Source of the DNA: an uncultured Clostridia bacterium
GTDB lineage: Bacteria > Bacillota > Clostridia > TANB77 > CAG-508
DNA: 33,561 nucleotides
Reading direction: 5' to 3'
Assembly (NCBI GenBank): GCA_944388895.1
Contig: CALXKR010000003.1
Span: 1 to 33,561, forward strand
Below are positions 1 to 33,561 of the stretch, one piece after another. The translations under genes were made by a program, and so were the position numbers. The notes below the pieces were generated by a model. The model saw only the letters and a program-made list of their open reading frames with translations, did no database searches and was not told where the DNA came from. Positions within the stretch are counted from its first letter, which is position 1; each line of letters begins with the position of its first letter.

Positions 1-15
1 CTTTCTTTTTTAGTA

Positions 16-44
16 TTTATACCATACCACTATTTTTTTATCAA
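16..44 (-). promoter_or_regulatory. Promoter reading off the left edge
   Basis: On the minus strand, TTGATA and TATAAA are separated by 17 bases. A purine-rich AGAAAG, possibly the start of a ribosome binding site, lies at the window edge. It probably drives the gene after ytfJ, which is outside the window. Confidence 0.5.
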
Positions 45-72
45 GGATTTTATTAAAAATTTTGCAGTTATA

Positions 73-621
73 TTACATATCTGTTTCGTCATATTCTATG
101 TCATAATTGTTATTCTTTTTTACCTCTGTGGTAGTTCCACTTGGAGTTGTTGTTATTTTTACCTCACTATTTCCACCATTTTTCATTGCTTCTTTTTGCA
201 ATTTATTTAATTTTATTTCATTCATTGTTTTTCCTAGCATTTCACTTAATTTGTCTGCTAAATCCGGAACTAAGTCTAATAATTTATCAATAGATGATGA
301 ATGTTCAACTGGCAATAGTTTTACTCCATTAGCTTGTACAACAATAAATGCTATAGGTGATATACTTACTCCAGCTCCTGATCCACCTCCAAATGGTAAT
401 CTTTCTTTTGGTTCAGTTAACTCTTTTTTTGAATTATCAAAAGTTTTTCCTTTAAATTCACTTCCTCCTGCTGCAAAACCAAAATTTACTTTGGAAATTG
501 GAATTATTACAACGTTATTTGATGTTTGTATAGCATCTCCTACAATGGTATTAACATCAACCATTTCTTTTATACTGTTCATGGCAGTATTCATTAAACC
601 TTCAATTGGATATTCACTCAT
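73..621 (-). CDS. ytfJ: GerW/YtfJ family sporulation protein
   Basis: A 182-aa protein of the YtfJ (GerW) family. Members are made during sporulation in Bacillus and Clostridia and have been linked to spore germination; the molecular activity is unknown. The typical core is visible: an N-terminal helix, then a segment with VVIIPISKVNFGFAAGGSEF (about 37-56), a glycine-rich PFGGGSGAGVSISP (about 76-89) and an AFIVV/GVKLLPV segment. The charged, low-complexity C-terminus after about residue 140 is probably disordered. The gene overlaps the end of ytfI by 8 bases, which suggests translational coupling. A GGAGG lies 12 bases before the ATG. The ytfI-ytfJ order matches other Firmicutes, so the assignment is firm. 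Confidence 0.93.
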   Translation of the reverse strand: MSEYPIEGLMNTAMNSIKEMVDVNTIVGDAIQTSNNVVIIPISKVNFGFAAGGSEFKGKTFDNSKKELTEPKERLPFGGGSGAGVSISPIAFIVVQANGVKLLPVEHSSSIDKLLDLVPDLADKLSEMLGKTMNEIKLNKLQKEAMKNGGNSEVKITTTPSGTTTEVKKNNNYDIEYDETDM

Positions 622-1252
622 TTTTAACTATTTCCTCCTTTTTACATATTACTTTTATAATATGTACTATTTTACTTGTTATTATGCAACCAAATTGTAA
701 ATAAAATACATTTTTATCCAAATAAATTGGAGTTATTTTATAGTTGTAATCTTGTAAATTATTTGTGTCAGCTATATATGGAAGAAAAATTGATATTGCA
801 ATATTTAAAGTAGAAGTTGTAAGTGCTGTAAATGCTGCATCATCTGTTCCTAATTCAACATCTAAATTTGTTTTTTGTAATACTATAGTTGGAAGTAATT
901 TCTTTGTAATTTTTTTTGCTTTCTTCTTTTCTTTTTCAATATCTTTATTTTTTATAATATCTTTTTGATATTGATTTAATAAAATACTTTTTATTTTTTG
1001 TTCATCAAGTTTTAATATATTAATAGGTATTTTGTAAAAAATATTTATTCTTAATTTTGCATTTATTTTAATATAGTTAAAAAGTTCTAACTTTTTTTCA
1101 TCTTCTTTTTCTTTGATAAGTATTTTTAATATTTCAAATAGTTTATTTATATCACTAATAACAATATTATCTAATATTATTGAAATACTTGAAAATAGCA
1201 ATGTAATTATAATTAGAAAAATAAATCCAATTAAATACAAAAAAACTATCAC
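614..1252 (-). CDS. ytfI: DUF2953 (YtfI-like) membrane protein
   Basis: A DUF2953 family protein of about 212 aa, usually found just before ytfJ. An N-terminal hydrophobic segment (about residues 2-25) is followed by a lysine-rich linker and the diagnostic C-terminal part with VELGTDDAAFTALTTS and the following YKITPIYLDKNVFYLQFGC. I chose the GTG at 1250-1252 because a strong AAAGGAGG lies 8 bases upstream; an in-frame ATG at 1285 has no good site and would place the ribosome binding site inside the gene. The stop overlaps the ytfJ start. The function is unknown; co-occurrence with ytfJ suggests a sporulation role. Confidence 0.8.
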   Translation of the reverse strand: MIVFLYLIGFIFLIIITLLFSSISIILDNIVISDINKLFEILKILIKEKEDEKKLELFNYIKINAKLRINIFYKIPINILKLDEQKIKSILLNQYQKDIIKNKDIEKEKKKAKKITKKLLPTIVLQKTNLDVELGTDDAAFTALTTSTLNIAISIFLPYIADTNNLQDYNYKITPIYLDKNVFYLQFGCIITSKIVHIIKVICKKEEIVKNE

Positions 1253-1292
1253 AAATTTTTCCTCCTTTTGTAATAGTTTTTCCATTTTTTTA

Positions 1293-2057
1293 CTATTTAT
1301 GCTTATTTTTAATTTTTTTATTGACCTTTATTTCGCCAAATAATTCTTCTTGCTCAGTTTCTACCTTACTTCTTCTAGACATTTCTAATAGTCCTGAAAA
1401 AGCTGTTACTACTTCTTGTGGTTTACAGTTATTTAATGAATATAGCTTATTAAATACAAAGTGTTTATTTCTAATTAGTTCTCTAAACATATTTTTTACT
1501 GACTCGCCTACACTATAATTTTCAGTAATTGCTATTTTTTCAATATTTTTTGCATTTTTGTTTAGTTTATTTGTATTTTTGTTTAAGATATTTTTATATG
1601 TGTTTGAAATATCTTGAAGAGTATATTTTATATCTACATCTGTTCTTTTTGGAACTTCTATATTTTCTGGAAGTTTAAAAACACGCTTATTATTTAATGA
1701 GTACATTTCTCTAAATTTATTTGATATTTCTTTATATTGTTTGTATTCTATGATTCTTTGAATTAGTTCTTCTTCAGAAAGCATCTCTTCTTCTACTTCT
1801 TGTCTTGGAAGTAATTTTTTAGATTTTATATATAATAAGTTTGATGCCATAATTAGAAATTCACTTGTAACTTCTAAATTCATTTCTTCCATAGTATTAA
1901 TATAGTCTATATATTGGTCTGTAATATCATTTAAGCTAATATCATATATATCCATTTTATTTGAATCTATTAAATGACACAATAAATCAAGTGGACCTTC
2001 AAAGTTTTCTGTTTTTATTTTATATTTATTAATTTCTAGTGTAAATACATTCTGCAT
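1293..2057 (-). CDS. scpA: Segregation and condensation protein A
   Basis: ScpA, the kleisin subunit that bridges SMC heads in the SMC-ScpAB condensin. The N-terminal signature FEGPLDLLCHLI (about 19-30) is followed by a helical SMC-binding domain, an acidic and lysine-rich middle, and a C-terminal winged-helix segment (VVTAFSGLLEMSRRSKV at about 217-233). Its 254 aa match the family. It starts one base after the recX stop, with GAGG nine bases upstream inside recX, so the two are probably co-transcribed. scpB, the usual next gene, is absent: ytfI follows directly. Confidence 0.95.
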   Translation of the reverse strand: MQNVFTLEINKYKIKTENFEGPLDLLCHLIDSNKMDIYDISLNDITDQYIDYINTMEEMNLEVTSEFLIMASNLLYIKSKKLLPRQEVEEEMLSEEELIQRIIEYKQYKEISNKFREMYSLNNKRVFKLPENIEVPKRTDVDIKYTLQDISNTYKNILNKNTNKLNKNAKNIEKIAITENYSVGESVKNMFRELIRNKHFVFNKLYSLNNCKPQEVVTAFSGLLEMSRRSKVETEQEELFGEIKVNKKIKNKHK

Positions 2058-2058
2058 T

Positions 2059-2493
2059 TTATATTGCCTCTTTTATACTTTCTTCTTTATATCCTTTTTT
2101 CATTAAATAATTTTTTAAATCTTGTTTTTCTAAGCTAGATTTTTTCACTGCTATTTTTTTAGCTGAAGTTATTTCATATTCTAATAAGTTATCATAGTTT
2201 TCTAAAAAGTAGTCTTCTATGAGATTGGATTTAATTCCCTTAGATAATAATTTATATTTTATTTCTTTCATAGACATATTATTAAGTGCCATAAATTCAT
2301 TTATGGCCCTTATAATATAATTTGTATCATCTATATAACCAATTTGTTTTAATTCTTCTATGACGTCTTCTAGTAAGTTATTTTGATATATTCTTGAAAA
2401 TTTATTTCGTATTTCATACTCGGTTCGTTTTTTATAACATATATATTTTAATACTTTTGTTTTAGCTTCGTCAAATTCTTCAATAGAGTACAT
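2059..2493 (-). CDS. recX: RecX family regulatory protein
   Basis: RecX modulates RecA filament activity. The 144 aa are all-helical, with the family's three-helix tandem repeats: ALKYICYKKRTEYEIRNK-like at about 15-30, GYIDDTNYIIRAINEF at about 52-67, and a C-terminal MKKGYKEESIKEAI. It is short compared with the roughly 200-260 aa of Bacillus RecX, but bacterial RecX length varies widely. It lies 31 bases after recA in the same direction, the classic recA-recX arrangement, with AAAAGG seven bases before the ATG. Confidence 0.87.
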   Translation of the reverse strand: MYSIEEFDEAKTKVLKYICYKKRTEYEIRNKFSRIYQNNLLEDVIEELKQIGYIDDTNYIIRAINEFMALNNMSMKEIKYKLLSKGIKSNLIEDYFLENYDNLLEYEITSAKKIAVKKSSLEKQDLKNYLMKKGYKEESIKEAI

Positions 2494-2524
2494 AATTTTT
2501 CCTTTTCATTTAATTTATATAAAA

Positions 2525-3604
2525 TTAATCTTCATCATCAAAATCTTCTGGTTCTGTGTCTTGTTCTTCGTCTACTATTTCCTCGCCTAAACTTTGTTCA
2601 AAAGCTTGATTAAAGTTATTTCTAATTTTTTCTTCTACTTCTTTCATTATTTCAGGATTATCTTCTAAGAATTTTTTAGCATTTTCTCTACCTTGTCCAA
2701 TTCTATTACCATTGTATCCAAACCAAGAACCACTTTTATCTATAAGACCTAAGTTTATACCTAAATCTAATATGTTTCCAGATTTTGAAATTCCTTTTCC
2801 ATATACGATGTCAAATTCCGCTTCTCTAAAAGGTGGAGCAACTTTGTTTTTAACTAATTTTACTCTTACTCTATTACCTACAACATCTCCATCTTGTTTA
2901 ATATTTTCTATTTTTCTAATATCCATTCTTACAGAAGCATAGAATTTAAGAGCTCTTCCTCCTGGTGTTGTTTCTGGATTTCCAAACATTATTCCAACTT
3001 TTTCTCTTAATTGGTTTATAAATACAATAACACTATTAGATTTATTTATAACACCTGCTAATTTTCTTAATGCTTGTGACATAAGTCTTGCTTGTAAACC
3101 AACATGAGCGTCTCCCATATCTCCATCTATTTCTGCCTTTGGTACTAAAGCTGCAACTGAGTCAACTACAATTATATCTATTGCACCACTTCTTACTAAA
3201 GCTTCTGCTATTTCTAGTGCTTGTTCACCTGTGTCTGGTTGAGAAACTATTAAATTATCTATATCAACACCTAAATGTTTAGCATAAACTGGATCTAAAG
3301 CATGTTCTGCGTCTATAAAAGCTGCTTCTCCTCCTTGTTTTTGAGCTTCTGCTATCATATGAAGTGCTAATGTTGTTTTTCCAGATGATTCTGGTCCATA
3401 AACTTCTATAATTCTACCCTTAGGTATACCACCAATTCCTAAAGCTATATCTAAACTAAGTGCTCCAGTTGGAATTGCCTCAACATTCATTGCTTTAAAT
3501 TCACCTAGTTTCATTACTGAACCTTTTCCAAATTGTTTTTCTATTTGTCCTAATGCTGCTTCTAATGCTTTTTGTCTTTCTAAATTTGCTTTTTCTGCGC
3601 TCAT
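2525..3604 (-). CDS. recA: Recombinase RecA
   Basis: RecA, the strand-exchange ATPase of homologous recombination and co-protease for LexA cleavage. The full family length is present (359 aa). The Walker A motif GPESSGKT lies at 70-77, followed by a Walker B region ([17 protein letters not shown]), loop L1 ([18 protein letters not shown]) and loop L2 with the [19 protein letters not shown] signature. The C-terminus has the usual acidic tail. A strong promoter (3644-3671) and two LexA-box-like sequences lie upstream. AGGAGG is well placed before the ATG. recX follows. Confidence 0.99.
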
Positions 3605-3620
3605 AATCTTCCTCCTAAAT

Positions 3621-3632
3621 AAACATTTGTTT
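3621..3632. promoter_or_regulatory. Candidate LexA (SOS) box, proximal
   Basis: AAACATTTGTTT has the symmetric arms AAAC-N4-GTTT and sits between the recA -10 and the ribosome binding site. It resembles the Firmicutes SOS box (GAAC-N4-GTTC) but has A/T at both ends, so affinity is uncertain. The position fits repression of recA. Confidence 0.5.
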
Positions 3633-3643
3633 GTACGACATTT

Positions 3644-3671
3644 ATTATATACTAAAAATTTTATTTGTCAA
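3644..3671 (-). promoter_or_regulatory. recA promoter
   Basis: TTGACA and TATAAT on the minus strand are 16 bases apart, 40 bases upstream of the recA ATG. Both hexamers match the housekeeping sigma consensus perfectly. Confidence 0.85.
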
Positions 3672-3680
3672 TACTTTTTA

Positions 3681-3694
3681 CGAACATTTTTTCG
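3681..3694. promoter_or_regulatory. Candidate LexA (SOS) box, distal
   Basis: CGAACATTTTTTCG lies about ten bases upstream of the recA -35. The left arm CGAAC matches the Firmicutes SOS box; the right arm lacks one G (TTTC instead of GTTC). It may be a weak second operator. Confidence 0.4.
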
Positions 3695-3730
3695 CTTTTT
3701 TATTTTTCTTTTTATTTATTCTTAATAATG

Positions 3731-5296
3731 TTATTCTTGTCTGAACCATTCATTAAAATTATAATACAAATTATAACTGTTAGGTGTAAAAGTCCCACCA
3801 ACATTTTCATTAAGTAATAGTGTGTTTTTATTTCTGTATAATCCTATATATGGTACATCTTCATTAACAATTTTTTGAATTTCTGTATAGTTTTCTAGTG
3901 AAGATAATTTTGATTTCAAATCACTATTATTGTAATTTGCTATATTTCCATCTCCATAGAAATATGATAAATCTGGATTTACTGAATTAGTAACTCCTGT
4001 TAATATCATTTGATAATTTTTATTGTTTAAATATTCATAGTATTTTTCATTACTAACTTCTACAATATTAACTGTTATACCTATTTGTGCTAATTGCCTT
4101 TTAATTTCATTTGCTACATTTATTCTGTCTTGATTATCTTTACATACTACTAAAGATAATGTAAGTCTTCTTACATATCCATCAATACTTTTTTGCCATT
4201 TATCATTTTTATATATCCAACCAGCTTGCTCTAAAGTGCTTTTAGCTTTATCTTGATTATAGCTGATTTCCCCTTCTGCTGAATATAAATAACTTCCATA
4301 GTCTAAAGGAGAATTAGATACATAGCAATTGTTAGAAAATACATTAGAAACTAATATATTTTTATCTATTGCATAATTTATTGCTTGTCTAACTGCTTTA
4401 TCATTAAGAATTATATCATCACAATTAAAACTTATAAAGTCATAATTTCTTCCATCGTATTCTTTTTTGTTATATCCCATATTTCCTACATATTCTGAGT
4501 AATTAGTACTTGAAGTATTTACTATATCTATATTGCCTAATTTAAAACTGTTGTAAATTTCTCCCATTGTTCCAAATTGCTTAATAGTTATAGATTGAGC
4601 TTTTGGAGTTTTTTCTTTTATATGTCTCCATTTATCATTTCTAGTAAGCAAAATTGTACTGCTATCTATGCTTGCAATTTTGTACATACCTGTTCCTATT
4701 GGAATTTTATTTGTTGCAACAAAGTCTTCATTTAAGTAATACATACTTGGTAAAATTGGAAAAGTTAAATTATATTCAAAAAATGGTACTGGTTTTGTTA
4801 AATTTATAATAACAGTTTCCGTATCTGGAGTTTCTACACTTTGAATATCTTTTACATTTGCTGAATAAACAGTGTTTCTTTCTTTTAACCTATCTATTGT
4901 AAAAGCTACATCTTTTGCAATTAAACTACTACCATCTTGCCATTTTATAGATGTATCAATTTTTATTTCATATCTAGTATCATTTGTTTTTGTACAAGAT
5001 TTAGCTAGGCACATTTCAAGTTTATAATCTGATGTAATTGTAATAAGAGGCTCAAAAATTAATTTATCAATATTTATAATCTCTTTATTATTAGTAAGTA
5101 AAGGATTCATCGTATCATAATTACAAATTCCCATTGTAAGTTTGTCTAATATTTGAACTTCTCCTACCTGAGACTGTTTATCAGTTTCTTGTTGCTCAGT
5201 TTTTTGTTTTTGGTTATACAGTATATATGCAGCTCCTATTATTAAAATAATTATAAATATAATAAAAATATATTTAAATACATTGTTATTTTTCAT
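3731..5296 (-). CDS. Peptide/nickel-type ABC transporter binding protein (SBP_bac_5)
   Basis: A 521-aa extracellular solute-binding protein of the family that delivers oligopeptides (or nickel) to ABC importers. Family features are the KLTMGICNYDTMNPLL start of the mature part, the SIKWQDGSSLIAKDVAFTID segment, DKAVRQAINYAIDK (about 300) and a DPDLSYF-like region near the C-terminus. The N-terminus is a hydrophobic helix (about 8-27) with no cysteine in a lipobox, so the protein is probably anchored by an uncleaved helix rather than a lipid. No permease or ATPase genes are adjacent, so it is an orphan whose transporter partner and ligand cannot be deduced here. Confidence 0.87.
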   Translation of the reverse strand: MKNNNVFKYIFIIFIIILIIGAAYILYNQKQKTEQQETDKQSQVGEVQILDKLTMGICNYDTMNPLLTNNKEIINIDKLIFEPLITITSDYKLEMCLAKSCTKTNDTRYEIKIDTSIKWQDGSSLIAKDVAFTIDRLKERNTVYSANVKDIQSVETPDTETVIINLTKPVPFFEYNLTFPILPSMYYLNEDFVATNKIPIGTGMYKIASIDSSTILLTRNDKWRHIKEKTPKAQSITIKQFGTMGEIYNSFKLGNIDIVNTSSTNYSEYVGNMGYNKKEYDGRNYDFISFNCDDIILNDKAVRQAINYAIDKNILVSNVFSNNCYVSNSPLDYGSYLYSAEGEISYNQDKAKSTLEQAGWIYKNDKWQKSIDGYVRRLTLSLVVCKDNQDRINVANEIKRQLAQIGITVNIVEVSNEKYYEYLNNKNYQMILTGVTNSVNPDLSYFYGDGNIANYNNSDLKSKLSSLENYTEIQKIVNEDVPYIGLYRNKNTLLLNENVGGTFTPNSYNLYYNFNEWFRQE

Positions 5297-5358
5297 AATT
5301 TGCTCCCTACCTTGCCTACATATAATATATTAAAAATTTATTTTTTTCAATACTTTAT

Positions 5359-5393
5359 AAAAAAATAGGCATGTAAATTTTATTACACATGCC
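5359..5393 (-). terminator. spoVS terminator
   Basis: On the minus strand, GGCATGT and ACATGCC form a 7-bp stem followed by TATTTTTTT, just past the spoVS stop. Confidence 0.8.
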
Positions 5394-5408
5394 CCCATAT
5401 TTTATATA

Positions 5409-5669
5409 TTATCTTGACTCTACAATAAGCCTTATTCCTGTTCTATCTTCACCTTCAACCTCAACTTCTGCAAAGGCTGGTATACAAATTAAATCTACTC
5501 CTGTTGGCGCAACAAAACCTCTTGCTATTGCCACTGCCTTTACTGCTTGATTTAGCGCTCCTGCTCCAATTGCTTGCATTTCTGCCTTTCTTGTTTCTTT
5601 TACCATTCCAGCGATTGCTCCTGCTACTGAATTTGGATTTGATTTTGATGAAATTTTTAAGACTTCCAT
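5409..5669 (-). CDS. spoVS: Stage V sporulation protein S
   Basis: SpoVS is an 86-aa Alba-fold protein, very conserved in spore formers and needed for spore coat and cortex steps in Bacillus. The whole protein matches the family: MEVLKISSKSNPNSVAGAIA at the start, then an ALNQAVKAVAIARGF helix and the FAEVEVEGEDRTGIRLIVES end. A GGGAGG lies seven bases upstream of the ATG, and the gene has its own promoter and terminator, so it is monocistronic. A second open frame overlapping it (to 5778) is a shadow. Confidence 0.97.
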   Translation of the reverse strand: MEVLKISSKSNPNSVAGAIAGMVKETRKAEMQAIGAGALNQAVKAVAIARGFVAPTGVDLICIPAFAEVEVEGEDRTGIRLIVESR

Positions 5670-5712
5670 TTTTTCCTCCCTTAATTTTTATTTGTTTGTA
5701 ATTACGAATATA

Positions 5713-5741
5713 TTTATATACCATTTTTTGGTAGTTGTCTA
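5713..5741 (-). promoter_or_regulatory. spoVS promoter
   Basis: TAGACA and TATAAA on the minus strand are 17 bases apart, about 45 bases upstream of the spoVS ATG. A SigH-type promoter, expected from Bacillus spoVS, is not obvious. Confidence 0.5.
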
Positions 5742-5801
5742 GTATTTTTTTCAAAATTAAGGAAGTTTTCATCGACATTTTTTTACATATTTTGTCAGTT
5801 T

Positions 5802-6566
5802 TTATATATTTATTCTATATATTTCCTTTGTTCGACAATTATTGACATCTATATCAAATATTATTCCATTTAATATACTATTTCCTTCTGCTAATTTATA
5901 TTTTTCTGGAAGAGAAGTTATAAATCTTTTTAATGAAGCTTTTATATCCATACCTATAACAGATTTTTCAGGTCCTGTCATTCCTATATCAGTAATATAC
6001 CCTGTTCCATTTTCTAATATTTTTTCATCTGCTGTTTGTACATGTGTATGTGTTCCAAACATAGCAGAAATTCTTCCATCTACATAATATCCCATTGCAA
6101 TTTTTTCTGCAGTAGCTTCTGCATGAAAGTCTAATATTTTTATATCAGCTTCTATGTTTTTTAATAAGTTATCTATGCAAGTAAATGGATTGTCAGATAG
6201 TACTCCCATATCAGTTCTTCCTATTAAATTTATTACAGCAACTTTAATACCATTTTTTTCTATAACAGTATAGCCTTTTCCTGGAACTCCTTTTGAATAA
6301 TTTGCAGGTCTAATTATTTTAGGATTGTCAATAAAAGTAAATATATCTTTCTTACCCCATGTATGATTTCCCATAGTAATAACATCTATGTTTAACTTGT
6401 TTAATTCATTAAAGTTTTTTGTTGTCATTCCCATTCCACTGGCTACGTTTTCACCATTTACAATTGTAAAATCTATATTCTCTGCTTCTTGCAAATTTTG
6501 TAAATTCTTTTTTAATTTTTCTAGTCCACTTTCTCCAACTAGGTCTCCTATTGCCAAAATTTTCAA
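5802..6566 (-). CDS. ymdB: TIGR00282 metallophosphoesterase (YmdB)
   Basis: YmdB is a di-metal phosphodiesterase; the Bacillus enzyme hydrolyses 2',3'-cyclic nucleotides and affects biofilm and motility gene expression. About 254 aa. Metal-binding motifs run along the sequence: ILAIGDLVGESG at the N-terminus, NGENVASGMG (about 38-47), MGNHTWGKKD (about 66-75), the DFHAEATAEK segment and FGTHTHVQTADEKIL. I chose the TTG at 6564-6566, eight bases after GGAGG, which gives the usual MKILAIGD start; the upstream ATG at 6581 would put the ribosome binding site inside the gene. It follows rny, as in Bacillus. Confidence 0.94.
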   Translation of the reverse strand: MKILAIGDLVGESGLEKLKKNLQNLQEAENIDFTIVNGENVASGMGMTTKNFNELNKLNIDVITMGNHTWGKKDIFTFIDNPKIIRPANYSKGVPGKGYTVIEKNGIKVAVINLIGRTDMGVLSDNPFTCIDNLLKNIEADIKILDFHAEATAEKIAMGYYVDGRISAMFGTHTHVQTADEKILENGTGYITDIGMTGPEKSVIGMDIKASLKRFITSLPEKYKLAEGNSILNGIIFDIDVNNCRTKEIYRINI

Positions 6567-6663
6567 AACAATTACCTCCATAGTTTTTGTATTATTTTAT
6601 CACGTAATTATATTTCGCACAATACTTAGATTGTTATTTTTTTGAAAAAGGAACGTCCCTCAT

Positions 6664-6694
6664 CAAAAAAAGCGCTCCATTGGAACGCTTTTTG
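6664..6694 (-). terminator. rny terminator
   Basis: A hairpin with a 10-bp stem (one G-U) on the minus strand ends in seven T. It lies directly after the rny stop and separates rny from ymdB. Confidence 0.8.
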
Positions 6695-6698
6695 ATAA

Positions 6699-8240
6699 TT
6701 ATTTTGCATAGTCAATTACTCTTTTTTCTCTAATCATGTTGATTTTAATTTGTCCTGGATAATCCATTTCATTTTCAACTTTTTCTGCTATATTTCTAGC
6801 CATTATTGTCATTTCATCATCTGATATTTTTTCAGGTTTTACAATAATTCTTATTTCACGACCAGCTTGTATAGCATAAGATTTTTCTACTCCTTCAAAA
6901 GAATCTGCAATAGATTCTAGTTGTTCTAGTCTCTTGATATAAGCATCTAATGTTTCTCTTCTTGCTCCTGGTCTTGAAGCTGAAATTGCATCTGCTGCTT
7001 GTACCAAATATGCTTCTGGAGTTTGAGGTTCTACATCTCCATGATGAGCTTCTACTGCATTTATAATTCTAGCATCTTCTTTGTATTTCTTTAATATTTC
7101 TACTCCTATTTCTACATGAGTTCCTTCCATGTCATGGTCTAAAGCTTTTCCTATATCATGTAGTAATCCTGCTCTTCTTGCAAGTTTAGTATCTAGTCCT
7201 AATTCGTCTGCCATAATTCTTGCTAAATTAGAAACTTCAATTGAATGATTTAATACATTTTGACCATAGCTTGTTCTGTATTTTAATTTTCCTAATAGTT
7301 TTACAATATCTGGATGAAGGTTAAGCACTCCTGTTTCCATAACTGCTCTTTCCCCTTCTTCTTTGATAGTTTTAGCAACTTCTTCTTTTGCCTTTTCTAC
7401 CATTTCTTCGATTTTAGCTGGATGAATTCTTCCGTCATCTATAAGCTTTTGTAAAGCTATTCTTGCAACTTCTCTTCTTAAAGGATCAAAACCAGAAATA
7501 ACAACTGCTTCTGGAGTATCATCTATTATAAAATCTACACCTGTTAAAGTTTCTAAAGCTTTAATATTTCTACCTTCTCTACCAATAATTCTTCCTTTCA
7601 TATCATCGCTAGGAAGTGCAACTATTGATACAGTTGATTCAGAAGTGTGATCTGCTGCACATTTTTGAATTGCATAAGTAATAACGTTTCTTGCTGTTTC
7701 TTCTGACTTTTCCTTTATTTGGTCTTCCATAGCTTTAATACGTTCAACTTTTTCAGTTGTAAGCTTTTCATCAACCTTTGCCAATAATTGATTTTTGGCT
7801 TCATCAATTGATAGTCTTGCAATTCTTTCTAGTTCATCTAATTGTGAGTCTTTTAACTTTTGAACCTCCATCTTTTCATTTTCGATTTCATCTTCTCTTT
7901 TGTCTAATTGCTTTTCTTTTTGTTCTGCAGAGTAGATTTTCTTTTCTAGATTTTCCTCTTTTTGTAATAATCTTTTTTCTTGTAATTGAATATCACTTCT
8001 TCTTTCTCTAATCTCTTCCTCTAGTTCGTTTCTACTATTAATAATTTGCTCTTTTGCCTTAACTATTTCCTCTTTTCTTGTATTTTCTGCTTCTTTTTTA
8101 GCATTTTCTAATATTCTTTGTGCTTCTCTTTCTGCACTTTGAATTTTTGCTTCAGCAGATTTTTTTCTAACCATGTATCCTATAACTGAAAATATTATTG
8201 CTGAGACTAGAAAAATAGTGATATAAATTGCTAATTGCAT
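6699..8240 (-). CDS. rny: Ribonuclease Y
   Basis: RNase Y is the membrane-bound endoribonuclease that starts mRNA decay in Firmicutes. The 513 aa begin with one membrane helix (about 1-20), then a long coiled coil rich in E, K and Q (about 25-190), a KH RNA-binding domain with [15 protein letters not shown], and an HD domain with the catalytic [12 protein letters not shown] and the later [12 protein letters not shown] chose the ATG at 8238-8240, six bases after GAGGTG; a GTG at 8249 overlaps that site. It is followed by its own terminator and then ymdB, the same order as in Bacillus subtilis. Confidence 0.98.
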
Positions 8241-8353
8241 ATTATACACCTCTTTCTATTAAGTTTTCAATGTTCAAATATATATAAATTATAAATATAT
8301 TCTACCTATAATATTTTATTATTATTATTAAAATATGTCAAGGGGTAAAAAAT

Positions 8354-8381
8354 AAAAATAGGTAATAACTTACCTATTTTT
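8354..8381 (-). terminator. xerD terminator
   Basis: Perfect 12-bp arms (AAAAATAGGTAA and its complement) with a 4-base loop lie one base after the xerD stop, with a T-rich tail on the minus strand. Confidence 0.85.
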
Positions 8382-8382
8382 G

Positions 8383-9264
8383 CTAAGCTCTTGGATGAGC
8401 CTTTTTATATATGTCTTTTAGTCCAGGATCTTGAAATTGAGCATATACTTGTGTTGATGAAATATCTGAATGTCCAAGCATTGCTTGAATTGATTTTAAA
8501 TCAGCACCATTTTGTAATAAATGTGTTGCAAATGAATGTCTTAAAACATGTGGTGTTATGTCCTTTTCTATATGTGCTTGTTCTTTATAATATTTAACTA
8601 TTTTCCAAAAACCTTGTCTTGTAAGTCTAGAACCATTAACATTTACAAATAGTGCTTTGTTACTTTCATCTTTTATAAGTATTGGTCTAGCTTCTTCTAC
8701 ATATTCTTTTAATGCACTTTCTGCTAATACTCCTAAAGGAATTGTTCTAGTTTTTTTACCATTTGAACAGGTTACTGTATCTTCTTCAAAATTAACATCA
8801 TCAATGTTTAAATCTATAATTTCTGTAACTTTCATTCCAGTAGCATAGGCGAATTCTAGCATTGCCTTATCTCTAGTTCCTTTTAAGTCAATGTCTTTTG
8901 GTTGTTCTAACAAAAGTTCTACTTCTTCAGAAGTTAATACACTTGGTACCTTTTTTTCTATTTTTGGTGATTGTATTGATACTGTTGGATCTGCTTTAGC
9001 CTTTTTGGTTCTTAATAAAAATTGATAGAATGATCTTATTGATGCAAGGCTTCTTGAAGCAGTTGAAGTTTTCTTTCCCTCTTTTTGTAATTCTTTTAAA
9101 TAATTTTTAATGTCTTCTTCTTTAGCTTTTGCATAATTAATGTTGTTAGCATTAACATAATTTCTAAATTGCATTATGTCTCTTTTGTATGACTGTAAAG
9201 TATTGTTTGACAATTTTTTATCGTTTTGTAAGAATTCTAAAAAAAGTTTAATCTGTTTATCCAT
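8383..9264 (-). CDS. xerD: Tyrosine recombinase XerD
   Basis: XerD-type recombinase (293 aa) that resolves chromosome dimers at dif. The N-terminal SAM-like domain (about 1-85) and the catalytic domain (about 105-290) are complete. Visible catalytic positions are a Lys in the NGKKTRTIPL hairpin, HVLRHSFATHLL (His and the second Arg), the GHSDIS histidine and the nucleophile in STQVYAQF. The first catalytic Arg, normally in ATGLRVSEL, reads Lys here (ATGMKVTEI, K145). That is unusual and could lower activity or be a lineage variant. The gene lies next to spoIIM, as in Bacillus. The start has GGGGAG five bases upstream. Confidence 0.93.
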   Translation of the reverse strand: MDKQIKLFLEFLQNDKKLSNNTLQSYKRDIMQFRNYVNANNINYAKAKEEDIKNYLKELQKEGKKTSTASRSLASIRSFYQFLLRTKKAKADPTVSIQSPKIEKKVPSVLTSEEVELLLEQPKDIDLKGTRDKAMLEFAYATGMKVTEIIDLNIDDVNFEEDTVTCSNGKKTRTIPLGVLAESALKEYVEEARPILIKDESNKALFVNVNGSRLTRQGFWKIVKYYKEQAHIEKDITPHVLRHSFATHLLQNGADLKSIQAMLGHSDISSTQVYAQFQDPGLKDIYKKAHPRA

Positions 9265-9348
9265 TTTTGCTCCCCTATTTCTATATTTTTTATTCTTTAC
9301 TTAAACTTATTATGTTATATCAAATTATTGATAAAAAGTAAAGAGATT

Positions 9349-9972
9349 TTATAAATATTTTACAATACTTATTGATAAATTACTGCTAATATATGTTTCA
9401 ATAAGTGACGCAACTAGCAGAACAACAAGTATTATAAGTGAAAAAATTGTATGTCTAATTATTTCAATTTTTATATTTTCTTTTCTTTTATCTTTTATAA
9501 TAGATTTATATAAATTTATTCCACTAACAGATAAAAGTAAAATGCTTGGAATAAATATTATGTTATGTAAAAGCATTGAGGATGTTACAAAAAGTATTGC
9601 TTTACCAGTTCCTAGTGTTGATACTACTGAAGATATAGTATATCCTAAAGCAAAACCTTTGTAAGCAATTACACCATAAACAATTGGTATTCCTATTACT
9701 GTTGAACTCATAAACCATATAATTAAAACAGTTATAAAGTTATTTTTAAATGATGTTTTTAATAGCTCTCCATAATTAAGTTTCGTACCATTTTTTAATT
9801 CTGTAATAAAATTATTAATATAAGAATTTATTTCATTTTTATTATCAGCATTTGAATTATTAACTACTATTATTCCTATTATTATTCCAACTAAAAAAAT
9901 TATAGTTAAAATTATATATGACCTTATATTTTTAATAATATGTTCTTCAATTATTTTTTTAAAGTTCTTCAT
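9349..9972 (-). CDS. spoIIM: Stage II sporulation protein M
   Basis: SpoIIM is a membrane component of the SpoIIDMP complex that thins septal peptidoglycan and drives engulfment of the forespore. The 207 aa show an N-terminal cytoplasmic stretch (MKNFKKIIEEHIIKN), a first membrane helix (about 17-37) and four further hydrophobic segments, including the conserved IPIVYGVIAYKGFALGYTIS region (about 102-121). AGGAGG lies six bases before the ATG. Its place beside xerD agrees with Bacillus gene order. Confidence 0.93.
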   Translation of the reverse strand: MKNFKKIIEEHIIKNIRSYIILTIIFLVGIIIGIIVVNNSNADNKNEINSYINNFITELKNGTKLNYGELLKTSFKNNFITVLIIWFMSSTVIGIPIVYGVIAYKGFALGYTISSVVSTLGTGKAILFVTSSMLLHNIIFIPSILLLSVSGINLYKSIIKDKRKENIKIEIIRHTIFSLIILVVLLVASLIETYISSNLSISIVKYL

Positions 9973-10030
9973 CCTATTCCTCCTAATACATAATATCTAT
10001 TCAATAAAAGGAGAAATAGAACTTTCAATT

Positions 10031-11221
10031 TTATCCTAGTTGAACTTTACCATATACTCCGCCACCACCAGCGTGAATATGCATATTTCCATTTCTTGAG
10101 TTATCTATAATTTGTGCTTGTTTATTTCCAACTACTGCTTCAATATCGTCTTTTGTAGCTTTGTGTAAAATAGTCATTTCTGTTCCGAAATTTTCTAATA
10201 ATTTTTCAATTGTTTTTCCACCAACACCAGGCATAAATTGTAATGGTATTTGATAATTATATTTTGGTCTAAAATTTGGACTAGTAGAATTTTGATCTTT
10301 AATTACTTCTATTCTGTCATAAACTCCCATAGTTATGTTGTTTCCTCCACATTTGTTGCAAGTAAAAGCAGGAGGCTCTGTTTCTATAGAAGAATTGCAA
10401 TCTTCACAAAAGCTTCTATTATATTTTCCTAGTTTTGGATCTAGTCCATAATTAGCTAATATTTTTCTTCCATCTTCCATCTTAATAGCTTTTATAATTT
10501 CTGAAAAGCTAATATTTTCTACAAGAAGTTTATTATATTCTCTAGCAATTTTAGGTAAAGAATGCGCATCTGAATTTGTTATAAAACTTTTATTAGAAAG
10601 TTCGCTAATTTCATCAGCAATTTCAGTATCTGCACTTAATCCTAATTCTACTGCAAAAACTTCTTTGTATTTATCCTTAAAAATTCTTTGTAATCTTTCT
10701 GTACAATTTCCATAATAGCTTTTATATGGTGTAAATATATGTGCTGGAATCAATACCCCATTGTATTTTTGAACTATTGATAAAAGCTCATATCCAGATA
10801 AATCAGATTTTTGACTACTTAAAGTTATATTGTGTATGTGATGAGACATTTCTTTTGAAAATCCTTTAATGTCTTTTAAAGTTGGAAAATAGCATAAATT
10901 ATGAGCGCATCCCCTTTTTCCATCTTCTCTAATTTCTGTTGTCTCTATTTCACTACCCAAAATTATACATATTTTATCTTTATATATAATTCCTCCATCT
11001 TCTATTTCATATGCCTCTCCACTTTTTAAGAAGTTTTCTATATCTTCAATAACATATGGTGATGCACAATCTATAATTCCTACAACATCTATTCCTTTTC
11101 TGTCAAAACATTCTTTAGCAATATTAGCAAAATTCAAAGATTTTGCTGCTGTTATTTTTATTGGTTTTCCATTTTCACTTCTTCCAATGTGTACATGTAA
11201 ATCTGCAAATATTTCGTACAT
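10031..11221 (-). CDS. Endonuclease Q-like PHP-domain protein (TIGR00375)
   Basis: Member of the TIGR00375/EndoQ family. Characterised members nick DNA next to deaminated bases (uracil, hypoxanthine). The 396 aa start with a PHP phosphoesterase domain with metal ligands in FADLHVHIGRS (D7, H9, H11), later LGSEIETTE, CAHNLCYFP, PAHIFTPYKSYYG and SFITNSDAHSLPK. A zinc ribbon follows (CEDCNSS...CNKCGGN), then a helix-hairpin-helix (FMPGVGGKTIEKLLENFG) that would contact DNA. AAAGG lies eight bases before the ATG. Deamination repair is inferred from the family. Confidence 0.9.
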   Translation of the reverse strand: MYEIFADLHVHIGRSENGKPIKITAAKSLNFANIAKECFDRKGIDVVGIIDCASPYVIEDIENFLKSGEAYEIEDGGIIYKDKICIILGSEIETTEIREDGKRGCAHNLCYFPTLKDIKGFSKEMSHHIHNITLSSQKSDLSGYELLSIVQKYNGVLIPAHIFTPYKSYYGNCTERLQRIFKDKYKEVFAVELGLSADTEIADEISELSNKSFITNSDAHSLPKIAREYNKLLVENISFSEIIKAIKMEDGRKILANYGLDPKLGKYNRSFCEDCNSSIETEPPAFTCNKCGGNNITMGVYDRIEVIKDQNSTSPNFRPKYNYQIPLQFMPGVGGKTIEKLLENFGTEMTILHKATKDDIEAVVGNKQAQIIDNSRNGNMHIHAGGGGVYGKVQLG

Positions 11222-11251
11222 AAATTATTCCTTTCTACCTTTTTTATCAAG

Positions 11252-11279
11252 AAAAATAGGCATGCATAGTGCATAGCCC
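11252..11279 (-). terminator. Terminator after the HD-GYP-like gene
   Basis: On the minus strand GGC-ATGCA pairs with TGCAT-GCC with one bulged base, followed by TATTTTTC. It lies within 10 bases of the stop at 11287. Confidence 0.6.
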
Positions 11280-11286
11280 ATTTCCT

Positions 11287-12114
11287 CTAATTAGAGTTTA
11301 TGTTATACTGATCGTCCTTAATATATATAGTTTCACTTTGATTTGTTACATTTCCTATTGTTTCTCTGCCTTGTACAGATTTTTTTATTTCACTTAGCAT
11401 ATCATCAGTTAGATCTTTTACTACTTGTTCATCTTTATTTTTTTCTTTACTACTATAATTTAGAATTGCATTAGCTGTTCTTTCATATATGTTAGTAGAA
11501 GAATTTATAGCAATTCTTGTATCTACTCCATCATATTGCTTAGCTTCCCATGTAAGAATTTCAATTTGCTCTATATAGTTAACAAATTCAACAAACTTAT
11601 TAAGAAATTGATTGTTTTTTCCTTTTAAATTTCTAAATTGTAACAAAACTAATGCTTCGTCAGGTTTAAACCCTATTCTTTCTGGTCTATCTAAAAGCAT
11701 TCCTCCAAACTGATCAGCTAATTCAAGTATATCACTTTCTAAGCTTCTATTTTGGCTTTTTGTGTATCTATTTACGCCTTCACATATATTAGCAAAGTTT
11801 TCTGTAAATCCTAATTTTTTTAAATATTCTGCTCCATTTTTAGCATAATTCTTAATATCTTCTAAATCTGTGGAATTTTCTTTTTTCATGCAGTCGCAAA
11901 GAAGTCTAGCTGTTAATATGACATTTTCATCTAACACTATTTCTGGATATTTTTCTCTTAAATAATCTAAAAATTGTTTTGTTATTAAAGTTTTAAAAAT
12001 TACAGTATTATCATAAAAAATTCCTGTTTTTTTCTTTAAATAATATACAATTTCTAGTTTTTTTATCCAATCTCTTTCGTTTAGGATATATTCTGCAAAT
12101 GTTCCACCTTCCAT
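11287..12114 (-). CDS. Degenerate HD-GYP-like protein
   Basis: A 275-aa protein I cannot name. Its middle third follows the HD-GYP/HD domain layout: ILTARLLCDCMKK (about 66-78) sits where LLHDIGK is expected, and ADQFGGMLLDRPERIGFKP (about 133-151) followed by DEALVLL matches the HD-GYP helix with its 'D-x-F ... R-P' pattern. The His-Asp metal pair is Cys-Asp here and the later HH pair is missing, so hydrolysis of cyclic nucleotides is unlikely and a binding or scaffold role is more plausible. The C-terminal 60 residues look disordered. I chose the ATG at 12114 (GAGGAGG eight bases upstream). It has its own promoter and terminator. Confidence 0.6.
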   Translation of the reverse strand: MEGGTFAEYILNERDWIKKLEIVYYLKKKTGIFYDNTVIFKTLITKQFLDYLREKYPEIVLDENVILTARLLCDCMKKENSTDLEDIKNYAKNGAEYLKKLGFTENFANICEGVNRYTKSQNRSLESDILELADQFGGMLLDRPERIGFKPDEALVLLQFRNLKGKNNQFLNKFVEFVNYIEQIEILTWEAKQYDGVDTRIAINSSTNIYERTANAILNYSSKEKNKDEQVVKDLTDDMLSEIKKSVQGRETIGNVTNQSETIYIKDDQYNINSN

Positions 12115-12138
12115 TTTGCTTTCCTCCTCTTTAGTAGA

Positions 12139-12167
12139 ATTATATTTCAATATTATATATTTTTCAA
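12139..12167 (-). promoter_or_regulatory. Promoter of the HD-GYP-like gene
   Basis: TTGAAA and TATAAT on the minus strand with a 17-base spacer, 25 bases before the start codon. Confidence 0.7.
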
Positions 12168-12200
12168 TCAGTGTAATGAAAAATTAATATTTTTGAAATA

Positions 12201-13424
12201 TTATTGTAATATAAGACCTTTTGTGTAATCTAAATTTGCTACTGAGTTTCTTTTATAACCTAATGTATATATGTTAGTAGCTTTTTTATCTATTTCGAGC
12301 ATTCTTGCTATCTTTTTATTTTTATTTGTTTTTTCAAACTTTTTTAGTGAAGTTATAATTTTCGCTTTATTGTTAATTTGAGACAATAATATTTTTCCAT
12401 TTTCTGAACAGCCTAGTATTCTAACATATGGTACTATTTTTTTAGAATATTCCATATCTTTTTTAGTTATTCCTAATAAAGCATATAATAATATTCTTTG
12501 TATTCTTGTTTGAGTATATCTTTTTGATTTAATACCATTAATTAAATCAATCAAATTATTAGTTTTATTAGACACATCTTTTATTAAATTTTCTAGACCT
12601 TCTGATACATCTGGCAAATTTGCAATTTCTTGTATACTCATAGTTCTTAGTTTGTATAATATTTCTGCACCATATGCAGTAAGGTCAAGTACATAAGTTC
12701 CTTCTCTTATATTATTTAATAAAATGCTTAAGGTTGTTGATGGAACAACTTTTCTTATTTCTTCAAGTTGATTTCTTAAAAGCAAACTTCTTATTCCTGT
12801 AGCACTAGCATATTCGTCAATTATTTTTGTACTATTGTAATAAACCTTTTCCCTTTTTACTCCTATAGGAATTAGATTACTTCTTTGCTTTTTTAATGCT
12901 TTTAAATATTCTATTGCTAGTATATTATTTGAACCATTTAATATATTAGAATATCTTTTTATATCGTTTAAATACATCATAAGTGCTATTTCTCTAGCTT
13001 TAGGATATGAACTTCCTTTTTGAAGTTCTGCTTTTAATAAACTTGTATACTCTTGTGGTTCACTAAGTAAAACATTTGCTATATTGTTTAAGCTTGAAAT
13101 ATCGTCTGCTTCCATTCCAAAAGAAATACTGTCTACAATTCCTATTTTATTTAATATTTTAATAGCTCCACTAGAAAAATTTTCTGCACTGGATATACTA
13201 TAAATAGTTGGAAGTTCTATTACTAAATCTACTCCTCCATTTATTGCCATTTTGGCTTTTTCCCATTTATTTATTACTGAAGTATTTCCTCTTTGAGTAA
13301 AGTTACCTGTTATAACTGCTACTACAAAGTCTGCTCCTGTTTGTTCTTTTGTTTTTTGTATGTGATAAGCATGTCCATTGTGAAATGGATTATATTCTGC
13401 TATTATTCCTACAACTTTACTCAA
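12201..13424 (-). CDS. tmcAL: tRNA(Met) cytidine acetate ligase
   Basis: TmcAL (YlbM) acetylates C34 in the anticodon of elongator tRNA-Met from acetate and ATP. The 407 aa begin with a nucleotidyltransferase fold: AEYNPFHNGHAYH with HNGH at 15-18, then the family-specific ITGNFTQRGNTSVINKWEKA (about 38-57) and GVDLVIELPTIYSISSAENF. The middle and C-terminal parts match the family (EYASATGIRSLL, RILLYALLGI). The start is a TTG six bases after AGGAGG; TTG starts recur in this window (UPF0182, ymdB). It is divergent from rnhA and their promoters overlap. Confidence 0.95.
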   Translation of the reverse strand: MSKVVGIIAEYNPFHNGHAYHIQKTKEQTGADFVVAVITGNFTQRGNTSVINKWEKAKMAINGGVDLVIELPTIYSISSAENFSSGAIKILNKIGIVDSISFGMEADDISSLNNIANVLLSEPQEYTSLLKAELQKGSSYPKAREIALMMYLNDIKRYSNILNGSNNILAIEYLKALKKQRSNLIPIGVKREKVYYNSTKIIDEYASATGIRSLLLRNQLEEIRKVVPSTTLSILLNNIREGTYVLDLTAYGAEILYKLRTMSIQEIANLPDVSEGLENLIKDVSNKTNNLIDLINGIKSKRYTQTRIQRILLYALLGITKKDMEYSKKIVPYVRILGCSENGKILLSQINNKAKIITSLKKFEKTNKNKKIARMLEIDKKATNIYTLGYKRNSVANLDYTKGLILQ

Positions 13425-13439
13425 ATTGCACCTCCTCTA

Positions 13440-13468
13440 TTGAACCTTTATCAATTTATTGATATAAT
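13440..13468 (+). promoter_or_regulatory. rnhA promoter
   Basis: TTGAAC and TATAAT are 17 bases apart, 42 bases before the rnhA ATG. The -10 overlaps the -10 of the opposite tmcAL promoter. Confidence 0.75.
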
Positions 13469-13492
13469 ATCACAAAATTAGTTTTTTATCAA
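13464..13492 (-). promoter_or_regulatory. tmcAL promoter
   Basis: TTGATA and TATTAT on the minus strand are 17 bases apart. The -10 shares five bases with the rnhA -10, so the two promoters should exclude each other. Confidence 0.7.
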
Positions 13493-13510
13493 TGATTATG
13501 GAGGTTTTCT

Positions 13511-13945
13511 ATGGAAAAAATTACAATTTATACTGACGGAGCTTGCTCAGGAAATCCAGGCCCTGGTGGTTGGGGTTGTATATTAATGTATAATGGTAAT
13601 AAAAAAGAATTATCTGGTGGAAGTAAAGAAACAACAAATAATATTATGGAAATAACAGCTACAATAGAAGCTTTAAAAGCTTTAAAATTTCCATGTGAAG
13701 TTGATTTATATAGTGATAGTGCTTATGTAGTTAACTGTTTTAATCAAGGTTGGATTTATAATTGGATAAAAAAAGGTTGGAAAACTGCTGGTGGAGATTC
13801 TGTTAAAAATAGAGAATTATGGGAAGAATTATATAAACTCACTCAAATTCATACAGTAACTTTTCATAAAGTTAAAGGTCATGCTGATAATGAATTTAAT
13901 AACAGATGTGATGAACTTGCAAGGAATGCAATAAAGAATTTATAA
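13511..13945 (+). CDS. rnhA: Ribonuclease HI
   Basis: RNase HI degrades the RNA strand of RNA-DNA hybrids. At 144 aa it is the normal single-domain length. The four acidic catalytic residues are present: D9 (IYTDGACSGNPGPGGWG), E47 (NNIMEITATIEAL), D69 (LYSDSAYVVN) and D134 (NNRCDELARNA), along with H124 in KVKGHADN. The WIYNWIKKGWKT basic protrusion is also present. GGAGG lies six bases before the ATG. It is monocistronic, with its own promoter and a strong terminator. Confidence 0.97.
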   Translation: MEKITIYTDGACSGNPGPGGWGCILMYNGNKKELSGGSKETTNNIMEITATIEALKALKFPCEVDLYSDSAYVVNCFNQGWIYNWIKKGWKTAGGDSVKNRELWEELYKLTQIHTVTFHKVKGHADNEFNNRCDELARNAIKNL

Positions 13946-13979
13946 AAAAATAAGTAGAATTTTATCTACTTATTTTTTT
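13944..13979. terminator. Bidirectional terminator between rnhA and tRNA-Thr
   Basis: Perfect 15-bp arms (seven A/T plus TAAGTAGA) with a 6-base loop end in seven T on either strand. It serves rnhA on the plus strand and the tRNA on the minus strand. Confidence 0.85.
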
Positions 13980-13983
13980 GTTT

Positions 13984-14059
13984 TGGAGCCTACGACGGGG
14001 ATTGAACCCGTGACCTCAGCCTTACCAAGGCTGCACTCTACCAACTGAGCTACATAGGC
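13984..14059 (-). tRNA. tRNA-Thr (anticodon GGU)
   Basis: A full 76-base cloverleaf with encoded CCA. The acceptor GCCTATG pairs with CGTAGGC (one G-U). The anticodon stem CAGCC/GGCTG encloses loop TTGGTAA, giving anticodon GGU, which reads ACC/ACU. The T-arm ACGGG/CCCGT is perfect. It lies just after sigH on the same strand. Confidence 0.97.
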
Positions 14060-14068
14060 ATATATAAG

Positions 14069-14086
14069 AGCATACATAAGTATGCT
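14069..14086 (-). terminator. Possible sigH terminator
   Basis: AGCATAC and GTATGCT form a 7-bp stem with a 4-base loop directly after the sigH stop. The T-tract is weak, so some read-through into tRNA-Thr is possible. Confidence 0.4.
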
Positions 14087-14734
14087 TTATTCATTATCAA
14101 TGTTTTTAATAGCCTTTTTCCTAATTCTTTGAATTGCATTATCTATAGATTTTACAGGAGAGTTTAAACTTTCAGCAATTTGAACATAACTTTGCCCATC
14201 TATAAATTTTGCTAAAACTTTTTTTTCAAAATCACTTAAAGATTCATCTATTGTTTTTTCAATCATTTTATAGTATTCATTTTTTGTTACTGTTTCAAGT
14301 GGATCTTCAATTGGATTTGCATCTAATACCTCAATAAGCTGTCCTTCTTCTTCTCCATCTTCATTCTCATAATTTGAGGTATTTAAAGATAAATATGAAT
14401 TAAGAGGCATATGTTTTTGTCTATTAGAGCCTTTTATTGCTGTAATAATTTGTCTTTCTATGCAAAGATTAGCAAATGTTTTAAAAGAGTTTTGTTTTTC
14501 TAAGTCAAAATCTCTAATAGCTTTAAATAGTCCTATTAAACCTTCTTGCTCAATATCTTCTTTTTCAGCACCATTTAAATAATATTTACTAATTTTCATA
14601 TTAACAATATCTTTATATTTATGAATTAAGTAGTTTAAAGCTAAATTATCTTTAGCTTTTACTTTTTTTATAATTTCTTCATCTGTCATATCATCATAAA
14701 TATTTCTTGAAAAGAAAACATTGCTGTTTGTCAT
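14087..14734 (-). CDS. sigH: RNA polymerase sigma-H factor
   Basis: SigH (Spo0H) is the sigma factor for the transition to stationary phase and early sporulation. The 215 aa align along their length with Bacillus SigH. Region 2 has YLIHKYKDIVNMKISKYYL and EDIEQEGLIGLFKAIRDF with KTFANLCIERQIITAIKGS (-10 recognition). RQKHMPLNSYLSL is nearly invariant in SigH, and region 4 ends with DGQSYVQIAESLNSPVKSID. It has a near-consensus promoter (14769-14797). GGAGG lies 11 bases before the ATG, rather far. Confidence 0.96.
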   Translation of the reverse strand: MTNSNVFFSRNIYDDMTDEEIIKKVKAKDNLALNYLIHKYKDIVNMKISKYYLNGAEKEDIEQEGLIGLFKAIRDFDLEKQNSFKTFANLCIERQIITAIKGSNRQKHMPLNSYLSLNTSNYENEDGEEEGQLIEVLDANPIEDPLETVTKNEYYKMIEKTIDESLSDFEKKVLAKFIDGQSYVQIAESLNSPVKSIDNAIQRIRKKAIKNIDNE

Positions 14735-14768
14735 TTAAAAGTATACCTCCAACTGTATTTACTACTGT

Positions 14769-14797
14769 ATTATATTTATAAAAATCTTTAATGTCAA
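14769..14797 (-). promoter_or_regulatory. sigH promoter
   Basis: TTGACA and TATAAT with a 17-base spacer on the minus strand, 34 bases before the sigH ATG. A perfect housekeeping-type promoter. Confidence 0.85.
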
Positions 14798-14815
14798 TAT
14801 GTTTTAGAATAATTA

Positions 14816-14844
14816 TTGTTTTTTAATTTATTTTATGCTATTAT
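14816..14844 (+). promoter_or_regulatory. rqcH promoter
   Basis: TTGTTT and TATTAT are 17 bases apart, 22 bases before the rqcH ATG. Divergent from the sigH promoter without overlap. Confidence 0.5.
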
Positions 14845-14866
14845 TTACTAGAAAATGGAGGTTATT

Positions 14867-16573
14867 ATGGCTTTTGATGGCATGGTTTTAAAATCAGTTG
14901 TAAAAGAATTAAACATATTAAAAAATGGTAAAGTAAATAGAATATATGAACCATCTAATAACAATATAATTTTTAGTATTTATGCAGAAGGTTCAACTTA
15001 TGCTTTAGACATAGATGTAAGTGCAAATAATTACAGAATAAATCTAACAACACATGAAAAAAGCAATCCTTATGTTGCTCCTAATTTTTGTATGCTACTT
15101 AGAAAATATTTAATTGGAGCTAGAATAAACAAAATATATACTAACGGATTAGAAAGAATTGTTTTTATCGAATTTGAATGTTTTAATGAAATGAATGATA
15201 AAATCACTAGAACGCTTGTAATTGAATTAATGGGTAAATATAGTAACATTATATTGTTAAATCATGAAAATGTTATTTTAGATGCTTTAAAGCGATTTGA
15301 TACTAATGTTATAAATGCAGATGAAAGAAATATAATGCCAATGAGAAAATATATACTACCTTCTTCTAACAAAAAGGATATTGAAACTTTATCTAAAGAA
15401 AATTTTATGGTTATATGTAAATCTCAAAATATTCATACACTAGATTTACTACTTTCAAGTACCTTTACTGGTATAAGTAAACTATTTATTCAAAGTGCAT
15501 TAGATTTTTTAAAAATATCTAATACTGTATCTGATAAAAATTTAGAAGAGTTGTACGATTATATTTTTAATATATTAAGTTCTAATAATGTAGTATGTAA
15601 AAAATATAAAAATAATTATTCAATTTTTATAGATAATAACGAAAAAGAATCTTTTCAAATTAATTTTTTCTTAGATGATTTTTATTACGAAAAAATGCAA
15701 GAAGATCTTTTTAAAAATTATAGAAATAATTTACTTAAAGTTATAAATAACACTTTAGATAAAATTACTAAAAAATTAGATAATATAAATAATAAAATAG
15801 AAGCTTGCAAAGATATGAATAAATATAAAATTTATGGTGAACTTCTAATTGCAAATATTTATAGAATAAACACATTGAATATTTCGGATAATTTTGTAGA
15901 ACTAGAAAATTACTATGATAATAACAATATTGTTTCTGTTCCTGTCAATACTGATATTTCTACTTCTCAAAATGCTGAAAAATATTTCAGAAAATATAAT
16001 AAATTAAAAAACACTTTAGAAGTAGTAAATATTCAAAAAAAAGATGCTGAAAAAGAACTAAATTATTTAGGAAGCTTAATTTATGAATTAGATAATGCTA
16101 CTGATATTGATGCTATTAATGAAATATATAATGAAATTTCTGAAAATATTCTTTTTAATGATAATATTAAGCAAAACAAAAATTCAAATAAAAATATCAA
16201 GTCTTCCCTTTCTAGCCAAGACAATTATATGCGTTTAAATTTGGATGGTTATACAGTTTTAGTTGGAAAAAATAATAGACAAAATGATTATTTAACAATG
16301 AAAATTGCAAATGATAATGATTACTGGTTTCACACTAAAGATATTCATGGTAGCCATGTTATTCTTAGATGTTCTGGTGATACTCCTAAAATGGAAACTA
16401 TTATAAAGTGTGCTAAATTAGCAGCATATTACAGTAAAGCTAAATTTTCTTCAAATGTACCTGTTGATTACACATTAAAAAAATATGTAAAAAAGCCAAA
16501 TGGATCTCAACCAGGATATGTAATTTATACGAATCAAAAAACGGTTAATGTTGAACCAAGTTCACTTATTTAG
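14867..16573 (+). CDS. rqcH: Ribosome quality control protein RqcH (NFACT)
   Basis: RqcH (older name FbpA, fibronectin-binding) binds split 50S subunits carrying stalled nascent chains and recruits tRNA-Ala to add alanine tails. The 568 aa show NFACT-N (MAFDGMVLKSVVKEL, PNFCMLLRKYLIG, VIELMGKYSNIILL), a long coiled coil (about 290-420) and a C-terminal NFACT-R domain with NDYWFHTKDIHGSHVILR. The conserved Asp-Arg pair that contacts tRNA (D97-R98 in Bacillus) is Glu-Arg here (E96-R97). I chose the ATG at 14867, after GGAGG; the ATG at 14855 overlaps that site. It converges on the DUF4116 gene through a shared terminator. Confidence 0.95.
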   Translation: MAFDGMVLKSVVKELNILKNGKVNRIYEPSNNNIIFSIYAEGSTYALDIDVSANNYRINLTTHEKSNPYVAPNFCMLLRKYLIGARINKIYTNGLERIVFIEFECFNEMNDKITRTLVIELMGKYSNIILLNHENVILDALKRFDTNVINADERNIMPMRKYILPSSNKKDIETLSKENFMVICKSQNIHTLDLLLSSTFTGISKLFIQSALDFLKISNTVSDKNLEELYDYIFNILSSNNVVCKKYKNNYSIFIDNNEKESFQINFFLDDFYYEKMQEDLFKNYRNNLLKVINNTLDKITKKLDNINNKIEACKDMNKYKIYGELLIANIYRINTLNISDNFVELENYYDNNNIVSVPVNTDISTSQNAEKYFRKYNKLKNTLEVVNIQKKDAEKELNYLGSLIYELDNATDIDAINEIYNEISENILFNDNIKQNKNSNKNIKSSLSSQDNYMRLNLDGYTVLVGKNNRQNDYLTMKIANDNDYWFHTKDIHGSHVILRCSGDTPKMETIIKCAKLAAYYSKAKFSSNVPVDYTLKKYVKKPNGSQPGYVIYTNQKTVNVEPSSLI

Positions 16574-16616
16574 TTATTGAATACATAATTTTATAAATAT
16601 TTCAGCTTTATATAAG

Positions 16617-16655
16617 AATAACCTTAATGATATAATATTTATCATTAAGGTTATT
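16617..16655. terminator. Bidirectional terminator of rqcH and the ftsY-side gene run
   Basis: Perfect 16-bp arms starting AATAACCTTAATGATA with a 7-base loop, between the converging stops at 16573 and 16673. Confidence 0.85.
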
Positions 16656-16672
16656 TTCATTTTAATTTATAT

Positions 16673-17080
16673 CTATTCTTGTTCAGGTGGATGTATTAAT
16701 TTATTAAATTCTTCATCGTTTCTTAATTCTTCCGCCACATACATTTCTGCCCTTTTATCTTGCTTTATTGCTGCTAAAGCTATTTCTTTATCTCCTCTTA
16801 ACCTTTTACTTGCATATTTAAAAATTAAGCCTTTGTTAGTAACTGCTGTAAGTACAATTTCTTTATCATCTCTTAATTCTTCACTTGCATAATACAATAT
16901 TTGACCATCTTGTTTTACAGCCTCTAATATAAGTTCTTTATCTTCAAGCAATTTGTCTGAGCAATAAGCTAAAACCCACGTTGCCTTATCTTTTATAGCT
17001 TGCATCATAAATTCTTTATTGTCTGAATTTAACTCTGCATCTTCTATTCTATATTCTTTATCTTCTTGCTTTTCTTCCAT
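16673..17080 (-). CDS. DUF4116 repeat protein
   Basis: A 135-aa acidic protein made of about four tandem helical repeats of the DUF4116 type, each roughly 24 residues with the pattern 'DKE-hh-x-A-hh-x-x-x-hh-x-Y-A-S-x-x-L-R-x': KEFMMQAIKDKATWVLAYCS, KELILEAVKQDGQILYYAS, KEIVLTAVTNKGLIFKYAS and KEIALAAIKQDKRAEMYVA. The family is common in protists and gut bacteria and is thought to be a protein-protein interaction repeat; no function is known. It is probably the last gene of the ligA-side run. AGGAGG lies six bases upstream. Confidence 0.8.
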   Translation of the reverse strand: MEEKQEDKEYRIEDAELNSDNKEFMMQAIKDKATWVLAYCSDKLLEDKELILEAVKQDGQILYYASEELRDDKEIVLTAVTNKGLIFKYASKRLRGDKEIALAAIKQDKRAEMYVAEELRNDEEFNKLIHPPEQE

Positions 17081-17099
17081 AATGTCCTCCTATTTTTAG

Positions 17100-17351
17100 T
17101 TAGCTATTTTCTTGTTTATATTCTACTTCTTCCATAAACGGGAACATCTGTTTAATTGCTTTTAAAGTAATCATAGATTTTTCTTGTGCAGGATTCCTAC
17201 TCATTTGTTCAACTAGTTCTTGCATATAGCAGTTATCTCTAACTTTATAAATTACATATCTATTTCTAACATAATTAAATAATATTTTATATCCATCATC
17301 CAAATCTTTTGAAAATCTTTGAAATGTATATTTTCCATCCATTAGTAGCAT
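17100..17351 (-). CDS. Small conserved-looking protein of unknown function
   Basis: An 83-aa protein I do not recognise. It has no signal peptide or membrane segment; aromatic residues are frequent (YTFQRF, YKILFNYVRNRYVIYKV) and the C-terminal half looks helical (MITLKAIKQMFPFMEEVEY). AAAGG sits three bases before the ATG; a second ATG four codons in is possible. It lies 21 bases after ligA and 19 before the DUF4116 gene, all on one strand, so it is probably in the same transcript. Confidence 0.65.
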   Translation of the reverse strand: MLLMDGKYTFQRFSKDLDDGYKILFNYVRNRYVIYKVRDNCYMQELVEQMSRNPAQEKSMITLKAIKQMFPFMEEVEYKQENS

Positions 17352-17372
17352 TTTCCTTTCTTAATTTAGTTA

Positions 17373-19361
17373 TTATTTTATCATTTCTTCAAATTCTTGT
17401 TCAGATATTATTGTAACTCCTAATTTTTGAGCCTTATCGAGTTTACTTCCTGCATCTTCACCAGCTAGTACATAACTGGTTTTTTTAGAAACACTGCTAG
17501 ATGTCTTACCTCCAAATTTTTCTATTATTTCACTTGCTTGATCTCTAGAATATTTACTTAAAGCTCCAGTTAAAACAAATGTTTTTCCTTCAAATCTATT
17601 GTCTTCTGACATTTCTTGTAAATGATTGGTGTTAACACCTGCTTCTTTAAGTCTTTTTATTAAATCTAAAGTTTGTTCTTCTTTAAAAAAGTTATATATA
17701 CTGTCAGCAATAATTTCTCCAATGTCATCTTTCATGCTTAAAGATTCAGCAGTAGCATCCATAATATTCTCTAAGGTTCCATATTTTTTAGCAAGTACTT
17801 TTGCTAGTTTTTTTCCAACATGTCTAATGCCAAAGGCTGAAATTAAATTTTCTAAATCTCTATTTTTGCTTTCATTTATTGCATTTATAAGATTTTCTGC
17901 GAATTTTTTTCCATTCTTTTTTAATGAAGCAATATCATCTATTGTTAGTGAATATATATCTGCTATGTCTTTAATTAATTTTTTTTCTAATAATTGCTCA
18001 ACAATTTTATATCCCAAGCCATCAATATCCATTCCATCTTTTGAAGCAAAATGTACAATATTTCTTAGTGCCTTTGCACTACATTCTATTCCGGTACATC
18101 TAATCGCAGATTCTCCTGGTTCTCTTACTGCTGGTGCTCCACAAACGGGACAAATTTTAGGCATTTCAAAATCAATTTCGCTTCCATCTCTTTTTTCCTT
18201 TAATACATCAACAACTTCTGGTATAACGTCTCCTTGTTTTTGTATTACAACATGGTCTCCTATTTTTAGTCCTTTTTCTTTTATAAAATCTTCATTGTGA
18301 AGTGTTGTTTTTGAAATGGTTGATCCTGCAACTTTAACTGGTTCTAAGATAGCCATTGGAGTTATAACACCTGTTCTTCCTACTTGGCAAGTTATATCTT
18401 TTAAAATGGTTTCTTTCTTTTCAGGTGGATATTTATATGCAATAGCCCATTTAGGTACTTTGAAAGTTGAACCCAATTCCTGTCTGAATTTTAAATTATC
18501 TACTTTTATAACTGCACCATCAATTCCAAAAGTTAGTTCTTCTCTTTTGTCTCCAATTTCATTAATAGCATCAATAGCTTCTTTTATATTATGACAAAGT
18601 TTTCTAAATGGAACTACATTAAATCCTAGGCTCTCTAAATAATTTAATTCTTCCCAATGTGAATTAAATTCTTTTCCTTCTATTTTTTGAACATTAAAAA
18701 TATAAATATCTAATGGTCTTTTAGCTGTTATTTTTGCATTTAATTGTCTAAGTGATCCTGCTGCTGCATTTCTTGCATTTGCAAAAAGTGGTTCACCTAA
18801 AATTTCTCTTTCTTCATTAAGGGCTTCAAATTCTTTTTTACCAATAAAAACTTCTCCTCTAACAGTTATATCTATTGGTTCTTTTAATTTGTGTGGGATA
18901 CTTTTTATTGTTTTAGCATTTGCAGTAATTTCTTCGCCAACTTGTCCATCACCTCTAGTTGCTGCTTCTACTAAAATTCCTTTTTCATATTTTATTGCAC
19001 ATGACAAACCATCAATTTTAGTTTCAACGCAATAATTAAATTCTTCTCCATATTCTTTTGCCTTTTCATTTATTTTTTTGTCAAAATCATAAAGTTCTTC
19101 AAAAGAAAATATGTCTTGAAGACTTTGCAAAGGTACTTCGTGTGTAACCTTTGTAAAGTCCTCTCTTACATGACCTCCAACTTTTTGAGTTGGAGAATCT
19201 TTTGTTATATATTCCGGATTATTTTTTTCTAACTCCTTTAATTCGTTCATAAGCATATCATACTCATAATCTGATATTTCTGGCTTATCTTCATCATAAT
19301 ATTTTTTTGAATGATAATTTATAATTTTACGTAATTCTTCAATTCTTTCTTTTGCTTCCAT
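17373..19361 (-). CDS. ligA: NAD-dependent DNA ligase
   Basis: LigA seals nicks in replication and repair using NAD. From the ATG at 19361 it is 662 aa. Domains in order: Ia (about 1-65), the adenylation domain with the nucleotide-binding lysine in TKIDGLS (K115), an OB fold, the four-cysteine zinc finger (CPVCGAP...CTGIECS), helix-hairpin-helix repeats including AFGIRHVGKKLAKVLAKKYG, and a C-terminal BRCT domain (FEGKTFVLTGALSKYSRDQA). AAAGG is 12 bases before the chosen ATG; the frame stays open upstream to 19394, but those residues do not look like LigA. Confidence 0.96.
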   Translation of the reverse strand: MEAKERIEELRKIINYHSKKYYDEDKPEISDYEYDMLMNELKELEKNNPEYITKDSPTQKVGGHVREDFTKVTHEVPLQSLQDIFSFEELYDFDKKINEKAKEYGEEFNYCVETKIDGLSCAIKYEKGILVEAATRGDGQVGEEITANAKTIKSIPHKLKEPIDITVRGEVFIGKKEFEALNEEREILGEPLFANARNAAAGSLRQLNAKITAKRPLDIYIFNVQKIEGKEFNSHWEELNYLESLGFNVVPFRKLCHNIKEAIDAINEIGDKREELTFGIDGAVIKVDNLKFRQELGSTFKVPKWAIAYKYPPEKKETILKDITCQVGRTGVITPMAILEPVKVAGSTISKTTLHNEDFIKEKGLKIGDHVVIQKQGDVIPEVVDVLKEKRDGSEIDFEMPKICPVCGAPAVREPGESAIRCTGIECSAKALRNIVHFASKDGMDIDGLGYKIVEQLLEKKLIKDIADIYSLTIDDIASLKKNGKKFAENLINAINESKNRDLENLISAFGIRHVGKKLAKVLAKKYGTLENIMDATAESLSMKDDIGEIIADSIYNFFKEEQTLDLIKRLKEAGVNTNHLQEMSEDNRFEGKTFVLTGALSKYSRDQASEIIEKFGGKTSSSVSKKTSYVLAGEDAGSKLDKAQKLGVTIISEQEFEEMIK

Positions 19362-19417
19362 AACAATAAAATTCCTTTCTGGACTTACTCGCAAGTTATA
19401 TATTTTTTAATACTAAA

Positions 19418-20017
19418 TTATTTAGTATCTTTTAATAAATCTTTTCCACCTTTTAAATACTCATATCCCGAAAATATAGTTGCAATAACACATACTATCA
19501 TAAGTATAGTTACTATTAAGTTTAAAATAAATGGTATAACATCCATTTGTTTAACAAATATATCTCCAAATGAGTTAACATCAATAAAGGCTAAAATTAT
19601 AGCAATCATTTGGGTTACTGTTTTTAGTTTACCCCAAATGTTAGCTGGTATTACTTTTCCGTTTTGCTCTACTGCAATTAATCTATATCCAGAAACTGCA
19701 AATTCTCTTGTTATTATAATTATTGGTATCCAGGCAGGAAGTTTACCTGCCTCTACCAATATAAGCATTGCTGATATTACTAAAATTTTATCTGCAATAG
19801 GATCTAAAAACTTACCAAAGTTTGTTATTTGATTATTTTTTCTTGCTAGATATCCGTCTAGTTTATCTGTTAATGCTCCTATTATAAATACTAAGTCCAT
19901 AATAATGAATGTAAGAGGTATTCCATATACATCTACTGGAATATTAATAAAAGAAATTATCACAATTATAGGAACTAAAATCATTCTAAAAACTGTTAAT
20001 TTATTTGGTGTATTCAT
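19418..20017 (-). CDS. pgsA: CDP-diacylglycerol-glycerol-3-phosphate phosphatidyltransferase
   Basis: PgsA makes phosphatidylglycerophosphate, the first step to phosphatidylglycerol, at the membrane. The 199 aa have the CDP-alcohol phosphotransferase motif spread over ALTDKLDGYLARKNNQ and FGKFLDPIADK, giving the D-x2-D-G-x2-A-R-x8-G-x3-D-x3-D pattern at about 50-76. Five to six hydrophobic segments are visible. The start PNKLTVFRMILVP is typical. GGAGAG lies five bases before the ATG. The ligA-pgsA-UPF0182-ftsY run is tightly spaced and probably co-transcribed. Confidence 0.95.
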   Translation of the reverse strand: MNTPNKLTVFRMILVPIIVIISFINIPVDVYGIPLTFIIMDLVFIIGALTDKLDGYLARKNNQITNFGKFLDPIADKILVISAMLILVEAGKLPAWIPIIIITREFAVSGYRLIAVEQNGKVIPANIWGKLKTVTQMIAIILAFIDVNSFGDIFVKQMDVIPFILNLIVTILMIVCVIATIFSGYEYLKGGKDLLKDTK

Positions 20018-20038
20018 TATAACTCTCCTTGTAATTTA

Positions 20039-22885
20039 TTATCTTGTAGTATTTATTGTATTATTTTCTTCGCTGTTTATTACTTCATTTTCAGTTGTTA
20101 CATTTTTTTCTTTTACAACATTTTCTAATTGGTCAATTAATGTTGTTAGTGTTTGCATATCTTCTCCAAATAGTTTCCAATCTGAATTGCTACTTGAATT
20201 TTTTACATTATTGTGTGCTTTTATTATTTCATTTACTAAATCTTCTACATTATCTGGATTAGTTATATCTATATTCCCTGCTGATTTAGAAAGTAATTTA
20301 GATATTGCCTCATCTAAAGAGTTTCCTATTGCTATTTTGTTTCCAGAAGCTACAACTACTCTTTTTAGTGTAGGTTTTTGTTCAGTTGTTTCATTTAATA
20401 ATTGTTGATAAATAGGTTCTACATATAAAATTGTATTATTTATTGGAACTGCTAACAATGCTTTTGTAATTTTAGTTCCACTAACGTTTAAACTTGCAAT
20501 ATCTGTTGAAATAGTTTCATCTTGATTTATTTGAGTTTCTATTTGCATTGGTCCTAAAACATTACTGTCTGCTGGGAATTCATATATTTCTAATTTTGGT
20601 GTTCCATTTTCATATGTTCCTACCATGTATGAAATCATATTTTGTTTTCCATAAGGTGTAAAAGGAATTACTAATCCTAGTTTTTCTTTATCAGAATTTG
20701 GTACTTTTACCATTGTATAATAGCTTTCCATCTCTGAAGCTGTTTTTCCATTGCTATTTGATTTAGCTATTTGCCAAATATCATTACCTCTATATAACAC
20801 TTCTGGTTGAATATTATGATATTTTTGAACTAACTTAGATTGTATATCATATAAGTATTTAGGATATACAAAGTGTTTACTAATATCTTCTGGTATCGCT
20901 TCGTCTTTTGATACAAAAAGTTCTGGATACATGTTGTTATAAGCCATTGCAATTGGATCTGTTCTATCTGTAATATAAAATTTCATACTTCCATCAAAAG
21001 CATTAACAATTACTTTTACAGAATTTCGTATATAGTTAATTGTTTCTCCATTTTCTAACAATGTTTGTTGAGAAAATGGATAACTATTTGATGTTGTATA
21101 TGCGTCAATTACCCAATATTGGTTTCCTGAGTCATCAACTACCAAATAAGGATTTTCATCATATTTTAAATATGGCATAATTAATTTTGCGCGTTTCAAA
21201 ACATTTCTGTTAGTTATTATTTTACTTTCATCTGATACACTTCCTGAAAAAGCTAATTTTAAATCTCCTTCTTTAATTCCTAATATTAATCTATCCCAGA
21301 AGTTTAAATTCAAACCAGCATTTCCTGTATAGTGATATTCTTCTTCTTCTCCGCTTTCTATATTTAAGTAATCAAATTCTGAACTATTTTCATTATTTAT
21401 AACTATTGCATCATTTGTTTCTAAACCAAAGTATATTCTAGGTTCTTTTATAGAAATTGGTGAATTTGATGTATCTCCAAACTCTTTTTGAATATTTACT
21501 AAATTACCACTTTCATCTGTAGAACCTGCTAGTGTAATAACAGAACCATAACCATGAGTATATTCATAAGTTTTATTTGAATATGTTGTATTATTATTTG
21601 ATATTTCTCTTGGAGTAACATATACAAGTGTAGGTTTATCGTTTATATTATATTCTTCTATTTGAGTACTTCTAAAAGTATAATATCCTTTTGCTGTTTG
21701 TGAACTTTGTAAATCTTGTAAAACATTGCTGTTACTTACTATAGCTACATTTTCTATTACATTTTTGTTTTCACTTATTTCATTATTTGTAATTGTTCCA
21801 CTATATGAAATGTTTTGTTCGTCAACATTTATACCATACGCAATTTTAGTTTGTTTAATATTTTCTCTTATATAATCTTGGTTTTTGTCTAATTCATTTG
21901 ATCCAACAAAAATTAATTGATATCCAGCAAGTACTACTGCAAGAATAACCAAGTATACAGGAACTATTAAAACATTTCCTACTACTCTTCTTGTACTTTT
22001 ATCTTTCATAGCTTTATATGCTCTAAATACAGAAATAACAGTAAGAATAGCTAATATTACATATCCCCAAAGTTTAACAGTTACATCTGAAATGTTTGCA
22101 CCAAATAAAGAATAAGTTGTTGCATCATTTAGTTCAATGTTTAAGAATTTCTCGTTTCCTATATTTTGAACCATTGAGAAGAATACTATTAATCCTAAAA
22201 GAATAGCAATTAATTTAATTCTTGAACCCAATTTTCCAAGTAAGTCACATTTTTTTATAGATTCACGTTCAACTCCATCAAAGCTAATATTAAGTACAAT
22301 AAGTGAATATGCTACTGCATATACAATAGTTGCAACAACAACTACTAATAAATACATTAACACAAAATTAATTAATGGTCTTTGGAACATAAAATATGAT
22401 ATGTCTAATCCAAAAACAAAATCCGTTGTTCCAAACTTTGAATTACTAAAACATAATAAAATGTTATTAAGTAACATTTGTGTAGTTGCTAAACTTCCCA
22501 CTAAGGCAATTACAAAAGATACAGATTTATTTGGAAATTTTGGCATTTCCTTTTTTTCATCGTCAAAAAATATTTTTAAGCCTTTTCTAATTGTTCTATT
22601 TGTAAAATAGAAAGCACAATAAAGAAATGCAAAATTTATAACAAATGTAATTGCATTATATGTGATGTTTTTCCAAAAAGCTGTTAAATATACCTCTCCT
22701 ATTCCTTTTACTTCTAAGTAACTACCTTTTATATAAACATATGTTGCTATAAAAGCAAAAAGTACAACCGCTAAAACAATAATAGTTCTTTTTCTAGCTT
22801 TCTTTGTAATATTTTTTTCTTTTTCATTATTATTTGTTGTTACTTCTTTTTTGTTATTGTCTATTTTTTTATTTTCTTTACTCAA
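20039..22885 (-). CDS. UPF0182 family large membrane protein
   Basis: A 948-aa UPF0182 (COG1615) protein. The N-terminal third has about seven membrane helices (from IIVLAVVLFAFIATYVYIKG at about 34-53 to a last one near 310-330). The rest is a large extracytoplasmic domain with family segments such as YIRENIKQTKIAYGI, TLVYVTPREIS, LIMPYLKYDENPYLVVDD, YWVIDAYTTSNSYPFS and VYPKYLYDIQSKLVQKYH. The acidic Asn/Thr-rich tail is probably disordered. The function is unknown in any organism. The start is TTG, seven bases after AAAGGTG. Confidence 0.93.
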   Translation of the reverse strand: MSKENKKIDNNKKEVTTNNNEKEKNITKKARKRTIIVLAVVLFAFIATYVYIKGSYLEVKGIGEVYLTAFWKNITYNAITFVINFAFLYCAFYFTNRTIRKGLKIFFDDEKKEMPKFPNKSVSFVIALVGSLATTQMLLNNILLCFSNSKFGTTDFVFGLDISYFMFQRPLINFVLMYLLVVVVATIVYAVAYSLIVLNISFDGVERESIKKCDLLGKLGSRIKLIAILLGLIVFFSMVQNIGNEKFLNIELNDATTYSLFGANISDVTVKLWGYVILAILTVISVFRAYKAMKDKSTRRVVGNVLIVPVYLVILAVVLAGYQLIFVGSNELDKNQDYIRENIKQTKIAYGINVDEQNISYSGTITNNEISENKNVIENVAIVSNSNVLQDLQSSQTAKGYYTFRSTQIEEYNINDKPTLVYVTPREISNNNTTYSNKTYEYTHGYGSVITLAGSTDESGNLVNIQKEFGDTSNSPISIKEPRIYFGLETNDAIVINNENSSEFDYLNIESGEEEEYHYTGNAGLNLNFWDRLILGIKEGDLKLAFSGSVSDESKIITNRNVLKRAKLIMPYLKYDENPYLVVDDSGNQYWVIDAYTTSNSYPFSQQTLLENGETINYIRNSVKVIVNAFDGSMKFYITDRTDPIAMAYNNMYPELFVSKDEAIPEDISKHFVYPKYLYDIQSKLVQKYHNIQPEVLYRGNDIWQIAKSNSNGKTASEMESYYTMVKVPNSDKEKLGLVIPFTPYGKQNMISYMVGTYENGTPKLEIYEFPADSNVLGPMQIETQINQDETISTDIASLNVSGTKITKALLAVPINNTILYVEPIYQQLLNETTEQKPTLKRVVVASGNKIAIGNSLDEAISKLLSKSAGNIDITNPDNVEDLVNEIIKAHNNVKNSSSNSDWKLFGEDMQTLTTLIDQLENVVKEKNVTTENEVINSEENNTINTTR

Positions 22886-22901
22886 TTTATATCACCTTTC
22901 T

Positions 22902-23780
22902 TTATATTATTGCATCTATAAATTCTTTACTATTAAATTGTTCCATATCATCTATTTGTTCTCCTATTCCTATAAATTTAATAGGAATTTTATTCTCTTG
23001 TACTATACCAATAACAACTCCACCTTTTGCAGTACCATCTAATTTTGTTAAAACTAATCCTGTAATTCCAGTTGTTTCTTTAAATGACTTTACTTGTGAA
23101 ATTGCATTTTGTCCTGTAGATGCATCTAATACCAAAAGCGTTTCTTTTGAGCTATTAGGCAATTCTCTATCAATTACTCTTTTTATTTTTTCTAATTCAT
23201 CCATTAAGTATTTTTTATTTTGTAATCTTCCTGCTGTATCACAAATTAAAACATCTGCATTTTCATTTTTTGCAACTTTAATTGCATCAAATATTACTGA
23301 TGCTGGATCAACACCTTCTGGTCCTTTTACTATTTGTACTCCAGCTCTGTTTGCCCATACTTCAAGTTGTTCAACTGCTGCTGCTCTAAATGTGTCTCCT
23401 GCTGCTACAATTACTTTTTTTCCTTCTTTTACAAGCTTATTTGCTATTTTTCCTATTGAAGTTGTTTTTCCTGCTCCATTTACTCCTACCATTAAAATAA
23501 CAGCTGGAGTATTATCTAAGTCTAAATCTGATTTTTCTGAATCTAGTATATTTGCAATTTCATCTCTTAAAGCTTGTCTTACTTCTTCTGCTTCTTTTAA
23601 ATTATCTTTTTTAATTTTTTGTCTAAGATTTTCTATTATATTTTCTGTAGTTTCCATTCCTACATCTGCAATTATTAATTTTTCTTCTAATTCTTCTAGT
23701 AAATTTTCATCTACTTTTGTAAAGCTAAATACTTGTTTAGTTTTAGCTAGTCCTTGCTTTAATTTATCAAAAAATCCCAT
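22902..23780 (-). CDS. ftsY: Signal recognition particle receptor FtsY
   Basis: FtsY is the SRP receptor GTPase that hands ribosome-nascent chains to the Sec translocon. The 292 aa lack the long acidic A domain, as usual in Gram-positives. The N domain helices (1-90) are followed by the G domain: VGVNGAGKTTSIGKIA (P-loop, about 98-113), AAGDTFRAAAVEQL, LICDTAGRLQNKKYLMDEL, VLDASTGQNA and VLTKLDGTAKGGVV. AAAGG lies before the ATG. It heads the gene run ftsY, UPF0182, pgsA, ligA and probably two small genes. Confidence 0.97.
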   Translation of the reverse strand: MGFFDKLKQGLAKTKQVFSFTKVDENLLEELEEKLIIADVGMETTENIIENLRQKIKKDNLKEAEEVRQALRDEIANILDSEKSDLDLDNTPAVILMVGVNGAGKTTSIGKIANKLVKEGKKVIVAAGDTFRAAAVEQLEVWANRAGVQIVKGPEGVDPASVIFDAIKVAKNENADVLICDTAGRLQNKKYLMDELEKIKRVIDRELPNSSKETLLVLDASTGQNAISQVKSFKETTGITGLVLTKLDGTAKGGVVIGIVQENKIPIKFIGIGEQIDDMEQFNSKEFIDAII

Positions 23781-23820
23781 GTTTTTTCCTTTCTTATTAA
23801 TTTAGATTTTTTCATTTAAT

Positions 23821-23826
23821 ATTGTA
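23821..23826 (-). promoter_or_regulatory. Possible ftsY -10 (extended)
   Basis: TACAAT preceded by TG and one base (extended -10) lies 40 bases before the ftsY ATG on the minus strand. No good -35 is seen, so this is tentative. Confidence 0.35.
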
Positions 23827-23929
23827 GCATAAATTTTGTAAAAAGTATACTAGTATAGGTAATTTTTATAAAATTGTACAGGTATAATTTAATACAATAT
23901 TTATCATATTTTTTATCGCGACATATAGT

Positions 23930-23960
23930 AATCTCCCCCGGGGCTGACCCGGGGGAGATT
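23930..23960. terminator. GC-rich hairpin, probably the original tRNA terminator
   Basis: A perfect 13-bp stem (AATCTCCCCCGGG and complement) with a 5-base loop, far richer in G and C than its surroundings. It lies 60-90 bases past the 3' end of the truncated tRNA-Thr, so it probably ended that transcript. The T-tract is poor on both strands. The rest of the gene-free stretch 23,806-24,175 holds the ftsY promoter region and the attachment site. Confidence 0.55.
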
Positions 23961-24018
23961 TATAATACTCCTTAAAGCAATTTTAAAATTAAAACTTAAT
24001 TTTAAACCAAAACGTGGT

Positions 24019-24065
24019 TGGAGCCACCAGCGAGAATCGAACTCGCGACCTACAGGTTACGAACC
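24019..24065 (-). pseudogene. 3' half of a tRNA-Thr(CGU), candidate attachment site
   Basis: On the minus strand this reads GG-TTCGTAA-CCTGT (anticodon loop and 3' stem), AGGTC, a perfect T-arm GCGAG/CTCGC and acceptor TGGTGGC-TCCA. Everything upstream of GG is missing: no 5' anticodon stem, D-arm or 5' acceptor strand. Truncation at the anticodon loop next to an integrase gene is the mark of tRNA-targeted tyrosine-recombinase integration, where the displaced 3' half stays at one end of the element. This makes 24,057-24,063 the likely crossover and puts the element to the right. Confidence 0.85.
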
Positions 24066-24175
24066 AATAGGTATTGTTTTTAGCTCGCATATAAATATTT
24101 TTTTATTTCAGTCGCTAAAGTTATTCATATTAGTGACTTTTATCATATCACATAATTAAAATTTTATCTACCTTT

Positions 24176-25489
24176 TTATGCAATTTTTCTAATAATTCTG
24201 ATTTTTCCCTTTATTTTCCCTTTATAAATAATTGGTGTTTTCTTTTCTTCTTTCAGGATATTATTCTTATAAAATTCTTCTATTTTTTTATTTTCTTCTT
24301 TTTCAAATTCAATTAATAAATGGGTATATCTATCTGTCATTCTTGAAGTTGAATGTCCTAATAATTTTTGCAAATATTTTACAGAAATTCCAGCTTCTAA
24401 ACATCTTGTAGCAAAGGTATGTCTTAATTGATGTACTCCTATATGTCTAAATCCAATCTGTTTTAAATATCTACTTAATTTTGTCCATAAAAAATCTGCT
24501 TTAATTCTATTGCCTTTGCTTGTCAAAAAAAGAGGTTTTCCCTTAAGTTCTGCTATAGACTTTATGTTATTAACTTTCATATATTCTTCTCTATATTTTT
24601 TTAATAACTCATATGCTCCAAATAGCATTGGTATTTTTCTTACACTACTCTCTGTTTTCAAATCACTTTCTTCAACTGTATTTTTTTGTCTTTTTAATTC
24701 TTCAGTGAATAGTGCAGTACAAACTAAACCATTTCTAACCATTACTATTCTATTTTTAAAATCTATATCATCCCAGTCAGAACCTGCTGCTTCACTTGCT
24801 CTTTCTCCTGTTTTTAGTAAAAACAAATAAACTGTAAATTCATATTTATGTGCAAGTAAATTTTCAAATTCTCTTTGTTCTTCTCTTGACATTATTTCTG
24901 GTTCTTTAACTCTTAATTTAGGTGGATCTACTTTTTGCACACAATTACTTTTTAATAAATTATTTTTTATTGCCGCTTCAAAAGCCATATTTAGAACACA
25001 ATATGTATCTTTTATTGTTTTAGGTGCTAACTGTTTTTTAGTAGTTTTACATTGTCCTGTTTTCATTTTAGTCAATATTTGTTGAATATGAATAGGTTGT
25101 ATCTTTTGTAATTCATATTTTCCTATTTCAGGAACAATATATTTTGTGATTGCAATAATATAGGAACTTAAAGTGTTATTATTGACTACTCCTCTTTTAT
25201 ATGTATTTATCCACTTTTTTAGCCATTCTTCTACAGTTATGTTATTACTTAAAATATAAGAATTATTTTCAGATTCATTTTTTATTTGAGCCATTTTTTG
25301 AATAACTACTCTTTTATCCTTGTCGCTGACAGATACTTGTTTTTTTATTCCATCAATTTCTATTGTAACTCTTCCTTCATATGAGTTACCTTTTTTTCTA
25401 ATTGACCCTTCGCCTTTATTTCTTCTTTTCACATCACCTAATTTCTTTTTACTCTTTTTTTCTTTTATATCATTTTTTTCTTTACTCAC
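24176..25489 (-). CDS. Tyrosine integrase, Tn916-like
   Basis: A 437-aa site-specific recombinase that would insert and excise the element. It has a basic N-terminal arm-binding domain (GEGSIRKKGNSYEGRVTIE), a SAM-like core-binding domain (TVEEWLKKWI...) and a catalytic domain with all key residues: R in LKTGERASEAAG, K near RKIPM, H-R in GVHQLRHTFATR, H in LLGHSTSRM and the nucleophile Y in DRYTHLL. I chose the GTG at 25487-25489, six bases after GAGGTG; an upstream ATG at 25552 lacks a site. Its stop is 110 bases from the truncated tRNA, as expected for an integrase beside its attachment site. Confidence 0.93.
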   Translation of the reverse strand: MSKEKNDIKEKKSKKKLGDVKRRNKGEGSIRKKGNSYEGRVTIEIDGIKKQVSVSDKDKRVVIQKMAQIKNESENNSYILSNNITVEEWLKKWINTYKRGVVNNNTLSSYIIAITKYIVPEIGKYELQKIQPIHIQQILTKMKTGQCKTTKKQLAPKTIKDTYCVLNMAFEAAIKNNLLKSNCVQKVDPPKLRVKEPEIMSREEQREFENLLAHKYEFTVYLFLLKTGERASEAAGSDWDDIDFKNRIVMVRNGLVCTALFTEELKRQKNTVEESDLKTESSVRKIPMLFGAYELLKKYREEYMKVNNIKSIAELKGKPLFLTSKGNRIKADFLWTKLSRYLKQIGFRHIGVHQLRHTFATRCLEAGISVKYLQKLLGHSTSRMTDRYTHLLIEFEKEENKKIEEFYKNNILKEEKKTPIIYKGKIKGKIRIIRKIA

Positions 25490-25589
25490 TAAAATCACCT
25501 CGTAAATATGTTTTAGTAGAGTTAGAATATATTTGTACTTATTATTATACATCTATTCTTCTACTAAAAAAAGCTCAAAAAAAATTTTT

Positions 25590-25994
25590 TTAATATTTAA
25601 TAAAATTCCCTATATTCTTGGTCATCCAGTCATTTATTCCTAATTTATTTATTAAAATTCTTCTCTTAAATTTCACACATGGGAAATCAGGCAATTTTAC
25701 GAGTTCGGCAACTAACTGTTTACTTACTCCTAAATATTCTGCACATTCTTCTATAGTCATTCCTATTTTTTCAATCCCTGTATTTATTGTTATTTTATTT
25801 TTTCCTTCTTTTATTAATATTTCTTTCATTAGTTTCATTAACATATTCTCATCTTTATATACTTCAAACATAGTTCTTATTTCTTCAATTACATCTTCAA
25901 CTGTTCTCTCTTTATTAGCACTATGAAAAATGCTATGAAATGCCATTACTATATAGCCTATACAGCATTCTCTGTTTATATAAATTCTTTCCAT
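25590..25994 (-). CDS. Excisionase-like DNA-binding protein
   Basis: A 134-aa protein upstream of the integrase in the same direction. The C-terminal half (about 80-128) is a winged helix of the excisionase type: MTIEECAEYLGVSKQLVAEL, then LPDFPCVKFKRRILINKLG and a closing INDWMTKN helix, the layout of Tn916-like Xis proteins. The N-terminal half (1-75) is extra relative to Xis and unrecognised; it has two cysteines and charged helices and may regulate excision or bind a partner. GGAGG lies nine bases before the ATG. Confidence 0.75.
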   Translation of the reverse strand: MERIYINRECCIGYIVMAFHSIFHSANKERTVEDVIEEIRTMFEVYKDENMLMKLMKEILIKEGKNKITINTGIEKIGMTIEECAEYLGVSKQLVAELVKLPDFPCVKFKRRILINKLGINDWMTKNIGNFIKY

Positions 25995-26036
25995 ATTTTT
26001 ATTCCTCCATTATAAAAAGCCAGTATATAACCTGAC

Positions 26037-26201
26037 TTATTTAGTATTTTTATATTTTTTATTTTTATAATCCCTTAAAAAATTTACCTGTTCTTGATCT
26101 TCCATCATTAGTTCCTTTTCTGATTTATTTTTGTTTCCACCAATTATCACACAAAACATACTTGTTCCAATTAATATTAGTATCAAAATTAATATAAACA
26201 T
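26037..26201 (-). CDS. 54-aa single-span membrane peptide
   Basis: A short gene. An N-terminal membrane helix (MFILILILILIGTSMFCVII, residues 1-20) is followed by a charged tail ending in EDQEQVNFLRDYKNKKYKN. A strong GGAGG sits five bases before the ATG, and the charged 'DEEQ-x-x-x-L' tail is of a kind I associate with small proteins in clostridial mobile elements (from memory, not checked). It lies between the excisionase-like gene and a structured intergenic region. The function is unknown. Confidence 0.6.
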   Translation of the reverse strand: MFILILILILIGTSMFCVIIGGNKNKSEKELMMEDQEQVNFLRDYKNKKYKNTK

Positions 26202-26219
26202 TATTACCTCCGACTTTTA

Positions 26220-26440
26220 GTGTTTTAATTCATTAAATGGTAATCAGCTACATTACTCCTCAGGAATCTAACCTATCTGAACTCAGACTTGTTTTCATTG
26301 CTTGGGACGGTTCTTTCTCGCTCGTGCTATGACTAAACAAGAGTATTATTATTCATCTTTATTAGTTATCGCCTTATCAGTTGCTAACTGATATTTAAGT
26401 TTTATAGTTCTGCATCTATAAATTAAACTAGCTCTTAATA
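26220..26440 (-). ncRNA. Candidate structured RNA or leader
   Basis: The 362-base stretch 26,202-26,563 has no gene but is dense in hairpins on the minus strand: 26,398-26,429 (7-bp stem plus outer pairs), 26,375-26,393 (perfect 8 bp, 3-base loop), 26,288-26,341 (7 plus 4 bp with a 2-base bulge, closing a purine-rich loop with GAGCGAG and GAACCGTCCC) and a 4-bp tetraloop at about 26,276-26,287. Its base composition is less AT-rich than nearby spacers. It ends at the ribosome binding site of the 54-aa gene. I cannot assign it to an RNA family. Confidence 0.45.
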
Positions 26441-26498
26441 AAGTGTTTATTTAACGAATGTTATTCAATTTTCAATGTGCTTTTTATTCTCAAAATAG

Positions 26499-26536
26499 AA
26501 ATAAGTGAAAGAGTTTTCTTACCCCTTCACTTATTT
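26499..26536 (-). terminator. Terminator after the sigma-like gene
   Basis: Perfect 11-bp arms (AAATAAGTGAA and complement) around a 16-base loop, followed on the minus strand by a T-rich stretch. It separates the sigma-like gene from the structured region. Confidence 0.6.
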
Positions 26537-26563
26537 GCTCACAAAATTTGATTTTGTCCCCCC

Positions 26564-27019
26564 CTATTTTTCAAAAAATTTTTTTATTTTTTTCAAACCT
26601 AGTTGAAGACTCTTTTCTATTTGCTTTTTTTGAACCATTTCTATTTTAGCTAAATCTCTTATTGTAATTTCATTTACTATGTGTAAATCTATTCTTCTAT
26701 ATTGAGCTTCTGTAAGATTTTGCATTGCTTGATTTACTTTTTTTCTCTCTATATTTTTTATAACCGTTTCTTCTACACTTTCCACTGGATCAAAAGCTCT
26801 TTTATATATTTCTTCATCAGTTAATGAAGAATGTTCTAAATATCTACTTGTTTCATTTTTTATCTTTGTATAAGCTTTTTTTGATTTCATATATGTATCA
26901 AATATTTCCTTATCAATTTCAATTCTACAGTCTTGGTTGGCACTATCTACAAATGATATGTAATATTTATCTTCATCCTCTATATATTCTAAAGTATAAC
27001 TATCTACTTCGTATTGCAC
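26564..27019 (-). CDS. Sigma-70 region 4-like regulator of a mobile element
   Basis: A 151-aa protein of the type encoded by orf7 of Tn916-like elements. The N-terminal 60 residues (VDSYTLEYIEDEDKYYISFV) are family-specific; the C-terminal part is a sigma region 4 helix-turn-helix with LTEAQYRRIDLHIVNEITIR, DLAKIEMVQKKQIEKSLQLG and a KKIKKFF end. In Tn916 this module controls conjugation genes; none are in the window. The start is GTG, seven bases after AGGAGG, and a 12-bp palindrome abuts that site. Confidence 0.8.
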   Translation of the reverse strand: MQYEVDSYTLEYIEDEDKYYISFVDSANQDCRIEIDKEIFDTYMKSKKAYTKIKNETSRYLEHSSLTDEEIYKRAFDPVESVEETVIKNIERKKVNQAMQNLTEAQYRRIDLHIVNEITIRDLAKIEMVQKKQIEKSLQLGLKKIKKFFEK

Positions 27020-27032
27020 TGTCCTTCCTCCT

Positions 27033-27059
27033 ATTCATTTCAAATTTTTTGAAATGAAT
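27033..27059. promoter_or_regulatory. Palindrome abutting the sigma-like gene's ribosome binding site
   Basis: ATTCATTTCAAA and its exact complement are separated by three bases. On the minus strand the last arm is followed directly by AGGAGG. It could be an operator for autoregulation or an mRNA hairpin controlling translation. Confidence 0.55.
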
Positions 27060-27092
27060 TTAGGTGGGCTACGACAGTGAAGTTCTATAGTA

Positions 27093-27134
27093 CAAAAAAA
27101 ATCAAGTACACATGAAATAACTGCATACTTGATT
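27093..27134 (-). terminator. Minus-strand terminator with no assigned gene
   Basis: AATCAAGTA and its complement form a 9-bp stem with a 17-base loop, followed on the minus strand by TTTTTTTT. Nothing convincing is encoded just upstream of it, so an unannotated short transcript or a decayed gene is likely. Confidence 0.55.
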
Positions 27135-27225
27135 CGTAAAAAAAGACATAATAATCTTTTAAGGACATATTTTAATATATTAAATTTGCTATATGTAATA
27201 TTATTAGTCAAACCTTTTAACATAT

Positions 27226-27272
27226 AAAACTCCTAAAAGAAAATTGACTTAACAATTTCTAAAAGGAGTTTT
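27226..27272. terminator. Long imperfect hairpin
   Basis: AAAACTCCT pairs with AGGAGTTTT (9 bp), and the pairing continues imperfectly through a GAAA/TTTC stretch to a short loop. It is T-rich on both sides, mainly on the plus strand. With 27,093-27,134 it makes the gene-free stretch 27,020-27,559 a double-terminator region. Confidence 0.5.
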
Positions 27273-27376
27273 TATTTTTTAGGGGATATTATTAACTCAT
27301 CAAAGTCCGAAATATTTATTGTAATTTTCTTTTGTTCTTCATAATTCTTTTGATTAGCCTCCTTTTCAGACCTTGA
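27272..27376 (-). pseudogene. Possible C-terminal gene remnant
   Basis: A 34-codon frame without a start reads like a protein C-terminus (KITINISDFDELIISPKK then stop) and ends right at the hairpin 27,226-27,272, as a real gene end would. An in-frame stop precedes it. The parent gene is not identified; chance cannot be excluded. Confidence 0.25.
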
Positions 27377-27496
27377 TTAAGTTGATTAGATTATATTTTC
27401 TTTTAGGTCTTTTGTGATAGTTGGGTTAAAAAGGGCTATAAAAAGGTAAAAAAAGGCTACTACTTTTTGCTTTTGGCATATATTTCCATTTTAATA

Positions 27497-27525
27497 TTGA
27501 TTTTACATAATATTTGTGATATAAT
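27497..27525 (+). promoter_or_regulatory. Promoter of the Spo0A-like gene
   Basis: TTGATT and TATAAT are 17 bases apart with an extended -10 (TG plus one base), 34 bases before the start codon. Confidence 0.8.
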
Positions 27526-27559
27526 ATCCTCATATTTAAAGCATTTGTGGAGGTTTGCA

Positions 27560-28276
27560 ATGTTAAAAGTTCTAGTAGCTGATGAAAATCATGCAGCAAA
27601 CTTAGATTGCTGTCAATATCTAGCAAATGATAAAAACCTCGATGTACTAAGTACAAATAGTGGAATTAATACTATAAATGCATATAATAATTTTCATCCT
27701 AATGTATTAGTAATAAATTCTGACTTTAAGGATAGGAGTTATACTGAAATACTCAATGAACTTTCTTCTACATCACTTGAAAGACAAAAAACCAATGTAA
27801 TCCTTACTGTAGAAGATAATGGGAAAAGAATTGAATTAGATTTCATGGCTAAAGTTTATAAGTTGTTTTATTCTGTTGACTATGAAAAAATTAGAGAAGG
27901 AATAGAACAATATAACTTAGATAATGTGATTTTTTATGAGCCAAACGAGAAAACTTTAAGTGCATTGTTTTATAAATTGAATTTGTATAACGAACAAACT
28001 GGAGCTAGTTATCTAAAATATGCCATTATACAATCTTATAATAACCAAACATCAACAAAGACCTTAAATGACATTTTTAGTTTAGTTTCCAAAGCATTTA
28101 ATGTTTCCTATAAATCTGTTAGACCTGCAATGAGAAATGCTCTAAAATCTGTAAATAATTATAGAAAAAAATGTGGTAATACTGGGATTTTTAAACTGTT
28201 TGAAAATGAAGACTCAATTACTCCAAAAAATTTTATAAAAATTATAACTAGATATTATATAAAACAAAAAAAATAA
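27560..28276 (+). CDS. Spo0A-like regulator with a degenerate receiver domain
   Basis: A 238-aa protein with two domains. Residues 1-75 look like a CheY-type receiver (MLKVLVADEN with the acidic pair D8-E9), but the phospho-acceptor position after HPNVLVI is Asn (N53), so normal phosphorylation is unlikely. Residues 145-235 match the Spo0A DNA-binding domain: TGASYLKYAIIQSY, then SLVSKAFNVSYKSVRPAMRN, and a LFENEDSITPKNFIKIITRY end. The middle (76-140) is unrecognised. I chose the ATG after GGAGG. It converges on the radical-SAM gene. It may bind DNA constitutively or respond to a ligand or partner. True Spo0A is expected elsewhere in the genome. Confidence 0.8.
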   Translation: MLKVLVADENHAANLDCCQYLANDKNLDVLSTNSGINTINAYNNFHPNVLVINSDFKDRSYTEILNELSSTSLERQKTNVILTVEDNGKRIELDFMAKVYKLFYSVDYEKIREGIEQYNLDNVIFYEPNEKTLSALFYKLNLYNEQTGASYLKYAIIQSYNNQTSTKTLNDIFSLVSKAFNVSYKSVRPAMRNALKSVNNYRKKCGNTGIFKLFENEDSITPKNFIKIITRYYIKQKK

Positions 28277-28310
28277 AAGAAATAAGTAATTATTGAAACT
28301 TATTTCTTTT
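28275..28310. terminator. Bidirectional terminator between the Spo0A-like and radical-SAM genes
   Basis: Perfect 13-bp arms (AAAAGAAATAAGT and complement) with a 10-base loop and a T-rich tail lie between converging stops 40 bases apart. Confidence 0.85.
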
Positions 28311-28315
28311 TTATT

Positions 28316-29497
28316 TTATTGGTATTTATACTCTTTATATGCTTCTATAATATCTTTTGCTGTTCCAGCATAAGGTTCTCTTACACAAGCATTTAATTTG
28401 TTATCTGTAATATTTATAACTTCCATTAATTCATTATCAGGTATTTCTCCTATTGTACTGAAACTAGGAAATTGGTCTTGTAATTTTTCTTTTGTCTTTC
28501 TTATAAGTTCTAATCCAGACATATTTGAAAAATTATATTTAGAAAATACTAATTCTGGTTTTAATTCTACTATTTTTTTATATGTATCAATTCCATCACA
28601 AGCTATTCCCACTATATTAATATACTCTAAACTAGAGATAGAATTTACTATTGCTTCTCTTATTGTATCATCATTATGAGCAACGATAGTCCTTATTTTT
28701 CTTGTTTCTGTATCTAATTTATTAATTAAAAATTCCAAATTTTCTTGTTGTAAAGCGTTTGCGAAATACTTATCTTTTCCATTTTGAGTTTGTATAATAT
28801 CTGCATTTGGAAGAACTACCATACTTTTTTCAAATTCACTTTGTTTTTTATATTGAATTATTTTAATATTCTCAAATGTTTTTATTTCTCTTACTTTATT
28901 TTCTAATTCATCTTCAGATATTTCAAATGTTTCCTTGTTTACTAAAGCTTTCTCTCTAATAGGCATAAATTTAAGAAATTTCCACTTTTCAATCTTATAC
29001 TTATTTAAAAATTCTCCTAATTCCTCTAATTGATTTATATTCTTTTTACTAACAACTGTATTAATACCAACTTTTATCTTTTTATTCTTAGTTTTTTCTA
29101 ATAGATTTTTGATTATTTCAAAGTGGTTATCTTCTTTACCTAATGACTTATTTATTTCATTATCAATTGAATCTATTGATAGATTTATTTCATCTAAAAT
29201 ATTTAAAATATCTTCAACATACTCATTATCATTTTTTGATAGAAAAATTCCATTTGTTACTAATTTATTGTGTACTCCATTTAACTTAGAAATTCTCATA
29301 AGCTCATTTACTCTAGGATATAATACTGCTTCTCCACCAGTCCAAGTAATATGGTTTATTCCATTCTGTATTAAATTATTTAATACTTTTTCATTTTCTT
29401 CAAATGATAAATCTTCAATATTATTAAAACCAAAGCAATATTTACAATTTTGATTACATCTTGTAGTTATTTTCCAACATACTTTTTGTTTACTCAT
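28316..29497 (-). CDS. Viperin-like radical SAM protein fused to a pseudo-receiver
   Basis: A 393-aa protein. Residues 1-260 are radical SAM: the cluster motif CNQNCKYC (C14, C18, C21), [11 protein letters not shown] (54-56 GGE), [33 protein letters not shown] and [10 protein letters not shown]. By eye this order, including the 'WK-F' strand, resembles viperin (whose product ddhCTP blocks polymerases) and related proteins, though 'GGEP' is GGEA here. Residues 268-390 are a CheY-like receiver with D276-D277 but Lys (K320) for the phospho-acceptor in [19 protein letters not shown] chose the ATG at 29497: AAAGG lies nine bases upstream and the promoter leaves no leader for the ATG at 29527. Substrate unknown. 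Confidence 0.82.
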
Positions 29498-29531
29498 GTA
29501 TATCAACCTTTCTCTACTATTTGACATAATA

Positions 29532-29560
29532 ATTATACATTAGTATTTGATGTATGTACA
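29532..29560 (-). promoter_or_regulatory. Promoter of the radical-SAM gene
   Basis: TGTACA and TATAAT with a 17-base spacer on the minus strand, about 35 bases before the chosen ATG. Confidence 0.7.
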
Positions 29561-29741
29561 GTTGGAATTTTCTAATGGTCATTTCATTTTATCAAACCCA
29601 CTAATATAAATATATTTAACTTCTTTATATTTGAGTTTATAGTTAGTGATGAAAAATTATTTTATACCTGCCTCTTTTTTATCAATTTGTCGAGATGAAT
29701 TGTATCTCATAATTAAACATTAGGTTTGTTTTTATATATTT

Positions 29742-30293
29742 TTATTCTTCACTAATTCTTTCATATTTTATAGCATTAATTTGAGCTGGATATGTTGTCA
29801 TTATAACTCCATCATAAGTTACCTTTATTCTTTCTCCGATCTTATATTTTACATTAGTATCAATTTTTAATTTCTCTACCATTATTAAATCTGCTGATTT
29901 TTTTATTTCTTCATTTTCATCTGGTTCAACAAAAAATAAGTTTTCTTCTACTTGTGTTATTGTGCCACCAAATGAATATTCACTGTTTTTCATTTCTTTT
30001 TCAAATCTTTTCTCATATTCTTTCATTTCTTCTTCAAAGTCATTGTAATCCATAAACCAGCTACCTATTTTTATGTCATCATATCCCGCTAATGTATGGA
30101 AATCAATTACTTTATATCCTAATCCAAAATATTCTATTGTTCCTCCATCCATATATATTCCTGCAAGATTACGAATACAAAATATTGGATTCTTTCCATT
30201 TTTTACTTTGTTGTAATCAACCACAAAAAATATTAACCCTAAAATAATTACAATTCCTAGTACACAACCAATAATCTTTAATCCTTTTTTCAT
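29742..30293 (-). CDS. Membrane-anchored DUF3221-like protein
   Basis: A 183-aa protein anchored by an N-terminal helix (KIIGCVLGIVIILGLIFFVV, about 5-24). The first half after it (PIFCIRNLAGIYMDGGTIEY, FGLGYKVIDFHTLAGYD) is a pattern seen in many clostridial surface proteins. The C-terminal part (GTITQVEENLFFVEP...YKIGERIKVTYDGVIMTTYP, then AQINAIKYE) looks like the DUF3221/YobA OB-like fold. Function unknown; it should face outside the cell. I chose the ATG at 30293 with GAGG upstream; a TTG at 30305 is possible. An extended -10 (TG-A-TATAAT at 30,357-30,362) lies upstream. Confidence 0.7.
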   Translation of the reverse strand: MKKGLKIIGCVLGIVIILGLIFFVVDYNKVKNGKNPIFCIRNLAGIYMDGGTIEYFGLGYKVIDFHTLAGYDDIKIGSWFMDYNDFEEEMKEYEKRFEKEMKNSEYSFGGTITQVEENLFFVEPDENEEIKKSADLIMVEKLKIDTNVKYKIGERIKVTYDGVIMTTYPAQINAIKYERISEE

Positions 30294-30455
30294 AAATCCC
30301 CTCAATTTACCTTTCTTTTAAAATTTAATAATAGCGATAACTTACTATTTTATAGCATTATATCATAAATAAAAAAATCACTCTATACTTTTTCGTATAA
30401 AGTAATTTAAAATTATATCTAATAAACAAAGAAATTGGTTCAGTTAATCTTATAA

Positions 30456-31334
30456 CTATATTTCTAAATATTTTTTAATAAAAATCTTATCTATCTTTGT
30501 TAGATATTTTTCTATATAAATCAAATTAATGTTAACTTCAGGTAATTTTATTGGTAATTTTATTTCATAAAGTTCTCTTTTATTTAATGCTTCTTCTACT
30601 GCCTCTTTCATAACATATCCTATTCCTTGCCCTTGTCTTACTTCTTCAATTCTCATTTCAGTATTATCACATTGTATATCTGCTTTTATTTCTACATTAT
30701 TTTCTCTTAATACTTCAAATAATCTTTTAGTTGAAGTAGATTCCTTGTAATTTAATATGTACTTATATTGTTCCATTTCCTTAAGGTCCTTTATTTCTAT
30801 CAATTCATTAGAAATAAAAATATTATTAATCTTTTTTAAAGTTTTTATAATAAGTTCGTTATTTATATTATCTGGAACAGTATCTATTATTACAAAATCA
30901 ATTATATGCCTTTGTAACAATTGTAATAAACCATTATAGTCTGCTACACTTACTATATCTATTTTTAAATCAGGATAATCATTTCTTACTTTCGTTATAC
31001 ATTTTGATAAATAAAATATTGATATATGAGAAGGACAACCAATTGTAATTTTTGCCTTAGAAATATCATAGTTTTGAATTATTGCATTTTCTGCAAATTC
31101 AAGATCTTTAATTTTGTTATGCATAGAATCATATAGTTCTTTTCCTGCTTCAGTTAGTACTAGACCATCTCTTTCTCTATAAAACAATATTATATCTAAT
31201 TTTTTTTCTAAATTTGTTATATGAGAACTAATCGTCGACTCTGTTAAATATAATTTGTCACTTGCTTCTTTATAATTTTTTGATTCTGCTACTACACAGA
31301 AAATCTTATATAAATTCAAATTAGTATCGCTCAT
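30456..31334 (-). CDS. LysR-type transcriptional regulator
   Basis: A 292-aa LysR regulator. The N-terminal winged helix-turn-helix is clear (FCVVAESKNYKEASDKLYLT, ESTISSHITNLEKKLDIILF, about 10-50), followed by a linker helix and an effector-binding domain (ITIGCPSHISIFYLSKCI; VRQGQGIGYVMKEAVEEA). I chose the ATG at 31334, eight bases after AGGTGG; an overlapping GTG at 31346 is possible. The start lies one base after the stop of the CYTH-like gene, so the two should be translationally coupled. The effector and targets are unknown; it may regulate its own operon. Confidence 0.88.
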   Translation of the reverse strand: MSDTNLNLYKIFCVVAESKNYKEASDKLYLTESTISSHITNLEKKLDIILFYRERDGLVLTEAGKELYDSMHNKIKDLEFAENAIIQNYDISKAKITIGCPSHISIFYLSKCITKVRNDYPDLKIDIVSVADYNGLLQLLQRHIIDFVIIDTVPDNINNELIIKTLKKINNIFISNELIEIKDLKEMEQYKYILNYKESTSTKRLFEVLRENNVEIKADIQCDNTEMRIEEVRQGQGIGYVMKEAVEEALNKRELYEIKLPIKLPEVNINLIYIEKYLTKIDKIFIKKYLEI

Positions 31335-31335
31335 T

Positions 31336-31923
31336 CTATGCACCACCTAATAAAATATTTTTTAATACAATTTCTGCTTTTTTTACAAAATAATCATTAG
31401 TATCTATTGGAAGTTCTAATTGTTTTACTTTATATTTTATTTTTTCTATGGTATCTAATTCTTTATTATCTTCTACAGTTTCAATTTCAATTAATTTTTC
31501 GCCATTTTCTATATCTTTAATTGTAATTTTAAAATCATCTCTCTTATAAGATTTATCATATTCTTTTATATTCATTAATTCTTTATAGCCTATTGCCTCA
31601 ATAAATGCTTTGCCTGCCTCTGCATCTAAAATTTCACAATTGACTTTGCTTTGTTTTAATATATTACCTTTATCATCTATTTGCTTATTTTTGAAAGTTA
31701 ATTTTACTACTTTTCGTTCAGGTATAAATTCTGTAATATTTCTTAATAGTATAGCCTTACTTAATATGTCTCTGTAACTCATATCTTTTAAATCTAATTC
31801 CTTCGGTATAAAATATGTATCATCTAAAATAAATTTTTCTATTATTTTGAAGTTTTTATCTTCTAATATATTGCCAATTTCTTTTATGCTACATTTTAAT
31901 CTTACTGTTATTTCATTACTCAC
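31336..31923 (-). CDS. CYTH-like domain protein
   Basis: A 195-aa protein resembling the CYTH superfamily (CyaB adenylate cyclase, thiamine triphosphatase), which bind triphosphates in a beta-barrel. Suggestive features: an N-terminal charged strand (NEITVRLKCSIKEIG), a 'DDTYF' strand, VVKLTFKNKQ, a SYKRDDFKI strand and EKLIEIETVE near the C-terminus. The usual E-x-E-x-K start is imperfect (E-x-x-x-R-x-K), so catalysis is uncertain. The start is GTG, nine bases after AGGAG. It heads a two-gene operon with the LysR gene and has a good promoter. Confidence 0.55.
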   Translation of the reverse strand: MSNEITVRLKCSIKEIGNILEDKNFKIIEKFILDDTYFIPKELDLKDMSYRDILSKAILLRNITEFIPERKVVKLTFKNKQIDDKGNILKQSKVNCEILDAEAGKAFIEAIGYKELMNIKEYDKSYKRDDFKITIKDIENGEKLIEIETVEDNKELDTIEKIKYKVKQLELPIDTNDYFVKKAEIVLKNILLGGA

Positions 31924-31965
31924 AACAATTTTCTCCTATTATATTTGGATTCTCAATACTATTAT

Positions 31966-31994
31966 ATTATACCATATTATGTAAATTTTGTAAA
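31966..31994 (-). promoter_or_regulatory. Promoter of the CYTH-like/LysR operon
   Basis: TTTACA and TATAAT with a 17-base spacer and an extended -10 (TGG before TATAAT), 43 bases before the GTG. It lies in the 430-base gap 31,924-32,353, which otherwise holds the small RNA candidate, the antitoxin promoter and AT-rich CAATATT repeats. Confidence 0.75.
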
Positions 31995-32104
31995 CTTTTT
32001 GGCTATTTCTTATACTTTATAAACTGTTTCTATTTCTAAACAATATTTTAGTATTATATTTTTTAGATTTTTGTCAAATTAAAATAAAGCATATATCTCA
32101 TTAT

Positions 32105-32149
32105 AAAAAAAAATGACCCAAGACTTCGAAAGTTTCTTGGATACCGCTC
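32105..32149 (-). ncRNA. Candidate small RNA of about 45 nt
   Basis: On the minus strand TTGATT (32,179-32,184) and TAATAT (32,156-32,161) are 17 bases apart. Starting about 32,149, the transcript would have a short 5' end, a 9-bp hairpin (32,118-32,140, with a 2-base bulge and CGA loop) and a run of nine T. A complete promoter-hairpin-T-run unit with no reading frame suggests a tiny RNA or an early-terminated leader of the CYTH-like operon. Confidence 0.4.
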
Positions 32150-32284
32150 ATATATATATTACAATATTCTTTGTGAAAAATCAAGGAAATTTTATAATAT
32201 TTACAATATTTGCAATATTCAAAAAATAATTTGATTATCAACATAGCATAAATCTAAAGTTTATCAATAATTTTTATAAAACTA

Positions 32285-32313
32285 TTGATAATTTTATAGA
32301 AATAGCATATAAT
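32285..32313 (+). promoter_or_regulatory. Toxin-antitoxin promoter
   Basis: TTGATA and TATAAT with a 17-base spacer, 40 bases before the antitoxin ATG. Inverted TATTGATAA/TTATCAATA sequences around the -35 could be the antitoxin operator. Confidence 0.75.
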
Positions 32314-32353
32314 ATAAGTAAGGAAAGTAAGGAAAAAGAAAGGATGTGATTTT

Positions 32354-32611
32354 ATGGAATTAGCAAAAATAACTACAAAAGGTCAGGTAACTATTCCAAA
32401 ATCAATAAGAGAATTATTAGATTTAAAAGAAGGAAGTAAAATTCTTTTTATTCAGAAAGGAAAAGATATAGTTATTCAAAATGCTGCAATGCTTGCTTTA
32501 GAAAAGATTCAAAAATCTTTTGATGGCGAAGCAGAAAGACTTGGTTTAGAAACAGAAGAAGATGTTGTAAAAATGATAAAAGAATTTAGAAAAAATAGAA
32601 AGAAGGATTAG
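32354..32611 (+). CDS. AbrB/MazE-type antitoxin
   Basis: An 85-aa antitoxin. Residues 1-45 are a SpoVT/AbrB swapped-hairpin DNA-binding domain (AKITTKGQVTIPKSIRELLD, then LKEGSKILFIQKGKDIVI). The charged helical C-terminus would wrap and inhibit the toxin. Such antitoxins repress their own operon. The toxin starts two bases after this stop, the usual antitoxin-first coupling. AAAGGA lies about nine bases before the ATG. Confidence 0.9.
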   Translation: MELAKITTKGQVTIPKSIRELLDLKEGSKILFIQKGKDIVIQNAAMLALEKIQKSFDGEAERLGLETEEDVVKMIKEFRKNRKKD

Positions 32612-32612
32612 T

Positions 32613-33011
32613 ATGAGAGTAATGCTAGATACAAATATTCTTATTTCTGCATTCGTATTTAAGAGCAAAAAGATGAATGAACTAATCCATAAACTTTCCA
32701 AAGAGCACGAAATAATAATTTGCTCATATACAGTTCAGGAACTAAAAGAATTAATAGATACAAAATTTAAAGTAAGTCTAAAAGATTTAGATGAATTTTT
32801 AAAAGACTTCCCGTTTGATTTAGTTTATTCTCCAATGCATGTAGAGAATAAACTATTTGAAATTAGAGATAAAGATGATTATATAATTCTACATACAGCA
32901 ATAATAGAAGATGTTGATGTATTTATAACAGGTGATAAAGATTTTGATAATGTAGATGTAGACAAACCAGAAATTATGAATGCTACTGAATTTTTAGAAA
33001 AATTTTGTTAG
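32613..33011 (+). CDS. PIN-domain toxin (predicted ribonuclease)
   Basis: A 132-aa PIN ribonuclease of the COG1569 type. The four acidic positions are in place: D6 (MLDTNILISAF), E43 (TVQELKELI), D88 (RDKDDYIILHTA) and D108 (FITGDKDF), so it should be active. PIN toxins cleave RNA to slow growth; targets cannot be told from sequence. The AbrB-like partner is directly upstream, and the pair may stabilise the element. A strong terminator follows. Confidence 0.9.
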   Translation: MRVMLDTNILISAFVFKSKKMNELIHKLSKEHEIIICSYTVQELKELIDTKFKVSLKDLDEFLKDFPFDLVYSPMHVENKLFEIRDKDDYIILHTAIIEDVDVFITGDKDFDNVDVDKPEIMNATEFLEKFC

Positions 33012-33022
33012 AAAATTTTATA

Positions 33023-33058
33023 AGCTCTAAAATCTAGAATAATAGATTTTAGAGCTTT
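33023..33058. terminator. Bidirectional terminator of the toxin gene and tRNA-Thr
   Basis: Perfect 15-bp arms (AAGCTCTAAAATCTA and complement) with a 6-base loop, 11 bases after the toxin stop and 30 bases from the tRNA 3' end. Confidence 0.88.
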
Positions 33059-33087
33059 TTATAAAATATACTTACTTTAAAGCTATA

Positions 33088-33163
33088 TGGAGCCACCAAG
33101 CAGAATTGAACTGCTGACCTTTGAATTACGAATTCACTGCTCTACCAACTGAGCTATGGTGGC
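33088..33163 (-). tRNA. tRNA-Thr (anticodon CGU), complete
   Basis: A complete 76-base gene with encoded CCA. The acceptor GCCACCA/TGGTGGC is perfect, the D-arm is GCTC/GAGC, and the anticodon loop TTCGTAA gives CGU (reads ACG). The anticodon stem GTGAA/TTCAA has a mismatch at its first pair. The T-arm AGCAG/CTGCT is perfect. It has the same anticodon loop and acceptor as the truncated gene at 24,019 but different anticodon and T stems. Confidence 0.95.
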
Positions 33164-33174
33164 AAATCATTAAT

Positions 33175-33203
33175 ATTATAGTATATGACATCCAAAAAAT
33201 CAA
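33175..33203 (-). promoter_or_regulatory. Promoter of tRNA-Thr(CGU)
   Basis: TTGATT and TATAAT on the minus strand with a 17-base spacer, 12 bases upstream of the tRNA. Confidence 0.75.
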
Positions 33204-33227
33204 GCAATTCAGTTAAATATTTCTTAT

Positions 33228-33533
33228 TTAATTTTTTACCATATTAAGTATATTATTTCCAATTTCATTTGCATACTTTTTATATTTTTCTGCAAATTCT
33301 TTACAAGAAACTTCTACTATTTCATCTCCAATATTAATTTTAATTGTATCCATTTTAATTACATTTGACATACCAAATGATACTATTAATAAACAACATT
33401 TCTCAAATACTGCTTTTCCATAGTCTACTAGATTTCCTTTATTGCTTTCTTTTGATACTTCTTTAATGAATTTACAATATAAATCATCTCCTAATAATTT
33501 GTTTGCTATGTATGCATAATTAACATCTTTCAT
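33228..33533 (-). CDS. Small protein of unknown function
   Basis: A 101-aa protein I do not recognise. It looks mixed helical: YAYIANKLLGDDLYCKFIKE at the start, a hydrophobic stretch with two adjacent cysteines (FEKCCLLIVSFGM, about 43-55), a short strand region (IKINIGDEIVEV) and a charged C-terminal helix. No signal peptide. GGAGG is correctly placed before the ATG, which supports a real gene. It lies upstream of tRNA-Thr(CGU) on the same strand and may mark the start of flanking or further element DNA. Confidence 0.6.
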   Translation of the reverse strand: MKDVNYAYIANKLLGDDLYCKFIKEVSKESNKGNLVDYGKAVFEKCCLLIVSFGMSNVIKMDTIKINIGDEIVEVSCKEFAEKYKKYANEIGNNILNMVKN

Positions 33534-33561
33534 ATTCTTGTACCTCCATCTTTTCTTTTAT

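Follow-up and report, generated by a model that had tools for sequence, protein, structure and literature searches.

The question raised by this locus is what the hairpin-rich stretch 26202-26563, lying between a sigma-like gene and the gene for a 54-aa membrane peptide, encodes, and what it may do for the genes around it. The window, i.e. the whole stretch of DNA that was analysed, comprises 33,561 nucleotides of an uncultured Clostridia bacterium (contig CALXKR010000003.1). The preliminary description had proposed at least three strong stems, a lower AT content and a structured RNA of about 220 bases placed before the membrane peptide, and in these respects it was accurate: well over three hairpins are present, all on the minus strand, and the RNA proper occupies 26227-26480 (-) with a length of 254 nt, close to the size proposed. 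Its G+C content is 31.1% vs a local mean of 24.5% (254-nt windows; 1.1% of windows reach as much), and the ATG of the peptide gene lies approximately 26 nt beyond its 3′ end. Folding energy is only mildly unusual, with z values of -1.9 (minus strand) and -2.4 (plus strand) for the stretch and -1.1 for the RNA itself; hairpin density alone would therefore prove nothing, and the case for an RNA rests on comparison.

When the stretch was compared with related genomes by BLASTN, extended alignments (140-280 nt, 70-83% identical) were obtained from several members of its genus, family and order, and the RNA is conserved across the order and beyond. Fifteen homologues were oriented and trimmed before RNAalifold, which yielded 34 consensus pairs, 29 of them with compensatory double-sided changes, so that covariation bore out the structured RNA of the preliminary description. 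A covariance model, designated R1, was built from the same 15 homologues; it contains no Tn916 or Rfam sequence, its E-values are rough, and it matches the window RNA with 235.8 bits, the window sequence being part of the model. The set was then extended to 34 sequences. In the alignment of these 34 homologues 33 of the 34 pairs showed double changes, paired cells amounted to 97.5% vs 72.8% in shuffles and the covariation score to 0.70 vs 0.24, neither value being reached in any of 500 shuffles, and sliding the partners by 1-3 columns reduced pairing to 34-47%. The result for the unfitted 15 homologues is the safer one, since the 34-homologue alignment was fitted to R1 and is biased towards structure. 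Helix P2 was missed by the alignment and hence tested separately: in 22 homologues 8.7 bp were formed with the own partner vs 6.5 bp with swapped partners (0/602 permutations), and the window, which lies outside this set, yet forms P2 in full. The covariation evidence for a structured RNA is decisive.

The elements follow along the RNA in the order boxA-like box, P1, P2 enclosing P3 and P4, core box, P5 arm, P6, P7, P8 and again P1 (Table 1). A candidate kissing contact between GAGCTAG and the P8 loop (TAGCT) was noticed by eye only and no claim is made for it. The terminator-like hairpin listed in the table has a counterpart 5′ of the RNA in 17 of 29 homologues; it stands upstream of the putative antiterminator RNA, where the RNA cannot act on it.

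Table 1 Features of the RNA and of the neighbouring genes in the order of transcription; positions are those of the window.
Feature	Position	Strand	Basis or remark
Sigma-70-like gene (Tn916 orf7-like), GTG start	26564..27019	-	TIGR02937 E=4e-8, below cut-off; homologues match Sigma70_r4
Terminator-like hairpin, 16 bp, between sigma-like gene and RNA	26499..26536	-	separate structure 5′ of RNA
Structured RNA (pemK/canT-like), whole conserved unit	26227..26480	-	BLASTN homologues, covariation, R1 match
boxA-like box GCACATTGAAAATTGAATA, 5′ end	26462..26480	-	near-identical to 16S leader boxes of genus, family and order; rrn-derived matrix
P1 5′ strand ATTCGTTAAAT, partner 26228-26238	26449..26459	-	RNAalifold, covariation and pair counts
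P2 5′ strand CTTTATTA, partner 26357-26364	26436..26443	-	8/8 pairs in window; own-partner test, 22 homologues
P3 hairpin (TTTATAG / CTATAAA)	26401..26422	-	pair counts; variable arm, bigger in other homologues
P4 hairpin (TATCAGT / ACTGATA), then AAGGCGA	26375..26393	-	6 pairs, double-sided changes in all
Core box ATAATAATAC	26343..26352	-	ATA at 26350-26352 is the site of the inactivating canT(S3) change in Tn916
P5 long arm, apical CGAGCG..ACCGTC motif	26288..26341	-	covariation; motif common to Tn916 canT
P6 hairpin (TCTG / CAGA)	26276..26287	-	covariation, pair counts
P7 hairpin (AGG TTAGATT CCT)	26262..26274	-	covariation, pair counts; pemK signature GGUGAAAUUCC
P8 hairpin (GTAAT GTAGCTG ATTAC)	26240..26256	-	covariation, pair counts; outside RF02913
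P1 3′ strand ATTTAATGAAT	26228..26238	-	covariation, pair counts; outside RF02913
54-aa membrane peptide gene, first after RNA	26037..26201	-	conserved small family in related loci
Excisionase-like gene	25590..25994	-	HTH_17 and TIGR01764 excise, above cut-offs
Tyrosine integrase, last gene before att half-site	24176..25552	-	PF00589 E=8e-27
tRNA-Thr 3′ half, 46 nt	24018..24063	-	breaks off at GGTTACGAACC, anticodon stem-loop

The window RNA matched no Rfam family. The preliminary description had named raiA (RF03072), which is likewise a large structured clostridial RNA and resembles the present one in its leader-like position; cmscan returned no raiA match in the region even at E=10, and the suggestion is not supported. 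The family was also absent from the matches in all 133 relatives, but control genomes gave no match either, so absence there is not proven. A search for a phage or plasmid origin by DNA similarity returned nothing that matched the window RNA.

A relation was found to pemK RNA (RF02913), which Rfam labels only as 'Cis-reg'. The window itself has no match to RF02913, even at E=10; three of its homologues exceed the gathering cut-off of 34.8 bits (L016 with 57.4, L013 with 49.7 and L012 with 41.2 bits), and two score below it (L007 with 25.9 and L015 with 26.7 bits). The Rfam model covers 61 positions, from the core box to P7 only, and omits boxA, P1, P2, P4 and P8. The alignment and pair counts place the core box, the base of P5, P6 and P7 in the window in the order of pemK RNA, and both RNAs are associated with PemK-like genes and recombinases. 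Among 32 loci found by RF02913 alone 30 match R1, most of them including boxA, P1 and P8, which lie outside Rfam's 61 positions. Scores for RF02913 surpass the cut-off in 25 of the 133 relatives; a sample of 398 genomes from the whole phylum likewise yielded 25 with such scores. The core pattern occurs in 113 genome stretches (Streptococcus, Enterococcus, Anaerococcus, Peptoniphilus, Finegoldia, Lachnospiraceae and others) as well as in one viral contig.

The second relative is canT of Tn916, located between orf8 and xis and shown to be a cis-acting, orientation-specific, processive antiterminator that is most likely an RNA (Wirachman and Grossman, PMC11658703). Once the element has excised, transcripts from Porf7 run across its joined ends and encounter terminator T1, and canT is then required for the transfer genes to be expressed (PMC11658703). 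Energy-based structure predictions for canT were hard to interpret, and the authors are silent on pemK, Rfam, boxA and NusB (PMC11658703). In the Tn916 copy used for comparison (L226, from plasmid pCTN1046) the orf8-xis gap is recognized by RF02913 with 55 bits and by R1 with 94.5 bits (E=4e-20, L226:2161-2449); the best R1 score in a control, pLS20 1-45000, was 12.6 bits. The same copy contains a further Rfam match, to RF03532 (SQ2397, a cis-regulator of an HTH gene), at L226:874-1103 between tet(M) and orf7.

The sequence of canT can form P1 (10 bp), P2 (9 bp), P4, P5 and P8, and it has in common with the window the boxA, these helices, the CGAGCG..ACCGTC apex of P5 and the core ATAATnATAC. 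It differs by its experimentally shown function and by an extra arm (GTACGCC..GAGCGA) that is absent from the window; in many homologues (L071, L067, L036 and L226 among them) such an arm (GTACGCC..GACC, GAGCGA) occupies the P3 region. The canT(S3) substitution, ATA to TGC at nt 283 after orf8, abolishes the activity of the 452-bp canT and had little effect in a shorter 400-bp clone (PMC11658703). The three bases that it changes, L226:2323-2325, are those with which the pemK core ATAATGATAC begins, and the window also reads ATA at this position; the bases are not invariant, A being found at the first place in 23 of 34 homologues. Judged by sequence and predicted fold, both pemK RNA and canT are distant relatives of the RNA at 26227-26480 (-), and we regard this homology as firm. 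A literature search that lacked many journals found no paper linking pemK RNA, canT and boxA.

Nearly all extended RNAs start with a box resembling G[T/A/C][T/A]C[A/T/C]TTGA[A/C]AA[C/T]T[G/A]AATA, and a box that is almost the same occurs in 16S leaders within the genus (AAAGTACATTGAAAAGTAAACAATGAA), the family and the order. The rRNA leaders were taken from named genomes and five relatives, ten MAGs being without 16S. The unusual Peptoniphilus form agrees between the rrn spacer (GAACCATAACAACTTAAAA) and the pemK RNA of P. lacrimalis (GAACCATGACAACTTAATA), and so do the S. pseudoporcinus forms (spacer GTCCATTGAAAATTGAATA, pemK GTTCATTGACAATTGAATA). A matrix derived from ten rrn boxes of other species exceeded the 99% null at 85 of 110 non-redundant loci, the expectation being 1%. 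By this resemblance the identity of the box as boxA, the NusB/S10 site of rRNA leaders, is well supported; the difference is that the box is followed here by the RNA of a mobile element and not by rRNA. The Tn916 box reads TGTTCTTTGAAAACTGAATA. The active 452-bp canT clone starts at TTGAAAACT, inside boxA, with the first six bases of the box absent. This truncation speaks against a strict need for boxA, and because of it a role of NusB/S10 is put forward as a hypothesis only, the least certain of our proposals. Since the 452-bp clone cuts the box and the S3 change had little effect in the 400-bp clone, neither boxA nor the S3 bases can be taken to be needed in every context.

The genetic surroundings resemble those of canT as well. 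Gene order in the window is sigma-like gene, RNA, peptide, excisionase-like gene, integrase and tRNA-Thr att half; that of Tn916 is orf7 sigma, orf8, RNA, xis and int. The succession sigma-like gene, RNA, excisionase and integrase on one strand is common to both, and the window differs by the interposed 54-aa peptide gene and by having no orf8-like gene. The peptide matches no Pfam or NCBIfam family; its relatives, found directly 3′ of the RNA in several elements, share the C-terminal pattern GGNxNKS..EDxEQ..YLxxYKNK. Of the loci with enough flank, 46 of 53 from GTDB and 41 of 49 from relatives have a serine or tyrosine recombinase on the same strand 3′ of the RNA, and a sigma-like gene lies upstream of the RNA in 47 of 77 GTDB loci and 31 of 49 loci from relatives; gene labels in these counts are approximate (BLASTP to single-linkage clusters) and near-duplicates were only partly removed. 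Two loci, L023 (G005) and L024 (G004), carry a near-identical sigma-like gene and RNA, followed by a serine recombinase in one and a tyrosine integrase in the other: the regulatory RNA has been exchanged between recombinase types. In L024 an intact tRNA-Thr gene (7170) separates the RNA from the excisionase-like gene, and the integrase is followed by a tRNA-Thr 5′ half (after 9158).

In the window the integrase ends approximately 110 nt from the tRNA-Thr 3′ half, which was spotted by eye and checked against other genomes; these 46 nt of tRNA-Thr recur at other places in several genomes of the genus, and the half is likely to be the att site at the integrase end. No matching tRNA-Thr 5′ half was found in the window, a search for att sites as plain direct repeats gave no result, and neither the other end of the element nor a transfer operon or insulating terminator there was found. 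Upstream of the sigma-like gene (27467-31346) lie an opposite-strand Spo0A_C-like gene, a radical SAM gene whose tail weakly resembles a response regulator, and a LysR gene, the first two recurring at the same place in several related elements. Two plus-strand genes at 32354-33011, the second encoding a PIN domain, look like a toxin-antitoxin pair of VapBC type.

How such an RNA might act has to be decided among several readings. The one we hold to be probable is that it is a divergent member of the pemK/canT family and, as the leader of an integrative element, most likely makes RNA polymerase resistant to terminators. The preliminary description had spoken of a riboswitch-like leader, of which the leader part stands: in 26 of 29 homologues a search of the 150 nt beyond the 3′ end of the RNA detected no terminator, and genes on the same strand follow. 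The riboswitch-like part fits less well, the homology being to pemK RNA and to canT, a processive antiterminator and not a ligand-gated attenuator. A riboswitch or attenuator that controls the peptide, excisionase and integrase genes locally, in response to a ligand or to the state of the element, would suit the complex fold, the short distance to the start codon and the Cis-reg label of pemK RNA. It is nevertheless very unlikely: the lack of a 3′ terminator leaves it without an obvious expression platform in those 26 loci, the first gene downstream varies (peptide, PemK, excisionase or recombinase), and the Tn916 homologue works on distant and foreign terminators without any other Tn916 gene (PMC11658703). 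The missing 3′ terminators weigh also against an independent small RNA, whether a trans-acting regulator or a structural RNA, encoded between the two genes, as does the strict same-strand order with downstream recombinases, and canT is inactive in trans (PMC11658703); the hairpin that parts the RNA from the sigma-like gene and a strong promoter-like site upstream of the RNA in some homologues (L056 and L058) would fit such a transcript, which we consider very unlikely. In a scan for sigma-70 promoters shuffled sequences did as well as the real ones (24 found, 24.1 expected). That recombinase genes of an integrative element are nearby would also agree with a recombination or regulatory site acting at the level of DNA, but compensatory changes with G-U pairs preserve the fold of one strand, and canT is orientation-specific and dispensable for excision (PMC11658703), so that this reading is scarcely credible.

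The alternative that deserves most attention concerns not antitermination itself but the means by which it would be achieved. The RNA could contact RNA polymerase directly, in the manner of put or EAR, its likeness to boxA being incidental or serving some other use, e.g. RNA processing. A direct contact was suspected for canT (PMC11658703), and the active 452-bp clone with its incomplete box is in agreement with it; the junction of that clone, on the other hand, may rebuild part of the box. The box moreover follows the lineage's own rrn box, down to the unusual Peptoniphilus form, and the rrn-only matrix recognizes it in most loci, which argues against coincidence. We regard antitermination independent of NusB/S10 as a real possibility, to which we would give somewhat less than even weight.

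The terminator-resistance reading, carried over from Tn916, would then operate as follows. The RNA would be transcribed as the leader of the peptide, excisionase and integrase genes, and while nascent would fold into a P1-closed multibranch structure comprising P2-P8. Through the folded RNA the elongating polymerase would acquire resistance to terminators; transcription could then pass the integrase and, after excision and circularisation, continue over the joined ends into genes located at the opposite end. Recruitment of the host's NusB/S10 machinery may be the task of the rRNA-type boxA with which the RNA begins. By analogy with canT the window RNA probably acts in antitermination. The wider proposition, that pemK RNA and canT are one class of boxA-headed Bacillota antiterminators which borrow NusB/S10 and couple the expression of mobile-element genes to excision, seems to us evenly poised between true and false.

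Other nascent RNAs, put of phage HK022 and EAR of the B. subtilis eps operon, make RNA polymerase resistant to terminators (PMC11658703), and the window RNA is probably alike in this respect; it differs from them in sequence and structure, and it has no Rfam match. Processive antitermination in a Gram-positive conjugative element has also been described for conAn of pLS20 (PMC8955417), which differs in being a two-part system of the ConAn1 protein and the conAn2 RNA; kinship with conAn2 was considered and rejected, neither R1 nor RF02913 having a match in pLS20 1-45000.

For pemK RNA no mechanism was known in the literature searched, and the link to canT suggests a likely function for an RNA present in 25 of the 398 genomes sampled from the phylum. 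canT, in turn, had been described before without a family, a link to Rfam, a conserved structure or boxA, and its union with pemK RNA provides it with a structure supported by covariation. The joining of the two suggests that antitermination coupled to excision is a common switch of Gram-positive integrative elements.

Follow-up and report, generated by a model that had tools for sequence, protein, structure and literature searches.

A Spo0A paralogue encoded on an integrative element in gut Clostridia has probably been turned into a regulator of that element, one that would set excision by means of a row of tandem boxes and the divergent promoter beside them. The gene lies in a window of 33,561 nucleotides (the whole stretch of DNA that was analysed computationally), and its product, judged by sequence, is one of a family of full-length Spo0A paralogues, frequent in this order of gut Clostridia, that has not been described before. 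The product most likely governs the genes by which the element integrates and excises, not sporulation. The family, its gene order, the lost phosphorylation site, the altered recognition helix, the box array and the insertion site can all be read directly from the DNA, and they are described below together with what they suggest about function.

The gene for the Spo0A-like regulator occupies 27560..28276 on the plus strand, with an ATG at 27560, GGAGG just 5' of the start and a stop at 28276, and encodes 238 aa. Residues 1 to about 121 form an N-terminal pseudo-receiver and residues about 130-236 a C-terminal Spo0A_C DNA-binding domain, with the recognition helix at 184-205. The first-pass annotation had proposed a Spo0A-type DNA-binding protein here, and the Spo0A_C score bears this out (Pfam PF08769, 31.6 bits against a cut-off of 25). 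The receiver is far less evident from sequence (Pfam Response_reg, 13.7 bits). In an AlphaFold2 model made with 16 relatives as input (mean pLDDT 87), the receiver, which was the only part compared with VIA-align (residues 1-125), has a receiver fold, with Z of 17-18.6 against solved receivers that include Spo0A 1qmp. A profile search of the PDB with the family alignment found Spo0A as the best match for each half: 9phz and 1dz3 for the receiver (E 4e-14 and 5e-13), and 1lq1 and 1fc3 for the C-terminal domain (E 1e-12 and 5e-12). Because both halves match Spo0A structures, the protein is most likely a descendant of full-length Spo0A rather than a spurious match.

The protein thus shares with Spo0A the combination of receiver and Spo0A_C domain and, as far as the candidate operator indicates, a tandem layout of binding sites. 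It differs in its recognition helix, in its location on a mobile element and in its score against the Spo0A equivalog TIGR02875 (16.9 bits, far below the cut-off of 200). The C-terminal domain is therefore of the Spo0A type, but the resemblance is distant, and the earlier description of it as following Spo0A closely was overstated. The phosphorylatable Asp of Spo0A aligns with Asn53, confirming that the phosphorylation site has been lost. Judged by the residues of a phosphorylatable receiver (acidic pair, Asp, Thr/Ser and Lys), the window's protein does not qualify: it has Asn at 53, though the acidic pair Asp8-Glu9 is retained. Across its clade, the acidic pair and partner residues are changed as well. 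On this alignment, control by Asp phosphorylation is not possible, and since the Asp is absent, activity must depend on the protein's own level or on a protein partner.

Could such a protein act on sporulation? The first-pass annotation suggested that it could occupy host 0A boxes in competition with Spo0A and alter the onset of sporulation in the host. There is something to recommend this idea: the Spo0A_C fold and full-length Spo0A architecture are shared, an effect on host sporulation has been proposed for Spo0A C-terminal domains carried by phages (PMC10294663), and some relatives have 0A-like arrays of TTCGACA or TGTCAAA. It is nonetheless highly improbable for the window's protein, because the resemblance to Spo0A is distant and the recognition-helix residues are not those of Spo0A. 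The source genome, a MAG of 1.3 Mb and 138 contigs with 88% completeness, encodes a true Spo0A on contig C26, with the Asp, a standard recognition helix and a Spo0A_C score of 153.9 bits. This excludes the alternative that the window's gene is simply a divergent host copy in a genome with no other spo0A, and upholds the view that it is a second Spo0A separate from the host's. The sequence SRVERAIRHA, invariant in the host-type Spo0As aligned, is replaced by KSVRPAMRNA in the window's protein, an outcome that the first-pass annotation had itself named as refuting its idea; the aligned recognition regions are TTPSRVERAIRHAIEV for the host Spo0A and VSYKSVRPAMRNALKS for the Spo0A-like protein. 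Spo0A contacts G2, C4 and G5 in the TGTC(G) core of the 0A box (PMC3485338), and this core is missing from the sole tandem array in the Spo0A-like gene's own control region, which is of the AAAAAGG type. A scan of the window found TGTCGAA once, at 5831, outside the element and at the level expected by chance, and the relaxed 0A motif TTTGTCRAAAA showed no excess there. The conserved gene order likewise suggests that the target is the recombination operon of the element itself and not host 0A boxes. For other family members, those with 0A-like boxes, cross-talk with the host Spo0A is possible. The same genome encodes two more Spo0A_C proteins. One, on contig C7 (L002 1462-1827), consists of Spo0A_C only, with no receiver, and resembles truncated phage-borne homologues; the other, a fragment at the end of contig C20 (L003 1483-1920), is a second member of the Spo0A-like family.

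The gene was also placed outside the core genome by the first-pass annotation, correctly, as it lies on an integrated element that splits the host tRNA-Thr(CGT) gene. A comparison of the split tRNA locates its 3' half at the integrase end of the element (24019..24063, minus strand), adjoining ftsY and to the left of the integrase. The 5' half is on contig C64 of the same genome, near its start, broken at the same anticodon-loop core, so the insertion is seen at both element ends. The crossover core, TTCGTAAC(C), lies in the anticodon loop, with TTACGAA at 24057-24063; exact 12-14-mers gave no att direct repeats, and the core was found via the split tRNA instead. In a relative, G017 (L150), an intact tRNA-Thr(CGT) lies upstream of ftsY. 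The element extends from about 24.06 kb to beyond the window's end. A complete tRNA-Thr(CGT) within it (33088..33163, minus strand, ARAGORN) probably replaces the split host gene; tRNA was the only convincing Rfam match in the window. The stem sequence of the element-borne tRNA differs from that of the split gene (L253 1-300 is part of the same comparison), and the L047 element likewise splits tRNA-Thr(CGT) and carries a complete copy (7140-7215). Inside the window's element there is also a pair of genes for a MazE-like antitoxin and a PIN-domain toxin (32354-33011).

Facing the Spo0A-like gene is a set of recombination genes on the minus strand. A tyrosine integrase (24176..25552; Pfam Phage_integrase 94.5 bits, PHROG integrase) is accompanied by an excisionase-type HTH protein (25590..25994; TIGR01764 29.5 bits against a cut-off of 28.8, HTH_17), and the first gene of the divergent operon (26564..27019) encodes a sigma-factor-like protein in the position of Tn916 Orf7. 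The match of the latter to NCBIfam sigma70-ECF is 33 bits, below the cut-off of 42.9; homologues occupy the same place in relatives, and some sigma-like genes there exceed the Sigma70_r4_2 cut-off. The Tn916 module is described with Orf9 as the presumed repressor of orf7, which in turn raises expression of xis and int (PMC7288454). The stretch from 24176 to 28276 has the layout of a Tn916-type module, with a divergent regulator opposite sigma-like, xis and int genes and, in relatives, an HTH_16 gene corresponding to orf8. There are differences: the place of Orf9 is held by a Spo0A paralogue, the recombinases may be of the tyrosine or the serine type, and no conjugation genes were recognised within the window, past whose right end the element continues. 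No HTH_16 gene was recognised in the window, where 26037-26201 is a 54-aa ORF, which is a point against the proposed role of the Spo0A-like protein.

This arrangement is widespread. When the family profile was run against 336 genomes from the order, about 100 or more other members were listed in addition to true Spo0A, counting as members the matches with E of about 1e-29 or better; the true Spo0As identified score lower. About 80 neighbourhoods of Spo0A-like genes were read, and gene order was counted in the 45 non-redundant loci that extend 3.5 kb or more upstream. A recombinase is present on the divergent side in 41 of the 45 (serine in 23, tyrosine in 18), as is a sigma-like gene in 41 of 45; the sigma-like gene is usually first in the divergent operon, often followed by the HTH_16 gene. 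The remaining four loci have no recombinase on that side within the ten genes examined, which speaks against control of recombination by the Spo0A-like protein. In two pairs of elements (L046/L047 and L103/L104), the regulators are identical, yet one element has a serine recombinase and the other a tyrosine integrase, which suggests recombinase exchange; in L046/L047, the adjoining modules are also near-identical. PemK/MazF-type toxin genes lie within the divergent recombination operon in L129 (2758-3342) and its relatives. L137 (approximately 6955-8500) has a tandem pair of Spo0A-like genes with a strong AAAAAAAAGG array and no detectable recombinase on the divergent side. Many elements, L041, L047, L083 and L118 among them, also have on their cargo side a gene for a small XRE-type regulator, which may be a second control gene.

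Between the two divergent promoters of the window lies a candidate operator of three tandem boxes (27429..27459, no strand assigned), located by the 10-bp periodicity upstream of family genes. The boxes are AAAAGGGCTA (27429-27438), AAAAAGGTAA (27440-27449) and AAAAAGGCTA (27450-27459), each with AAAAAGG. Nowhere else in the 33.5-kb window did lag-10 matching peak at the threshold used, and tandem AAAAAGG is likewise confined to the array. Across 62 distinct upstream regions, in a test run after the array had already been noticed in the window's clade, the mean best lag-10 match was 17.3/24, against 13.75 in shuffles and 13.6-14.5 at neighbouring short lags. A score of at least 17 was reached by 37 of the 62, compared with 10 of 138 other intergenic regions from the same loci; these 10 are a caution that AT-rich, low-complexity sequence can appear periodic. 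The repeat differs by lineage, being AAAAAGG(G/C) in the window's clade and AAAAGTGCTG, AAAATCGGAA, AAAACGGAGA or TTGGAGAAAA elsewhere. In one subclade it is TTCGACA, which is the 0A core TGTCGAA read on the other strand, and TGTCAAA occurs in some relatives.

From its position and conservation, we infer that the array is the operator of the Spo0A-like protein. Box similarity tracks recognition-helix similarity (r 0.38, 0 of 2000 permutations), a correlation that includes any contribution of overall relatedness; among pairs less than 50% identical it is weak (r 0.13, p 0.001), again with overall relatedness included. Another protein of the element could bind the array in its place, such as the sigma-like or XRE protein, with the Spo0A-like protein acting elsewhere or being a relic. 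The link between array and protein is indeed indirect, and several DNA-binding proteins are encoded nearby. Still, this is unlikely: the array is present upstream of the Spo0A-like gene with any sigma-like subfamily and its sequence follows the recognition helix, and a relic would not be expected to have a reading frame that is intact and conserved across many species.

How would the Spo0A-like protein control excision? Its gene would be transcribed from its own near-consensus promoter (27497..27525, plus strand; TTGATT-17-TATAAT with TG before the -10), and the divergent operon from a second site (27390..27418, minus strand; ATCACA-17-TATAAT) that has a poor -35 and adjoins the array. Such promoter calls are weak evidence in AT-rich DNA, with promoter-like sites no more numerous here than in shuffles; the -10 region of the divergent promoter is conserved in the close relatives aligned. 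The protein may bind the three head-to-tail ~10-bp boxes as a row of monomers or dimers, with a base preference different from that of Spo0A. Spo0A binds tandem 0A boxes in the same manner. Once bound, the protein would set the opposite promoter and with it the sigma-like gene, the excisionase and the integrase, and would thereby decide when the element excises, a role matching the one proposed for Tn916 Orf9. DNA binding, the genes controlled and the direction of control are all what we infer from the arrangement of the sequence. Activation of the divergent promoter is slightly favoured over repression, because the boxes adjoin its poor -35. The leader of the divergent operon can form a stable hairpin (27221..27272, minus strand; -17.5 kcal/mol, z -2.8), with similar counterparts in relatives, which may terminate or attenuate transcription of the recombination genes. 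The activity of the Spo0A-like protein would be set by its own amount or by a protein partner, for which the best candidate in the window's clade is a pseudo-receiver domain, REC2.

REC2 is found next door. Convergent with the Spo0A-like gene is a gene for a viperin-like radical-SAM enzyme fused to REC2 (28316..29527, minus strand; PADLOC pVip 1.6e-39), in which residues about 12-275 are the radical-SAM part and about 279-403 are REC2, with Lys replacing the Asp. The enzyme shares with prokaryotic viperin (pVip/SAND) the CxxxCxxC radical-SAM core, C24-C28-C31 being invariant in the alignment, and its best PADLOC match is pVip; it differs in the REC2 fusion and in scoring 116.4 bits against NCBIfam viperin NF038283, below the cut-off of 180. 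The usual neighbour of the viperin-REC2 gene is a LysR-type regulator (30456..31346, minus strand, Pfam), and a CyaB/CYTH-like protein is frequent in the cluster (31336..31923, minus strand; TIGR00318 30.9 bits, below the cut-off of 57.95). The direct convergence of the Spo0A-like gene with this viperin/LysR cluster, seen in its clade, raises the alternative that the gene is cargo controlling only the cluster and not recombination. This is decidedly improbable, since relatives have very different cargo (for example, DNA-methyltransferase genes) beside the same divergent recombination operon, and the window has no second box array elsewhere, cargo promoters included.

A reading that can hold alongside control of recombination by the Spo0A-like protein is that its receiver and REC2 form a heterodimer, so that the regulator's activity follows the amount or state of the enzyme, or vice versa, and antiviral output is coupled to excision. 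We regard this pairing as conceivable, though with less than even chances. In its favour, REC2 stays constant while the enzyme part varies: it is found fused to the viperin-like enzyme, fused to another radical-SAM protein or standing alone. REC2 lacks the Asp in every aligned copy (KPEMVFAKYN) and is remotely related to the receivers of the regulators themselves (hhalign 96.9%, E 2e-10). In the window's clade, REC2 is nearby wherever enough sequence is present, usually as part of a viperin-like radical-SAM enzyme; the REC2-linked regulators form one clade (support 100/100), all with degraded receivers. Of the representatives whose receivers are canonical, with acidic pair and Asp, 15 have enough sequence downstream, and REC2 accompanies none of them. 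A second, smaller degraded-receiver group is without REC2. When genome contigs (named MAGs) were scanned starting from the viperin-REC2 enzyme, a Spo0A-like gene was present in 41 of 42 REC2 loci and in 0 of 38 enzyme loci without REC2, counts that show retention and not repeated gain, because the linkage arose once. The one REC2 locus with no Spo0A-like gene, L179, has host-like neighbours, among them a tadA-type deaminase gene. Fisher values for these counts and for REC2 against receiver type are inflated by relatedness and carry no weight as proof. Recombinases, by comparison, vary even with identical regulators (L046/L047, L103/L104). Against the pairing, linkage alone can keep adjacent genes together, and the single origin on the tree allows no independent test of a connection between REC2 linkage and receiver decay. 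There is a precedent for heterodimers of this kind in WhiI/BldM (PMC12632262). WhiI, like the Spo0A-like protein, is a DNA-binding regulator of the receiver type that ordinary phosphorylation does not switch; output domain and setting are different, and the partner of the Spo0A-like protein is a candidate only.

What would this mean for mobile elements and their hosts? First, if the proposed role is correct, a host developmental regulator has been converted to a mobile-element switch. Phage-borne Spo0A homologues without a receiver have been described (PMC10294663), and the family resembles them in placing Spo0A_C domains on the mobile DNA of spore-formers; those homologues are the DNA-binding domain only, whereas the family keeps a receiver, canonical or degraded. 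In the open-licence literature searched, neither viperin-receiver fusions nor a regulatory role of full-length Spo0A paralogues in integrative elements came up. Second, members with intact receivers might allow an element to read the phosphorylation signals of the host Spo0A, timing excision by the host's sporulation decision. Third, a 2025 review (PMC12632262) describes the switching of pseudo-receivers as a mystery, and the family offers a natural series, with canonical and degraded receivers on one architecture, a predicted operator for each and, in one clade, a conserved candidate partner in REC2. A broader and doubtful scenario, which we put forward as speculation, is that integrative elements captured the sporulation master regulator as an excision switch, each lineage with its own tandem-box code, and that one branch swapped phosphorylation for pairing with a pseudo-receiver on viperin-like enzymes, wiring mobility to antiviral cargo.

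The viperin-like enzymes and REC2 also occur in other combinations. Among viral contigs, there was no relative of viperin-REC2. Bacilli MAGs (L213-L218, L220-L222, L224 and L225) have close viperin-like relatives that lack REC2 and have no Spo0A-like gene beside them. In L091, L093, L109, L119-L121 and L123, REC2 is carried by a second radical-SAM type of ~500 aa that is unlike the viperin-like one. Kinases are linked to some prokaryotic viperins, and in L037 a putative sugar/nucleoside-kinase-like gene (5431-6279), so described from an impression of its sequence, lies between separate REC2 and viperin-like genes.
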